A program made the position numbers and the translations under genes. Positions 1 to 64,000 of a stretch of DNA of 64,000 nt are shown here, piece after piece. The stretch spans positions 1,709,292 to 1,773,291 of the forward strand of contig NC_002932.3 of NCBI RefSeq assembly GCF_000006985.1. Direction: 5' to 3'. The notes beneath the pieces were generated by a model. The model was not told where the DNA came from. It saw only the letters and a program-made list of their open reading frames with translations, and made no database searches. How positions within the stretch are numbered: position 1 is the stretch's first letter; each line of letters begins with the position of its first letter. This DNA is from Chlorobaculum tepidum TLS. GTDB lineage: Bacteria > Bacteroidota > Chlorobiia > Chlorobiales > Chlorobiaceae.

Positions 1-1767
1 ACCTACCTCATTGTTGGCCTGACCTTCGCGATCTACATCGGTATCGCGATCTGGGCAAAAGCAGGTTCAACGAAAGAATTTTACGTCGCCGGCGCAGGTG
101 TGCATCCGATGATAAACGGCATGGCGACCGCCGCGGACTGGATGTCGGCAGCATCGTTTATTTCGATGGCCGGTCTGATCTCCTTCATGGGCTATGACGG
201 CTCGGTTTATCTGATGGGCTGGACGGGCGGCTACGTGCTGCTGGCGCTCCTGCTCGCCCCCTACCTCCGGAAGTTCGGCAAGTTCACCGTTCCCGATTTC
301 GTGGGCGACCGCTACTACTCCAACGCCGCACGTACCGTGGCCGTGATCTGCGCGATCTTCGTCTCCTTCACCTACGTCGCCGGCCAGATGCGCGGCGTCG
401 GCGTGGTCTTCTCGCGCTTCCTCGAAGTCGATATCAACACCGGCATCATCATCGGCATGGCCATCGTTTTTTTCTACGCCGTGCTCGGCGGCATGAAGGG
501 CATCACCTACACGCAGGTTGCCCAGTACTGGGTGCTGATCTTCGCCTACATGGTTCCGGCCATCTTCCTGTCGATCATGATTACCAACAACGCCATTCCG
601 CAGCTTGGCCTCGGCGGCACCACTTCGGACGGCGTCTATTTGCTTGACAAGCTCGACAACCTTTCCAAAGAGCTCGGTTTCGGGGCCTACACAACCGGCT
701 CCAAGCCGATGATCGACGTCTTCGCCATCACGCTCGCCCTGATGGTTGGCACCGCAGGTCTGCCCCACGTCATCGTGCGCTTCTTCACGGTGCCGAAGGT
801 TCGTGACGCCCGCATCTCGGCTGGCTGGGCGCTCATCTTCATCGCGCTGCTCTACACCACGGCTCCGGCTATTGCCGCTTTCGCCCGCGTGAACCTCATC
901 GACACGGTCAGCAACAAGGCTTACGCTGAATTGCCGGGCTGGTTCAAAAAGTGGGAAAAAACCGGTCTGCTTGCCTGGATGGACAAAAACGGCGACGGCA
1001 AAATCCAGTACCTCGGCAAAAAAGCCAACGGCGGCGATCCGTTCGAAGGCAAAAAACCTGAATTCACCAAAGAGATCGGCAAGAGCGGCGAACTCCTGAT
1101 GTCGAACAAACCGACCGACAACGCCAACGAGCTTTACATCGACAAGGATATTATGGTGCTGGCCAACCCGGAGATCGGCCGTCTGCCGAACTGGGTGATC
1201 GCTCTCGTGGCGGCTGGCGGTCTTGCCGCCGCACTCTCAACGGCTGCTGGTCTTCTGCTGGTCATCTCGACCTCGATTTCGCATGACCTGATCAAAAAGC
1301 AGATCAACCCCAACATCAGCGAAAGCGCCGAGCTGATGTACGCCCGTATCGCGGTGGCCATCGCCATTCTTGTGGCGGGCTACTTCGGCATCAACCCGCC
1401 CGGCTTCGTGGCGGAGGTTGTGGCGTTCGCCTTCGGTCTGGCCGCCGCATCATTCTTCCCGATCATCATTCTCGGCATTTTCTCGAAGCGGATGAACAAA
1501 GAGGGCGCCATCGGCGGCATGATTACCGGCCTTGTCTTCACCGCGGCTTACATCGTGTACTTCAAGTTCATGAACCCGGCAATGAACAAGCCCGAGTTCT
1601 GGTTCCTCGGTATTTCGCCCGAAGGTATCGGTACCATCGGCATGCTGATCAACTTCGCGGTCAGCTTCGTGGTTTCGCGAATCACCCCTGCTCCTCCGGA
1701 ACAGATTCAGGAGCTGGTGGACAGCCTTCGCTACCCGAAAGGCGCTGGCGAAGCTTCTGCTCACTAA
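1..1767 (+). CDS. Sodium:solute symporter (SSS family, VC_2705/acetate permease-like), 5' end outside window
   Basis: An open frame runs from base 1, so the N-terminus is cut by the window edge; 588 codons are visible. The protein is a multi-spanning inner-membrane transporter of the sodium/solute symporter family with repeated hydrophobic segments and typical SSS signatures (TAADWMSAASFISMAGLI near the start, AAGGLAAALSTAAGLLLVIS in the second half). Such proteins couple Na+ or H+ entry to uptake of small carboxylates. The acetate role is inferred from similarity to the VC_2705/ActP branch and would suit a phototroph that co-assimilates acetate. A hydrophilic insert of about 60 residues (window 940-1150) contains DKNGDGKIQYL, an EF-hand-like calcium loop, as I recall for this subfamily. 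A strong terminator follows the stop. Confidence 0.88.
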   Translation, partial: TYLIVGLTFAIYIGIAIWAKAGSTKEFYVAGAGVHPMINGMATAADWMSAASFISMAGLISFMGYDGSVYLMGWTGGYVLLALLLAPYLRKFGKFTVPDFVGDRYYSNAARTVAVICAIFVSFTYVAGQMRGVGVVFSRFLEVDINTGIIIGMAIVFFYAVLGGMKGITYTQVAQYWVLIFAYMVPAIFLSIMITNNAIPQLGLGGTTSDGVYLLDKLDNLSKELGFGAYTTGSKPMIDVFAITLALMVGTAGLPHVIVRFFTVPKVRDARISAGWALIFIALLYTTAPAIAAFARVNLIDTVSNKAYAELPGWFKKWEKTGLLAWMDKNGDGKIQYLGKKANGGDPFEGKKPEFTKEIGKSGELLMSNKPTDNANELYIDKDIMVLANPEIGRLPNWVIALVAAGGLAAALSTAAGLLLVISTSISHDLIKKQINPNISESAELMYARIAVAIAILVAGYFGINPPGFVAEVVAFAFGLAAASFFPIIILGIFSKRMNKEGAIGGMITGLVFTAAYIVYFKFMNPAMNKPEFWFLGISPEGIGTIGMLINFAVSFVVSRITPAPPEQIQELVDSLRYPKGAGEASAH

Positions 1768-1789
1768 GTCCGGAAACGGCACACAGCAC

Positions 1790-1819
1790 AAAAAGGCGTG
1801 GAACAATCCACGCCTTTTT
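1790..1819 (+). terminator. Rho-independent terminator after the symporter
   Basis: Perfect stem GGCGTGGA/TCCACGCC with an ACAA loop, preceded by five A and followed by five T, 23 bases after the symporter stop. The flanking A and T runs extend the stem, so it could also act on the opposite strand. Confidence 0.9.
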
Positions 1820-1974
1820 GCATTCCTCCCCCTTTGCAATAAAAAATGGCCTTGCAAAACAGACGGAGGCTGCCAGTTCGGTTAAAGCAAAAAACCTCTG
1901 ACTTGCACTGTTTGTGTTTTTTGTCGCCGGAAACTATCATAGAAAAACCGCAACGCAGATTCTCCGATTTCTTC

Positions 1975-3855
1975 ATGAGCGACACCGCAGCAGCACCAGA
2001 CAAAACTGCAAAATCGGCTCTGGCCGAAAAACTCGCCACGCTGCCGACTTCGCCCGGCGTTTACCGCTTCAGCAACGCAGCGGGAACGGTGATCTACGTC
2101 GGCAAGGCGCGGAACCTGCGCAACCGGGTGCGTTCGTATTTCAACAGCCAGGGGCGCCAGCCGGGCAAGACCGCCGTGATGGTAAGCCACATCGCTGACC
2201 TGAACGTCATCATCACCAGCTCGGAAGTCGAAGCGCTGATCCTCGAAAACAACCTTATCAAGGAGCTGAAGCCACGCTACAACGTCAACCTCAAGGACGA
2301 CAAGAGCTACCCGTGGCTGGTCATCACCAACGAGCGTTTTCCGCGAATTTTTCTCACCCGCCAGGTCAGGCGCGATGGTTCGCTCTATTTCGGCCCCTAC
2401 ACCGAAGCCTCGCAGCTCCGGCTCATTCTCGACCTGATCGGCTCGATTTTTCCGGTCAGGAGCTGCAAATACAAGCTCACCGAGGAGGCTGTCGCATCCG
2501 GCAGGTATCGGGTCTGCCTCGATTATCATATCCACAAGTGCAAAGGACCATGCGAAGGGTTGCAATCTGAGGAAGAGTACCAGGCGATGATCCGCGAAAT
2601 CGTCACGTTGCTCAAGGGCAAAACTTCAGCTCTCTTGCGCGACCTCAGCGCCGAGATGCAGAAGAAGGCAAAGGAGCTGAAGTTCGAGGAGGCCGCAGCC
2701 CTGAAAGCGCAGATCGAGGGGCTGAAACGCTACGCGGAGCGCCAGAAGATCGTGAGCACCGAAGCGATCGACCGCGATGTCTTCGCCGTTGCTGCGGGCG
2801 AAGATGATGCGTGTGGTGTGGTCTTCCGCATCCGCGAAGGAAAGCTGATCGGCTCGCGCCACACCTACCTCTCCAACACGGGCAACACGCCGCTGCCGAA
2901 CCTGCTGGCCTCTTTCGTGGAGCACTACTACCTCGAAACCCCCGACCTGATTCCACAGGAACTCATGCTCCAGGCGGAGCTGCCTGAAGAGGAACTCGAA
3001 GCCCTCCGGCAACTGCTCTCGTCGCGGCAGACCGAGCGGCGGCAGGTGCGTTTCACGGTGCCCCGCATCGGCGAAAAGGCTCATCTCATCGCCATGTGCC
3101 TCGACAACGCCAAGCACCACCTGCACGAGTTCATGGTGCAGAAAAAACTGCGCGGCGAAATCGCGCGCAAATCCCCGGCCCTCGAATCGCTCAAGCAGGT
3201 GCTCCATCTTGGCAAACTGCCCGAGCGGATCGAGTGCTTCGACAACTCGCATTTCCAGGGCACCGATTACGTCAGCTCGATGGTCACTTTCGTATCGGGA
3301 AAACCGAAAAAATCGGACTACCGCAAGTTCAGGCTCAAAAGTTTCGAAGGCTCGGACGACTACGCGGCCATGCGCGAAGCGGTCACCAGGCGCTACGGAG
3401 GCTCACTGGCGGGAGAGCTGCCCCTGCCCGACCTGGTGCTGATCGACGGCGGCAAGGGGCAAGTGAACGTCGCCTGGCAAGTCTTGCAGGAGCTTGGCCT
3501 TGACCTGCCTGTGGCGGGGCTGGCGAAACGGCTCGAAGAGATTTACGTGCCCAACGAGCCAGACCCGTACAACCTTCCGAAAACCTCACCAGCCCTCAAG
3601 CTTTTGCAACAATTGCGTGACGAAGCACACCGCTTCGCCATCACCTACCACCGCAAGCTCCGGAGCGACCGGACGATCCGAACGGAACTGACCGGCATCA
3701 AGGGAGTCGGCGAAAAAAGCGCCGAAAAGCTGCTGAAGCACTTCGGCTCGGTAGAAAGCGTCTCGAAAGCTTCTATTGACGAGCTTTCCGCCGTAGCCGG
3801 AAGAAAAACCGCAGAAAGCATTTACCGCTACTTCAACGCCGGAGACGCCCCCTGA
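1975..3855 (+). CDS. uvrC: UvrABC excinuclease subunit C
   Basis: 626-residue UvrC, which makes the two incisions around bulky DNA lesions during nucleotide excision repair. In order: an N-terminal GIY-YIG nuclease domain (SPGVYRF...VIYVGKARNLRNRV, about residues 20-95), the conserved cysteine region (residues about 160-190), a UVR helical hairpin for UvrB contact (LKFEEAAALKAQIEGLKRY, about 235-260), the RNase H-like nuclease (FDNSHFQGTDYVSSMV, VLIDGGKGQV), and a C-terminal double helix-hairpin-helix (TGIKGVGEKSAEKLLKHFG). The ATG at 1975 is chosen because the open frame upstream has no family similarity. Full length for the family. Confidence 0.97.
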   Translation: MSDTAAAPDKTAKSALAEKLATLPTSPGVYRFSNAAGTVIYVGKARNLRNRVRSYFNSQGRQPGKTAVMVSHIADLNVIITSSEVEALILENNLIKELKPRYNVNLKDDKSYPWLVITNERFPRIFLTRQVRRDGSLYFGPYTEASQLRLILDLIGSIFPVRSCKYKLTEEAVASGRYRVCLDYHIHKCKGPCEGLQSEEEYQAMIREIVTLLKGKTSALLRDLSAEMQKKAKELKFEEAAALKAQIEGLKRYAERQKIVSTEAIDRDVFAVAAGEDDACGVVFRIREGKLIGSRHTYLSNTGNTPLPNLLASFVEHYYLETPDLIPQELMLQAELPEEELEALRQLLSSRQTERRQVRFTVPRIGEKAHLIAMCLDNAKHHLHEFMVQKKLRGEIARKSPALESLKQVLHLGKLPERIECFDNSHFQGTDYVSSMVTFVSGKPKKSDYRKFRLKSFEGSDDYAAMREAVTRRYGGSLAGELPLPDLVLIDGGKGQVNVAWQVLQELGLDLPVAGLAKRLEEIYVPNEPDPYNLPKTSPALKLLQQLRDEAHRFAITYHRKLRSDRTIRTELTGIKGVGEKSAEKLLKHFGSVESVSKASIDELSAVAGRKTAESIYRYFNAGDAP

Positions 3856-3869
3856 AGCCTGAAAGAATG

Positions 3870-3890
3870 GCCCGGCCGGGCACTTTTTTT
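3870..3890 (+). terminator. Probable weak terminator after uvrC
   Basis: The 12-base palindrome GCCCGGCCGGGC is followed two bases later by seven T, just after the uvrC stop. The usable stem is short (about 4-5 bp), so efficiency is uncertain. Confidence 0.45.
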
Positions 3891-3902
3891 GAAAAAATCT
3901 GC

Positions 3903-3910
3903 TATATTGG
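3903..3910 (+). promoter_or_regulatory. Putative -10-type box (TATATTGG) for the TPR gene
   Basis: TATATTGG lies 49 bases before the chosen ATG of the TPR gene, between a terminator-like hairpin and the ribosome-binding region. It matches the TAnnTTtG core described for Bacteroidetes promoters and recurs before other genes in this window. No clear -33 element is visible. Confidence 0.35.
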
Positions 3911-3951
3911 TTTTGTTATTATGATCGTGAAATTTGCACGAAAGAGAGTGT

Positions 3952-5349
3952 ATGAGTTTGCTTGATTTTTTTGATGACAACCTGAACCCATCGGAAGGTT
4001 TCTTCCCGGACAGGCCGGAAGGAGCTTCTGACCCTGATTCCATTCACGATCCAGAAGAACTTCTCGACCTTATCATCCAGCTCAACGAGGAAGGACTTCA
4101 CGAAACATCGCTCGTTGCAGCCCGACGGCTCGAAGAGCTCGCCCCCTACAACGCGGAAACCTGGTTTCACCTCGGCAACAGCCTGACGTTGAACGGCCTT
4201 TTTGACGAGGCGCTCGAAGCGTTTCAGCGCGCCGTTCTGCTCAGCCCTGCCGATAATGAAATGGCCCTGAATCTCGCTTTGGCCTATTTCAATACCGGAC
4301 GACTCGATGAAGCGCTCGAAGAGATCGAGCGTGTTGTCAGCGACTCCACCATAGCAAGAGATATCTGCTTCTACCGGGGACTCATTCTGCAACGACTCGA
4401 ACGTTTCGAAGAGGCTGAAAAAAATTTCGAACAGACGCTGCAGCTCGATCCGGAGTTCGGAGAAGCCTGGTACGAGCTGGCCTACTCGCAGGACATTCTC
4501 GGCAAACTTGATAACAGTCTTGTCGCCTACGAGAAGGCCATCGACCTCGACCCGTACAATATCAACGCCTGGTACAACAAGGGACTCGTCCTGAGCAAGC
4601 TCAAGCGTTACCCGGAAGCGCTCGAAGCCTACGACATGGCGCTCGTCATTTCCGAGGATTTCAGCTCGGCCTGGTACAACCGTGCCAATGTGCTTGCCAT
4701 CACCGGAAGAATCGAGGATGCTGCCGAAAGCTACACGAAAACGCTTGAAATCGAGCCCGACGACATCAATGCGCTCTACAACCTCGGCATAGCCAGGGAG
4801 GAACTCGAGCAGTACAGCGAAGCGATCGCCTGCTACAAACGCTGCATCGAACTGAATCCGGAGTTCGCCGACGCCTGGTTTGCGCTCGCCTGCTGCTTCG
4901 AGGCGCTCGAAAACTACGAGGCTTCGCTCGACGCCATCGGCCATGCCCTTGTTGAAATGCCGGAGTGCATCGAATACCTCCTGCTCAAGGCGGAGATCGA
5001 ATACAATCTCGGCCGGCTCGACCAGTCGCTCAAAACCTACGAGAAAATTATCCCCCTGGATCCGGACAGCCCTCAAATCTGGCTGGACTATGCAATGGTG
5101 CTGCGCGAGGCCGGAGCAATGGATGCATCGATCCGGGCGCTCGAAGAGTCGATCTCGCTTCAGCCGCTCTCGGCAGAGGCGCACTTCGAGATCGCGGCAA
5201 CCTATTTCGCCATGGGCGACAACCAGAGCACCCTCAAGGCGCTCAGCAAGGCATTCAAGATCGACCCCGACAAAAAGCAGCTGTTTCAGAGCGTCTTCCC
5301 CGAGCTGTACCAGCAAGATGCGGTACGCCGGCTGCTGGAAATTTCCTGA
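3952..5349 (+). CDS. Large tetratricopeptide-repeat protein
   Basis: 465 residues, acidic, without signal peptide or membrane segment, so probably cytoplasmic. From about residue 50 onwards it is a nearly continuous array of about 11-12 TPR units (repeated W-x-x-L/K-G or W-Y-N-K-G, then A-L-E-A-Y and L-D-P-x-x-x-x-A-W patterns), which form a scaffold for protein-protein contacts. The N-terminal 40 residues ([18 protein letters not shown]...) are non-repetitive and may be a separate binding segment. The ATG at 3952 follows a purine-rich AGAGAG; an in-frame TTG at 3934 is less likely. Partner proteins cannot be named from sequence. It precedes aroE by 21 bases and may be co-transcribed with it. 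Confidence 0.9.
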
Positions 5350-5370
5350 ACCACCAGCGAAACAAACATC

Positions 5371-6258
5371 GTGTCAAACTCTCAGTCCAAAAAGATTTTC
5401 GGACTCATCGGCAAACACGTCGATTACTCCTGGTCGCCACTGATTCACAATACCGGATTCGAGGCACTCGGGCTTCCCTGCGTCTACACCATTTTCAACA
5501 TCCCTTCGCCCGAAATGATCGGCGATGCACTCAAAGGAAGCCGTGCTCTCGGCATTGCGGGATTCAGCGTAACCATTCCGTACAAGAAAACCGTCGTGCC
5601 ATTCCTTGACGAACTCTCACCTGAAGCGCTCTCCATCGGGGCGGTCAACACCATCGTCAACGACAACGGACGGCTGCTCGGCTACAATACGGACATCGAC
5701 GGTTTCGCTGCTCCGCTCCTTCCGATGGCGGAGTCGATCCGGAACAGGCCGGTCTGCATCTTCGGCAACGGCGGAGCCGCGCTGGCCGCCGTCGAAGCTT
5801 TCAGGCTCCGCTTCAACCCTTCATCGGTGCTCCTCGTGGTGCGGGATACGCAGAAAGCCGAAGATATGCTCGAAGAGTACGCATACCGCGACCTCGTCAC
5901 CATCCATGCGGGCCGGGAGATCGACCAGCCCGCGTGCAGCAAACTGATCCGCGATTGCCGCGTACTGGTCAACGCAACGCCGGTCGGCACTGCCGGAAGA
6001 AACGATCACATCCACAGCATCCTGCCGACCGGACACGGGCTCCTGCACGATGGCCAGATCGTTTACGACATGGTCTACAATCCGCCCGAAACACCCCTGC
6101 TCGCCGAAGCCCGCGCCGCAGGAGCAACTGTCATTGCGGGCATCGAGATGCTCATCGCCCAGGCCGCCCGTGCCTTCTCCATCTGGACAGGACAGGAACT
6201 TCCGGTCGATCTGGTCAGAAAAACCGTACTCGCTGCAATCGAAAAGAGCGAAGGCTGA
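5371..6258 (+). CDS. aroE: Shikimate dehydrogenase (NADP+)
   Basis: 295-residue AroE, reducing 3-dehydroshikimate to shikimate in aromatic amino acid and quinone precursor synthesis. The substrate-binding N-terminal domain has the SWSPLIHN serine motif, the catalytic lysine in VTIPYKK (about residue 73) and the catalytic aspartate in YNTDIDGF. The NADP-binding domain has the glycine loop GNGGAA (about residues 131-136) and NATPVG. The start is GTG at 5371, 21 bases after the TPR gene stop. Shikimate also feeds chorismate, the substrate of the menF isochorismate synthase encoded further on. Confidence 0.96.
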
Positions 6259-6336
6259 GGCGGCGGTTTGAAAGAGGCCTGAATGGTATTACATTCTCTT
6301 CGACCTCTTTTGACCTCCTGACAACAACACTACTCT

Positions 6337-6825
6337 ATGGCCCTTTTTTATCTGCTCGCGATAGCTGCTGCCCTGCTCGACCGGGTGACCAAACTTCTCG
6401 CCATCCACTACCTGCGCGACGGCGCGCAAAGCATCGTCATCATCCCTGACTGGCTCAAGCTGACCTACGCCGAAAACCTCGGCATCGCATTCAGCGTCCG
6501 GTTCCTCCCGCCGACGGGCCTGCTTTTTCTGACCCTCGCTATTTCTGCGGGCGTTGTCTGGTATGTCCACAAATCGAACAACCGGAGTCCGCTCTTCCTC
6601 ACGGCTTTTGGACTCATTCTGGGCGGCGGGATCGGCAACCTGATCGACCGCGTCATGCTCGGCCATGTGGTGGATTTCATCTATTTCGATCTCTATCACG
6701 GCGCACTCTTTGGCATCCCGCTCGATCTGTGGCCGATTTTCAACGTCGCCGACTCCTGCATCACCATCGGCGCGTGCATGATCGTGCTGTTTCACGAAAA
6801 AATTTTCACCAGGAAACACGCATGA
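6337..6825 (+). CDS. lspA: Lipoprotein signal peptidase (signal peptidase II)
   Basis: 162-residue inner-membrane aspartic protease that removes the signal peptide from prolipoproteins after lipid attachment. Four hydrophobic segments are visible. The conserved motifs are present: D-x-x-T-K in LLDRVTKL, N near LTYAENLGIAF, GNLIDR with the first catalytic Asp, and FNVADSCITIG with the second. The stop overlaps the tatD start (ATGA type), so the two are translationally coupled. Lipoprotein substrates in this window include the lipocalin and the TPR lipoprotein. Confidence 0.96.
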   Translation: MALFYLLAIAAALLDRVTKLLAIHYLRDGAQSIVIIPDWLKLTYAENLGIAFSVRFLPPTGLLFLTLAISAGVVWYVHKSNNRSPLFLTAFGLILGGGIGNLIDRVMLGHVVDFIYFDLYHGALFGIPLDLWPIFNVADSCITIGACMIVLFHEKIFTRKHA

Positions 6826-7601
6826 ACACCCCGGGTTTCTGCGACATCCACTGCCATCTCTCCTTTCCCGATTTCGACGATGACCGTGACCGGGTGATCG
6901 GCGATCTCCGCGCGGCTGGCTTGCAGTGTGTCATCGATCCGGGCACCGGCGTCGAGACGAACCGCCGCTCCATCGAACTGGCAAACGGGTATGACTTCAT
7001 CTATTCGAATGTCGGCCTGCACCCTCACGAAACAAACGTACCACTCTCGCCAGAGCTGTTCGACAAACTCGCTGGACAGGCTCGATCGGCAAAGGTGGTT
7101 GGCATCGGCGAGATCGGCCTCGATTACCACTGGCCCGATCACGATCCGGCGCATCAGCAGGCGGCGTTCCGCGAGATGCTGCGCATAGCGGTCGACCTCG
7201 ACCTGCCGGTGGTGATCCACTGCCGCGACGCCTGGCCCGACATGCTGCGCATCCTCTCGGAGGAGCGCTCGTCGGCCCTGCGCGGCGCGATGCACTGCTT
7301 TTCAGGAGATCTCGACATGGCCTGCCGCTGCATCAGCCTCGGGCTGAAAATTTCGATTCCCGGCACCATCACCTACAAAAAGTCGCTGCTTCCGGAAGTG
7401 GCGGCCTCCGTCGGCCTCGGCGACCTGCTCTCCGAAACCGACGCGCCCTACCTTGCGCCAGTACCCAAACGCGGCAAACGCAACGAACCGGCCTTCGTCG
7501 TCCACACGGTGCGCAAGATCGCCGATCACCGCCAGGAACCGTTCGAAGAGGTAACGGAAGCGCTCGTGAGCAATGCAAGAACCCTGTTCGGCCTGCCGTA
7601 A
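6822..7601 (+). CDS. tatD: TatD family metal-dependent hydrolase/DNase
   Basis: 259 residues with the TatD TIM-barrel metal sites: DIHCHLSF (H-x-H) at the N-terminus, GIGEIGLDYH (metal-bridging Glu) near residue 90, VVIHCRDAW, HCFSGD, and the C-terminal ETDAPYL aspartate. Family members are Mg2+-dependent 3'-5' exonucleases or deoxyribonucleases acting on damaged DNA or RNA. The start at 6822 overlaps the lspA stop by 4 bases. Confidence 0.94.
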   Translation: MNTPGFCDIHCHLSFPDFDDDRDRVIGDLRAAGLQCVIDPGTGVETNRRSIELANGYDFIYSNVGLHPHETNVPLSPELFDKLAGQARSAKVVGIGEIGLDYHWPDHDPAHQQAAFREMLRIAVDLDLPVVIHCRDAWPDMLRILSEERSSALRGAMHCFSGDLDMACRCISLGLKISIPGTITYKKSLLPEVAASVGLGDLLSETDAPYLAPVPKRGKRNEPAFVVHTVRKIADHRQEPFEEVTEALVSNARTLFGLP

Positions 7602-7619
7602 CCGGCGGCTGCCGCTGAT

Positions 7620-7650
7620 TTTGAAATTCATGCGAACTTGCGTAGGTTGA
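7620..7650 (+). promoter_or_regulatory. Bacteroidetes/Chlorobi-like promoter before the YfgM-like gene
   Basis: TTTG at 7620-7623, a 19-base spacer, then TAGGTTG at 7643-7649. This is the TTTG-N19-TAnnTTTG layout known for Bacteroidetes housekeeping promoters, with one base missing in the downstream box. It sits between the tatD stop and the next gene, where a promoter is expected. Confidence 0.5.
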
Positions 7651-7725
7651 GCCTCGGACTGACCGCCATCAGTGACGCGGAACGACTCAGGCGATCTCAT
7701 TTCAAGAAACGACAGCACGAACCAC

Positions 7726-8415
7726 ATGAACACCACCCAGCCCCAGAAAATGCTTCCGGAAGCCACCTTCTCCGACCGGATGCTTGAAATCGGCATAAAG
7801 TATAAAAAGCAGCTCACCGCTCTTGTTGTCGTCATCTGCCTCGCTGCTGGCGGGACGCTTTTCTGGATGCAGAAAACCAAAGTCGACGAGGTTCAGGCCT
7901 CGCTCGCCCTTGCGAAGATCACTCCGTGGATCGAAATGGGAGACGTCAATAAAGCGGTCAATGGCGAAGGCTCGATAAAAGGGCTGAACAGTATCATTAA
8001 AACATGGGGCGGCACACCAAGCGGAAAAACTGCCAGGCTCTATATGGCCTATATCCTGCTGAACAGTGGAAAGCCGGACGATGCGCTTTCGATATACAAG
8101 GGATTCAGCAGTGATAACAAGGATCTTCAGGCATCGGCGCTCGCCGGAGCCGCCGCCTGCCATGTCCAGAAAAAGGCCTTCGCCGAAGCTGCGCCGGAGT
8201 ACGAAAAGGCGTCCGAAACCGCCGAGAACGAGACGCTCAAATCGATGTACCTCACCAAAGCCGCCGAAAGCTACTCCGCCGCGGGACAGGCCGACAAGGC
8301 GGCAAAACTTTATGATCAGGTGATCAAAACCTGGCCAGCCACATCGTCAGCGGGAATGGCCCAGCGCGCGCTCTTGCGCCTTGCCGGCGCAGGCGTGCAG
8401 ATACCGCAAATCTGA
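7726..8415 (+). CDS. Membrane-anchored TPR protein (YfgM/TPR_21-like)
   Basis: 229 residues: a short cytosolic N-terminus, one membrane helix around residues 29-47 (LTALVVVICLAAGGTLFWM), then an outer domain rich in TPR-like helices (LLNSGKPDDALSIYKGF, ADKAAKLYDQVIKTWP). This layout matches the YfgM/TPR_21 group, which works with membrane insertion or envelope chaperones; that function is inferred from architecture. The ATG at 7726 is preferred over an upstream GTG at 7672 because the transmembrane layout then looks normal. Ends 32 bases before the cyclophilin gene. Confidence 0.8.
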   Translation: MNTTQPQKMLPEATFSDRMLEIGIKYKKQLTALVVVICLAAGGTLFWMQKTKVDEVQASLALAKITPWIEMGDVNKAVNGEGSIKGLNSIIKTWGGTPSGKTARLYMAYILLNSGKPDDALSIYKGFSSDNKDLQASALAGAAACHVQKKAFAEAAPEYEKASETAENETLKSMYLTKAAESYSAAGQADKAAKLYDQVIKTWPATSSAGMAQRALLRLAGAGVQIPQI

Positions 8416-8447
8416 CCGATTGTTTTTCGACACTCAACCACATTACC

Positions 8448-8936
8448 ATGCCAGAAAAATTCATCATCAAGACCAGCATGGGTGATATTTCCATCGCCCT
8501 GTATGACGACACTCCCCGGCACCGCGATAACTTCGTCAAGCTCGTCGGCGAAGGCTACTACGACGGCATCCGTTTTCACAGGGTGATCGAAGGCTTCATG
8601 ATCCAGTCCGGCGATCCGCTTTCGCGCTTCGACGAGAAGCGCATGATGCACGGCACCGGCGGCCCCGACTACCGTGTTCCGGCTGAAATCAAGCACCCGA
8701 ACAAAAAGGGCACGATTGCCGCCGCGCGTGACAACAACCCGCAGAAGGCCTCGTCCGGCAGCCAGTTCTACATCAACCAGGCCGACAACGGCTTCCTCGA
8801 CGGCGAATATACCGTGTTCGGCGTTGTCGAATCGGGCATCGACGTGGTTGACGCCATCGCCGCCGTCGAGACCGACATGCGCGACAACCCGCTCAAGCCG
8901 GTGACCATCGAAACCATCACTCCTGCAACCGCCTGA
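8448..8936 (+). CDS. ppiB: Cyclophilin-type peptidyl-prolyl cis-trans isomerase
   Basis: 162 residues, no signal peptide, so cytoplasmic. It carries the cyclophilin signature FHRVIEGFMIQSGDP with the catalytic Arg in FHR, GSQFYI, and FLDGEYTVFGVV. It speeds proline isomerisation in folding proteins. The short spacing to the preceding TPR gene and to yggS suggests one transcript. Confidence 0.95.
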   Translation: MPEKFIIKTSMGDISIALYDDTPRHRDNFVKLVGEGYYDGIRFHRVIEGFMIQSGDPLSRFDEKRMMHGTGGPDYRVPAEIKHPNKKGTIAAARDNNPQKASSGSQFYINQADNGFLDGEYTVFGVVESGIDVVDAIAAVETDMRDNPLKPVTIETITPATA

Positions 8937-8947
8937 TCGCCGAAAAC

Positions 8948-9637
8948 ATGGAAAGCATCTCATCGAACCTCACCGCCGTCAGGGAACAGATCGCCGAGGC
9001 CTGCCGCAAGGCGGGCCGCCGCGAGGATGAGGTAACGCTCATCGCTGTCTCTAAAACCAAAAGCGCCGCAGCCATACGCGAGGCGTGGGATGCGGGCCAG
9101 CGGGAGTTCGGCGAGAGTTACGTGCAGGAGTTTCTGGAAAAGGTTGAAGCACCCGAACTCTCGGGCCTGCCGGTTTCGTGGCACTTCATCGGCCACCTCC
9201 AGTCCAACAAGGTTCGTCAGATCGTCGACAAGGTGACGATGGTGCATGGCATCGACAAGGTTTCAACTGCCAAAGAGCTGTCGAAACGCGCCGGGCAGCA
9301 CGATCTGACGGTCGATTACCTGCTTGAGGTGAACGTGTCGCGCGAAAGCACGAAGTACGGCTTCAGCCCCGACTCGGTGTTGCAGGCCGCCGAAGAGTGC
9401 TTCGCTCTGCCGAACGTGCGCCTGCGCGGACTGATGACCATCGCCTCGCCCGCCCCCTCCGAAGCCCGCCGCGAATTTGCGGAGCTTCGTCAGACACTCG
9501 ACAAGCTCCGCCAGAACGCGCCTGAGCCGTCGCTTCTTACCGAGCTATCAATGGGCATGAGCGGCGATTTCGAGGAAGCCATCCTCGAAGGCGCCACCAT
9601 GATCCGCATCGGCACCGCCATCTTCGGATGGCGATAA
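8948..9637 (+). CDS. PLP-binding protein, YggS/PROSC family
   Basis: 229 residues of the alanine-racemase-like TIM-barrel family that binds pyridoxal phosphate without known enzymatic activity and controls cellular PLP pools. The PLP lysine lies in TLIAVSKTK (about residue 38); FIGHLQSNK, GLMTIA and the C-terminal MGMSGDFEEAI/RIGTAIFG phosphate-binding motifs are present. It begins 11 bases after ppiB. Confidence 0.94.
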   Translation: MESISSNLTAVREQIAEACRKAGRREDEVTLIAVSKTKSAAAIREAWDAGQREFGESYVQEFLEKVEAPELSGLPVSWHFIGHLQSNKVRQIVDKVTMVHGIDKVSTAKELSKRAGQHDLTVDYLLEVNVSRESTKYGFSPDSVLQAAEECFALPNVRLRGLMTIASPAPSEARREFAELRQTLDKLRQNAPEPSLLTELSMGMSGDFEEAILEGATMIRIGTAIFGWR

Positions 9638-9718
9638 ATGGATAATCTTGTTGCATTATCCACTGTCAACTGTCAATGATCAACGCCTCCCCGCCTTTCA
9701 TCTCTCCCCGTCGCTACT

Positions 9719-9726
9719 TATATTTA
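9719..9726 (+). promoter_or_regulatory. Putative -10-type box (TATATTTA) for the phosphorylase gene
   Basis: TATATTTA lies 53 bases before the phosphorylase ATG in the 141-base spacer after yggS. The same spacer has a TGGATAAT...ATTATCCA inverted repeat just after the yggS stop (9638-9661), a possible weak terminator. Confidence 0.35.
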
Positions 9727-9778
9727 ATGTCTTTTTTTTGCATGCCGTTTTAAATCCATCAAAACCACAGGGAATATC

Positions 9779-10600
9779 ATGACTGAACAAAGGCAGAAAA
9801 TCCGGGAAGCCGTTGAATTCATCAGAAAAAAAACCACGGCTGAATATCCGGTAGGTATCGTGCTCGGAACCGGCCTTGGCGGACTGGTCAAGGAGATTGA
9901 AATCGATTTTTCGCTCGATTATGCCGATATTCCCTATTTTCCGATTTCGACGGTTGAAACCCATCACGGCAAGCTGATTTTCGGCACCCTCGCCGGCAAG
10001 AAAGTCGTTGCCATGCAGGGCCGTTTCCACTACTACGAAGGCTACTCGATGACGCAGATCGTCTTCCCGATCAGGGTCATGAAAGAGCTCGGCATGAAGA
10101 CCCTCGGCATCACCAACGCCTGCGGCGGCATGAACCCCGGCTACAGCAAGGGCGACATCATGCTCATCGACGACCATATCAACCTGCTTGGCGCCAACCC
10201 GCTCATCGGCCCGAACGATCCTGAAATGGGCCCCCGCTTCCCCGATATGTGCGCCCCCTACTCGCCGAGGATTCTCGAGATCGCCGAAAAGGTCGCGCTC
10301 GAACACGGCATCAAGGTGCAGCGCGGCGTCTATGTCGCCGTCACCGGTCCGTGCCTCGAAACCCGCGCCGAGTACCGGATGCTGCGCGCCATCGGCGCTG
10401 ACGTGGTCGGCATGTCCACCGTCCCGGAGGTGATCGCCGCCGTGCACCAGGGCACCGAAGTGTTCGGCATGTCCATCGTCACCGACGAGTGCTTCCCGGA
10501 CTGCCTCGTGCCGGTCAGCATCGAAGAGATCATCGAAGTCTCCAGCCGCGCCGAGCCGAACATGACCACCATTTTCAGGAACGTCGTAGCCAATCTTTAA
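9779..10600 (+). CDS. Purine nucleoside phosphorylase family protein; likely methylthioadenosine phosphorylase
   Basis: 273 residues of the trimeric nucleoside phosphorylase family (PNP/MTAP): phosphate-binding GTGLGG near residue 31, HHGKL, QGRFHYYEGY, TNACGGMNPGY, and GMSTVPEVIAAVHQG. It splits a purine nucleoside with phosphate into base plus (deoxy)ribose-1-phosphate. Standard PNPs have an Asn after the strand (...LITN) that selects 6-oxopurines. Here the matching stretch reads MSIVTDEC, with Asp, as in 5'-methylthioadenosine phosphorylases that bind adenine. With mtnA only 28 bases downstream, a role in methylthioadenosine salvage is favoured; the plain PNP assignment remains possible. 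Confidence 0.9.
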   Translation: MTEQRQKIREAVEFIRKKTTAEYPVGIVLGTGLGGLVKEIEIDFSLDYADIPYFPISTVETHHGKLIFGTLAGKKVVAMQGRFHYYEGYSMTQIVFPIRVMKELGMKTLGITNACGGMNPGYSKGDIMLIDDHINLLGANPLIGPNDPEMGPRFPDMCAPYSPRILEIAEKVALEHGIKVQRGVYVAVTGPCLETRAEYRMLRAIGADVVGMSTVPEVIAAVHQGTEVFGMSIVTDECFPDCLVPVSIEEIIEVSSRAEPNMTTIFRNVVANL

Positions 10601-10628
10601 TCCTTAACAAGGCAATACCTGTTCTCTC

Positions 10629-11693
10629 ATGATAGACGCTATCTCATTTAAAAACGGAACGTTCCGTTACCTCGACCAGCGCTTTCTGCCCCTGCAGGAG
10701 ATCCATGTTGAAACGAAGAATCACCAGGAAGCTATCGAGGCCATCAAAACCCTCGCCGTGCGCGGCGCTCCGCTTATCGGCGCTTCGGCGGGCTATACGG
10801 TCGTGCTCGGCATCAACGAATACACGGGCGACAAGGCAGGCTTCCCGGAATATTTCAAGAACCTGATCGCCGAGGTCAACGCTTCGCGCCCGACCGCCGT
10901 GAACCTGTTCTTCGCGACGAAGAAAATGCAGGAGGTTTATGACGCCAACTTCGAGAACGATTCGCTCGAAGCGCTCTTCGCGAAGATGACCGACATGGCC
11001 TACAAAATCCACAACGACGAAATCGACAACTGCGACAAGATCGCCCGCCACGGCGTCGAGCTCCTGAAACAGGATTTCGCCGACGTGCTCAAAACCCGCA
11101 AGCTCAATGTGCTGACTCACTGCAACACCGGCACGCTCGCCTGCTGCGGCATCGGCACGGCACTCGGCGTGATCCGCCTGGCGTATCAGGAGGGGCTGAT
11201 CGAGCGCGTCATCACCTCCGAAAGCCGACCGCTCCTTCAGGGTCTGCGCCTCACTGCCTGGGAGCTGGAGCATGACGGGATTCCGTTCGCCTCGATCTCC
11301 GACTCTTCGTCGGCGATTCTGATGCAGCGCGGCATGATCGACTTCGCCATCACTGGCGCGGATCGCATCACGGCCAACGGCGACACGGCTAACAAAATCG
11401 GCACCTACGCCCACGCCATCAGCGCCAGGTATCACGGCCTGCCGTTCTACATCGCCGCACCGGTCTCGACTATCGACATCACAATGGCCGAAGGCTCGGA
11501 GATTCCGATCGAGGAGCGCAACCCCGACGAGCTGCGCAAAATCTTCGGCACGCAGGTCGCCACCCCGACCACGCCGGTGGTGAACTTCGCCTTCGACGTA
11601 ACCCCAGGCACGCTCATCCGCGGCATCATCACCGAGAAAGGGGCCGTCGTTGGAAACTACAACGAAGGACTCGCCCGCGTAGTCAACGGCTGA
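10629..11693 (+). CDS. mtnA: S-methyl-5-thioribose-1-phosphate isomerase
   Basis: 354 residues of the MtnA/eIF2B-like family, converting 5-methylthioribose-1-phosphate to the ribulose form in methionine salvage. The substrate region VRGAPLIGASAGY (about residues 45-57), the catalytic cysteine in HCNTGTLACCG and the catalytic aspartate in ITGADRI are all present, as is the NKIGTYAHA signature. It follows the phosphorylase gene directly, so the pair would turn methylthioadenosine into methylthioribulose-1-phosphate. A hairpin follows the stop. Confidence 0.96.
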   Translation: MIDAISFKNGTFRYLDQRFLPLQEIHVETKNHQEAIEAIKTLAVRGAPLIGASAGYTVVLGINEYTGDKAGFPEYFKNLIAEVNASRPTAVNLFFATKKMQEVYDANFENDSLEALFAKMTDMAYKIHNDEIDNCDKIARHGVELLKQDFADVLKTRKLNVLTHCNTGTLACCGIGTALGVIRLAYQEGLIERVITSESRPLLQGLRLTAWELEHDGIPFASISDSSSAILMQRGMIDFAITGADRITANGDTANKIGTYAHAISARYHGLPFYIAAPVSTIDITMAEGSEIPIEERNPDELRKIFGTQVATPTTPVVNFAFDVTPGTLIRGIITEKGAVVGNYNEGLARVVNG

Positions 11694-11723
11694 ACCGTTC
11701 ACTTCTGACAGATCGATACACCA

Positions 11724-11751
11724 GAAAGGCTCCCTCGCCAGGGGGCCTTTC
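11724..11751 (+). terminator. Terminator-like hairpin after mtnA
   Basis: A 12-bp stem (GAAAGGCTCCCT/AGGGGGCCTTTC, one G-T pair) with a CGCC loop, 30 bases after the mtnA stop. There is no T tract, so it may be a processing or pause hairpin. Confidence 0.6.
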
Positions 11752-12031
11752 GCATTCCACCCGGCCCCGCAAAAACTACTCTTCGCCGATGCCACAGCGC
11801 TCGGTTTCTCTTTCCCGGCAATCGGCGGTTTCGTACATGTATCTCTAAACAATTGTGATTGACACTGTTCTTTGCATCGTTGCCGTTGCTCATCGACCAG
11901 GAGGGACACCCTGACCCCCGTCATTCGCGTTTCGTTCCACTGGAATCCAATGCTTCAGAACCCGGATCACGGTTGCTTCAGCGGTGCCCTTCCACACCAT
12001 CTTTTTTATCAACCAGATTCAGGAGGAGGGC
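11752..12031. other. Spacer between mtnA and the ccoN-like remnant
   Basis: About 280 bases with no supported gene. It holds a TTGACA at about 11860 without a convincing -10 partner, and a strong AGGAGGAG ribosome-binding site at 12021-12028 that serves the small frame starting at 12032. Confidence 0.5.
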
Positions 12032-12193
12032 ATGAACGATACCGGTTATGATTACTCCATTGTCAGGGGTTTCGCTTTTTCGGCGCTTTTCTGGCTTGTC
12101 GTAGGGCTCGTTATCGGCCTGTGGATCGCTTTCGAAATGTTCAACCCTGCGCTGAACCTGACCCACCAGCATATACACCCTTTACGCCTATAA
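12032..12193 (+). pseudogene. Truncated cbb3 oxidase subunit I (ccoN) N-terminus
   Basis: A 53-codon frame with a very good Shine-Dalgarno. The translation has YDYSIVRGFAFSALFWLVVG then VIGLWIAFEMFNPALNL: one membrane helix that aligns in style and spacing with the CcoN N-terminus (Y-x-x-x-x-V-R-x-F...FWGxxGFLVG...A...PALNF). The normal continuation (FGRLRPLHT) is missing; instead the frame reads THQHIHPLRL and stops, which may be a scrambled trace of it. No further ccoN, ccoO or ccoP sequence follows; cydA begins 112 bases later. It could be a relic of a lost cbb3 oxidase, or a retained one-helix protein acting at the bd oxidase. Confidence 0.65.
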
Positions 12194-12202
12194 CAATTGT
12201 TA
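12191..12202. promoter_or_regulatory. 12-base palindrome upstream of cydA
   Basis: TAACAATTGTTA is a perfect inverted repeat 103 bases before the cydA ATG and overlaps the end of the ccoN-like frame. It does not match the Rex or FNR consensus. A related AACAATTGT lies near 11850. It is a candidate operator only. Confidence 0.3.
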
Positions 12203-12305
12203 AAATAAAAGTTTACAGCTATTGGTGAATTTTTTGTGGGCGCACGCGGTTTTTTTCATCGTTGTCACAACCAACAACCATACATCAACCTTTCAACAAT
12301 CGATA

Positions 12306-13661
12306 ATGGATACCCTGTTTCTTGCGCGACTTCAATTCGCCCTGACGTCGGTGTTCCACTTTTTCTTTGTTCCCCTCACCCTCGGGCTCTCCATCTTCAC
12401 GGCGATCATGGAAACTGCGTGGGTCAGGACGGGCAAGGAGAAGTACCGTCAGCTGGCCAAATTCTGGGGGCATCTGTTCCTCATCAACTTCGCCATCGGC
12501 GTCGTCACCGGCATCGTCATGGAGTTCCAGTTCGGCATGAACTGGTCGCAGTACTCCCGCTTCGTCGGCGACATCTTCGGCGTGCCGCTTGCCATCGAGG
12601 CGCTGCTCGCCTTCTTCCTTGAATCAACCTTCCTCGGCATCTGGGTCTTCGGCTGGGATCGTATCCCCAAAGGGCTGCACGCCGCCTCGATCTGGCTGGT
12701 GGCCATCGGCTCGAACCTCTCGGCACTCTGGATTCTGGTCGCCAACTCCTTCATGCAGTCGCCGGTGGGCTTCCACATGGCCGCCGACGGATCGCGCGCC
12801 GAGATGACCAGCTTCTCCGCGCTGCTCTTCAACCCCTACGTCTGGCTGCAATTCCCGCATGTCATCACCGCCGGCATCGCCACGGGTGGGTTCCTCGTCA
12901 TCGCGGTCAGCGTGTGGCACCTTATGAAAAAAACCGCCGACGAGGAGCAGTTCCGAACCTCGCTCAAGTTCGGCGCGATCTACGCCTTCATCGGCTCGCT
13001 GCTCGTCACCCTCGCCGGTCACACCCAGATGCAGGAGATGGTGCACAACCAGCCGATGAAAGTCGCCGCCGCCGAAGCGCTCTGGCACAGCGAAAATCCG
13101 GCCAGCTTCTCGCTCTTCACCGTCGGTGACGAAGAGAATCTGAAGGATGTCTTCTCCATCCGCGTGCCCGGAATGCTCTCGTTCCTGGCCTACAACAAGT
13201 TCTCTGGCGAGGTGAAGGGCATCAGCGAATTGCAGCAGGAGGCGGTCGCCAAATACGGCCCAGGGAACTACATTCCGTCGGTCATCACCGCCTACTGGAG
13301 TTTCCGCTTCATGGTGGGCGCGGGCACGCTGATGCTCCTGGCCGCCGTGGTGGCGCTCTTCAAGGTGATCCGCGAAGATTACAATTTCGGCAAGCTCACG
13401 GGGGCGCTCCTGCTCTCGGCATTCATTCTGCCCTTCGTGGCCAACTCGGCGGGGTGGCTCCTGACCGAGACGGGCCGTCAGCCATGGATCGTGGTCGGGC
13501 TGCTCAAAACCGAACAGGCCGTCACGCCCGCATCGGTAGTAAGCAGCGCTGAATTGCTGACCTCGGTCGTGGTGTTCACCCTCATCTACAGCGTGCTGAC
13601 GCTCGTCGATGTGTTCCTCTTGAAAAAATATGCAACGGCTGGCCTTCACGGCGCCGAATAA
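12306..13661 (+). CDS. cydA: Cytochrome bd ubiquinol/menaquinol oxidase subunit I
   Basis: 451-residue haem-bearing subunit of bd oxidase, which reduces oxygen to water with electrons from quinol in the cytoplasmic membrane. Features: the N-terminal RLQFALTSVFHFFFVPLT with the haem b595 histidine (His18 here), FFLESTFLGIWVFGW, NSFMQSPVGF, and the family signature TGRQPW in the C-terminal half. The Q-loop is short, as in many non-enteric CydA proteins. The ATG at 12306 is chosen because the protein then begins MDTLFLARLQ, as in the family; the frame upstream is not CydA-like. In an anaerobic phototroph this enzyme most likely protects against oxygen. Confidence 0.97.
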   Translation: MDTLFLARLQFALTSVFHFFFVPLTLGLSIFTAIMETAWVRTGKEKYRQLAKFWGHLFLINFAIGVVTGIVMEFQFGMNWSQYSRFVGDIFGVPLAIEALLAFFLESTFLGIWVFGWDRIPKGLHAASIWLVAIGSNLSALWILVANSFMQSPVGFHMAADGSRAEMTSFSALLFNPYVWLQFPHVITAGIATGGFLVIAVSVWHLMKKTADEEQFRTSLKFGAIYAFIGSLLVTLAGHTQMQEMVHNQPMKVAAAEALWHSENPASFSLFTVGDEENLKDVFSIRVPGMLSFLAYNKFSGEVKGISELQQEAVAKYGPGNYIPSVITAYWSFRFMVGAGTLMLLAAVVALFKVIREDYNFGKLTGALLLSAFILPFVANSAGWLLTETGRQPWIVVGLLKTEQAVTPASVVSSAELLTSVVVFTLIYSVLTLVDVFLLKKYATAGLHGAE

Positions 13662-13679
13662 ACCGAAAAGGAGACAACA

Positions 13680-14702
13680 ATGGATTTGCAGACATTGCAG
13701 ATAATCTGGTTCATCCTGGTCGCCGTGCTGTTTACCGGATACTTCATTCTCGAAGGATTCGATTTCGGCGTCGGCATTTTGCTGCCCTTCATGGGCAAGG
13801 ATGACCTCGAACGCCGCGCGGTCATCAACACCATCGGCCCCTTCTGGGACGGCAACGAAGTGTGGCTCATCACGGCTGGCGGCGCGATTTTCGCCGCGTT
13901 CCCGCACTGGTACGCCACGCTCTTCAGCGGCTTCTACCTGGCACTGTTGCTCATGCTGGTGGCGCTGATCTTTCGCGGCATCGCGTTCGAGTACCGCAGC
14001 AAGCGCGACAGCGCGGCATGGCGCAGTTTCTGGGACTGGAGCATTTTCCTCGGCAGCGCGATTCCCGCCCTGCTCTGGGGCGTAGCGATGGCCAACTTCA
14101 TCCGCGGCGTGCCAATCGACGCCTCGATGAACTACACCGGCGGCTTCTTCAACCTGCTCAACCCCTACGCGCTGGCCTGCGGCCTGGCGTCGCTCAGCGT
14201 CTTCACGCTGCACGGCGCGGTGTTCCTGACGCTCAAAACCACCGACGAGCTGCACGAACGTGCGATGGGAATGGCCAAAAAGCTCTGGATTCCGGCCACC
14301 GTGCTCTCGCTGGTTTTCGGAGTGTACACCTATTTCGAAACCGACATTTCAACCAGACTCGGCGTCAACCCCGGCGCAATCCCGATCTTCAGCGTGCTCT
14401 CGCTGCTCTCGGTGATCGTGCTGCTCAACAAGGACGCATCTGGCTGGGCGTTCGTCATGACCGCCATTTCGATCGCTTTCTCGACCATCACCATCTTTAT
14501 GGGCCTCTTCCCGCGAGTGCTGGTATCGAGCACCAACCCCGACTGGAGCCTGACGATCTACAATGCCTCGTCGTCGCAGTACACGCTTGGCATCATGACC
14601 ACGGTTGCCGCGATCTTCGTGCCGATCGTGCTTCTCTACCAGGGCTGGAGCTACTGGGTCTTCCGTCAGCGCATTTCGAAAGACTCGAAAATGGAGTATT
14701 GA
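13680..14702 (+). CDS. cydB: Cytochrome bd oxidase subunit II
   Basis: 340 residues, about eight membrane helices. N-terminal LQTLQIIWFILVAVLFTGY then FFILEGFDFGVGI-type sequence (ILEGFDFGVGILLPF) and GPFWDGNEVWLI are CydB hallmarks. It pairs with CydA to form the bd oxidase. It starts 18 bases after cydA with the Shine-Dalgarno AAAAGGAG, and a strong terminator closes the two-gene unit. Confidence 0.97.
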   Translation: MDLQTLQIIWFILVAVLFTGYFILEGFDFGVGILLPFMGKDDLERRAVINTIGPFWDGNEVWLITAGGAIFAAFPHWYATLFSGFYLALLLMLVALIFRGIAFEYRSKRDSAAWRSFWDWSIFLGSAIPALLWGVAMANFIRGVPIDASMNYTGGFFNLLNPYALACGLASLSVFTLHGAVFLTLKTTDELHERAMGMAKKLWIPATVLSLVFGVYTYFETDISTRLGVNPGAIPIFSVLSLLSVIVLLNKDASGWAFVMTAISIAFSTITIFMGLFPRVLVSSTNPDWSLTIYNASSSQYTLGIMTTVAAIFVPIVLLYQGWSYWVFRQRISKDSKMEY

Positions 14703-14736
14703 ACTGACAGCGCCGATTTGACGACGCATTCGGTAA

Positions 14737-14768
14737 GGGCGGGCCTCTGAGTGCCCGCCCTCTTTTTT
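14737..14768 (+). terminator. Rho-independent terminator after cydB
   Basis: Perfect 8-bp GC stem GGGCGGGC/GCCCGCCC with an 8-base loop, followed by TCTTTTTT, 34 bases past the cydB stop. Confidence 0.92.
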
Positions 14769-14829
14769 CCCCCTCGCCAGTCAAAATCAATTTCTCCTTT
14801 CCATCCGGATAAACAGACCTCGCTCCCTG

Positions 14830-14858
14830 TTGCACGGTGTGGAGGAATTCTTTACCAT
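14830..14858 (+). promoter_or_regulatory. Putative promoter for cydDC
   Basis: TTGCAC at 14830-14835 and TACCAT at 14853-14858 are separated by 17 bases, lying after the cydB terminator and 78 bases before the cydD ATG. The boxes are imperfect, but a promoter is expected here because the terminator isolates cydDC from cydAB. Confidence 0.35.
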
Positions 14859-14935
14859 TATGAGCGGGTTGATTTCACAAAAATCGCCCACATGACCGAT
14901 TATCACTATCCTTCTCAGGCCTTACCGTTTGTACG

Positions 14936-16678
14936 ATGAATATTGACCGGAACCTCATGCGGCTGCTTGCTGAACAGAAGCGGCCTTTCATATTCTCGGG
15001 CATTTCGGGCGCAGCAGGGGCGCTCATGCTTGTCGCGCAGGCGTGGGTTCTGAGCGGGATTATCGAGACAGTGTTCCGGCAAGCTCCAGCTTGGCAGACG
15101 ATTCTGCCGCTGGTCGGGCTGTTCGCGCTCTTCAGCACCTTGCGAGTGCTCTTCGGCTGGGCGGGCCATCACGAGGCCAAAAAGGGCACGCTCGCCATCC
15201 GGAAAACGCTGACCGAACGTCTCTCCGGCACGGTAGCGGCGCTCGGCCCCTCCTACACCCGCTCAGGGCAAAGCGGACGCATCGTCACCACGCTGCTCAA
15301 GGGTGTTGAGTCGGTCGATGCGTGGTTCAGCCAGTACATCCCGCAACTGTTCCTGTCGCTCATCATTCCGGTGGTGATCCTCGCGGCGGTCTTCCCGGCG
15401 GACTGGCTCTCCGGCCTGATTCTCGTGCTGACCGCGCCGCTCATCCCGGTCTTCATGATTTTGATCGGCAAACGCGCCAGCGCGGCCACCGAAAAGCAGT
15501 GGAACACCATGAGCCGCATGAGCGGCCACTTCCTCGACATGTTGCAGGGTCTCTCGACGCTCAAGCTCTTCGCGCAGGCCAAAACGCGGCGCGACGGCAT
15601 TGCCGAGGCGAGCGAAAACTTCCGCCATTCGACGATGCAGGTGCTCAAGATCGCCTTTCTCTCGTCGCTGACGCTCGAACTGGTCGGCACGCTCGGCACG
15701 GCGGTGGTGGCGGTGAGCATCGGCGTGCGGATGCTCGGCGGCCACCTCCCCTTCCGCCCCGGCTTTTTCGCGCTCCTGCTCGTGCCGGATTTTTATCTGA
15801 CGCTCCGCCAGCTCGGCACAAAATTCCACGCAGGCATGGAGGGCGTGACCGCCTCGAAGGAGATGTACGAAATTCTCGACCGTTCGAAGGAGATTCCCAA
15901 AGCGGGTTCTCGTGAGCTGACCGCCACCGATATTTCGTCGCAACCGATTGTTTTTGAAGGAGTTGACTACCGCTTCCCCGGCAGCGACAAACCGGCGCTC
16001 GACAGCGTAAGCTTCGCCATCGAACCGGGCACCGTGACCGCCCTCACCGGCCCCAGCGGCGCGGGCAAGAGCACGCTGCTGAACCTGCTGCTGCGCTTCA
16101 TCGAACCGGCGGACGGGACGATTTCGCTTGGCGACCGCAAAACACAGGAGTTCAACCTCGATTCGTGGTACCGCCAGATCGCCTGGGTGCCGCAGCATCC
16201 CTTTCTCTTCAACGCCACCATCCGCGAAAACCTGCTGATGGCTCGTCGCGACGCCACGCCGGATGAAATCGATAACGCTCTGAAACAGGCCGGATTGCTC
16301 GACATGGTACGCTCGCTGCCCGACGGACTGGAGACCATGATCGGCGAACAGGGCGCGCGACTCAGCGGCGGCGAGGCGCAACGGCTGTCGCTGGCTCGCG
16401 CGTTCCTGAAGGATGCGCCGGTGCTCCTGCTCGACGAGCCGACCTCGCACACCGACCCGATCCTTGAAGCGCAGCTCCGCAAGGCGATGGAAAAACTGAT
16501 GCAGGGACGCACGGTGGTGATGATCGCCCACCGGCTCGAAAGCATCCGCAACGCCGACCGCATCGTGGTGCTCGACCGTGGGCGCCTCGTGCAGAGCGGC
16601 ACGCACGACGAACTGATGGCGGATAAGGGATTCTACAGGCAGGCGATTTTTTCGTCGATAGAGGAGGCTGCCGCATGA
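14936..16678 (+). CDS. cydD: Thiol reductant ABC exporter subunit CydD
   Basis: 580 residues: an N-terminal six-helix ABC transmembrane domain (about 15-310) and a C-terminal ATPase domain with Walker A GPSGAGKST (about residue 372), the signature LSGGEAQRLSLARA, Walker B VLLLDEPTSHTD and an H-loop (MIAHRLES). CydDC exports glutathione/cysteine or related thiols and is needed to assemble haem into bd oxidase, which fits the cydAB neighbour. The stop overlaps the cydC start by 4 bases. Confidence 0.93.
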   Translation: MNIDRNLMRLLAEQKRPFIFSGISGAAGALMLVAQAWVLSGIIETVFRQAPAWQTILPLVGLFALFSTLRVLFGWAGHHEAKKGTLAIRKTLTERLSGTVAALGPSYTRSGQSGRIVTTLLKGVESVDAWFSQYIPQLFLSLIIPVVILAAVFPADWLSGLILVLTAPLIPVFMILIGKRASAATEKQWNTMSRMSGHFLDMLQGLSTLKLFAQAKTRRDGIAEASENFRHSTMQVLKIAFLSSLTLELVGTLGTAVVAVSIGVRMLGGHLPFRPGFFALLLVPDFYLTLRQLGTKFHAGMEGVTASKEMYEILDRSKEIPKAGSRELTATDISSQPIVFEGVDYRFPGSDKPALDSVSFAIEPGTVTALTGPSGAGKSTLLNLLLRFIEPADGTISLGDRKTQEFNLDSWYRQIAWVPQHPFLFNATIRENLLMARRDATPDEIDNALKQAGLLDMVRSLPDGLETMIGEQGARLSGGEAQRLSLARAFLKDAPVLLLDEPTSHTDPILEAQLRKAMEKLMQGRTVVMIAHRLESIRNADRIVVLDRGRLVQSGTHDELMADKGFYRQAIFSSIEEAAA

Positions 16679-18393
16679 AAACCTTTCTCAGGCTGACCGG
16701 CCTGACCCGCCCCTTTGCCTGGTGGATGCTCCTCGCCGCGCTGATCGGCTTCGCCACCATCGGCAGCGGCATCGGTTTGCTGATGGCCTCGGCGTGGCTC
16801 ATCACCACCGCCGCCCTGATGCCCGCGCTTTCGGCGCTCCAGATCGGCATCACCGGCGTGCGCTTCTTCGGCATCTCGCGCGGCGTCATTCGCTACGCCG
16901 AACGGCTCATTTCACACAACACCACGTTCAGGATTCTCACCCGCCTGCGCGTCTGGTTCTACGACGCCGTCGAGCCGCTCGCCCCGGCCCGCCTCGCCGC
17001 ATACCGCAGCGCCGATCTCTTGAAGCGGATCGTCGATGACATCCAGAGCCTCGAAAACATCTACGCCCGCGTGCTCGCCCCGCCCATCACCGCGGCGCTC
17101 ATCACGCTGCTCATGTGGTTCGTCGTCGGCCACTGGTCAACCGCCGCCGCCGAAGGGGTGCTTACGAGCCAGCTCATCGCAGGTATCGCCGTGCCGCTGT
17201 TGACCGCACGGCTCGCCGCCGGAACGGCTCGCGGCATCACGGCGCTCCAGGGCGAACAGCAGGTGCTCGCGGTCGATATGGTACAGGGCATGAGCGAACT
17301 GCGCGTCTTTGGCATGGTGGGCGACTACACCGAAAAGCTGCGCGATGCCGAAGTAAAAAAGCTCGCGTTGCAGAAGTGCGCCGCATTCATCGAGGGGCTG
17401 CACGAATCGCTGACCGGACTGGCAATGAACGGCGCGGTGATCTGGATTCTCTACTCGATGCTGCCGATGGTGCGAACCGGCGCCGTCAGCACCATCACAC
17501 TCGCCTCGGTGGTGTTCGGCGTCATGGCCTCGTTCGAGGCGTTCTTGCCGCTCACCGGCTCGGTGCAGAACATCGAGGCCGATGTCCGCGCGGGCGAACG
17601 CCTCTTTGAGATCATCGACGCAAAGCCGGAAGTGGTTCCGCCAGCCAAACCGGAACCTTTCCCGAAATCAACCGGCATCGAGGTCAAAAACCTCGCCTTC
17701 ACCTACCCCGGCTCAGATCGTCCAGCGCTCGACGGCGTCTCGTTCAGCGTTCCGCAGGGCGGGCGGACCGCGATTGTCGGGCCGAGCGGCGCGGGCAAAT
17801 CAACCATCACCTCGCTCATGGTGCGCTTCTGGAACCCCACGCAAGGAGAAATTTCGATTGGCGGGCAAACCATCGACAAGCTCGATCCCGAAGAGCTGCG
17901 CCGCAACATCGCCATGGTCTCGCAACGAACGTACCTCTTCGGCCAGACCATCCGCGAAAACCTCCTCCTCGCCGCACCTGACGCGACGGATGAGCGGCTC
18001 CGCCAAGCCCTCACGCTGGCGGGACTCGACAGCCTGCAAAGCCGCCTCGACGACTGGGTCGGCCAACACGGCATGAACCTCAGCGGCGGCGAACAGCAGC
18101 GCCTCGCCATCGCGCGGATGATCTTGCAGGACGCTCCAATCATCGTGCTCGACGAAGCAACCGCCAACCTCGACGCCATCACCGAACAGGCGCTGCTCGA
18201 CACGCTCGACACCACCAGCCAAGGAAAAACCGTGCTCGCCATCACCCACCGCCTGCACCGCATGGAGCGCTACGACGAAATTGTGGTGCTCTACGAAGGC
18301 AGGACTATTGAGCGAGGAAGCCACGAAGAACTGCTGAAAAGCGATGGCTTTTACGCGGGGATGTGGAAGTTGCAACACCAGCGGAAAGCATGA
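16675..18393 (+). CDS. cydC: Thiol reductant ABC exporter subunit CydC
   Basis: 572 residues, the half-transporter partner of CydD. Transmembrane domain about 15-300; the ATPase domain has GPSGAGKST, LSGGEQQRLAIARM, VLDEATANLD and ITHRLHRME. The N-terminal region LARFARYGERLVSHN-like element appears as VIRYAERLISHN, typical of CydC. Translation is coupled to cydD through the ATGA overlap. It ends convergently with the lipocalin gene. Confidence 0.94.
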   Translation: MKTFLRLTGLTRPFAWWMLLAALIGFATIGSGIGLLMASAWLITTAALMPALSALQIGITGVRFFGISRGVIRYAERLISHNTTFRILTRLRVWFYDAVEPLAPARLAAYRSADLLKRIVDDIQSLENIYARVLAPPITAALITLLMWFVVGHWSTAAAEGVLTSQLIAGIAVPLLTARLAAGTARGITALQGEQQVLAVDMVQGMSELRVFGMVGDYTEKLRDAEVKKLALQKCAAFIEGLHESLTGLAMNGAVIWILYSMLPMVRTGAVSTITLASVVFGVMASFEAFLPLTGSVQNIEADVRAGERLFEIIDAKPEVVPPAKPEPFPKSTGIEVKNLAFTYPGSDRPALDGVSFSVPQGGRTAIVGPSGAGKSTITSLMVRFWNPTQGEISIGGQTIDKLDPEELRRNIAMVSQRTYLFGQTIRENLLLAAPDATDERLRQALTLAGLDSLQSRLDDWVGQHGMNLSGGEQQRLAIARMILQDAPIIVLDEATANLDAITEQALLDTLDTTSQGKTVLAITHRLHRMERYDEIVVLYEGRTIERGSHEELLKSDGFYAGMWKLQHQRKA

Positions 18394-18399
18394 GAAGAA

Positions 18400-18437
18400 G
18401 ATGTTGTGGACATTATTGCAATGATTTCCACAACATC
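18400..18437. terminator. Bidirectional hairpin between cydC and the lipocalin gene
   Basis: Perfect 11-bp stem GATGTTGTGGA/TCCACAACATC with a 16-base loop that itself contains the palindrome ATTGCAAT, sitting in the 64-base gap between two convergent genes. No T tract on either side. Confidence 0.6.
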
Positions 18438-18457
18438 CATGCAACCCACCGAGTCAA

Positions 18458-18976
18458 CTACTGCAGGGTACGCATAACCTTGGCCGTGTCGAAGCCCTGC
18501 GACTTTGCCTTTTCGAGGAGCTTTTCGTAGAGCGCGTCGTCGATCTGCGGGGTTCTGGCTAAAATCCAGAAGTAGTCGCGGCTGGAGGCTGTGACCATTG
18601 CCCACGAGTAGTTTTCGCGGTCAAGGGCGAAGACATTGTACGGACCGTAGAAGGGGCCGAAAAATGAAACCTTCAGCGCTCCAACGTTGGGACTTCCGGC
18701 GAATTTGGCTTTGCCTTTGGCGGTTTTCCACTTCTTTTTGTCGGGATAGTAGCCCTTGTTGAGCACCTGAACCTTGCCGTCGTCGCGCAGGGTGTAGGTG
18801 GCCGAAACATGGTCGGAGCCGCGCTCAAACCAGTTGTCGATTCGGGCAATTTCGTACCAAGTGCCAAGATAGCGGTCGAGCTTGAAGTTATCCACCGCCA
18901 CAATCCCCTCCGGCGCACTCGCGCAACCGGCAAGCGCAGCCATCCAAAGCAGCATAGGCAAAAAGAGTTTTTTCAT
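18458..18976 (-). CDS. Outer-membrane lipocalin lipoprotein (Blc-like)
   Basis: 172 residues with a lipoprotein signal peptide and lipobox (LAGC, Cys18), so lipid-anchored, probably in the outer membrane. The lipocalin motif YLGTWYEIARIDNWFERG follows (family G-x-W), then YYPDKKKW, the bacterial Blc middle region (FFGPFYGPYNVFALD) and SSRDYFWILARTPQI near the end. Blc proteins bind lysophospholipids or fatty acids and help repair membranes under stress. Well separated from cydC by a hairpin; 65 bases from the CDF gene, and possibly co-transcribed with it. Confidence 0.93.
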   Translation of the reverse strand: MKKLFLPMLLWMAALAGCASAPEGIVAVDNFKLDRYLGTWYEIARIDNWFERGSDHVSATYTLRDDGKVQVLNKGYYPDKKKWKTAKGKAKFAGSPNVGALKVSFFGPFYGPYNVFALDRENYSWAMVTASSRDYFWILARTPQIDDALYEKLLEKAKSQGFDTAKVMRTLQ

Positions 18977-19041
18977 CGGTGTTCTCCCGTTTTTTTCAGG
19001 AACAACAAAATCCCCGCCTCAAAGTTCCGGATGTCCTCCCC

Positions 19042-19965
19042 CTACCCGTCTTTATGCGACTCGTTGCGGCACACTTCGCCGGGGTATTCGAGCTCTACGG
19101 TGGAGTGGTAAATACCGTGGCGGGCGACGAGCTTGCGAATCTCCTCTTTGATGCTGGCGTATTCGGCAGGGTTGACATCGCAGCCGATTTCGAGGTGAGC
19201 GGTGAAGACTGTGCGCTGGCCGTCGAGCGACCAGAGATGGGCGTGGTGAACGCCGGTGACGTGCTCGGTCTGCTGAATGTCGGCGACAACCTTGTCGAGG
19301 CTGAGCTCGCTTGGCACGGCTTGCAGGAAGACGGGAACCATTGCGCGGAGATTCTTCACCACGCCGGTGAGGATGTAGAGCGTGATGACGATGGCGAGCA
19401 GCGGGTCGAGTATCGGCAAAGAGGTGAAAAGCAACACCACAGAAACCAGCAAAACCGAGAGCCAGCCGAGCACGTCTTCGAGCAGGTGCAGCGCAATGAC
19501 GCGGGCGTTCATGCCGGCCTGCCCCTTGAGGCGCAGCATAGCGAGCGCGTTGACGGCCACGCCAACCAGCGCGAAAGCAACCATACCTTTGGCATTCGGA
19601 TGCTCTGGATGAAGCAGGCGCGGCACCGCCTCGACCAGCACGAGGAAGGAGCTGGCGAGCATCATGAGTGCGCTGACGAGCGCACCAAAGATCGAGAAGC
19701 GCTGGTAGCCATAGGAGTAGCGCTTGTCGCCCGTGCGGCCCGAAAGCTTTTCGAAATACCAAGCCTGACCGACGGCGATAGAGTCGCCAAAGTCGTGCAC
19801 GGCGTTGGCGAGAATCGCCGTGCTGTTGGTCATGACGCCGCCGATGGCTTCGAGGATCGTGAAGCCGAAGTTCATGAAAAATGCGATCTGGATGCTCCCG
19901 ACTGCGTGGTACTGATGCCCGGCGTGACCGTGATCGTGACTATGGTCGTGATGGTGCTCGCTCAT
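19042..19965 (-). CDS. Cation diffusion facilitator (CzcD/ZitB-like metal exporter)
   Basis: 307 residues, six membrane helices plus a C-terminal cytoplasmic domain. The start at 19965 gives a His-rich N-terminus (HHHDHSHDHGHAGHQYH), a likely metal-binding tail. The metal-site pattern H-x-x-x-D occurs in helix 2 (ANAVHDFGDSIAVG) and helix 5 (ALHLLEDVLGW). Family members exchange Zn2+, Cd2+ or Co2+ for protons. The 82-base spacer to purU on the same strand leaves co-transcription open. Confidence 0.93.
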   Translation of the reverse strand: MSEHHHDHSHDHGHAGHQYHAVGSIQIAFFMNFGFTILEAIGGVMTNSTAILANAVHDFGDSIAVGQAWYFEKLSGRTGDKRYSYGYQRFSIFGALVSALMMLASSFLVLVEAVPRLLHPEHPNAKGMVAFALVGVAVNALAMLRLKGQAGMNARVIALHLLEDVLGWLSVLLVSVVLLFTSLPILDPLLAIVITLYILTGVVKNLRAMVPVFLQAVPSELSLDKVVADIQQTEHVTGVHHAHLWSLDGQRTVFTAHLEIGCDVNPAEYASIKEEIRKLVARHGIYHSTVELEYPGEVCRNESHKDG

Positions 19966-20047
19966 TCGGATTCCGATCTGACAAACAATACTTCGTCTTA
20001 CAGGAACTGTTCGAGCGGCCCGGGAAATTCCCGCCGGACGGATCAGC

Positions 20048-20917
20048 TCAGTCGAACACGACGGTTTTGCGCCCGTTGAGCAGTATCCGGTGGTCGCAGT
20101 GCAGCCGCAGGGCGCGCGCCAGCACGAGCCGTTCGAGGTCGCGCCCTTTCCGCACGAGGTCTTCAAGCGTGTCGCGGTGCGTGATGCGGATGATATCTTG
20201 CTCGATGATCGGCCCTTCGTCCAACTCGTCGGTGACGTAGTGGCTGGTCGCGCCGATCAGCTTCACGCCCCGCCGGTAGGCTTGCCGGTACGGGTTGCCG
20301 CCGACAAAGGCCGGAAGAAACGAGTGGTGAATGTTAATGATCCGGCCCACCCAGCGCCGTGTAAACTCCGGCGAGAGCACCTGCATGTACCGCGCCAGCA
20401 CGATGGTGTCAATGCCATGCTCATCGCACAAAGCCATCTGCCGCTGCTCAGCTGCTGCTTTGGCTTCAGGCGTCACCGGAATGACGTGGAACGGTATGCC
20501 GTGCGCTTCGACGAGCGGCGCGAGATCGGGATGATTGGAGATGACGAGCGGGAGGTCGATATCGAACTCGCCGAGGCTGTGCCGCCAGAGAATCTCGCGC
20601 AGGCAGTGGTCGTATTTCGAGACGAAAACCGCCATCCGGCTCCGCTTGCCAGAGAGGCGAATCTGCCAGTTCGCCCTGAATTCTCGGCCCAGCGGCGCAA
20701 ATGCCGATTCGAGGTCTTCAGCAGGAATCGAGAAGTGGTCAAGACTCCACGAAACGCGGAGAAAGAATTGCCGTTCATCCACATCGACATGCTCGTTGAG
20801 GTCGAGAATGTTTCCACCGCGCTCGTAGATAAAGTTGGCAATTCGCGCCACAAGACCCACGCGGTCGGGGCAGGAGAGCAGAAGTATGGCTTTAGAGGGA
20901 GCGGCGGCAGCGATCAT
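20048..20917 (-). CDS. purU: Formyltetrahydrofolate deformylase
   Basis: 289 residues: an N-terminal ACT domain (AILLLSCPDRVGLVARIANFI, about 10-85) and a formyltransferase-like hydrolase domain with the catalytic His in IINIHHSFLPAF and the catalytic Asp near the C-terminal YVTDELDEGPIIEQD. It hydrolyses 10-formyl-THF to formate and THF, balancing one-carbon pools. The ATG at 20917 is chosen because the ACT motif follows closely. On the plus strand a shadow frame reads out of this region into a miniature transposon. Confidence 0.95.
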   Translation of the reverse strand: MIAAAAPSKAILLLSCPDRVGLVARIANFIYERGGNILDLNEHVDVDERQFFLRVSWSLDHFSIPAEDLESAFAPLGREFRANWQIRLSGKRSRMAVFVSKYDHCLREILWRHSLGEFDIDLPLVISNHPDLAPLVEAHGIPFHVIPVTPEAKAAAEQRQMALCDEHGIDTIVLARYMQVLSPEFTRRWVGRIINIHHSFLPAFVGGNPYRQAYRRGVKLIGATSHYVTDELDEGPIIEQDIIRITHRDTLEDLVRKGRDLERLVLARALRLHCDHRILLNGRKTVVFD

Positions 20918-20996
20918 GGATGAAAAATTGAACTTGACATTAGTGATTAAAATGCAGCAAGATAATGAAGTTATCCGCCTATTGGTTTCACCAAGG

Positions 20997-21220
20997 GGTT
21001 CTTCGCAGATTATCGTAGGTGGCATGAAGGATGCTCACATGACCACCCTGATAAACAAGTTTAACAGTTCAGTCAAAGACATGTATAACTCATCATATGA
21101 CAAAGAGTTACGGTGATTTATCCTTTGGCCCGACACTCTTTGCAGAGTGCATTCGTTTTGGCCGTGCCTCAGTCGATTGACCTATATTCACCATTTACCC
21201 ACGATATTCTGCGAAGAGCC
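20997..21220. mobile_element. Miniature inverted-repeat element, copy 1 (ISL3-like ends)
   Basis: 224 bases bounded by imperfect inverted repeats of about 25 bases. The left end is GGTTCTTCGCAGATTATCGT; the right end read inwards is GGCTCTTCGCAGAATATCGT. Most of its length matches the element at 60929-61153. It has no transposase. Ends beginning GGcTCTTC are typical of the ISL3 family, so it may be mobilised in trans by such an element. Inside is a small hairpin CACTCT-TTGC-AGAGTG. No target duplication is visible. Confidence 0.8.
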
Positions 21221-21254
21221 ATTTTATAGATAATTTTCGGTCAATCAATGAAGA

Positions 21255-21330
21255 ACCCCGCCGCAAGCAGCGGGGTATCTTGAAGGCAATACTTGAATAC
21301 TTTACGCCGTAAACGGCGGGGTATTTACCC
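21255..21330. repeat. Pair of GC hairpins, possible IS200/IS605-type end remnant
   Basis: Two nearby hairpins: ACCCCGC...GCGGGGT (loop CGCAAGCA) and CGCCGT-AA-ACGGCG followed by GGGGTATTTACCC. Both share the CGGGGTAT tail, so they look like two versions of one motif. Subterminal hairpins of this type occur at IS200/IS605 ends, but no transposase is present. Nothing convincing follows until the terminator at 21479; a 35-codon frame at 21370-21477 has no recognisable features. Confidence 0.4.
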
Positions 21331-21478
21331 TTAGGGAATAATGGCAGCCACTAACACTGTATAGACAAAATGGGCGAGATAGTAGTAACTTTAAAGGCGG
21401 TAGTAGCCCGCTTTAATTTTTCACGGTTTGATACGTTTGAAGCTCGCAATCGCCCACATTTGCATATACTTGTCTGAA

Positions 21479-21503
21479 AAAGCCGGGAACCCCCGGCTTT
21501 TTT
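21479..21503 (-). terminator. Terminator after bchY
   Basis: Perfect 9-bp stem AAAGCCGGG/CCCGGCTTT with a 4-base loop and A/T runs on both sides. It lies 27 bases past the bchY stop on the minus strand and could work in both directions. Confidence 0.88.
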
Positions 21504-21529
21504 CATATCCAAACAGCCAACCAACCCCC

Positions 21530-22777
21530 TCACGCCGACGGCATAAAATACTCCTTCATCCTTCCGTAAATTTCCCGCTTTTCGAGCAGCCCAGCAATCA
21601 TACCGAGTACCGACGCCGCGCCGGAGGCAAAGAAGATCGGGCGGGCGGAGATGTTGTTGGTGTAGTAGATAGCCGGAATGCCGTGCTCCTTGGCGAAGCT
21701 GTCGAGCGAGGTGGTGCCGATCACCAGGTCGGGCTTGTGCTCCAGCACGGCCTCCATGTCCTCTTCGAGATATTTCCGGTAGCGCACCTCGGTGCCGAGC
21801 ATCGTCAGCAGGCGGTGATCCTCCTCGCCGAGCGCGGTGCGGGCGATGGAGGTCGAGGCGTAGGGCACGTCGAGGCCCGCTTCGAGCAACAGGCGCACCA
21901 GCGGCAACTCGTTGCCCTCGTAGCCCGCGACGATCACCGAGCCGTGCATCCTTTCAGCGAATCCGGCCATCATACCCTTGGCCTTCTGCCGCTCCTCCTC
22001 GGCAACGGTTTTGACGGTCTCCGGATCAAGGTCGAGCGCCTCGCCGATCCGCTCGATCCACTGGCCGGTGGCGTTCGCGCCGATGGGATTGCCGCCCACG
22101 ATCTTCACTCCCGCCGACTCGAAGAGCGCCGCCGTCCGCTCGTAAAAGGGGTGCAGCACCGCGCAGGCCGACGCGCGCCCCGCCTGCACGTAGTCGTCGA
22201 GGTCAGCGCCGGGCAGCGTGATGACCGACTCGACGCCGATCTTCTGCAACACGCCGCCGATCATCATCGCATCGACCGGGAAAATTTCGCCAAGCACCAC
22301 GAGCGTCTTGCCCTTTTTCGGCTCACCAAACGCGCCGAACCGCTTCACCAGCGACGAGACGGCCACATCCTTCGCCTCGGGGTGCGTCCGAATCTGGAAC
22401 GCCGGAAGCCGCACAAGCAGCACATCAGCGTTGCCGACCCGCTTCGGCAGCAACTCCTCGGCGATACCCGCCGTCTCGGCGACGCAGGTGCTCACCACCG
22501 GAATGAAGCGCACCGACGGGTCTTCAGCAATCTTTTCGATGGTGCAGCGCACGTCGTCGATCATCGTACCGCCGGAAATCTGTGCGTTCATCAGCTCCGG
22601 CGACACAATCGAGCGCCGCGCGGCGTAGAAGTGCGACACGAAGGTCAGTCCGTAAAGGCAGCCCTGGTCGGCGGCCATGCAGACCTGTGCGCCGTCGATG
22701 CGCATGAGCACGCGCAGACCGCCGAACGCGGGGCACATCGATTGAGGATGCAATTTGTTACAAGCCTTGTTCTCCAT
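21530..22777 (-). CDS. bchY: Chlorophyllide a reductase subunit Y
   Basis: About 415 residues. BchY pairs with BchZ as the nitrogenase-like catalytic component that, with the iron protein BchX, reduces ring B of chlorophyllide a on the way to bacteriochlorophyll a. Three iron-sulfur cysteines are visible: PQSMCPAFGGLR, ADQGCLYGLTFVSHFY and VSTCVAETAG. The core matches BchY rather than BchN (FVSHFYAARRS; EAKDVAVS; GGVLQKIGVES). The C-terminal NISARPIFFASGAASVLG also fits. Shorter than proteobacterial BchY, which has an N-terminal extension. Start ATG 22777 or 22789; either overlaps the end of the SPOR gene, suggesting coupled translation. Confidence 0.93.
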   Translation of the reverse strand: MENKACNKLHPQSMCPAFGGLRVLMRIDGAQVCMAADQGCLYGLTFVSHFYAARRSIVSPELMNAQISGGTMIDDVRCTIEKIAEDPSVRFIPVVSTCVAETAGIAEELLPKRVGNADVLLVRLPAFQIRTHPEAKDVAVSSLVKRFGAFGEPKKGKTLVVLGEIFPVDAMMIGGVLQKIGVESVITLPGADLDDYVQAGRASACAVLHPFYERTAALFESAGVKIVGGNPIGANATGQWIERIGEALDLDPETVKTVAEEERQKAKGMMAGFAERMHGSVIVAGYEGNELPLVRLLLEAGLDVPYASTSIARTALGEEDHRLLTMLGTEVRYRKYLEEDMEAVLEHKPDLVIGTTSLDSFAKEHGIPAIYYTNNISARPIFFASGAASVLGMIAGLLEKREIYGRMKEYFMPSA

Positions 22778-23789
22778 ACAAAACAACATTTTTTGGTGCT
22801 TGCTGAATATAGCTGTGACTCGACAGCCCCTTCGGCATCGACTTCATGCTGTCGAGCGCCGCCTTCCGCGTCTCAAAATCACCGATCACGAGCCGGTAAT
22901 AGCGGCTTCCCCCGGAAGTGACCGGCCAGCACCAGACCCGGTGACCCATCTCCGAAAGCCGCGCTATCTCCTGCCGGACGACCTTTCGGGTATTGAAGGT
23001 CGCGACAATCACTGTGTATCGCCCCTTCTGAAGGATGAGCGAATCCGGCGATGCCTGAACGCTTTCCGGTGCTTTCGAGGACAGCGGAGCGCTCAGCGCA
23101 CTCGACGCCACGGGCGCTGCGACGCCGGACTCCGCGGAGCTACCGGCGGACGGCAACGCATCGACGCCGTCCGGCGCGAACTGCCGGTAGAGAAACCAGC
23201 CGCTGGCAAGCATCAAGACCGCCGCGACGAACAGCGCCGCCTTTTTCAATCCTCCCGGCTTCTCCGGAGCCGGTAACGTCTCTTTTTCAGCGGAGTGGTC
23301 GGCAATGACGACCTCCTTCAGGTCGCCGTAGCCGATGTTGAGCAGCGCTTCGAGCGAGCTTTCCGGCTGGAAGCGCAATGCGCCCGACACCAGCGTGAAC
23401 GAACCGAATCCGCGCAATTCAAACCGGCCCGTCCCCTTTTTCATCGCCTCGAACAGCTCGCCGAGCGCCTTGGCCAGCCGCCGCGCCTCGCTCGCCTCCA
23501 TGCCGAGCCGAACGCTCGCGATGCGTTCGGCGTCGCCCGTCAGCTCCTTCCGCGCTTCGAACGCCACCCGATCCCTCGGAGGCTGGTAGCGTGTCCCCGA
23601 AGCGGTCGTCTGCCTCGTCGCCTGTTCGTGCACGACCGAAAAAACGCCCAGCCCACCGACGGCGAGGCGCTTGCGGTCGAGCAGCTCCGCCGTCATGCCG
23701 CCCGCAAAACGGTCGAGCTGGTGCTGCGCCTCATCCGGCCCGATGCCGAGAAGCCTGGCAAGGATGTCGGCTGCGGTCTGAGCGGCCAT
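22758..23789 (-). CDS. HU-like domain plus SPOR domain membrane protein
   Basis: 343 residues. Two HU/CCDC81-like segments occupy about 1-155 (ILARLLGIGPDEAQHQLDRF; RFELRGFGSFTLV). One membrane helix follows at about 178-198 (AALFVAAVLMLASGWFLYR), then a Ser/Ala/Pro-rich linker, then a SPOR domain at about 255-335 (GRYTVIVATFNTRKVVRQEI; RYYRLVIGDFETRKAALDSM). SPOR domains bind denuded glycan at division sites; the HU-like part may bind DNA or mediate assembly. This layout is known in Bacteroidetes/Chlorobi. The start at 23789 is chosen because residues before it have no family character. Its 3' end overlaps bchY by 20 bases. Confidence 0.87.
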   Translation of the reverse strand: MAAQTAADILARLLGIGPDEAQHQLDRFAGGMTAELLDRKRLAVGGLGVFSVVHEQATRQTTASGTRYQPPRDRVAFEARKELTGDAERIASVRLGMEASEARRLAKALGELFEAMKKGTGRFELRGFGSFTLVSGALRFQPESSLEALLNIGYGDLKEVVIADHSAEKETLPAPEKPGGLKKAALFVAAVLMLASGWFLYRQFAPDGVDALPSAGSSAESGVAAPVASSALSAPLSSKAPESVQASPDSLILQKGRYTVIVATFNTRKVVRQEIARLSEMGHRVWCWPVTSGGSRYYRLVIGDFETRKAALDSMKSMPKGLSSHSYIQQAPKNVVLYGEQGL

Positions 23790-23822
23790 TGCATTCTCCG
23801 ATGATGAGTGAAACGTCAAGTT

Positions 23823-23830
23823 CGAATATA
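23823..23830 (-). promoter_or_regulatory. Putative -10-type box (TATATTCG) for the SPOR-bchY pair
   Basis: On the minus strand TATATTCG lies 33 bases upstream of the SPOR gene ATG, in the divergent spacer shared with xseA. Confidence 0.35.
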
Positions 23831-23913
23831 ACACATCCCCACCAAAGGTCGGCCCTCCGCCCGACGCGGGAAACAGGTTGAAAAAGCGTAAGTTCCTGAA
23901 AAACCGTGACCGT

Positions 23914-25110
23914 ATGATCAAAACCGCGCAAAGCGTTGGCGAGCTGACCCGCGCCATCAAGAACGAGCTGGAGAGCCTCTTCCCCTTCGTGCGGGTGAAG
24001 GGCGAGCTGTCGAACGTCAAGCAACACAGCTCCGGCCACGTCTATCTGACGCTCAAGGACAGCGAAGCGCAAATTCCGGCGGTGATCTGGAAGAGCGTTC
24101 GCGCCCGCTCTCCGCTGGAGCTGCGTGACGGGCTCGAAGTGATCGCCGAGGGGCGGCTGGAGGTCTGGCCGCCCGCTGGTCGCTACCAGCTCATCTGCAC
24201 GGCGCTCTTCGAAACCGGCGAAGGCGAACAGCGCCTCGCGCTCGAACGGCTGATCGCCAAACTCGCCAAGGCGGGCTGGTTCGACGCCGAGCGCAAAAAG
24301 CCGATCCCGCGCATCCCGCGCCGCATCGGCATGATCACCTCACCCACCGGGGCGGTGATCCGTGACATGAGCGACGTTTTCGCGCGGCGCTTCCCCGCGG
24401 CGGAGCTGCTGCTCTACCCGGTGCAGGTGCAGGGCGAGCGAGCCGTCGAATCGATCGTGCGGGCGCTCCGCTACTTCAACGACCCGCCAAAGCCGGAGCA
24501 CAAGCCCGACGTGCTCATCGTGGCGCGAGGCGGCGGCTCGTCGGAAGACCTGCAAGCCTTCAACGACGAAGCGGTGGCCGAAGCGATCTACCGCTCGGCA
24601 ATTCCGGTGATCAGCGCCGTCGGCCACGAAACCGACCTCTCGGTGGCCGACATGGTAGCCGACCTCCGCGCAGGCACGCCCTCCATCGCCGCCGAACGCG
24701 CCGTGCCCGACCGCGAGGAACTGCTTCGCCTGATCGACAACCTCGTCAACCGGCAATCAATTCTGATGGAAGGCTTGATTTCCGGAGCACAACTCCAGGT
24801 GGACTCCATCACCAGCAGCTACGCCTTCAACCGCCCGGTGCAGATGCTCGGCCAGTTCGAGGAGCGGCTGGCGCTGATGGAAAAAGAGATGAAACGAGCC
24901 ATCGCCGAAAAAGTGCGCGACCGCGAACAGCAACTCACCGCCGCTGCCGACAGGCTGGCAATGCTCGACATCAACCGAACCCTCAAACGCGGCTTCGCAC
25001 TGGTAACGCAGGACGACCGCTACGTCACTTCAGCAAAATCACTCGAAGCTGACGCGAAGATAGGTCTCACCTTCCACGACGGGCAAAGAGAAGCTAGGGT
25101 GACGGAGTAA
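23914..25110 (+). CDS. xseA: Exodeoxyribonuclease VII large subunit
   Basis: 398 residues: an N-terminal OB-fold (ELESLFPFVRVKGELSNVK; SGHVYLTLKDSEAQIPAVIW), then the ExoVII catalytic domain (RIGMITSPTGAVIRDM; VARGGGSSEDLQAFNDEAV; SAVGHETDLSVADMVADLRA) and a helical C-terminus for assembly. With XseB, which is not in this window, it degrades single-stranded DNA into oligonucleotides. ATG 23914 is preferred over an in-frame start at 23878 because the conserved region begins right after it. Confidence 0.95.
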   Translation: MIKTAQSVGELTRAIKNELESLFPFVRVKGELSNVKQHSSGHVYLTLKDSEAQIPAVIWKSVRARSPLELRDGLEVIAEGRLEVWPPAGRYQLICTALFETGEGEQRLALERLIAKLAKAGWFDAERKKPIPRIPRRIGMITSPTGAVIRDMSDVFARRFPAAELLLYPVQVQGERAVESIVRALRYFNDPPKPEHKPDVLIVARGGGSSEDLQAFNDEAVAEAIYRSAIPVISAVGHETDLSVADMVADLRAGTPSIAAERAVPDREELLRLIDNLVNRQSILMEGLISGAQLQVDSITSSYAFNRPVQMLGQFEERLALMEKEMKRAIAEKVRDREQQLTAAADRLAMLDINRTLKRGFALVTQDDRYVTSAKSLEADAKIGLTFHDGQREARVTE

Positions 25111-25137
25111 AAATTGCCGGCTACGCTTTGCAGGGAG

Positions 25138-25923
25138 TTATTTGTGCTTCCACACTTTAAGCGCTGAAATCAACAAAATTGCGGCAAGCATCGGCAGCAG
25201 ATAACTGTCGGGGACAATGCCGAGCAACCGAGAGCCGAGCCAGGCACCAGCAATCGAGCCGATAGCCATAATCAGGACAAATGATTTGTTCGCACCAAGA
25301 ACCACAAAGCTGCTATCCTTGCTGTAACGCGCAAAGCTGACCAGCATGGTTGGCAGGCTGACGGCGAGCGACAAACTTCCCGCAAGTTTGATGTCCGCCC
25401 CGAACAGGAAAACGATGACAGGTATAAGCAGCTCACCACCGGCCACGCCAAGAAGAGCTGCAACGATGCCGATGCCCAGGCCCGCAATAACACCTGTTGT
25501 CATCAGCAGGGCTGGCGAATCAAACAAAGGTGTTCCGGTTGTGGTTGTCTGGTGTCCGGTCAGCAACACAAGCGCAATGCCGAGCAGCAGTATTGCTATA
25601 ACCCGGTAGAGCGTTTCACTTCGCAATTTTGTCGCCCAGCTGGCACCCGCCCAGGCCCCGGCCAAACTGCCAGCGAGAAGATTGACAACGATCGTCCAGT
25701 GCGCGAACAGAGTCTCCCAGGAGATGGTAGCGGCCCTGAACGGCAGGGCCGAGGCAACCACCAGAAGACTCATTGCCTTGTTGAGGATGACGGCTTCCAG
25801 CGGAGGAAAAGCAAACATGCCAAGTAAAAGCGGCAAACGAAATTCCGCTCCGCCAAGACCAATCAAACCTCCAAGGGCTCCAATGCCCGCACCGGCAAAA
25901 AAAGCTTTTATCTTTTTAATCAT
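25138..25923 (-). CDS. TauE/SafE family sulfite exporter-like permease
   Basis: 261 residues and about eight hydrophobic segments arranged as two similar halves, each with a glycine-rich motif: FFAGAGIGALGGLIGLGGAEF near the N-terminus and IGIVAALLGVAGGELLIPV in the second half. The family transports sulfite, sulfonates or other organo-sulfur anions. In a sulfur oxidiser a sulfur-compound role is attractive, but the substrate cannot be read from sequence. It lies 36 bases downstream of kdsB. Confidence 0.88.
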   Translation of the reverse strand: MIKKIKAFFAGAGIGALGGLIGLGGAEFRLPLLLGMFAFPPLEAVILNKAMSLLVVASALPFRAATISWETLFAHWTIVVNLLAGSLAGAWAGASWATKLRSETLYRVIAILLLGIALVLLTGHQTTTTGTPLFDSPALLMTTGVIAGLGIGIVAALLGVAGGELLIPVIVFLFGADIKLAGSLSLAVSLPTMLVSFARYSKDSSFVVLGANKSFVLIMAIGSIAGAWLGSRLLGIVPDSYLLPMLAAILLISALKVWKHK

Positions 25924-25959
25924 ACGACTCGTCAAAGCAGGTTACGATGTTTCACCAAT

Positions 25960-26706
25960 TCACGCTCCAAACCGCTCCCTGAACAGCCTGCGCACCTCTT
26001 CCAGCTCCTCCTCGGTGTTCACGCCCGGCGTATCCGTCGTTGTTTCGATGCAGCGAATGCGGTAGCCGTTTTCGAGGAGGCGGAGTTGTTCGAGGGATTC
26101 GGCGCGTTCGAGCATCGAGGGCGGGAGCGCAACGAAGGCTTTGAGCACGTCGGCGCGGAAGGCGTAGAGGCCGATGTGGCGGTAGTATTTCGTATCGGGC
26201 AGGGTTTCACGGCGGTACGGAATCGGGCTGCGCGAGAAGTAGAGCGCATTGCCGCGAGTGTCGAGCACGGCCTTGACCACGTGTGGATCGTCGATGATCT
26301 GCCGTTCATCAGGCTTGAGCGGGAAAACCAGGGTGGTGCAGTCGGGCAGCGGGCCCTCCCCGAAAAAGGGCGCGATGGCAAGGTCGATAGTCGCCGGGTC
26401 GATGAGTGGTTCGTCGCCCTGGAGATTGACGAATACGTCGCCACCCACCTGTTCAGCGGCCTCGGCGATGCGGTCGGTGCCGCAGGTGAGGTCAGGCGAG
26501 GTCATCACCACCTCCGCGCCGGCCTCGCGAAGCACCGCAAAGATGCGCTCGCTGTCGGTCGCCACCACCACGCGGCTCGCAAGGCGCGATTTCGTCGCTT
26601 GCTGCCAGGTGCGCACGATGAGCGGCTCGCCTTCGAGATCGGCAAGCATTTTCTCTTTCAGACGGCTGGAGCTAAGACGGGCGGGAATGACGATGACGGC
26701 GTTCAT
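25960..26706 (-). CDS. kdsB: 3-deoxy-manno-octulosonate cytidylyltransferase (CMP-KDO synthetase)
   Basis: 248 residues. It activates KDO with CTP for lipopolysaccharide core synthesis, so the organism has LPS. Motifs: [19 protein letters not shown] (nucleotide loop), [24 protein letters not shown] (metal and sugar site), YFSRSPIPY, and the C-terminal [12 protein letters not shown]. The start at 26706 overlaps the dtd stop by 4 bases. Confidence 0.96.
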
Positions 26707-27155
26707 GGTTTTTTTGGTGATTCGAGAATGATGGTGACCGGGCCGTCGTTGACCAGCGACACCTGCATGTCTGCGCCGAACACGCCGGTCTCGACCGGGC
26801 ACCCGGCCTCGTGGCGGATCGACTCGACGAAGCGGTCAAACAGCACTCTGGCAAGCTCCGGCGGCGCGGATTCGGAAAAGCCAGGGCGATTGCCGCGGCT
26901 GGCGTCGGCGTAAAGCGTAAATTGCGAGACCACGAGCAGTGCGCCGCCAATATCTTTGAGCGAGCGGTTCATCTTCCCCTTCTCATCCTCAAAAATGCGC
27001 AGATTCGGAATCTTGCGGCTCATCCAGGCGAGGTCGTCCGCCGTGTCGTCGCGCGAGATTCCGGCAAGCACCAGCAGCCCCGTACCGATGGAGCTGTGCA
27101 GCTCACCGCCGATGGAGACGCTCGCCTCGCGCACCTGCTGGACAACCGTTCTCAT
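26703..27155 (-). CDS. dtd: D-aminoacyl-tRNA deacylase
   Basis: 150 residues, the normal size for DTD. It removes D-amino acids from mischarged tRNAs. Motifs: [14 protein letters not shown] at the N-terminus, the chiral-proofreading SQFTLYAD motif, and the C-terminal G-P-V-T loop (LVNDGPVTI). It overlaps genes on both sides by 4 bases, part of a tight minus-strand operon. Confidence 0.97.
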
Positions 27156-27469
27156 GCGCCAGCCTCCGCTTCATCGCCAAGCATCCCGACAAGCGCCTCG
27201 CGCACAGCGGCGGGCGTAACGCCTTCGACCTTCAACACCTTGCTGCGGGAGCTTGCGCCCTTCATCACCGACACGCTTGAACGCGGCACACCGAGCGCCT
27301 TGGCGAGCAGCTCGCAGCACTCCTTGTTGGCCGCGTTATCGACCGGCGCCGATTTGAGGCAAATTTTGAGCTGCTCGCCGTACATGCCCGCAACCCCGCT
27401 TTTCGAGGAGCGGGGCTGCACACGCACGGAGAGGCAGACGGCCTCGCCCTTCTGGCTGATCGGGGACAT
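27152..27469 (-). CDS. DUF167/YggU family protein
   Basis: 105 residues of the small YggU family: L[10 protein letters not shown], [18 protein letters not shown] (the A-P-P/V-D-N-A-A-N-x signature) and [16 protein letters not shown]. The biochemical role is unknown. It is coupled to dtd by a 4-base overlap and starts 11 bases after gatC. Confidence 0.92.
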
Positions 27470-27480
27470 TGCGGATTGCT

Positions 27481-27768
27481 TCAGCCGATAACCTTCGGCA
27501 CCTTGAAAAAGCGATCCTGACTGTCGGGAGCATTTTTCAGCGCCTCGTCATTCGAGAGCGGCGTATGCTCGACGTCAGCACGCAGCACATTGATCTGGTC
27601 GTGAATGGTGCTCAGCGGCTCGACGCCTTCGGTATCGATCCCGTTGAGCTTCTCGATGTAGTGCAGAATCATGTTCAGCTCGCTGGCCATCTTCTCCTGC
27701 TCGGCGTCGGTGAACTTCAGGCGGGCAAGTTCGGCGATGTAGGCAACATCCTTTGTGGTGACAGACAT
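27481..27768 (-). CDS. gatC: Asp-tRNA(Asn)/Glu-tRNA(Gln) amidotransferase subunit C
   Basis: 95 residues, typical GatC length. Motifs: [20 protein letters not shown] and [20 protein letters not shown], with R-x-D and a C-terminal ...FFKVPKVIG. GatC holds the GatA/GatB amidotransferase together; gatA and gatB are not in this window. tRNA-Asp is encoded 1.6 kb away on the other strand. Confidence 0.96.
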
Positions 27769-27819
27769 GGTGTAAATCGATTTAATTCAAACAAATACTT
27801 TGCATTTAGCAGACCGGAA

Positions 27820-29163
27820 TCAGAGCCGGCAGATACCAAATTTCTGCTCGTCATCCCCTTTTCTCGGCCGCTCGTCGATCGGCACGTAATCGCGGCACTT
27901 CTCGCCGAGGTAAATCTGGCGCGGTCGGGCGATCTTCTGCTCCGGATCCTTGACGTGCTCGATCCACTGCGCGAGCCACCCCGGCGTGCGTCCGATGGCG
28001 AACAGCACCGGGAACATCTCGGTCGGAAAGCCCATCGCCTGGTAGATGAGACCGGAGTAGAAATCGACGTTCGGGTAGAGCTTGCGCTGGATGAAGTAAT
28101 CGTCTTCGAGTGCGATCCGCTCCAGCTCGATGGCGATATCGAGCAGCGGATTGCGCCCGGTTTCCTCGAACACATCGAAGGCGATCTTCTTGATGATCCG
28201 CGCACGTGGATCGTAATTCTTGTAAACGCGGTGGCCGAAGCCCATCAGGCGTCCCTCGCCGCTCTTGACCAACTTGATGAACTCCGGGATTTTATCGACG
28301 GAACCGATCTGTTTGAGCATGTGGATCACCGCCTCGTTCGCTCCGCCGTGTAGCGGGCCGTAAAGCGCGGCACAACCGGCGGCGATGGCCGAGTAGGGAT
28401 CGACCATCGAGCTGCTCACCGAGCGCACGGCGTTGGTCGAACAGTTCTGCTCGTGGTCGGCGTGCAGAATGAAAAGCACGTCGAGCGCATGTTCGAGCAC
28501 AGGATTGGGCTTGTAGTTTTTTTCCGTCATGCGGAACATCATGGAGAGAAAGTTGCCTGCGTAGCTCAGATCGTTGTCGGGCAGCACGTAGGGGAAACCG
28601 AGGCTGTGCCGGAAGCTCATCGCCGCGAGCGTCGGCATCTTGCCGATCAGCCGCCGCACCTGGAGCTTGCGCGACTCCTCCTCGCCGACATTCTTGGCGT
28701 CGGGGTAGAAGGTTGAAAGCGCGCCCAGCGTGCCCACGAGGATGCCCATCGGATGGGCATCGTAGCGGAAGCCATCCATGAACTTGGTCAGGTTGGCGTG
28801 GGTCATGGTGTGGTGACGGATGTTGTAGGTCCAGACCGCGAGACGCTCCTTGTCTGGAAGCTCGCCCTTGATGAGCAGGTAGGCCGTTTCGAGGAACGAG
28901 CTTTTTTCGGCGAGCTGCTCGATCGGATAGCCGCGATAGCGCAGGATGCCCTTGTCACCATCGATGAAGGTGATCGTGCTCTTGCAGGAGCAGGTGTTCA
29001 GAAACGCGGGATCGTAGCCGAGAAGACCGAAATCATCCTCCGACTCCTTGATCTTGCGAAGATCCATGGTGCGGATGGTGCCGTTTTCAATCGGAAGCTC
29101 GTACGATTTGCCGGTACGGTTATCGATGATCGTCAGCGAATTGCGGTGGTCTGAATCACTCAT
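27820..29163 (-). CDS. gltA: Citrate synthase (type II)
   Basis: 447 residues. It condenses acetyl-CoA and oxaloacetate into citrate. Catalytic residues are seen in FILHADHEQNCSTNAVR (His), GFGHRVYKNYDPRA (His) and the C-terminal PVLFAIGRTPGWLAQWIEH region with the Asp site upstream in NVDFYSGLIY. The N-terminal beta domain (LSIIDNRTGKSYELP-like; TCSCKSTITFIDGDKGILRYRGYPIEQLAE) marks the long hexameric type. ATG 29163 chosen. In green sulfur bacteria, which run the reductive cycle with ATP-citrate lyase, its physiological direction is an open question. Confidence 0.96.
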   Translation of the reverse strand: MSDSDHRNSLTIIDNRTGKSYELPIENGTIRTMDLRKIKESEDDFGLLGYDPAFLNTCSCKSTITFIDGDKGILRYRGYPIEQLAEKSSFLETAYLLIKGELPDKERLAVWTYNIRHHTMTHANLTKFMDGFRYDAHPMGILVGTLGALSTFYPDAKNVGEEESRKLQVRRLIGKMPTLAAMSFRHSLGFPYVLPDNDLSYAGNFLSMMFRMTEKNYKPNPVLEHALDVLFILHADHEQNCSTNAVRSVSSSMVDPYSAIAAGCAALYGPLHGGANEAVIHMLKQIGSVDKIPEFIKLVKSGEGRLMGFGHRVYKNYDPRARIIKKIAFDVFEETGRNPLLDIAIELERIALEDDYFIQRKLYPNVDFYSGLIYQAMGFPTEMFPVLFAIGRTPGWLAQWIEHVKDPEQKIARPRQIYLGEKCRDYVPIDERPRKGDDEQKFGICRL

Positions 29164-29380
29164 GAGCGTGTGACCTTTTGCGTTTACAGAAATAAGAACG
29201 CCTCCGGAAGCAAAGCTTGCCGTCACTACGGCTTTGAATTTACGAAACTCCCGGTATTATCCTTATTCCCGTCACGCGTTCTGTCCTTCCAGCTCATGGC
29301 GATGGCAATTCGTGACAAAAAAGAAATTTTTTTTTGGAAACAACGATCCCGTTTTCTACATTTGTCAACCCAAAAGGAAC

Positions 29381-29455
29381 GGAGCTGTAGCTCAGTCTGG
29401 TTAGAGCGCCTGCCTGTCACGCAGGAGGTCGCGGGTTCGAGCCCCGTCAGCTCCG
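29381..29455 (+). tRNA. tRNA-Asp (GTC)
   Basis: A full cloverleaf: acceptor stem GGAGCTG/CAGCTCC with discriminator G, D arm GCTC...GAGC, anticodon stem CCTGC/GCAGG with loop CTGTCAC (anticodon GTC), a 5-base variable loop, and T arm GCGGG-TTCGAGC-CCCGT. CCA is not encoded (CAC follows), so it must be added after transcription. Confidence 0.97.
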
Positions 29456-29463
29456 CACCGTTT

Positions 29464-29476
29464 CCCCCCCCCCCCC
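29464..29476. repeat. Homopolymer tract of 13 C
   Basis: An uninterrupted C13 run between the tRNA-Asp 3' end and its terminator hairpin. Homopolymer G/C runs of this length are unusual and prone to slippage. Confidence 0.95.
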
Positions 29477-29477
29477 G

Positions 29478-29508
29478 AAAAGCCTCTGGAAACCTAGGGG
29501 CTTTTTTT
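29478..29508 (+). terminator. Terminator after tRNA-Asp
   Basis: Stem AAAGCCTCTGG/CCTAGGGGCTTT (with mismatches) and a short A-rich loop, followed by an unbroken run of eight T. Confidence 0.85.
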
Positions 29509-29535
29509 TATTTCAGGAATTGCGCCACTCGGCCT

Positions 29536-29742
29536 TCACGCAGTTACCCTGAATCCCTGCTCCTCGATCACCTTCTTGATCAATTCGAGATCAGCCTTTG
29601 ACTCGTCGTACTCGACGTTGACAACGCCTGTCTGATGGGACGCACTGGCCTTTTGCACCCCTTCCATCTCTTCGAGCGCTTCGCTGACCAGCATTTCGCA
29701 ACCGGAGCAGCGCATTCCGCTGACATGTATTTCAGTTTTCAT
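29536..29742 (-). CDS. Heavy-metal-associated (CopZ-like) metallochaperone
   Basis: 68 residues, a single HMA ferredoxin-like domain with the metal motif GMRCSGCE (M-x-C-x-x-C, about residues 9-15), then MEGVQKASASHQTGVVNVEYD and a C-terminal IEEQGFRVTA. Such proteins carry Cu+ or Zn2+ to P-type ATPases or regulators. ATG 29742 is favoured because the domain starts right there. No metal ATPase is adjacent. Confidence 0.93.
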   Translation of the reverse strand: MKTEIHVSGMRCSGCEMLVSEALEEMEGVQKASASHQTGVVNVEYDESKADLELIKKVIEEQGFRVTA

Positions 29743-29897
29743 GACTCTATTGTTTATTGTTGGATTCAAGCGTCAAGCGCTTTCAGAAAAGTGTGCAAAA
29801 AATTGGCCCCCGCCAACAGCGCGCTTCGCCCTACCTGGGGCGAAGGACGAAAACAGCAGGCGATTAAGGCGGGTTAGCAGAAAAATAAACCAGTCGC

Positions 29898-29905
29898 TAT
29901 ATTGA
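29898..29905 (+). promoter_or_regulatory. Putative -10-type box (TATATTGA) very close to the TPR lipoprotein start
   Basis: TATATTGA ends only 5 bases before the ATG at 29911. If it is used as a -10/-7 element, the transcript would be leaderless or nearly so. Confidence 0.3.
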
Positions 29906-29910
29906 AGCCT

Positions 29911-30525
29911 ATGACACGAAGCTCGAACCCATACCGCCTCGTCGCGGCTCTCTTCCGCCCGCTCCTCATTCTGCTTTGCCTTGCCGGACTTTCCGCCTGT
30001 AACACCAGGGAGGCCCGCATCAAGGAGTTGCAACAGACGGTCTGGCAGAACCCCGAAGATGCAAGAGGCTACCTGAACCTCGGCAAGGAGTACGCTCGCC
30101 AGCAGCGTTTTGACGACGCCATCCAGGCTTACCGCAGAGCCATCAAGCTCGAACCCGGTCTCGACGAGGCCTACTCGGCGCTCGGCGCGGCCTATTTCGA
30201 CAAGAAAGAGTTTAACGCGGCGCTGCCGTGGATGCAGAAACGGGTTGACATCGCGCCGGACGACTCGCTCCGCCAGTTCGATCTCGGCAACGTCTATTTC
30301 CAGCTCAATCGTTATAACGATGCGGTAGCCTCATACCAGAAGGCGATCGATAACAGCTACTCCTTCCAGGAGGCCTGGTACTCGATGGCGGTCTGCTACA
30401 TTAAAATGGGAAAAATCGATGAAGCCCGAAAAATCCATAAATGGCTTCAGACCAAAAACAATTATCTTGCCGTCTCCCTTGAGCGGCACCTGCAAAACGA
30501 TGTGCCTGACAAGGCCGGAAAATGA
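29911..30525 (+). CDS. TPR-containing lipoprotein
   Basis: 204 residues with a signal peptide (FRPLLILLCLAGLSAC) ending in the lipobox LSAC, so anchored to a membrane by Cys. About four TPR units follow (GYLNLGKEYARQQRFDDAIQ; AYSALGAAYFDKKEFNAALP; QFDLGNVYFQLNRYNDAVAS; AWYSMAVCYIKMGKIDEARK). The partner is unknown. ATG 29911 preferred over TTG 29902. It lies 13 bases before menF, so it is probably in the menaquinone transcript, though there is no known link. Confidence 0.88.
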   Translation: MTRSSNPYRLVAALFRPLLILLCLAGLSACNTREARIKELQQTVWQNPEDARGYLNLGKEYARQQRFDDAIQAYRRAIKLEPGLDEAYSALGAAYFDKKEFNAALPWMQKRVDIAPDDSLRQFDLGNVYFQLNRYNDAVASYQKAIDNSYSFQEAWYSMAVCYIKMGKIDEARKIHKWLQTKNNYLAVSLERHLQNDVPDKAGK

Positions 30526-30538
30526 ACCTCGTAATCCC

Positions 30539-31945
30539 ATGCAGGCGGACGACAGTATCCCTATGATGCAAAAGGCGCTTCAACTCCTCGAAGCATCGGT
30601 AAAAGCCGCGATGCGGCAACGAGACGGCTCACCTGCCGTTAGCGGGCAGCCGATGCTGGAGCGCTTCTCGGCGCCGCTCGGCGAGGTTGACGCCACGCGG
30701 TGGCTGTCGGCGCAGAGGCTTTTCCCGAGGCTGTTCTGGATGAACCGCGAGAAAAGCGAGTGGATTGCCGGTATCGGAGAAGCTGACCGTATCGAGATCA
30801 CCGAAAGCGGCCCCAACGACCGCAGCTTCCTCGTGCTCGAAGAGGCCATGACGCGGAAAAATCCGCACGCCAGATACATCGGCGGTTTCTGCTTCAACAA
30901 TCTCCAGAAGCAGAACAAACTCTGGAGCGCTTTCAGCCCCGGCCTTTTCATATTGCCGCTTGTCAGCATCGAATACCGCGACGGCCAGACACTGATGACC
31001 TGCTCGCTGTGGCTGGAGCCAGGCAACGACCGTCAGAAAGGGCTCGAACAGCTCTTGGCAGCCTTGTCGGCAGTCTCCGCCGGAGACGCGCCAGAGACTG
31101 CCGGGATTCCGGAAATGACGCAGGTCTCCTATTGCCCCGACAAGGCGCAATGGATCGAGAACTGCGAGACGATTCTGAGAAATTTCGATGAGGGAAAACT
31201 CGACAAGGTGATCCTCGCCCGGCAGACTGAACTTTCTTTCGCAGGCAAGGTTCCTGCCATCCGTTTCCTGCTCGACTATCCATTTCCCGAGAATACCGCG
31301 TACCGTTTCTACTTCGAGCCAGTCGAGGGACACGCCTTCATCAGCTTCACGCCTGAACGGCTCTACCGCCGCGACGGCGACATGCTCGAAACCGAAGCGC
31401 TCGCAGGCACGGTCACCAAAGAGGCGCTCAAGGCGGACGACAGCATTGCTTCCGAGTTGCTGCTGAACTCCGAAAAGGACATCCGTGAGCACCGCTTCGT
31501 CAAGGACACGATTTATCGCGAGTTGCAGCCGGTATGCAGCGACATCGACATGCAGGAGAAGGTCGGCGTGCTCCAGCTCAACCGCCTCGCCCATCTCCTG
31601 GCCAAATGCAAGGCCAGGCTTCTTCCGGAGTTCAGCAACGACAGCACCGTGCTGCGTCAGCTTCATCCAACTCCGGCGGTCGGCGGCGTGCCGAGGGAAA
31701 AGGCAATGTCGCTGATTCTGTCGATCGAGCCGTTCTGCCGTGGCTGGTACGCCGCGCCAGTGGGCTGGCTCAACCGCGACGCAGCGGAGTTTGCGGTCGG
31801 CATCCGCTCGGCACTCGTCAATGATGACCGCGTCTATCTCTACTCCGGTGCAGGACTGGTTCGTGGATCGAATCCGGAGTCAGAGTGGGAAGAGGTCGAT
31901 CAGAAAATCGGGGACATTCTTGCCATAACGCAGCAGACCTCATGA
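30539..31945 (+). CDS. menF: Isochorismate synthase
   Basis: 468 residues of the chorismate-binding family. It isomerises chorismate to isochorismate, the first step of menaquinone synthesis. The C-terminal catalytic half shows DKVILARQTELSF, FISFTPERLYRR, ETEALAGTVTK, HLLAKCKARLLP (weakly conserved), LHPTPAVGGVPREKA and AAPVGWLNRD...FAVGIRSALV, plus the final GAGLVRGSNPESEWEE. The N-terminal half is less conserved, as usual. ATG 30539 chosen. The stop overlaps the menD start (ATGA). Confidence 0.94.
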   Translation: MQADDSIPMMQKALQLLEASVKAAMRQRDGSPAVSGQPMLERFSAPLGEVDATRWLSAQRLFPRLFWMNREKSEWIAGIGEADRIEITESGPNDRSFLVLEEAMTRKNPHARYIGGFCFNNLQKQNKLWSAFSPGLFILPLVSIEYRDGQTLMTCSLWLEPGNDRQKGLEQLLAALSAVSAGDAPETAGIPEMTQVSYCPDKAQWIENCETILRNFDEGKLDKVILARQTELSFAGKVPAIRFLLDYPFPENTAYRFYFEPVEGHAFISFTPERLYRRDGDMLETEALAGTVTKEALKADDSIASELLLNSEKDIREHRFVKDTIYRELQPVCSDIDMQEKVGVLQLNRLAHLLAKCKARLLPEFSNDSTVLRQLHPTPAVGGVPREKAMSLILSIEPFCRGWYAAPVGWLNRDAAEFAVGIRSALVNDDRVYLYSGAGLVRGSNPESEWEEVDQKIGDILAITQQTS

Positions 31946-33690
31946 ACAGCAAGCAGATCACCACGCTCTGGTGCGCGGTCATCGTCGAGGAACTGATCCG
32001 GCAGGAGGCCGGATTTTTCTGTATCTCCCCCGGCTCACGCTCGACGCCGCTGACCCTTGCCGTAGCCTCGAATCCGAAAGCGCGATTCAGGATGTTCCCC
32101 GACGAGCGCTCGGCGGGATTCTACGCGCTTGGGTACGCAAGAGCGACCGGAATGCCCGCCGTGCTCGTCTGCACCTCCGGCACCGCTGTGGCCAACTACT
32201 TCCCCGCCGTCGTCGAAGCATCGGCGGACGCGCAGCCAATGCTCGTGCTCTCTGCTGACCGCCCCTTCGAGTTGCTCGAATGCGGCGCGAACCAGGCCAT
32301 CCGCCAGCAGAATATTTTCGGAAGCTACACACGCTGGAGCTTCGAGCTGCCCGAACCCGGCATTGCGACGCCGCTCGCCTCGCTGCTTTCGACGGTGGAT
32401 CACGCCGTCAGAAAAAGCCTCAGCCTCCCCGCAGGCCCGGTGCATCTGAACCTGCCGTTCCGCGAACCGCTCGAACCCGAAGCGCCCGATCCCGGTCATC
32501 CGTGGGCCGCGCCGCTCGAAACGTGGCAGGCCTCCGGCGAACCGTGGAGCCGCTTCGCGCGTCCGCTGCACGAACCAAGCGCAGAGAGTATCGTGACGCT
32601 GCGGGAGTTACTTGCACAGGCTGAACGGCCGCTGTTCGTGGCCGGAAGCATGTCGAACGCGGCGGATGGCGAGGCAGTAGCGGCGCTAGCCGAATCGCTC
32701 GGTGTGCCGCTCTTCGCTGATCTCACCTCCGGCATCCGGCTTTCATCGGACTGCACGCCCTGGCAGCTCGCCTTCCAGAATGAAGCCTTCGTCGAGCGCT
32801 TTCAGCCCGATGTAGTAATCCATTTCGGTGGCCATGTCATCGGCAAGCAGCCCGCCATGGCATTGCGGAAACAGCCGCCCCTGCATTACGTGGTTGTCCG
32901 TGAGCATCCCGGACGCTTCGACCCCGACCACAACGTCACGCTGACTCTCGAAGCTTCGCCCGCAGCCGTCGCTTCGGCGCTCGAAGGGTGCCGAGAGCCG
33001 GTGCCGGGCATCAGATGCCGCGACGCATTTTCAGCAGCCTCCGGTATAATCGATAAAATGGCCTGCGTGCCGGAGCTTGCAGTCAGCGAAATCTCCGCGC
33101 CGCGCATCGTTTCATCGCTCGCCGGAGACGGGCACGCGCTCTTCGTCGCAAACAGTATGCCCGCGCGAGACATGGATCTGTACGCCGCGCCAGTAGCGCA
33201 GAAACCATTGCAGGTGGCGCTCAACCGGGGGGTCAGCGGCATCGACGGCATCATCTCGACCGCCGCCGGATTCTCGGCGGGCCTCGGCAAACCGACGACG
33301 CTGCTCATCGGCGACATCTCCTTCCTGCACGACCTGAACGCCCTCTGCCTGCTCAACCACCCGTGGAACCCGCTCATCGTCATCGTGCTAAACAACCACG
33401 GCGGCAGCATTTTCTCCTTCCTGCCCATCGCTTCGCAGACCGACCGGCTCGACGAGTGCTTTGCCACACCGCAGAACTTCAGCATCGAATCCGCCGCCCG
33501 CACCTTCGGCATCGACTACGCCTGCCCGGAGACAAACGGCGATTTCACACAGCTCTACGCAGAAGCGCTCACAACAAAAAAAAGCCTCATCATCGAAATC
33601 AGAAGCGACCGGGAGAAAAACCTCCTTCTGCACCGCTCGCTCAAGGCGCGACTCGACCCGGTTTTTGAAAAAGCTGACTGCTCCCGGTAA
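31942..33690 (+). CDS. menD: SEPHCHC synthase (MenD)
   Basis: 582 residues, a thiamine-diphosphate enzyme that adds a succinic semialdehyde unit from 2-oxoglutarate to isochorismate. Motifs: SPGSRSTPLTLAVASNP at the N-terminus, DERSAGFYALGYARATG with the catalytic Glu, TSGTAVANYFPAVVEA, and the TPP/Mg2+ loop GDISFLHDLNAL...VLNNHGGSIFSFLP in the C-terminal domain. Coupled to menF by overlap. After its stop the plus-strand men genes pause for 2.1 kb. Confidence 0.96.
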   Translation: MNSKQITTLWCAVIVEELIRQEAGFFCISPGSRSTPLTLAVASNPKARFRMFPDERSAGFYALGYARATGMPAVLVCTSGTAVANYFPAVVEASADAQPMLVLSADRPFELLECGANQAIRQQNIFGSYTRWSFELPEPGIATPLASLLSTVDHAVRKSLSLPAGPVHLNLPFREPLEPEAPDPGHPWAAPLETWQASGEPWSRFARPLHEPSAESIVTLRELLAQAERPLFVAGSMSNAADGEAVAALAESLGVPLFADLTSGIRLSSDCTPWQLAFQNEAFVERFQPDVVIHFGGHVIGKQPAMALRKQPPLHYVVVREHPGRFDPDHNVTLTLEASPAAVASALEGCREPVPGIRCRDAFSAASGIIDKMACVPELAVSEISAPRIVSSLAGDGHALFVANSMPARDMDLYAAPVAQKPLQVALNRGVSGIDGIISTAAGFSAGLGKPTTLLIGDISFLHDLNALCLLNHPWNPLIVIVLNNHGGSIFSFLPIASQTDRLDECFATPQNFSIESAARTFGIDYACPETNGDFTQLYAEALTTKKSLIIEIRSDREKNLLLHRSLKARLDPVFEKADCSR

Positions 33691-33840
33691 AACGGTCATT
33701 CAGAGCATATCAGCGAAAAACACTTCAGCGTAGCGAAACCAGGCGACGGATCGCCCTCAAAGCCCATGCGGGCGAGGTAGGACGGGAGATGGAAATTGGC
33801 GGCTGTCTTTGGCAGCTCACAGTAATTCAAAGCAATAAGA

Positions 33841-34359
33841 TCAAGCTGAACAGGGCCACGCCGCGTCCGGCTTGTGCCGCCATATCCAGGCGATGTAGTC
33901 GGTCATGGGTGGATCGACGCCAAGCTCGCGAAGCCGGGCGGCGATCTGGCCGCGATGGTAGGCGCTGTGCTCTGGAACCTGCACAAGCGCGTCAGCGAGA
34001 GAGTGTTCGGCCACCTCGAAGCCGAGCTTTTTGGTGGCCGTCTTCGACCACGGCAATTTGATGACGCGCTCCAGCTCCACCGGAGTCAGCGCGGCGAGCA
34101 AGCGCATCGACCCAACGTGAACATCCTGCGAGAAATTGGACAAAGCCTTGACATCGAGATCGTTCGTTTCCTGAGGATTGATCGGGCTGTTTCGCAGAAC
34201 ATCGAGAAAAATCTTCTGCACCACATGCAAGTGGCGCAGCTTGCCAAGGATGTAGCCATCCCGTTCAGCCTCAGGGCTGGCGATAATCGTAGTCAAAACC
34301 AGCGCATCCGCCCAGGCCATGTGGCGGAACTGATCGATGAGCAGAGATAGGGCGTCCAT
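33841..34359 (-). CDS. DinB-like four-helix protein
   Basis: 172 residues. The N-terminal LLIDQFRHMAWADALVLTTI and the C-terminal VPEHSAYHRGQIAARLRELG fit the DinB/YfiT helical-bundle superfamily, whose three His ligands bind a divalent metal (His near 13, and H-x-x-x-H at about 133 and 137). Members can be thiol-S-transferases; the reaction here is unknown. It lies on the opposite strand to the men genes. The preceding 150-base spacer (33691-33840) holds no clear feature. Confidence 0.8.
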   Translation of the reverse strand: MDALSLLIDQFRHMAWADALVLTTIIASPEAERDGYILGKLRHLHVVQKIFLDVLRNSPINPQETNDLDVKALSNFSQDVHVGSMRLLAALTPVELERVIKLPWSKTATKKLGFEVAEHSLADALVQVPEHSAYHRGQIAARLRELGVDPPMTDYIAWIWRHKPDAAWPCSA

Positions 34360-34425
34360 AACAAACCGCTTGATCCATGAAAAAAAATTTTTCTGAATGT
34401 ATCGTCGAACTTTCGCGATACGGTC

Positions 34426-34905
34426 TCAGAGTAACACCTTCAATTTGCGGCCGCCTGTCAGCTCGAACCCCTCCTGTTCGTAGAAGGCAAGCGTCCGGTC
34501 GAACTCCGGCAGTGGTAGAGTGGTGACTTCAAGACGCTTCCAGCCACAAGACTTTCCGAACTCCCTGGCCGCCTTCAGCAGCCCTTGCCCAACCCCCAGA
34601 CCGCGGCACTCCGGACGTACATACAGCTCGGGAATAGTACCGAAAACACCTCCGGCATAGAGGGCGCAACTTTCGTACAGCGCGATGAAACCAACCGGCT
34701 CATCACGTCCATCGACAGCCACGAACACCACATAACGTCCGGTTTCAAGAAAGTCCCGGAGACGCGCCGCCGTTTCATCGGAAGCGACGTCGAACACCGG
34801 AACGCCGATGGCCTGCATGATCTCCGACAGCAACTCGCCAACCATCGAAGCCACCGCTTCAACATCCACAACGGTTGCCTTGTTGATCGTGAATCGATTC
34901 TGCAA
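34426..34905 (-). CDS. GNAT family N-acetyltransferase
   Basis: 159 residues with the GNAT core: FVAVDGRDEPVGFIALYE (motif C/D strand), the acetyl-CoA loop VRPECRGLGVGQGLLKAARE (motif A) and TLAFYEQEGFELTGGRKL (motif B). The acceptor substrate is unknown. Downstream on the minus strand (34390-34425) is a short GTATCG...CGATAC hairpin that may act as a terminator. Confidence 0.9.
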   Translation of the reverse strand: MQNRFTINKATVVDVEAVASMVGELLSEIMQAIGVPVFDVASDETAARLRDFLETGRYVVFVAVDGRDEPVGFIALYESCALYAGGVFGTIPELYVRPECRGLGVGQGLLKAAREFGKSCGWKRLEVTTLPLPEFDRTLAFYEQEGFELTGGRKLKVLL

Positions 34906-34979
34906 CGCTGATATACTCTAGCTGACTTTAGGTGTTAAATGGCGCTCTGCGGTTTGATCGCCAACCCTCGACGGGGCGA

Positions 34980-35306
34980 TTACCGAAACCTCTTTTTGCG
35001 CTCCTTCGGCTCAGGCAACTCCCGTTCCGTCACCCGGATGAGGTTCGAGAGCCACTCGCGATCCTCAAGCTCTTCCCCAACCAGCAGATACGGCTTCGCT
35101 CCCTGATAAGGCGGGATTCGGCAAGCGACCTGGCAACCTCCCGCCCGGCAACGGTCGCCTTCACAAAGAGCCGGTTATCGCACACCAGCGCCACCACCTT
35201 CCCCTCGCGGTAGATCGCGTACTCGCCGAACATCTTGCAGAACGTGATCGCGCCCGCCGCCCCATCTGCTCGCAGGCATATTCGACAAAAGGCAGATCGG
35301 AAGCCA
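34980..35306 (-). pseudogene. Frameshifted TfoX N-terminal-domain protein
   Basis: Three consecutive frames together make one TfoX-N protein of about 108 residues. Frame 1 begins MASDLPFVEYACEQM at 35306. Frame 2 gives CKMFGEYAIYREGKVVAL and LVCDNRLFVKATVAGRE. Frame 3 gives IPPYQGAKPYLLVGEELED and REWLSNLIRVTERELPEP then stops at 34980. The first shift is near 35251-35263 (GGGGCGGCGGG tract) and the second near 35115-35135. TfoX-N proteins are small proteins of uncertain role. Two independent shifts suggest a decaying gene, unless the assembly has base errors here. Confidence 0.8.
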
Positions 35307-35325
35307 TTAGAAGAAGCGTTTCAAA

Positions 35326-35751
35326 TCAGAGAGTCCCGAGACAAACCGAACCAATTGATCCCGGCTCGCTCAGCCTTGCAGAAAACGCAGTCCCTCGGCC
35401 AGGCCGCGTAGCGTTCGAGATATTTGCCGCTAACCATCGAGGCGATAAATACGGTGACGAGACTGCCGAGATGATCTCGACAGCTTCCGCTACCGTTACG
35501 ACCTCCGCCTTTCCGGAACCAGCCATCGCCTCGGCAAGTTCATCGAGAAACACCGTCTGCGTCTCCGGCGACGCCGGATGCAACACCCGGCAAACCCAAT
35601 CGCCAGCTGCAACCGCCACCCGGTTGTCGAGAACCATTTCAGCCTTTTTGATCCCCTCGACAATCTTGCCGGTACGGTAATCACTCTGTGTTGCCCATGA
35701 GACTGTGCAGTTTCCGGGTTCAAAAAAAACAGCTCTTTGTGGCGTTGTCAT
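35326..35751 (-). CDS. Unknown protein, probably frameshifted near its C-terminus
   Basis: 141 codons; I do not recognise the family. The first 100 residues look like real protein (YRTGKIVEGIKKAEMVLDN; VFLDELAEAMAGSGKAEVVT). After about residue 96 the frame becomes Ser/Arg-rich. A neighbouring frame from about 35470 to the stop at 35321 reads GSLVTVFIASMVSGKYLERY, AAWPRDCVFCKAERAGINWF, GLSRDSLI, with a more natural composition and a C-x-x-C. A single shift near 35461-35475 would join them into about 143 residues. Confidence 0.45.
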   Translation of the reverse strand: MTTPQRAVFFEPGNCTVSWATQSDYRTGKIVEGIKKAEMVLDNRVAVAAGDWVCRVLHPASPETQTVFLDELAEAMAGSGKAEVVTVAEAVEIISAVSSPYLSPRWLAANISNATRPGRGTAFSARLSEPGSIGSVCLGTL

Positions 35752-35791
35752 ATATTAGCAAAAAAGCGAACGGCCTGAAATCACCACAGCA

Positions 35792-36619
35792 ATGACCACC
35801 ATTTCCCTCCACCTCACCACCGTCGGCGACCCGGCGCTACCGAAAATCGTGTTTCTGCACGGCTTCCTCGGCTCAGGAAGCGACTGGCTTTCATTTGCCC
35901 GAAAGCTTGAGAATCGCTTTTGCAGCATCCTCGTCGATCTGCCGGGTCATGGTGAGGCGGGAATTCCGGCGGATGGCGATCCGAAGCTGTTTTTCATGCA
36001 GACAGTCGAAGCGCTGAAGAGCAATATCCGGCGTTTGCGCGCGGAGCCGTGCGTGCTGGTGGGCTATTCGATGGGCGGCCGGATCGGACTGGCGCTGGCG
36101 TTGCTCTATCCGGAGCTGTTCTCGAAGGCGATAATCGTGTCGTCGTCGCCTGGACTACAGACGGACGAAAAGCGAGCATCGCGCCGAAAAAGCGACGAGG
36201 GAATCGCCCGCAAGATCGAGCGGAATTTCGAGGGGTTCATCGGGTTCTGGTACGACCAGCCGCTTTTTTCGACGCTGAAAAGCCACTCGCTGTTCCGCGA
36301 GGTCGAGGCGCAACGCAAGCAGGGTACACCGCAAAATCTCGCCCGCGCGCTGCGCCTGCTCGGCACGGGCAATCAGCCATCGTTCTGGGACAAACTCCCC
36401 GGCAACCGCCTGCCGATGCTTTTCTGCGTCGGCGAAAAGGATGCAAAGTACGTGGATATCGCAAAGCAGGTGGTTGAACTTTGCCCATCCTCAAGCCTCG
36501 AACTCTTCGAACACTGCGGCCACACGCTGCACATCGAAGAGCCGGAGCGTTTTCTTGCGAGCGTGGAGCGGTTTATCGAAACGCATCCCCACAACAGCAT
36601 TTCCCACGATGACCTGTAA
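35792..36619 (+). CDS. menH: SHCHC synthase-like alpha/beta hydrolase
   Basis: 275 residues with an alpha/beta hydrolase fold: oxyanion region FLHGFLGSGSDW, nucleophile elbow VGYSMGGRIGLALAL (Ser about 92), acid VGEKDAKYVD and catalytic His in EHCGHTLHIEEPERF. MenH removes pyruvate from SEPHCHC to give SHCHC. The men context supports this over a generic esterase. It is the first gene after the minus-strand insert and 115 bases before menB. Confidence 0.9.
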   Translation: MTTISLHLTTVGDPALPKIVFLHGFLGSGSDWLSFARKLENRFCSILVDLPGHGEAGIPADGDPKLFFMQTVEALKSNIRRLRAEPCVLVGYSMGGRIGLALALLYPELFSKAIIVSSSPGLQTDEKRASRRKSDEGIARKIERNFEGFIGFWYDQPLFSTLKSHSLFREVEAQRKQGTPQNLARALRLLGTGNQPSFWDKLPGNRLPMLFCVGEKDAKYVDIAKQVVELCPSSSLELFEHCGHTLHIEEPERFLASVERFIETHPHNSISHDDL

Positions 36620-36662
36620 GTCCCATTCCGCCGTCACGCCTCTCTAATCAACGGGGATTGTT

Positions 36663-36670
36663 TATATTTC
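36663..36670 (+). promoter_or_regulatory. Putative -10-type box (TATATTTC) before menB
   Basis: TATATTTC in the menH-menB spacer, 65 bases before the menB ATG. It suggests that menB-menC-menE may have its own promoter. Confidence 0.3.
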
Positions 36671-36734
36671 AGCTCTTTTGCCTGTAGAGCCGGGGCAACG
36701 CCGATTTTCATCAACTACCATCGAGATTTCAGAT

Positions 36735-37559
36735 ATGAGCACAGTCAACTGGATTACAGCCGGAGAGTACTCCGACATTCTCTACCACAAGACCGAAGAA
36801 GGGATCGCCAAAATCACCATCAACCGACCGGAGCGGCGCAATGCGTTCCGCCCGCAGACGGTGGATCAGATGATCGAGGCGCTTCAGGATGCGCGTAACG
36901 ACAGCCAGATCGGCGTCATCATCCTGACCGGTGCGGGCGACCTCGCGTTCTGCTCCGGCGGTGACCAAAAGATTCGCGGCAACGCAGGATACGCCGACGA
37001 AAAAGGCGTGAACAAGCTCAACGTGCTCGATTTCCAGCGCGACATCCGCACCTGCCCGAAGCCGATCATCGCAATGGTGGCGGGCTACGCCATCGGCGGA
37101 GGCCACGTGCTGCACATGCTCTGCGACCTCACCATCGCGGCGGAAAACGCCCGTTTCGGCCAGACCGGCCCACGCGTCGGCTCATTCGACGGCGGCTGGG
37201 GCGCGAGCTACATGGCGCGTCTGGTCGGTCAAAAAAAGGCCCGCGAAATCTGGTACCTCTGCCGCCAGTACAACGCGCAAGAGGCGCTCGACATGGGCTT
37301 GGTCAACACCGTCGTGCCACTCGAAAAGCTTGAAGAAGAGACCATCCAGTGGTGCCGCGAAATTCTCGCCAACTCGCCGCTCGCCATCCGCTGCCTCAAG
37401 GCCGCGCTCAACGCCGACTGCGACGGTCAGGCTGGGTTGCAGGAGCTTGCGGGCAACGCCACCCTGCTCTATTACATGAGCGAGGAGGGACAGGAGGGCC
37501 GCAACGCCTTCGTCGAGAAGCGCAAACCCGATTTCAGCAAGTTCCCGAAACGCCCGTGA
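36735..37559 (+). CDS. menB: 1,4-dihydroxy-2-naphthoyl-CoA synthase
   Basis: 274 residues of the crotonase fold, closing the second ring of the naphthoquinone from o-succinylbenzoyl-CoA. Very well conserved: [68 protein letters not shown] and a C-terminus close to that of E. coli MenB ([18 protein letters not shown]). ATG 36735 chosen over a longer upstream frame. The stop overlaps the menC GTG start. Confidence 0.97.
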
Positions 37560-38647
37560 AGCCGCTTCATGCCGACATCTGCCGGTATGAAATGGATTTC
37601 ACCGCGCCGGTCACCGTCCGAGGAGTGCTTCTCGCCAGACGCCAGGGGTTGCTCCTGCGCCTGAAAAGTGAGGGGGTGACAGCGTATGGCGAAGTCGCCC
37701 CCCTCATCGGTCTGCACACGGAGTCACTCGACGAGGCCTTGCAGGCTCTTGCCACATTCATTCCCGAACTTTCACGACTCGACTGGAACGCATCCGATGG
37801 TCGGCAACGCCTGCTCGACGAGGCAGCGCTGCCACCGTCGGTGACGACCGGTATCGAGATGGCGCTCATCAACCTCGAAGCGACTGAGCGCAGCTCGCTT
37901 CCGTCTTTCACTGACGAATTCCCTCCAGCATCGAAAATCCCTGTCAACGCGCTGCTAGCTGGGGATCCGCAAGCCGTGCTCAACCGCGCAGCGAAGCGCT
38001 ACGCCGAGGGATTCCGCGCCTTCAAGCTGAAGGTGCGCAAAGGAGAGCTCGACGGAGCCGTCGCCTGCATCCGCGCCCTGCACGAGGCTTTCGGCGACAA
38101 GGCGGAGCTGCGGCTCGACGCCAACCAGTCGCTCGAATTCGACGAGGCGGTCGCGTTCGGCAAAGCCCTGCCGCCGGGTTGCGTCGCCTACATCGAGGAG
38201 CCGCTGACCGATGCGGCGCTGATTTCCGACTTCCACGCCGCTACCGGTCTGCCGTCGGCGCTTGACGAGTCGCTCTGGCAGCGCCCGGAGCTGCTCGACG
38301 AGATCGGCCCCGACCCACTCGGCGCGCTCGTGCTCAAGCCGAACTGCATCGGCGGCATCGCGAAATCGCTCGACCTTGCGGCCAAAGCGCACCGGATGGG
38401 GTTGCAGGCGGTTTACAGCTCAGCTTTCGAGAGCAGCGTCAGCCTCGGGCTCTACGCGCTCATGGCCGCCGTCTCGTCGCCAGCTCCGGCGGCATCAGGT
38501 CTCGACACGGCGAGCTTTCTCGCCCGCGACCTCACCGCCACACCCTTCGCCACGCCGGACGGATTCGCCGATCCCGCAGCCGCATGGCGCGACAGCTTGC
38601 GCGTGAGACCCGACATGATCGAAACCGTCAAGTCATGGAGCTTGTAA
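37556..38647 (+). CDS. menC: o-Succinylbenzoate synthase
   Basis: 363 residues of the enolase superfamily. It dehydrates SHCHC to o-succinylbenzoate. The catalytic lysine is in FKLKVRKG, metal ligands in LRLDANQS (Asp), YIEEPL (Glu) and LDESLW (Asp), and the second Lys in [10 protein letters not shown]. The start is taken as GTG 37556, giving a 4-base overlap with menB; an ATG 33 bases further on is the alternative. Its 3' end overlaps menE by 13 bases. Confidence 0.94.
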
Positions 38648-40011
38648 CCCAGGCCGCACAAACCTTCGGCGACCAACCCGCGCTCATCACCGACGAACGG
38701 CGCTGGAGCTTCGCCGACCTCGATGGCGACACGGCTCGCATCGCCACTGCGTTCGAAGCGAGCAGCATCCGGCGCGGCGACATCGTTGCGCTTGTCGCGC
38801 CGAACAGCCCGGCGCTCGTGCTCTCGCTGATGGCGCTCATGCGCATGGGCGCCGTCGCCGCGCCGGTGAACCACCGGTTTCCGGCAAATCACATCGAGGG
38901 CGTGCTCGCGCGGCTGAATCCGGCGATGACGCTCGACGCGGCAAAGCTCGACGCCTTCGTCGCCGACGCGATCGCCCGGACGGGCGCGACCTTCACCGCC
39001 GCGACGGAGATGGAACGGCCCGTCTCGGTCATCCACACCTCGGCCAGCTCCGGCAAGCCGAAAGCCGCCGTGCACAGCCTCTCAAACCACTACCACAGCG
39101 CGATGGGTTCCGCGCAAAACCTGCCCTTCGGGCCGGGCGACTGCTGGCTGCTTTCGCTCCCGCTCTACCACGTCGGCGGCTACTCGATGCTTTTCAAATG
39201 CCTCCTCGGAGGCGGCGCGCTGGCCGTGCCGTCGCCTGATGCGGCGCTTGCTGAGTCTCTCACACACTTCCCCGTCACGCACCTCTCGCTCGTGCCGACG
39301 CAGCTCTACCGGATGCTCCGCGCCGACGGCGGCCCGGAGCGCCTGCGAAGCCTCAGGGCGTTATTGCTCGGAGGCAGCGCGGTCAGCGCCCCGCTTCTAC
39401 GCGAGGCGATCTGCGAACGGGTACCGCTCTACCTCACCTACGGCTCGACCGAAATGAGCACGCAGGTCACAACCTCGCCCACGCCAGTCACCAAGGCGCG
39501 GGGCGACAGCGGTGTGGTGCTCCCTTACCGTGAGGTTGCAATTTCAGTGGACGGCGAAATTCTCGTCAAAGGCGAGTGCCTTTTCATGGGCTATCTCGAT
39601 AATGGAGAATTGCGCGAGGCGCGAGACAAAAATGGATGGTTCCACACAGGCGACATGGGTGAACTGTCGGGGGACGCGCGGCTGACCGTACTCGGCAGGA
39701 AGGACAACATGTTCATCTCGGGCGGCGAGAACATCCACCCCGAAGAGATCGAAAAAGCGCTGACATCGATCGTAGGCATCGAAGAGGCCGTGGTGGTTCC
39801 AGCGCCCGACGCCGAGTACGGCATGAGACCGGTAGCGTGGATCAAAGCCCGGAGCGACTCGCCTGACGATGCCACAATCATCGCCAGCCTGAAAAGCACG
39901 ATCGGCAAGCTCAAAACACCGGTGGCGTTTCATCGCATTCAGGAGTGGCAGACCATCCCCGGCTCAGCCAAGATCGACCGAAGCTGGTACCGCAAGCTGG
40001 CTGAAAAGTAA
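38635..40011 (+). CDS. menE: o-Succinylbenzoate-CoA ligase
   Basis: 458 residues of the acyl-adenylate family, activating o-succinylbenzoate with ATP and CoA. AMP-binding P-loop VIHTSASSGKPKAAVHS (about residue 130), LTYGSTEMSTQ, FHTGDMGEL, LGRKDNMFISGGENI and a C-terminal catalytic Lys region PGSAKIDRSW. The men order C then E means the ligase is made before its product reaches MenB; pathway order is not gene order. A hairpin terminator follows. Confidence 0.95.
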   Translation: MELVTQAAQTFGDQPALITDERRWSFADLDGDTARIATAFEASSIRRGDIVALVAPNSPALVLSLMALMRMGAVAAPVNHRFPANHIEGVLARLNPAMTLDAAKLDAFVADAIARTGATFTAATEMERPVSVIHTSASSGKPKAAVHSLSNHYHSAMGSAQNLPFGPGDCWLLSLPLYHVGGYSMLFKCLLGGGALAVPSPDAALAESLTHFPVTHLSLVPTQLYRMLRADGGPERLRSLRALLLGGSAVSAPLLREAICERVPLYLTYGSTEMSTQVTTSPTPVTKARGDSGVVLPYREVAISVDGEILVKGECLFMGYLDNGELREARDKNGWFHTGDMGELSGDARLTVLGRKDNMFISGGENIHPEEIEKALTSIVGIEEAVVVPAPDAEYGMRPVAWIKARSDSPDDATIIASLKSTIGKLKTPVAFHRIQEWQTIPGSAKIDRSWYRKLAEK

Positions 40012-40013
40012 AA

Positions 40014-40033
40014 GGGCGACCAACCGGTCGCCC
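40014..40033. terminator. Hairpin between convergent menE and the membrane protein gene
   Basis: Perfect 8-bp stem GGGCGACC/GGTCGCCC with an AACC loop, 2 bases after the menE stop. There is no T tract; it may serve both strands. Confidence 0.65.
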
Positions 40034-40054
40034 CTGCACATCACATGTCACCCG

Positions 40055-40570
40055 TCACCTCTTTCTTGCCTGCCGCTTCAGGAAAAACACCGTCACACGA
40101 CCGCCAAGACCGGCGAAGGGAGCGTAGAACATACCGGTCAGGATCATGCTCACGAGCAGATCGGAGAGAGCAATGTCTTTCGGTGCAGTCACCATCGCCA
40201 GCATTTGCTGGAACGTTTCTGCGTTCTCGGGAGCCAGGCTGGTCGCCCATGCAACCAGAAGCCGGAGACTTTCGAGACCGGGGATGTAACCGAACCACTT
40301 CTCCAGCAGGTATGCAACAAGCACCGACAGCGCGCCGCCTATAAACCCGCTCATCGCGCCAAGCACGAAAGCCTCGCCAGGCTCTAGGCGGATCTGGTTA
40401 CGCATGATGTAGTACCACGCCGCCACCGCGCCGGCAATTATGATACCGGCAAACAGAAATGCGTTGATCAGGGTCAGATAGGGCAGCGTCGTCGTCAGCA
40501 CGAGCAGCACCGCGCCGCCGAGCAGCGCCGATACTTTCGATGGACGACCCGGCACAGTTTCGACGACCAT
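40055..40570 (-). CDS. Four-helix membrane protein (DUF4199-like), function unknown
   Basis: 171 residues with about four hydrophobic segments (VLTTTLPYLTLINAFLFAGI; MSGFIGGALSVLVAYLLEKW; SMILTGMFYAPFAGLGGRVT) and a basic C-terminus (KRQARKR). The layout resembles the DUF4199 group, but I am not certain. It begins 1 base after the dapB stop, so it is certainly read with dapB; a role linked to the envelope is only a guess from that context. Confidence 0.8.
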   Translation of the reverse strand: MVVETVPGRPSKVSALLGGAVLLVLTTTLPYLTLINAFLFAGIIIAGAVAAWYYIMRNQIRLEPGEAFVLGAMSGFIGGALSVLVAYLLEKWFGYIPGLESLRLLVAWATSLAPENAETFQQMLAMVTAPKDIALSDLLVSMILTGMFYAPFAGLGGRVTVFFLKRQARKR

Positions 40571-40571
40571 T

Positions 40572-41321
40572 TCAGGCAGAAAAAAGATCGTTTAGAAAAT
40601 CATCCATCGTGTAGAAGCCCGGCGACGTAGCGTGGCGCTGAACAAGCCACTCTGCGGCACGAACTGCCCCGGAAGCGAAACCGGTGCGGTTCTTGGCCGT
40701 GTGAGTCAGTTCGATGGTGTCCGATTCCGAATCGATAATCGCGGAATGCACCCCGAACACAGAGCCAAGGCGGATCGAGGCGACCTGCAATTCGTCGCTC
40801 TGCAATTTCCTGCCCTCCTGAAGCTCGCGAACGATAGTTCGCTTGCGGGGATTGGAGTTCAGAATCTCATCGGCAGCCTTGATCGCCGTGCCGCTCGGGA
40901 AGTCCGCCTTGCCGGTATGGTGCTGCTCCGAAAGCGCGATATCGAACTGCTCAAACGGCGCAATCAGGCGCGCGGCCTCGCGCAGCGTCCGGAAAAAGAT
41001 GTTGACGCCAAGCGAGTAGTTCGCTGAATAGAGCATTGTGCTCCTAGCCTTTACGACCTCTTCGCGAACCTGCGGCATCACGTCGTCCCAGCCAGTGGTG
41101 CCCACCACGACCGGCACACCGGAGGCAATCAGCGCCGGATAGTTGGCGAGAAATGCACTCCTGACGGTAAAATCGATAATAACGTCCGACCCGCTGAACG
41201 CAGCGGCATCGATGGTGTCGTTGACATCGAGCACACGGTTGACGACATGTGCACCCGAGGCGGCAACGACGTCGGCTATCTGACGGCCCATGCGGCCATT
41301 GCCGACCAGTGTGATCTTCAT
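40572..41321 (-). CDS. dapB: 4-hydroxy-tetrahydrodipicolinate reductase
   Basis: 249 residues. It makes tetrahydrodipicolinate in the lysine/diaminopimelate pathway, supplying peptidoglycan. Nucleotide loop VGNGRMG at the N-terminus, VVVGTTGW, and the signature [15 protein letters not shown] with catalytic His and Lys (about residue 138-152). It lies 43 bases after parB and 1 base before a small membrane gene, forming a parA-parB-dapB unit. Confidence 0.96.
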
Positions 41322-41364
41322 AATCTCAGCTTGTTTTTGTACTTCTGGTAATTGCTCCAGGCAC

Positions 41365-42249
41365 TCACTGACCGATCAGTTCGAGTATCCGGTCGAGATC
41401 TTCGCCTGAAAAATATTTGATGTGAATCTCGCCCTGTCCCCCCTTCTTTTCGACAAGGCTGACCTTGGTGGCAAGCCGCTCCCTGAGGCGGGCCTCGATC
41501 TGGTCGATCTGCACCGCCCGAGGTGCTGGAGCCGGACTCGCCGTTTTCGGTTTGTCCTTGAACATGTTGTTGACCAACGCCTCGGTCTGGCGCACCGAAA
41601 GCTGCCGTGCCATGATCTGACGCCACACCTTGAGCTGAAGGTGCTCGCTCGGCAGATTGATGAGCGCACGGGCGTGACCGGAGGAGATTTCGCGAGTGCG
41701 GATGCTGTCCTGAATCTGGCGCGGAAGCTTCAGGAGACGCAGGAAATTGGCAACCGTGGAGCGGTTCTTGCCAACCTTCTGGGCCACCTCGTCCTGCGTG
41801 AGGTTGCATTTGGTCACCAAGCTCCGGAGCGCAAGCGCGACCTCGATGGCGTTGAGGTCTTCCCGCTGGATGTTCTCGATGAGGGCGAGTTCGAGCTTGC
41901 TGGCGTCCTCGTGCGCTTCGATGACGTAGGCGGGAATAAACTTGAATCCGGCAGACTTGACCGCGCGCAGCCGGCGTTCACCGCTGATGAGCAGGTACCC
42001 CTCTCCATCGCGGCAGACCGTTACCGGCTGGATTACGCCGTTTTCGATGATCGAATTGCGCAACTCGTTGAGCGCCGTCTCCTCGAAGGCCTGGCGAGGC
42101 TGGAAAGGATTAACCTTGATTTTTTCAACTGGCAGGCTGCCGATGACGCCATCCTGCATCTTTTCAGTCTCTTCAGCTTTTTCGGCGACTGCAAAGCCCT
42201 CTTCGGAAATCAGTGCTTTCAGACCCCTGCCCAGTGCTTTTTTAGACAT
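41365..42249 (-). CDS. parB: Chromosome partitioning protein ParB
   Basis: 294 residues. N-terminal [13 protein letters not shown], ParB box ([28 protein letters not shown], the arginine-rich CTP site), [15 protein letters not shown], a helix-turn-helix ([20 protein letters not shown]), and a C-terminal dimer domain. It loads at parS sites as a CTP-switch clamp to segregate the origin. ATG 42249 follows the conserved start. I found no perfect 16-base parS in the nearby spacers. Confidence 0.96.
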
Positions 42250-42274
42250 ATCCTCACAATTAATAAACGGCCAC

Positions 42275-43072
42275 CTACTGCTGCCGAACCTTGAATTTCC
42301 TGATGTTGCCGTCACGCTCGAAAATCTCCTGCGCAAGATCGAGGTAGTCCTTCGAGCCGATGCTCTGGGCGTCGTACAGAAGCGCCGGCATACCATGACT
42401 CGGAGCCTCTGAAAGCCTGACATTCCTGCGAATGTAGGTCTTGTAAACCTTCTCCTTGAAAAACTTCTTAACCTCTTCGGCGACCTGTGTCGCAAGCCTG
42501 AGCCGGGCATCGAACATGGTCACCAGAACCCCCTCGATTTCGAGCTTCGGATTCAAATGCTTCCGCACGATGCTGATGGTGTTCAGCAGCTTGCCCAAAC
42601 CTTCAAGCGCGTAATACTCGGCCTGCACCGGAATGAGCACCGAATCGGCAGCGGTGAGCGAATTGAGCGTGATGAGACCAAGCGAGGGCGGACAGTCAAT
42701 AATGATGTAATCGTACTGGTCGCGCACCTGCTTCAGGGCCTTCTGCATAACGTACTCCCGCTCGCGCATATTGACCAGCTCCACCTCCATGCCAACAAGG
42801 TTGACATTCGAGGGCAGAACATCGAGGTATTCGAGACCGGAAGGCTTGATCGCATCGCGAATCTCCCCGCCGTTCACCATCACATTGTAGAAGGTGTTTT
42901 CGATCTCATCCCCGGTTTCGAGACCAAAACCTGAGGTAGCGTTGGCCTGGGGATCGATGTCGATCAAGAGCGTTTTGAATTCGGATATCGCAATGGAAGC
43001 CGCAATATTCACCGAGGTGGTTGTTTTACCGACCCCGCCTTTCTGGTTTGCAATCGCAATTACTCTGCCCAT
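42275..43072 (-). CDS. parA: Chromosome partitioning ATPase ParA (Soj)
   Basis: 265 residues, a deviant Walker ATPase: [20 protein letters not shown] (K-G-G-V-G-K-T-T, signature Lys present), [14 protein letters not shown] and [14 protein letters not shown]. It binds DNA when ATP-bound and works with ParB in moving chromosome origins. It is first in the minus-strand run parA-parB-dapB and diverges from mpg. Confidence 0.97.
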
Positions 43073-43133
43073 GTACCCCGTAGCCAGCGAAATGAAAAAT
43101 ATTCAAGCGGTTAATCTTCTTCAGCGACACGTT

Positions 43134-43148
43134 GTATTAGTATAATAC
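43134..43148. promoter_or_regulatory. Palindrome in the parA/mpg divergent spacer
   Basis: GTATTA-GTA-TAATAC is a perfect inverted repeat in the 110-base region between divergent parA and mpg. It contains TATAAT on the plus strand (43141-43146) and its mirror on the minus strand, so it could be overlapping -10 boxes for both genes or an operator. Confidence 0.4.
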
Positions 43149-43182
43149 TTGCATAAACTTTTGCAAACAGGAATATCGACCC

Positions 43183-43812
43183 ATGAAAAGGCTTGGCGCC
43201 GATTTTTACCAGATGCCAACAATCTTGCTTGCCGAGCGGCTACTCGGCAAGATTTTCGTCCATCACGAAGTATCGGGCCGGGTGACCAAAGGACGGATCG
43301 TCGAAACCGAAGCCTACCTCGGCGATGGCGACGAGGCCTGCCACGCATGGCGCGGCATGACAGAGCGCAATCATGTGATGTTCGGCCCACCCGGCCACCT
43401 GTACATCTACTTCTCCTACGGCTGCCACTATCTGGCGAACATCGTCTCGGAACAGAAGGGCATAGCTGGCGCAGTCCTGCTCCGGGCTATGGAACCAATC
43501 GAAGGCATCGAATGGATGCAGGAACGGCGCGGAACGACTGATGAGCGCGCCCTGATGAGCGGCCCCGGCAAGCTCACCCAGGCGCTCGGCCTCGGCCCGG
43601 CGCATTATGGCGAGAGCCTGCTCGGCGACATCTGCTGGCTCGAAGAGGCTCCGGACATACCGCCGGAGCTGATCGGCACAAGCCCGCGCATCGGCATTTC
43701 GCGCAGTACTGATCTCCTGTGGAGAAAGTTCATCGCCGGTTCGCCGTATATTTCGAAAACACAACCCGGCCCGCCGCCAAAAAAGAGGAAAAAAGGGTTG
43801 GAAAGTAGTTAA
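43183..43812 (+). CDS. 3-methyladenine DNA glycosylase (AAG/Mpg family)
   Basis: 209 residues. It removes alkylated or deaminated purines from DNA (base excision repair). Motifs: LLGKIFVHHE, VETEAYLGDGDEACHAWRG with the catalytic Glu, RNHVMFGPPGHLYIYFSYG, GPGKLTQALG and RIGISRS near the end. The C-terminal tail (PPPKKRKKGLESS) is basic. The gene diverges from parA; no operon partner is obvious. Confidence 0.95.
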   Translation: MKRLGADFYQMPTILLAERLLGKIFVHHEVSGRVTKGRIVETEAYLGDGDEACHAWRGMTERNHVMFGPPGHLYIYFSYGCHYLANIVSEQKGIAGAVLLRAMEPIEGIEWMQERRGTTDERALMSGPGKLTQALGLGPAHYGESLLGDICWLEEAPDIPPELIGTSPRIGISRSTDLLWRKFIAGSPYISKTQPGPPPKKRKKGLESS

Positions 43813-43878
43813 ATTTTCCTTTTTTAGGCTCATACGGTTACACGAGGGAACATCCATCAAGTCAACCTCAAGCCAGCC

Positions 43879-45261
43879 ATGATCGGCACTCCTATCCTTC
43901 CAGAAATTCGTGAGCTGATCGAACAGAGAAACTTCAGCGCCCTGCAACGCCTCTTCGACGACTGGCTCCCGGTTGACCTGGCCGAACTGATTTCCGATCT
44001 GCCTGAAAACGAGCAGGCAATTCTCTTCCGGCTGCTTCCCAAAGACGTGGCTACCGAAACCTTCGAGTACCTCGACTTCGATGCCCAGCAAAACCTGCTC
44101 AACGCCCTGACGCAAAAGGATGTCACCCACATCCTCAACAGCATGTCGGCTGACGACCGCACGGCGCTGCTCGAAGAGCTGCCCGGCCCGGTGGCGCAGG
44201 AGCTGATCAAGCTGCTTTCATTCAAAGAGTTCAAGATCGCCAAGACGCTGCTCGCCTACGCCGAGGATAGCGTCGGGCGCCTCATGTCGCCGGACTTCCT
44301 GAGCGTCAAAAAGGACTGGGAAATCGGCAAGGTGCTTGAATACATCCGCACCTACGGCCACGAAAGCGAAACGCTGAACGTCATCTACGTAGTGGACGAG
44401 CACGGCAAACTCGTCGGCGAAATGCTCGCCCGCGACCTCTTGCTTTCGGCGCTTGACAAAAAGGTCGAGGAGATCATCGACGAGGACAAGCTCATCACCC
44501 TCACGGCCACGCAGGATCAGAAAGACGCGCTCGAGACCTTCAAGCGCTACGACCGGGTCGCCTTGCCGGTCGTCGATTCCAACGGCTACCTAATCGGCAT
44601 CGTCACGGTTGACGACATGCTCGACGTGGCCGAAGAGGAGGAAACTGAAAACATCCAGAAGTTCGGCGGTATCGAGGCCCTCGAAGAGCCGTACATCGAC
44701 GTGCCGCTACTGGAACTGATAAAAAAACGGGCCGGATGGCTGGTGATTCTGTTTCTCAGTGAAATGCTGACGGCCTCGGCCATGTCCTATTTCGAGGGTG
44801 AACTGGCCAAGGCAATCGTGCTGGCCACCTTCATTCCGCTCGTGATATCGAGCGGCGGCAACTCCGGTTCGCAAGCCGCCACGCTCATCATCCGCTCGCT
44901 CTCGCTCGGCGAGATCAGTATACACGACTGGTGGAAAGTCATGCGGCGAGAAATTCTTTCAGGACTTATGCTTGGCAGCATCCTCGGCACGATTGGCATC
45001 ATCAGGGTCGTGCTTTGGGCCACCATTCTCGGGCATCTGACAAAGGTCTGGGTACTCATTGGGATTACCGTCGGCTGCTCACTGGTGGGTATCGTGCTCT
45101 GGGGCACCCTGACCGGATCGATGCTGCCCCTGCTGCTCAAACGCCTCGGCTTCGATCCGGCCACCTCGTCGGCCCCGTTCGTCGCTACGCTGGTAGACGT
45201 CACCGGCATCGTCATCTACTTCACAGTCGCCTCGCTGGTGCTCAAAGGCGTGCTGCTGTGA
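43879..45261 (+). CDS. mgtE: Magnesium transporter MgtE
   Basis: 460 residues. In order: a cytosolic MgtE N-domain superhelix (about 1-130, repeated L-x-x-L-x-x-D-x-A-x-x-L), two CBS domains that sense Mg2+ (about 135-260; [39 protein letters not shown]), a plug helix, and five membrane helices (about 285-460) with [20 protein letters not shown], the conserved channel segment. Mg2+ binding to the N/CBS part closes the pore. The 191-base spacer after it (45262-45452) shows nothing clear. Confidence 0.97.
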
Positions 45262-45452
45262 GCTGGTGAGCTGCCTCCTACCCCCGTAAATCAGGTTGAC
45301 ACTTCGGAAGAATGACAGCAAGTGGCCAAATGAAGGCCATGAGCTTCTAAAAGAGCCTCAGCCCAGACAGACATTGGATCATCTGTTTGCGGAATTTGCA
45401 GTTCCGCGCATAATCCCGAAAAAGCTGTAAGTTATCCCCAAAACGACAGCGT

Positions 45453-46553
45453 ATGAGCTCACCACAACACGTCATTATCGGCCTTTCGGGCGGCGTCGAT
45501 TCAGCGGTAGCGGCTTGCCTGCTCATCAAGCAAGGCTACCACGTGACCGGGCTGAACATCCGCGTGCTCGATACGCCGGAGGATACTCCCACGCTGGCGC
45601 CGTCGGCAATGCGGATCAGTGACTCGGAGGAGTTCGATTTTCCCGTGTTCACGCTGAACCTGAGCGCGAAGTTCGCCCGCGACGTCGTCGGTTACTTTCA
45701 TGATGACTATCTCGCCGGACGGACGCCGAATCCTTGCATGGTGTGCAACAAGGCGATCAAGTGGTTCGGGCTGTTCGAGGCGATGCGGCTGCTCAGAGCC
45801 GATCTGGTGGCGACCGGCCACTACGCCCGCACGGAACTGCGTGACGCCGTGACGCGCCTTCTCAAGGGCGTCGATCCGGAGAAGGATCAAAGCTATTTTC
45901 TCTGGATGCTGACTCAGGCGGAGCTTGCCAAAACGCTGTTTCCGCTTGGCGGTTATACGAAAGCTGAGGTGCGAGAGCTAGCCCGGTCGTTCGGCGTGCA
46001 TGCGGCGGAAAAAAAGGAGAGTCAGGAGATCTGCTTCGTGCCGCACGACGATTATTGCGCGTATCTGGCGAACGCGATTCCCGGCCTCGAAGCGCGGGTG
46101 GCAGGCGGGGAGATTGTCGATCAGGCGGGTAAGGTGATCGGCCATCACCGCGGCTATCCGTTCTACACCATCGGCCAGCGCCGCGGCCTCGGCGTCTCGA
46201 CCGGCGAGCCGGTGTATGTGACGGAGATCGACGCCGAACACAACCGCATTCATGTTGGCAGTAAAGCTGATCTCGAATGCCGCAGCCTCATCGCCTCCGG
46301 CATGAACTGGATCGGCATCGCCACGCCAGACAAGTCTTTCGAAGCCGAAGCGCGAATCCGCTACCGCGACCGGCAGAGCGCCTGCATGATCGAGCCAATG
46401 GACGATAACCGGGCATGGGTGAGCTTCCGCGAGCCGAAGCAGGGCGTTGCCTGCGGGCAGGCGGTGGTCTTCTACGACGGCGACGAAGTGCTCGGCGGCG
46501 GGATTATCGCCAAGGTGAATCCTGAAGCGCCGCCTCAGAAGATCTTGGGCTAA
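45453..46553 (+). CDS. mnmA: tRNA-specific 2-thiouridylase
   Basis: 366 residues. It transfers sulfur to U34 of tRNA-Lys, -Glu and -Gln. The PP-loop is VIIGLSGGVDSAVAACLL; the nucleophile cysteine is in TPNPCMVCN (about residue 96-99) and the persulfide cysteine in SQEICFVP (about 193). FYTIGQRRGLGV and a C-terminal beta-barrel follow. Full length for the family. Confidence 0.97.
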   Translation: MSSPQHVIIGLSGGVDSAVAACLLIKQGYHVTGLNIRVLDTPEDTPTLAPSAMRISDSEEFDFPVFTLNLSAKFARDVVGYFHDDYLAGRTPNPCMVCNKAIKWFGLFEAMRLLRADLVATGHYARTELRDAVTRLLKGVDPEKDQSYFLWMLTQAELAKTLFPLGGYTKAEVRELARSFGVHAAEKKESQEICFVPHDDYCAYLANAIPGLEARVAGGEIVDQAGKVIGHHRGYPFYTIGQRRGLGVSTGEPVYVTEIDAEHNRIHVGSKADLECRSLIASGMNWIGIATPDKSFEAEARIRYRDRQSACMIEPMDDNRAWVSFREPKQGVACGQAVVFYDGDEVLGGGIIAKVNPEAPPQKILG

Positions 46554-46629
46554 AACCCCATTATTTTTTGTGCTAAATAACCCAGCTTAAAAGCCGGTAC
46601 AATATTGAATGTAAGCGTGATGAATGTCC

Positions 46630-46836
46630 GTCGGGATAAATCCCGACTGAATATGATAGAGTCTATCACTCTCTTCAAGTGATTCAAACGCTTAAACAAT
46701 TGCCCCGGACTTTAGTCCGGGGTTAAAGGACAACCAAAAAATCAGGGCTTCAGCCCAATTTCTTTTTCCAGAGACCTTTTCGACAGGTTATCAACAAACC
46801 ACTACTATATCAGGGCAGAGAAGCAGGTCTGCCCCT
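46630..46836. repeat. Spacer with four short hairpins
   Basis: The 294-base gap between mnmA and the esterase has no supported gene but four inverted repeats: GTCGGGA-TAAA-TCCCGAC (46630-46647), CCCCGGAC-TTTA-GTCCGGGG (46703-46722), GGGCT-TC-AGCCC (46745-46756) and GGGCAGA...TCTGCCC (46813-46834). The first two share a TAAA/TTTA loop, suggesting a family of small palindromes. Confidence 0.75.
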
Positions 46837-46847
46837 ACAGGTTAATC

Positions 46848-47552
46848 ATGTACCGGATTCACAACACCAACCCATTCCCTATGTTCACACGCAATAACGA
46901 CGCTTTTACCTGGCTCGATTACAACCGCAATCCCGATAAAAAGAGTCCGCTGCTCGTGATGCTTCACGGCTACGGGAGCAATGAACGGGACCTCATCATG
47001 CTGGCCCCCACGCTCGACCCCCGGCTTCGCGTCGTGAGCGTGCGCGCGCCGCTCGTGCTCGCTCCGGAGATGTACGGCTGGTTCCCGATCGAGTTCACGC
47101 CGGGCGGCATTACAGTGGATCGCGAGGCGGCGCGGCAGGTGGCCGAAAAACTGGTGACGTTTCTCGAACATCTCATCGAAAAGCTCCAGCCAACCGGCGA
47201 AAAAACCTTCCTCATGGGCTTCAGCCAGGGGTCGGTGATGAGCTACCTGACTGCGTTCCGAAATCCGGAGTTGCTGCATGGCGTGGTCGCCCTCAGCGGG
47301 CAGCTTCCCGATGCGCGTCCCGAGGCTGGGGCCTTACCCGAAGCTCTCGGTGATGTGCCGTTCCTCGTGCAGCACGGGCTGTTCGACGACGTGCTGCCCA
47401 TCGACCGGGGCCGTCAGGCCAATGCGTGGCTCCGCGACAGAATCGCCGACCTCACCTACCGCGAATATCCGATGGCGCACCAGATCAACCAGGCGTCGCT
47501 CGATTTCCTTGCTTCGTGGCTTTCGGAGCGCATCGACCGGGTCGTTTCGTGA
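46848..47552 (+). CDS. Phospholipase/carboxylesterase family hydrolase
   Basis: 234 residues of the alpha/beta hydrolase carboxylesterase-2 family: LLVMLHGYGSNERDL, the nucleophile elbow FLMGFSQGSVMSY (Ser about 126), the acid in QHGLFDDVLPI and the catalytic His in YPMAHQINQ. It cleaves short-chain esters or lysophospholipids; the true substrate is not evident. An internal ATG at 46881 is the alternative start. 88 bases before metH. Confidence 0.9.
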   Translation: MYRIHNTNPFPMFTRNNDAFTWLDYNRNPDKKSPLLVMLHGYGSNERDLIMLAPTLDPRLRVVSVRAPLVLAPEMYGWFPIEFTPGGITVDREAARQVAEKLVTFLEHLIEKLQPTGEKTFLMGFSQGSVMSYLTAFRNPELLHGVVALSGQLPDARPEAGALPEALGDVPFLVQHGLFDDVLPIDRGRQANAWLRDRIADLTYREYPMAHQINQASLDFLASWLSERIDRVVS

Positions 47553-47599
47553 CCCGGTTACCCTTCCGGCGGATGGGGGGATTTGAGCGCTTTTTTGCT

Positions 47600-47606
47600 T
47601 ACCTTG
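47600..47606 (+). promoter_or_regulatory. Putative -10-type box (TACCTTG) before metH
   Basis: TACCTTG fits the TAnnTTtG pattern with one base fewer and lies 34 bases before the metH ATG. The 88-base spacer is too short for a cobalamin or SAM riboswitch, and no such fold was seen. Confidence 0.35.
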
Positions 47607-47640
47607 TAGATCATTTTTTCCAATTTCCAACCGCCGCTGC

Positions 47641-51327
<3,687 letters not shown>

Positions 51328-51346
51328 GGGATTGCCGAAAAAACAG

Positions 51347-51393
51347 AACAGCCGCACGTTTACGATTTATCAAAAAGCGTGCGGCTGTTTTCG
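51347..51393 (+). terminator. Terminator after metH
   Basis: Perfect 12-bp stem AACAGCCGCACG/CGTGCGGCTGTT with a 19-base loop and a run of four T, 19 bases after the metH stop. Confidence 0.85.
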
Positions 51394-51548
51394 TTTACCA
51401 GAGAGTGCCATGCTCCAGCTTGGCATGAGCTGAAGGTCAATATGAGTTGCCTCGAAGAGCTATCGATGAAGGCGATTTCTTAGTGTGTCCAACACGCGAT
51501 ACACCAAGTAAATAGAGCCTGTTCAGCCAAGTATGTCAACAGTCGTTT

Positions 51549-51979
51549 TCATAGAGGCACCAGGGGCACCCTTCCCTCGAATGTAATGGAAAACTGATTG
51601 ATGACCGCCCCCCACCGGTTGCGTAGCGGCATCGTCCATTTTTTGGCAATATTCTGCATGGCAAGATAGATCAAGCTTGATAATCGATTCGTCAGTCGGA
51701 AACGAGCCTTTGGTTTTCAGCACGTTGCGCCTCGAGCGAGCGGCTCTGCCAGGCGCGCACGTTGTCGAGCACTGCGTCGGTCACGCCGCTGCTGATGAGC
51801 GATTCGGAGACTTCGACCTGATAGAGTTCCAACAACATGGCCTGCATGTCGCGGACGCTCATGCCGTGTCCGTTGCGGCTGTTGCCGGTGTTAAGCACGA
51901 TGGGCAGATGCTTGGGATAGCCGAGCTGCCCGATCAGCTCGCCCTGAATGTCCGGGGGCTTGTCTTTCTTTCTGGTCAT
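51549..51979 (-). pseudogene. Gutted IS256-family transposase remnant
   Basis: The N-terminal part from 51979 reads MTRKKDKPPDIQGELIGQLG, then NTGNSRNGHGMSVRDMQAML and LELYQVEVSESLISS, as in IS256 (Mutator) transposases, but NSRNG is joined straight to GMSVRD, skipping the usual intervening region. After WQSRSLEA the frame jumps to LKTKGSFPTDESIIKL, the family C-terminus, so the DDE catalytic core is absent. One extra base then shifts the frame; in the correct frame the end reads IYLAMQNIAKKWTMPLRNRW and GAVINQFSITFEGRVPLVPL, with its stop at 51549. Not functional. Confidence 0.88.
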
Positions 51980-52014
51980 AGTTTTGCTCCTTGTTACATG
52001 AGAGGACACGATGA

Positions 52015-52437
52015 CCCTTTACACACTGCATCTTACAGACCCCGGAAATCCTGTTTTCAGAAAATGGCCCGAGGTTCTTCAACGACCTGTACACCGGCAA
52101 CACCAAACCGTTCCGTGACATCGTCGACGAGCCGCTCGGCAAGGAGTATACTACTAGTATAACCTTCACACCCGTTCATAAAAACGGTTACGACCTTGTG
52201 CTGATCTCGTTCCCGGAACCGCGTTTCGAGGCGCTCAGCATTCAGGCTGCTCTGGTAAAAATGGGAGGGAAGTACCGCTTCATCACTCTCGAAAATTTCA
52301 GCGATACAGCAACAAGCAGCTCGAAAACCGTCATGGGTAAACTGACAGCGGATAACGGGCACATGAATCTTGGGTCGAAAAACTACGACGACCTCAATTC
52401 ATTCCAGAACGACCCTGACAAGCTCCTGAGCCTGTAA
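52015..52437 (+). pseudogene. 5'-truncated gene of unknown family
   Basis: A 141-codon frame opens right after a stop at 52012 with no start codon near the beginning; it reads NGPRFFNDLYTGNTKPFRDI then VDEPLGKEYTTSITFTPVHK and continues as ordinary soluble protein (ISFPEPRFEALSIQAALVKM). The only in-frame start is a GTG at 52198 without a ribosome-binding site. It begins next to the IS256 remnant, so its 5' part was probably lost with that insertion. Family not recognised. Confidence 0.6.
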
Positions 52438-52533
52438 AGCAAGCGGGCGCTTGTGTGTCACAGTCTATCCTGCAGAAAAATCGATTTCGATCCGGACACA
52501 ATTCATCCCTCCGTTTCGTTCGATAAAAAGGAT

Positions 52534-52902
52534 TTACTTCGCGAAAGTCTCCTTGAGGTTCGAGATGTAGCGATCGATCTTCTGGATGAAGGCGAATTCG
52601 ATCTGCCAGTTACCTTCGACCCGCGCATTGCCCTCGCCCTCGACAGGCACCCAGGCCACGCTCATCGTCACGCGATCGCTACGATAGGTGCAAGCGTAGA
52701 TGGTCTGTTTGAGAGTGTGGCCACCGATGGCATTTTTTTCCATGATCCAGCGGAAGGCATTGCTGCCAAGCGGTTCAAGCTTTTCGACATCGGGAAAATA
52801 TGAAGCGGAGCGGGGCACATCGGAAAGAAGAGCGAAAACCTTCTCTGGCAAGGTTGAAGTCTCGAACTGCTTCGAGACTTCAATGGTAACGGTAAATGGC
52901 AT
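52534..52902 (-). CDS. SRPBCC (START-like) family protein
   Basis: 122 residues matching the small polyketide-cyclase/coenzyme Q-binding fold: N-terminal strand FTVTIEVSKQFETSTLPEKV, FALLSDVPRSASYFPDVEKL (V-W/L-x-x-x-x-D-x-x-x-x-x-x-x-P), and a C-terminal helix FAFIQKIDRYISNLKETFAK. These domains bind a hydrophobic ligand; which one is unknown. It lies 34 bases downstream of the L,D-transpeptidase gene. Confidence 0.8.
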   Translation of the reverse strand: MPFTVTIEVSKQFETSTLPEKVFALLSDVPRSASYFPDVEKLEPLGSNAFRWIMEKNAIGGHTLKQTIYACTYRSDRVTMSVAWVPVEGEGNARVEGNWQIEFAFIQKIDRYISNLKETFAK

Positions 52903-52935
52903 GGGGGCGATGGCTTGAGGTTCCGGGCAAACAGG

Positions 52936-54651
52936 CTATCGCGTGGCCTCCTCTACACTACGGCCCCATTGGTTGCTGTTAAGGGCATCGAGCAACTTTT
53001 TGTCTCTGTCATAGATGTCATTCCTGAAGCCAATTTTGTTTCCATCGGCAAAAGCGGTCTGGTAAAAGAAATAGACCGGGACCTTGACTGTAAGAGGTAT
53101 CGTGCGCGTCTTACCAGTATTGATAGCGGCCTCGATCTTCGATAGGCTCCAATTTTTGGAATCACGCATCAGCTGCTCGGCAAGTTCGTAAGGCCGGTCA
53201 ACCCTGACGCATCCGTGGCTGTAAGCCCGCATGCTGCGTTCAAACAACGGCTTGGTCGGCGTGTCGTGCATGTAGACCATGAAACGGTTGGGCATGTTGA
53301 ACTTGATTCTGCCCAGCGAGCCGTCATCACCCGAAGCCTGAACCAGCCGGTACGGGAATCCACCATCACTGTACCAGTTGACCCGGGACGGATCAACCGG
53401 TTTGCCATTGCTGTCCACAACAGTCAACTGGTGCTTTGCGAGGTAGCCGATATCCTTCCTGATCGCCGGAATGGCCTCCTTCGACAGAATACCCGGAGGA
53501 ATCACCCAGTGGGGATTGAAAGTGACAGATTGTATTTGGGCGGCAAAAATCGGTGTCTGTGTATCGGGCTTTCCGACGATAACCCGCGACTTCCAGCGAA
53601 CCTCGTTATCCTTGACATATTTGAGCGAAAATGCCGGGATGTTCACCATCACATACGTGCCGCCCAGAATACCGCCATACCAGCGCTCCCGTTCGAGATT
53701 CACACGAATCTGATCGGCCCGCAATTCGGCAGGATAGTTCATGGCATTAAGAGTTTCAAGGCCTATGATGCCGTCAGCTGACAGTCCGTGACTTTGCTGA
53801 AAGGCCAGCACGGCATCGAACAGCTCCTGGGTGTAAACCTGATCGGAAGGCACAGGAGCAGCGGAGGATAGGGAACTGTCTGCCGGGGCGACAAGCTTAT
53901 CGGCCGCAAGGTCACCCGACAGGATGAGACGCTGGCGGATAAGCGGCATACGCTTATCGACCTGGCCGACTTTTTCAATATTGGGCCCCTGGTATACCGG
54001 CTGCCATCCGCCGTTTTCAGCGATCTTCCGGTAGCGTAAAAGATTTTTGCGCAGAAGCACATACTCGGGCGACGGGTTCCTCAACACCGAGATCATCTCG
54101 GGAAACTTGCTCCCCATGACCGCTGTCATCAGCATCTGGTCATAGTTCGCGGCTGGCTTTGGGACCGGGAGGTTCCAGTTCGAATCGAGCGCCCTGGGCA
54201 TAACCTTGCCCGAGCGCAGGTGCGACATCAGCGAAAACAGGGCGTCGGTCATCAAAAGATCGGCCTTCGCTTTCAATGCCGGCGATCCGGGAGGATTTGC
54301 CGCAAATTCCTTGATCTGGTCGTAATGGTAATCGGAGGGATTGAGCCCGTCACTTTCACACTCGCCGACAAGCTCAACAAGGCGGGCAATAGCCTTGCGA
54401 TTGGTCCATGCGACACGATAATCCAGTGCTTTGTAAAACCGCTGCAACTGACCATCAATTTCAATGCGGCCAGAAGAGGAAGAGGCATCCAGACGGTCGA
54501 GACGGTCGAGATAACTCTTCAGATACGTCTTGACCGCCTGGTCAGGAAGTTCACGAGAGGCAGTGTTTTCAGCGGCGTAGGCCTGAAGCGGCAATACCAT
54601 GCTGATGACCGGCATCAGCGCGAACCAGAGCAATACAAAAGGAACCATCAA
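52936..54651 (-). CDS. YcbB/LdtD-type murein L,D-transpeptidase
   Basis: 571 residues with an N-terminal signal peptide (about 1-27, ending LQAYAAE). In order: a scaffold/capping region, a peptidoglycan-binding domain (FDAVLAFQQSHGLSADGIIG, about 275-300) and a YkuD catalytic domain with YSHGCVRVDRPYELAEQLM (S-H-G-C-x-R; catalytic Cys about 500). It makes 3-3 crosslinks or anchors proteins to murein in the periplasm. Spaced 12 bases after the second transpeptidase gene, so the two form an operon. Confidence 0.93.
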   Translation of the reverse strand: MMVPFVLLWFALMPVISMVLPLQAYAAENTASRELPDQAVKTYLKSYLDRLDRLDASSSSGRIEIDGQLQRFYKALDYRVAWTNRKAIARLVELVGECESDGLNPSDYHYDQIKEFAANPPGSPALKAKADLLMTDALFSLMSHLRSGKVMPRALDSNWNLPVPKPAANYDQMLMTAVMGSKFPEMISVLRNPSPEYVLLRKNLLRYRKIAENGGWQPVYQGPNIEKVGQVDKRMPLIRQRLILSGDLAADKLVAPADSSLSSAAPVPSDQVYTQELFDAVLAFQQSHGLSADGIIGLETLNAMNYPAELRADQIRVNLERERWYGGILGGTYVMVNIPAFSLKYVKDNEVRWKSRVIVGKPDTQTPIFAAQIQSVTFNPHWVIPPGILSKEAIPAIRKDIGYLAKHQLTVVDSNGKPVDPSRVNWYSDGGFPYRLVQASGDDGSLGRIKFNMPNRFMVYMHDTPTKPLFERSMRAYSHGCVRVDRPYELAEQLMRDSKNWSLSKIEAAINTGKTRTIPLTVKVPVYFFYQTAFADGNKIGFRNDIYDRDKKLLDALNSNQWGRSVEEATR

Positions 54652-54663
54652 TAAATTTTAAGC

Positions 54664-55389
54664 TTATGCAGGATTTTTACTCTTCCCGCTGCCAAGCGCA
54701 AGTTTGGGATTGAGTACAACAGAACGGGAAGCATAGTCCTCCCCTTGGTGATAAATGAAGAGGCAGGTGCCGTCCTTGATCAGATCGATCACCTCCCGAC
54801 ACTGATCCATCGACAATGCAGGGCACCCCAGGCTGCGGCCAAGACGACCTTTTTGCCGTATATACTCTTCTGAAACATAATCCGCACCGTGGATCACGAT
54901 GCCTCTCTGTTCGGCTTTGTCGTTGATTCCCTGATCGAGACCTTTCAGCACAAGGGAGTAACCGTTATTGCCGATGTAGGTATTTTCGGTCAGATAGAAT
55001 CCGAGACTGCTCTTGTTCGAACCGGGTTGATTAGAGAAACTGGTCGCCATGATATCACCGCTCCCTCTGCCGTGGGCAACAAGCGCAGTCTGAATGACGG
55101 TTCCGCTATTGATATCGATGATGAAAAGACGTTTACAGTCAGAAGGTTTGTCGAAATCGATGAGCGTGATGAGGCCTTCACGGCGGATAAGCCCCTGGCG
55201 TTTCAGATTGAAATAGCCCTGCAGGGCAAGTCGAAGGGCTTGTGGATCAATGTCGCTGTTCTGTTCGATGGAGTTGATGGCCAAAGACATTCGCCGGGCT
55301 ATCGGCTGGTCATCAAGGGTAACTGAGCGGCTGGTCGCAGGCAAAGCCATGAACAGCATCAGCGTCAATGCGATTCCTCTTTTTTTCAT
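54664..55389 (-). CDS. Second L,D-transpeptidase (YkuD_2-type catalytic domain)
   Basis: 241 residues with a signal peptide (MKKRGIALTLMLFMALPATS). The catalytic part is IVIHGADYVSEEYIRQ...GRSLGCPALS, the S-x-G-C-P-A variant of the YkuD motif typical of the PF13645 group, and VAHGRGSGDIMATSFSNQPG upstream matches that group. ATG 55389 is preferred over a slightly longer start. It likely modifies murein together with the neighbouring YcbB-type enzyme. Confidence 0.9.
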   Translation of the reverse strand: MKKRGIALTLMLFMALPATSRSVTLDDQPIARRMSLAINSIEQNSDIDPQALRLALQGYFNLKRQGLIRREGLITLIDFDKPSDCKRLFIIDINSGTVIQTALVAHGRGSGDIMATSFSNQPGSNKSSLGFYLTENTYIGNNGYSLVLKGLDQGINDKAEQRGIVIHGADYVSEEYIRQKGRLGRSLGCPALSMDQCREVIDLIKDGTCLFIYHQGEDYASRSVVLNPKLALGSGKSKNPA

Positions 55390-55613
55390 ACACATGTTCC
55401 TCATAGCGCAGGAAATGAGCCCGCGTCATAGTGATCGTTGAGTCGTTTCATAAAGCCGGCGACAAACAGACAGGAAAGGAAGGAATAGATCATGCTTCTG
55501 CGCTGTGGCCGTGCATGAGAAGTCCGCTGGCTTTTTTATAATAATCAGCAAAGATAAAGCTTTTTTCGTTGCGACAAAAAAGTCAGCCCGCATAAAGCCG
55601 TCCGGCGCGCCAT

Positions 55614-56201
55614 TCAGCGCCGGATGCCCGGATGGCTCTGAAACTGCACTTCAGCATCAGCAATGCGGGAGTTCAGCCTGATCCGCAGCCTTGCAGGCCA
55701 CCAGTTGAACATGAGAATGCTCAGTGACTCCCAGATCGACACCCAGGACGCAATGGTCACGCCCTCGACCAGCACCCGTTCGTAAACGAGCTGCCGCACC
55801 TCCGGAATCATGCTCCCGCCAAACCATAACGAAAAAAAAAGCAGCGCCATGCCGGAAAGAAAAAAGAGCAGGGATTTCCTCAGCAGCTGCTGCATCGAGG
55901 CCGACTCCAGTCCGCGCTGGTAGATAAAGAATTTTTTCAAACTCGTCCTGATACGCTCCTGAAGCTCGGCGGACGGAACAGCATCGAGCGTAATGCGGAT
56001 GATGAAATCGACCCGACCTATTTCACGCACGCAGTCAAACAGGTAAGCGGCGAGTTCCTCGTCGAGGTCTTTGCGGTGAAACGGCGCCTGCTTGTCGAAA
56101 TCCTCGTACAGCTCCTCCACCTTCGACGCATAGACGTCGATGACGACGCGGCCGTCATCCAGACGGTCGTAGCGCTCAAGGATGTCCTTTTTCATAGCCA
56201 T
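55614..56201 (-). CDS. Two-TM protein of unknown function
   Basis: 195 residues. An acidic/basic N-terminal soluble part of about 105 residues (RVVIDVYASKVEELYEDFDK; DEELAAYLFDCVREIGRVDF) is followed by two membrane helices (LLFFLSGMALLFFSLWFGGS; ITIASWVSIWESLSILMFNW-like, about 150-170) and a short charged tail. No family recognised. It could begin at 56201 or 56195. Between cell-wall genes, but there is no direct evidence of a role there. The 224 bases before it (55390-55613) hold no clear feature. Confidence 0.75.
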   Translation of the reverse strand: MAMKKDILERYDRLDDGRVVIDVYASKVEELYEDFDKQAPFHRKDLDEELAAYLFDCVREIGRVDFIIRITLDAVPSAELQERIRTSLKKFFIYQRGLESASMQQLLRKSLLFFLSGMALLFFSLWFGGSMIPEVRQLVYERVLVEGVTIASWVSIWESLSILMFNWWPARLRIRLNSRIADAEVQFQSHPGIRR

Positions 56202-56285
56202 CGCGCATCATGGTGGTGAAAACCGTTGCCGCGCTTTGTATCGAATGGAAAGAGCGGATCTCCGCCGCCCCCTCCCCTTCTTGCC

Positions 56286-57020
56286 TTACTTCCCGCTTCC
56301 CGAAACGAACTGCCAGCGGGAGCTGACCGACACCGTGAGTTTCTGCTCGCCCGGCTCGACGTCGGTAGGCGCCGGAGCCGCCTTGAACCCTTCGGCCATC
56401 GCAAAGCGCATCACAGGATAGTCGGATTGCGGCTGACCGTACTGAAGCTCCAGAGGCTGGCCAAGACGCCCGCCAGCGGCGCGAGCCATCACCTCGGCAT
56501 CATGCTTTGCACTCTTCACGGCATTTTCCAGCGCCTGTGTGCGGAGGCTCTCGAATCTGGAGGAGGAGTAGCTGAGTCCATCGACCGTACCAGATCCCGC
56601 GCCGACCACCGCGTCGATCGCGCCGCCAAGCTTGCCGAGATCACGCACCACAACCCTGACGACATGCCGGGCCTTGTATCCCTTGAACTCCCTTTTACCA
56701 TTCGCACTGTTCCATTCCCACTCGGGGCTCACCGTGTAACTTGTCGAAGAGGCGTCAGCAGAAGAAATCCCGACCTTGCGCAACGCTTGCTGGAGCGAAC
56801 TCCAGAGCGTTGCGACCTTTGCCGCGGCTTTGGCCGCATCCTTGTCGGTCGATTCAACTGTCGTCGTGAATTCAGCCGTATCAGGATTGTAAGTCACCGT
56901 GCTCGATGCCGAAACCGAAATACCGGTCTCACCTGCCTGAAGCGAAGCAGCGGGAAGGCTGCTCCCCAGCAACGCCAACGTCATGATCGTCACTCTCCGG
57001 AAACCAGAATATCCGTTCAT
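56286..57020 (-). CDS. SIMPL domain (DUF541) periplasmic protein
   Basis: 244 residues with a signal peptide (IMTLALLGSSLPAASLQAGE). The SIMPL pattern is visible: ISVSASSTVTYNPDTAEFTT, KVATLWSSLQQALRKVGISS, GYKARHVVRVVVRDLGKLGG and an Ala-rich helix ALENAVKSAKHDAEVMARAA followed by G-x-P. Family members are periplasmic or outer-membrane proteins; function poorly defined. Start 57020 has a good GGAG site 6 bases upstream. Confidence 0.92.
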   Translation of the reverse strand: MNGYSGFRRVTIMTLALLGSSLPAASLQAGETGISVSASSTVTYNPDTAEFTTTVESTDKDAAKAAAKVATLWSSLQQALRKVGISSADASSTSYTVSPEWEWNSANGKREFKGYKARHVVRVVVRDLGKLGGAIDAVVGAGSGTVDGLSYSSSRFESLRTQALENAVKSAKHDAEVMARAAGGRLGQPLELQYGQPQSDYPVMRFAMAEGFKAAPAPTDVEPGEQKLTVSVSSRWQFVSGSGK

Positions 57021-57086
57021 ATCAATCTCCTTTCTGATCGTTGAAAAACAAGGTTCGGGAAAAGATAACACCGCCACCGGGAAAGC

Positions 57087-57716
57087 TCAAGCGCACACTT
57101 CATCAACGCAGAACCGCTGGGTGCTGAACTTGCTGAGAAATGCCGCCACTGATGCGTCCGGTCGCTCGACCATTACCGCACCATCTTGCCACGGGCCGTT
57201 CTCCGCTGCCCACCGGCTGCCAGGCGGGTCGCCCTGGTTCTGATGGATATTGTGTACCCCCTTGCCGTTGCGAAACGGCTCGCCGAAGACAAAGATTCTG
57301 CGCCCGCACCGCAGCAGCGGTTCGAGGTCGCGAAACGCATCGTGCCCGTTACCATACTTCCAGCAATACTTGCCCGCCGACGCTTCGCGCCCGGCGCGGA
57401 CACACTCCTTCGATGGGCCGAGCCATTCGCTCCGGTAGTAATCGAGAGCTCCCGAAGCTTCGTCCATGGCAAGGCTGTGCCACCCGTCCTCGCACGCTTT
57501 CAGTGCTTGCGACTGCATCTGTGGCAAATCGACGACCTTCCACTGAATGCCGTCGCGGTGATGCTTGCTGTCCAGATCCACCACACAGCGATAGACGGCA
57601 GCCCGCGCCCGCACCAGAAGCGAACAGTGATAGTAGTGCGATTCATCCTGACGGTTATCGCAGCTATACCGGAGCAGCGACCCCGCAAGAACACCATAAC
57701 CGTCAAACAGTGGCAT
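57087..57716 (-). CDS. DUF2278 (YukJ-like) family protein
   Basis: 209 residues fitting the DUF2278 pattern: GYGVLAGSLLRYSCDNRQDE, a strand with SHYYHCSLLVRARAAVYRC, SALDYYRSEWLG-type segment (GALDYYRSEWLG), RIFVFGEPFRNGKGVHNIHQ, NQGDP and ENGPWQDGAVMVERPD. The role is unknown; some relatives sit near nuclease or phage-type genes. No signal peptide. Diverges from tkt across a 196-base spacer. Confidence 0.85.
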   Translation of the reverse strand: MPLFDGYGVLAGSLLRYSCDNRQDESHYYHCSLLVRARAAVYRCVVDLDSKHHRDGIQWKVVDLPQMQSQALKACEDGWHSLAMDEASGALDYYRSEWLGPSKECVRAGREASAGKYCWKYGNGHDAFRDLEPLLRCGRRIFVFGEPFRNGKGVHNIHQNQGDPPGSRWAAENGPWQDGAVMVERPDASVAAFLSKFSTQRFCVDEVCA

Positions 57717-57912
57717 GAGCGAAAAAATCCAATTAAGAAAAGAGATACAGCAGCCAAACGCGACGCACTGTTATCAAATTAGGCTTCCTGCCTTTACCGC
57801 CCAAACCGGAGCGCATGTCAAATGTTTCCGATTTTTGTGATAACCATCGGCAGTTGATACTTTGACTGTCAGAGTCCGTCCGATTTCTCTCAATCTCAGA
57901 AACAATCCGATT

Positions 57913-59928
57913 ATGACACGCACCCGTTCCATCGATGAAGAGGCCGTCGCCACCATCAGGCTTCTGGCGGTCGATATGGTAGAAAAGGCCAAATCGGGCC
58001 ACCCTGGACTGCCGCTTGGTGCGGCTCCGATGGCGTACACGCTCTTTACCAAAATCATGCGGTTTAACCCCGCCAATCCGGAGTGGCCGAATCGCGACCG
58101 CTTCGTGCTCTCGGCGGGCCACGGCTCCGCGCTGCTCTACTCCATGTTGCACCTCTGCGGCTACGGCCTCGGCATGGATGAGCTGAAGCAGTTCCGGCAG
58201 CTCGGCAGCCGCACGCCTGGCCACCCCGAATACGGTCACACGCCGGGCGTCGAAACGACCACTGGCCCGCTCGGCCAGGGCATTGCCACTGCCGTCGGAA
58301 TGGCTGCCGCCGAACGCTTCCTCGCCACGAAACTCAACACGGCAGAGCGGGCACTCATCGACCACTTCACCTACGTCATCTGCGGCGACGGTGACCTCAT
58401 GGAGGGCATCAGTTCGGAAGCCTCGTCGCTTGCCGGACACCTCAGGCTCGGGCGCCTCATCTGCCTCTACGACAGCAACCACATCAGCATCGAAGGCTCG
58501 ACCGGTCTGGCCTTCACGGAGGATGTTGCCCGCCGCTACGAGGCGTACGGCTGGCACGTCCTGTCGCACATCGACGGCAACGACCTTGCGGCCATCGAGC
58601 AAGCAGTGCGCAATGCACAGGAGATCGACGACCGCCCGTCGCTCATCATCGTCAACACCACCATCGGCTACGGTAGCCCGCACAAGCAGGGCACCGCGTC
58701 AGCACACGGCGAGCCGCTTGGCCCGGAAGAAACGAAGCTGGTCAAGCAGGCTTTCGGGTTTGATGAAAATGAATCGTTCGTCGTGTCGGATCGTGTGTAC
58801 GACCATTTTCACGCGATAGCCGAACGCGGCGCGGCGCTCGAAGCCGAATGGCAAACGCAGTGGCAGTCGTTCAGGCAGGAAGAACCCGGCCTCGCCTCGG
58901 CGCTGACCGACCTGCTCGCGGGCCGCTTCCCTGAATCGTGGCTGCCCGAAATGCCGAAATTCACGACTGGCGAAAAGCTCGCCACGCGGCAGGCATCGAA
59001 AAGCGTGCTTGCCAAAATCGCAGAAAAGGCGCCGCTGCTGGCGGGCGGCTCGGCTGACCTCGCCCCGTCGAACGGCACGCTCATCGGAGCCGCTTTCGAG
59101 GCTGGAAGCTACGGCGGCTCGACCTTCCACTTCGGCGTTCGGGAACACGCAATGGGCGCACTTGTCAACGGCATGGCACTCTCAAAAATGATGATCCCCT
59201 ATGGCGCGACCTTCCTCGTCTTTGCCGATTACATGAAACCCGCGCTGCGCATCGCCGCAATGATGCAATCCCCCTCGATCTTCATCTTCACGCACGACAG
59301 CATCGGCCTTGGCGAGGACGGCCCAACCCACCAGCCCATCGAGCAGCTCGCCATGCTCCGCGCCATGCCGGGCTTCGACGTCTATCGCCCGGCGGACGCG
59401 AATGAAACGGCAGCGGCGTGGCTGCTCGCGCTGAAACGCCGCAAACCGGCAGCGCTCGTGCTCACACGCCAGGGTTTGCCAGTGCTCGACGACGCCGATG
59501 GACGCCTCCGCAACGGCGTGACAAAAGGCGGCTATGTGCTCGCGGAATGGGCAGATACGGACGACGACGACGACCGCCGGATCATTATCGTGGCGACGGG
59601 ATCGGAGGTGCATCCCGCGCTCGAAGCAAAAACGCTGATCGAACAGGAGGGATTCGCGGCACGGGTGGTCTCGATGCCGTCGCGGGAGCTGTTCGCCGAG
59701 CAACCGGCGGAGTATCGCGCCGCCGTGCTGCCTCCGACGGTGCGGGCACGAGCCGTGGTCGAAGCCGCCGCGACCTTCGGCTGGCACGACATTGCGGGCG
59801 ACGGCGGAATCGTGATCGGCATCGACCGCTTCGGCATGTCAGCCCCCAGCTCGCAGGTGATGGAGCACTTCGGCTTCACGGCGGAAAACATCGCCGCCCG
59901 CGCCCTCGAACTCCTGAACCGGAAATGA
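57913..59928 (+). CDS. tkt: Transketolase
   Basis: 671 residues, a thiamine-diphosphate enzyme moving two-carbon units between sugar phosphates. N-terminal [29 protein letters not shown], the TPP/Mg2+ motif [20 protein letters not shown], and the middle domain [23 protein letters not shown] 57913 is preferred over 57862 because the family N-terminus starts there. The stop overlaps pgl (ATGA), so tkt and pgl are coupled. Confidence 0.97.
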
Positions 59929-60728
59929 CCGCCATGACGCACTGGATCAGCGAACCGCTCGACGCGCTTCTCGAAAAAGCGGTCGCCTTCATCACCGACA
60001 CGGCCTACCGCGCGGTCGCCGAGCGTGGCCGCTTCACCTTGGTGCTGTCGGGCGGCAACACCCCGCGAGCGCTACACCAGAAACTTGCGAGAGGCATCCG
60101 CGAAGAGCGCTACCTCGAACTCGGCTACAAACTGCCTGAAGAGGCGCGCCGCTGCACCCGCAATCCGGATGTGATCGTGCCGCCCTGGACGCACACGCTG
60201 CTCTTCCAGGGCGACGAGCGCTACCTGCCGCCGAGCCACCCCGACAGCAACTACGGCATGGCCCGCCAGACGCTCATCCGCAACGTCTGCCTCAAACCGT
60301 CGAACATCCACCGGATGCCGACCGAATCGGGCGACCCGGAAGCAGACGCCCAGCGCTACGAAATGCTGTTGAAAGGATTGTTCCACAAACGCAACAGTAA
60401 CAACGCCCCACCATCGTTCGACCTCATCCTCCTCGGCCTCGGCGACGACGGCCACACCGCCTCGCTGATGCCTGATGATAAAGGAGCGCTCGAAGAAAAA
60501 GAGCGCTGGGTCATCGCCGTCAACGCCCCCAACGGCAAACCACCGGGGATAAGACTGACGCTGACGCTACCGGTCATCAACGAAGCAAGAGCGGTGCTCT
60601 TCCTCGTCCCGCCATCGCGCCACGAGCTTGCCCGCTCAATCAGCAACGGAGAAAGGCCGGAGCTGCCTGCGGGAATGGTGAAGCCGAGAAGTGGAGATGT
60701 GTGGTGGTTTGTGGAAGGGGTTGTTTGA
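59925..60728 (+). CDS. pgl: 6-phosphogluconolactonase
   Basis: 267 residues of the Pgl/glucosamine-6-phosphate isomerase fold: [47 protein letters not shown] and the signature [15 protein letters not shown]. It opens 6-phosphogluconolactone to 6-phosphogluconate, the step between Zwf and Gnd encoded just downstream on the other strand. Start 59925 (overlapping tkt) or the second ATG at 59934. Confidence 0.95.
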
Positions 60729-60819
60729 TTGATGACGAATGCATTGAATCAGAAAAAAACCCTTTACTGATGAGCAGGAAATCGGCTATTACTGACTCAA
60801 ATGAAACATTTTAGCCCTT

Positions 60820-61311
60820 ATGAAAGCCACTCCATCGGATAAGCAAAATAACGATCCAAAGGAAAGACTGGAAAGAAAGATCTTTCAGCAGATTGCACTA
60901 TTCGGAAGCGCATTTTTATTAAAAAAATGGTTCTTCGCAGAATTTCGTGGGTGGCATTAAGGATGCTCACATGACCATCCCTGATGAACAAGTTTAACAG
61001 TTCGGTCAAAGGCATTTATAAGTCATCATATGATAAAGCGTTAAGGTGATTTATCCTTTGACCGGACACTCTTTGCAGAGTGCATTCGTTTTGGCCGTGC
61101 CTCAGTCGATTGACCCATATTCACCATTTACCCACGATATTCTGCGAAGAACCCATTTTCAGATGAGGAGTTGGAGGGTGCCTTAAGGAAAAGCGCCATT
61201 AATCTATGGAAATCTGGCCTTGACAGCTACTATAAACGAGTTACAGTAGCAACACGTAGAGGTTACCGAGGATTGGGATACCAAGTTGATCAAAAAGATT
61301 CTTCTTTGTAA
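60820..61311 (+). pseudogene. Small gene split by a miniature transposon
   Basis: The 5' part from ATG 60820 reads MKATPSDKQNNDPKERLERK and IFQQIALFGSAFLLKK, then enters the element and stops at 60960. The 3' part after the element (from 61154) reads FSDEELEGALRKSAINLWKS, GLDSYYKRVTVATRRGYRGL, GYQVDQKDSSL and ends at 61311. Removing exactly 60929-61153 (225 bases) rejoins the two in one frame of 88 codons. Family not recognised; no database name offered. The spacer on both sides (60729-60819 and 61312-61405) holds nothing else clear. Confidence 0.7.
60929..61153. mobile_element. Miniature inverted-repeat element, copy 2 (ISL3-like ends)
   Basis: 225 bases with terminal inverted repeats. Left GGTTCTTCGCAGAATTTCGT; right, read inwards, GGTTCTTCGCAGAATATCGT, continuing GGGT. 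It matches the copy at 20997-21220 over most of its length, including the CACTCTTTGCAGAGTG hairpin, but with substitutions and small indels, so the copies are not recent twins. No transposase inside. It sits within the split gene at 60820-61311. Confidence 0.85.
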
Positions 61312-61405
61312 TGTTTTACTCTGAGCCTCTTGTCATCTATCCCCGACACAGAAAGTGCGGACACGCAGACCAGCCTCTACAGAATTTTCACCCCCTCCAC
61401 CAATC

Positions 61406-62845
61406 TCACCCGTAAATCCTCGACGATTCCGGCCCCCAGCTATGAACTGGATATTGCTCCGGAACCTGGCCGTCGATTGAATTTTTCAGGCTGTCGATAA
61501 TTTCCCACGAGTACTCCACGCTGTCTTTGCGGATGAAGTTCATCTGGTTGCCCTCGATGGCATCGAGCAGGAGGCGGTGGTACGGCGTAAGACCTTCGCC
61601 CTGAAAAGTATCGCGGTAGTCGAACTTCATGAACACCGGATCGGTAATCATCTGCTCGCCGGGGCGCTTGGCGCCAAAGCGGATGGCAACCGTTTCGTCG
61701 GGCTGGATGCCGAGTACCACCTGGTTCGGCGTACAGCACGCCGCCCCGCCGGATGGGCCGTAATAATTCTGCGGCGGGCAGCGGAAGGTGATGACGATTT
61801 CGGTCACGCGCTTGGCGAGATTCTTGCCCGCTTTCATGTAGAACGGCACACCCGACCAACGCCAGTTATCCACGTGAAACTTCACGGCAGCGAAGGTCTC
61901 GACTTTCGAGTCCGGCGCGACATTTTTCTCGTTGCGGTACCCCTCGTATTGGCCGATCACCACCGACTCCCGAACCGAATCAGGAGTGAAGTGCCGCACC
62001 GAACGCAGAACTTTCGCTTTCTCGTCGCGGATCGAATCGGCGCTGAGATCGACCGGCGGCTCCATCGCGATGGCCGTGAGCAACTGCAAGCCGTGGTTCT
62101 GGATGATGTCACGCAAAAGTCCCGACTCCTCGTAGTACGCGCCGCGATCCCGGATGCCGAAATCCTCGGCGATGGTGATCTGCACCTGCGCGATATACTG
62201 CCGGTTCCAGAGCGGCTCGAAAATACCGTTCGAGAAGCGGAACACCATGATGTTCTGCACCGGCTCCTTGCCGAGGTAGTGGTCGATGCGATAGACCTGG
62301 TTCTCCTCGAACACCTCGTTGATAACGCGGTTCAGCTCGCGGGCGCTTTCGAGATCGTGGCCGTAGGGCTTTTCGGCGATGAGCTTGCGCCACCCGGTGC
62401 ACGACTGTTCACGTCCACCCAGCCCGGCCTTGCCGAGATTGCGCACCACGGCAGGCGCAAGGCTCGGCGGTATCGACAGATAGAACATCAGGTTGCGGCA
62501 AGTGCTCCCTCCCACTTTTTCCTCGCGCATGATCTCGTCGCGCAGCACTTCGTAGCTCGCCGGATCGTCCAGATCGACGCGGGCATAAAAGAGGCGGAGG
62601 CAGAAGGCGTCGAGCCGCGCGGCGTCACCGGCGGCTTCGGGCGAGTGCTCCAGCAGGCGACTGCGGACGAACGCGCGGAACTCCTCGTGGCTTTGCTCCT
62701 GCCGCCCGACGCCAATCAGCCGGAAGCTCTCAGGCATGTGCCCCCACCGCGCGAGCTGGAAAATCGACGGAAAAAGCTTGCGCGAAGCCAGGTCGCTGCT
62801 CGCGCCGAAGATGACGATGGTGAAGTTGTCGAGAGTGCCGCTCAT
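61406..62845 (-). CDS. zwf: Glucose-6-phosphate 1-dehydrogenase
   Basis: 479 residues. It oxidises glucose-6-phosphate with NADP+. Nucleotide loop [18 protein letters not shown] (G-A-S-x-D-L-A), [14 protein letters not shown], the catalytic [19 protein letters not shown] (Asp-His pair), and C-terminal [20 protein letters not shown]. Coupled to gnd by a 4-base overlap, downstream of it. With pgl and gnd it completes the oxidative pentose phosphate branch. Confidence 0.96.
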
Positions 62846-63759
62846 GCTTTGCCCTCCCCTTCGCCAGGTTTCTCGTAGGCGTGCCCGCCGAACTCGTGGC
62901 GAAGCGCAGCAACCACCTTGTCAGAAAAGTGTTCTTCGTTCTGCGACTGGAAGCGCCGGAACAGCGAACCAGAGATGATCGGTACCGCCACGCCGAGTTC
63001 GATGGCCGCCTCGACCGTCCAGCGCCCCTCGCCAGAATCGGCCACCTTGCCGCCAAGCCAGCCGAGATCGTTACCCTGAGCGAACGCCTTGCCCGCCAGA
63101 TCCATGAGCCAGCCACGGATGACCGAACCGTTCGACCAGACCCGCGCCACATTCTGGTTATCGAGGTCGTAGCCGCTGGCCCGGAGCAGCTCGAACCCTT
63201 CGCCGATCGCCTGCATCATGCCGTATTCGATGCCGTTGTGCACCATCTTCACGAAGTGCCCGGAGCCAGACGCGCCCATATAGCCGTAGCCGTTCTCGAC
63301 GCAGAGGTCGCGCAGCACCGGCTCGACGTGCTCATAGGCCTCGCGGTCGCCCCCGGCCATCATGCACGCCCCGTGCCGGGCGCCGTCCAGCCCGCCGCTG
63401 GTACCGATGTCGAGCATCCGGATGCCCTGCTTGCGAAGCTTTTCCGCTCGGGCGACCGAGTCGGTGTAGCGCGAGTTGCCGCCGTCGATAACGATGTCAC
63501 CCGCTCTGAGAAACGGCGTGAGACCGTCGATCACCGCATCGACCGGACGACCGGCAGGCACCATCATCCACACGACGCGCGGCGCGGCAAGTTCACCGAC
63601 CAGATGCTGCAACGAACTGGCCGCCGTCGCCCCTTTGGCCGCAATCGCTTTGACCGCTTCCGCCGAGAGATCGAATGCAACTACTTCGTGACCAAGTTCA
63701 AGCAGATGCTCGACCATATTGGAGCCCATCTTGCCGAGGCCTACAAAGCCTATCTTCAT
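62842..63759 (-). CDS. gnd: 6-phosphogluconate dehydrogenase (decarboxylating, short GndA type)
   Basis: 305 residues, the short form (about 300, against 470 for the enteric type). NAD(P) loop [30 protein letters not shown], the catalytic [18 protein letters not shown] (Lys, His-Asn), and a short C-terminal helical domain. It converts 6-phosphogluconate to ribulose-5-phosphate plus CO2. First gene of the gnd-zwf unit. Confidence 0.96.
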
Positions 63760-64000
63760 ATGAAATCTCCGTTTTTAGGAGTTGTTACCCCCTTCGTTGA
63801 TTATTGGTTCCGCCCTCCTGTTAACAACCCGAAAACCAGCGCGACAGAAACATCGAATCAAACGTTGCATCTGGTGTGTCATGTCATTTTGAACGAAGTG
63901 AAGAATCCGGTACCCGGAAAATAACAATAACCGAATGACCACAATATCTTGCACACTCCCTCCGGATTTTTCGTCCGACTTTGTCGGGCAAAGAAGCAAA
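63760..64000. other. Right-edge spacer upstream of gnd
   Basis: About 240 bases without a supported gene. It contains GTCATTTTGAACGAAGTGAA followed by GAATC near 63883, which resembles short interspersed repeats often seen in Chlorobi and Bacteroidetes spacers. A promoter for gnd-zwf would be expected here but none is clear. Confidence 0.4.

Follow-up and report, generated by a model that had tools for sequence, protein, structure and literature searches.

Within the window (the whole stretch of DNA analyzed here, 64,000 nucleotides long), a miniature transposable element lies in a variable slot between the convergent genes pgl and zwf, with a short open frame piece abutting it on either side (Table 1). 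The two genes are convergent neighbors in most of the sister genomes examined (numbered G001 onwards below), at a spacing of ∼20 to 150 bp in four more distant congeners and 0.3 to 2.9 kb in closer ones. Genes found in the slot encode a PIN and a DUF2971-like protein in G009, a DUF2971-like protein in G020 (the DUF2971 match falls just under the cut-off), a 260-aa zinc-ribbon protein in G002, an 830-aa protein in G001 and an IS200-like transposase in G011. Slot content resembling either frame piece was found in none of the sister genomes compared. The left piece starts 91 bp past the pgl stop, close to the slot-gene starts in G002, G009 and G020, and the right piece ends ∼27 bp short of the conserved block next to zwf, as do slot genes; because these start and end positions match those of slot genes, the two pieces are a plausible head and tail of such a gene.

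Two further features of the slot were recorded in sister genomes. A transposase gene of the IS200-like (Y1_Tnp) type, surrounded by repeats, is present in G011, G020 and G008 (L097, L091 and L092, respectively), while in the pgl-zwf slot of G016 only the repeats of the IS200-like unit remain. The last 37 to 55 codons of zwf recur ∼1 kb beyond zwf in G020, G008 and G015 (L091, L092 and L090, respectively), a pattern that would arise if DNA entering the slot had carried a zwf end of its own.

Table 1. Coordinates of features in the window (positions as in the 64,000-nucleotide stretch)
Feature	Positions	Strand	Remarks
pgl (6-phosphogluconolactonase), left border gene	59934..60728	+	Synteny by tblastn; name from gene order
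Variable slot between convergent pgl and zwf	60729..61405	.	Content differs in each sister species
Left frame piece, 36 codons from ATG; probable slot-gene head, or chance	60820..60928	+	Start near slot-gene starts in G002, G009, G020
Miniature element, ISL3-related MITE, 225 bp	60929..61153	+	10 near-full and 2 partial genome copies; inverted ends; ends in common with resident 1363-bp IS
Left terminal inverted repeat, 24 bp	60929..60952	+	
Right terminal inverted repeat, 24 bp	61130..61153	-	
Right frame piece, 52 codons and stop; probable slot-gene tail, or chance	61154..61311	+	End ∼27 bp before conserved zwf-side block
zwf-side block, repeat-like	61338..61405	.	73-80% conserved in sister species
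zwf (glucose-6-phosphate dehydrogenase), right border gene	61406..62845	-	
Second element copy of the window (L010), also a deletion junction as judged from sister genomes	20997..21220	+	G002 and G016 share sequence past left junction

Element family, autonomous partner and target duplications

The 225-bp element starts with GGTTCTTCGC and ends with GCGAAGAACC, and its inverted repeat can be extended to 60923-60952 / 61130-61159 (90% over 30 nt). Both the inverted repeat and the presence of sister copies in the genome establish that the 225-base element with inverted ends, as delimited by the sequence-only reading, is real. The genome searched (Chlorobaculum-type, single contig, 2,154,946 bases) holds 10 near-full copies including the focal one (92 to 98% identity) and 2 partial copies. 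Identical 27-nt ends occur at four further places, three of which are the ends of copies of a 1363-bp insertion sequence (IS). The IS copy in L023 (1868-3130) encodes a 420-aa protein with DDE_Tnp_ISL3, HTH and zinc-ribbon domains (PF01610, E = 3e-75; also PF13542 and PF14690), and related elements are carried by several sister species. The element itself is short and has no coding capacity, and no Rfam match was found. It is a non-autonomous ISL3-related MITE, for which the resident 1363-bp IS presumably supplies the ISL3 transposase, and the ISL3-type affiliation proposed earlier is upheld by these shared ends.

Abutting octamers at the focal copy (AAAAAAAT and CATTTTCA) mismatch at 7 of 8 positions, confirming that an 8-bp target duplication is missing there. 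The sequence-only reading regarded this as an oddity of the focal copy, but it is not local: in an octamer comparison, none of the 11 both-ended element copies of this genome had an 8-bp duplication. In sister species, MITEs of G001, G015 and G020 have perfect 8-bp duplications (L040, GAGATATT; L054, AAAATTCA; L049, GAAATAGA), as do the full IS copies L016, L017 and L060. No clear duplication borders the IS copy L021; decay or some other form of loss can thus remove duplications, which counts against reading their absence as a mark of deletion. In G015, the copy bordered by the duplication AAAATTCA breaks up a frame whose length is 408 aa once the element and one repeat are left out, and this is what a true gene split by the element family looks like. 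In common with ISL3-derived MITEs, the elements described here are short and noncoding, with 24-bp ends like those of a resident ISL3 IS and 8-bp duplications at sister copies; they differ in lacking a duplication at every both-ended copy of this genome and in the apparent location of the comparable copies at deletion junctions. Membership of the class rests on the ends and not on the duplication, because the absent duplication is read as loss by deletion. As a separate observation, a related element in G012 (L042) lies in a region orthologous to L011 of this genome, near a truncated copy here, and the L042/L011 element is ∼200 to 300 bases from a conserved block resembling a tRNA gene.

The joined 88-codon frame

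Joining position 60928 to 61154 brings 36 and 52 codons together into 88 stop-free codons, from the ATG at 60820 to a stop ending at 61311. The open frame reported earlier was thus reproduced, though its value as evidence was overstated. Dinucleotide shuffling of the flanks gave a junction-spanning frame of at least 88 codons in 3% of cases, and removal of the element at other copies gave spanning frames of at least this length in 3 of 10 (114 codons at L004, 93 at L005 and 89 at L008). All three cross junctions where sisters carry kilobases of DNA and, on that comparison, are false joins; an open joined frame around the element is therefore no evidence for a split gene. GC content by codon position in the focal frame (0.45/0.38/0.34) is unlike the codons of neighboring genes and would suit an AT-rich acquired gene, and the codon score of frame 0 is no better than that of frame 1. 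The search for a homologue that had been proposed beforehand returned nothing above chance for the joined frame or its halves in 60 relatives, ∼300 genomes of the phylum (weak matches only, E 0.03 to 0.09, whose translation yielded nothing usable), 85,000 genomes, plasmids, phages and viral contigs, and no family match in Pfam, NCBIfam or PHROGs.

These results bear on the claim that the element had split one 88-codon gene that exact removal restores, with a duplication never made or since drifted. The stop-free join, rarely equaled in shuffled flanks, agrees with such an insertion, as do a codon-position GC that suits an acquired gene, a start and stop placed like those of sister slot genes, and the demonstrated ability of the family to split a gene in G015. 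The proposal is nevertheless not supported, and we regard it as distinctly unlikely: nothing searched contains a homologue of the joined frame, the duplication seen at the true split in G015 is absent, the similar spanning frames of L004, L005 and L008 were judged above to be false joins, and the sister pgl-zwf intervals hold other genes or nothing. It is also possible, if doubtful, that both pieces are noncoding and that slot DNA simply took up the element, a joined frame then being expected when flanks are joined. The frequency of spanning frames at the other copies, the indifferent codon score and the lack of any family match are consistent with chance, whereas the scarcity of such frames among shuffles and the placement of the frame in the slot, resembling that of sister slot genes, argue against it. 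Rather than a gene cleanly split in two, the 88-codon frame probably represents remnants of a lost gene, or chance.

Element sites in sister genomes

Flanks of the other element copies were searched in 12 sister genomes; L003, L006, L007 and L025, with one or both flanks unmatched in sisters, fall outside the site comparison. In sisters, the flanks of L002, L004, L005, L008, L009 and L010 keep their order but are more widely spaced, at ∼0.7 to 2.6 kb from each other. This intervening DNA is mostly one AT-rich gene, not the same in each species; Schlafen AlbA_2 at L010 and 8xMP at L005 are among the matches. At the best sites the break coincides with the element junction or lies only a few bases from it, namely at L008 versus G011 (both sides), L004 versus G002, L005 versus G009 and G012, and on the left of L010. 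At L005, this genome matches G005 and G009 up to the last base before the element, and 206 bp past the junction are common to those two sisters (89% identity). At L010, 43 bp past the junction are common to G002 and G016, and the interval occupied here by the element (224 bp) plus 256 bp measures 1824 bp in G002. In G002 the L004 site is filled by a 431-aa gene, the final codons of which can still be read in the left flank here; the first bases of the element, AGCTCTTC, occur in G002 at the junction point as a short shared stretch. Alternatively, those final codons could be flank read by an inserted gene, and no independent homologue of the 431-aa gene was found.

As a control, 14 element-free junctions of the window were treated in the same way, of which 13 were judged. 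Variable content was found at 7/7 element sites and 3/13 controls (Fisher P = 0.0015; 6/6 without the focal site, P = 0.003), the control set being small, drawn from one window and scored by eye from the match table. The element-free intergenic junctions at 18393-18458, 33690-33841 and 45261-45453 are further variable slots, where some sisters carry additional DNA (0.6 kb to several kb). To the right of the second element copy, at 21240-21340, is a GC-rich repeat that occurs many times in G012.

Probable deletion junctions at the element sites

Loss of ancestral DNA is shown, at the level of sister alignments, for two other copies (L005 and L010), with support at L004, and a reading as deletion junctions is well supported by sequence comparison for several other copies. 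For the focal copy, we infer the same loss history by analogy because no sister carries related slot sequence. We favor, with a probability of about 0.6, the reading that the focal copy marks a deletion junction like the others and that the frame pieces are remains of a lost slot gene, or chance. Under this reading, DNA adjoining an element copy or between element copies would have been lost. In most cases this would have been one AT-rich accessory gene occupying a variable intergenic slot, and the loss would have left the element ends directly at the deletion endpoints, with no target duplication. The 36- and 52-codon pieces would then most likely be the head and tail of a longer lost slot gene (or of two), or chance, and their in-frame rejoining would be incidental. 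The sequence-only reading had suggested a small deletion or drift at the junction; deletion was the correct lead, although the losses appear to be large (∼kilobase) rather than small. Because losses at comparable sites are about a kilobase, exact removal of the element there would not recreate the ancestral sequence.

Some observations run against the deletion reading at the focal site. Few shuffles (3%) yield a frame as long as the 88 codons, and the two pieces have their start and stop where slot genes begin and finish; a genuine small gene at this site therefore retains some probability. Exact agreement of L008 with G011 on both sides could mean a shared insertion point. Together with the very short intergenic space at L008, this agreement would fit independent use of the same insertion points with no loss, the ancestral site having been empty, the element arriving here and genes elsewhere. 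We consider that history unlikely: among the matches listed, no sister has an empty version of an element site, two sisters share sequence missing here at both L005 and L010, and the expected duplication is absent. There is also a slim chance that insertion of the element was itself coupled to removal of ∼1 kb of target, replacing accessory genes in one step without an 8-bp duplication; were this true, the copies would be gene-removal scars across the genome.

Two routes could produce deletion junctions of this kind, namely recombination between two directly repeated element copies, or a transposase-made adjacent deletion beginning at an element end, which for ISL3 is putative. The first has a precedent in Pseudomonas aeruginosa, where ISL3 copies recombined, the intervening DNA was deleted and one copy was left with unmatched 8-bp repeats (PMC7643977). 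That case (CLJ-ISL3) resembles the sites described here in its single copy, its unmatched octamers and the loss of DNA between two sites, but it involves a full-length IS and a proposed two-copy ancestor, whereas here the element is 225 bp and the losses ∼0.7 to 2.6 kb; no two-copy ancestor of the element sites was seen in the sister comparison. For the second route, passages of a review describe adjacent deletions made by intramolecular transposition for IS1, IS26 and Tn3, and of 0.5 to 4.5 kb for ISPve1 (PMC9330008). Those deletions, like the ones proposed here, start exactly at the element end and are of similar size; they are transposase-made. The passages in question describe no such deletions for ISL3, and the route is putative here. 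Exchange between distant element copies was rejected, as the flanks of each comparable copy are still neighbors in sisters. No Ku homologue was found, making classical end joining unlikely.

A rejoinable frame around a miniature transposon is easily mistaken for a split gene, and the sister comparison shows that deletion junctions can produce such frames as artifacts. Should the pattern hold (absence of a duplication throughout, and variable accessory-gene slots at all comparable copies), a missing duplication would be a marker for finding such gene losses, and accessory genes of green sulfur bacteria, some of them defense-like, may be lost by way of small ISL3 elements.
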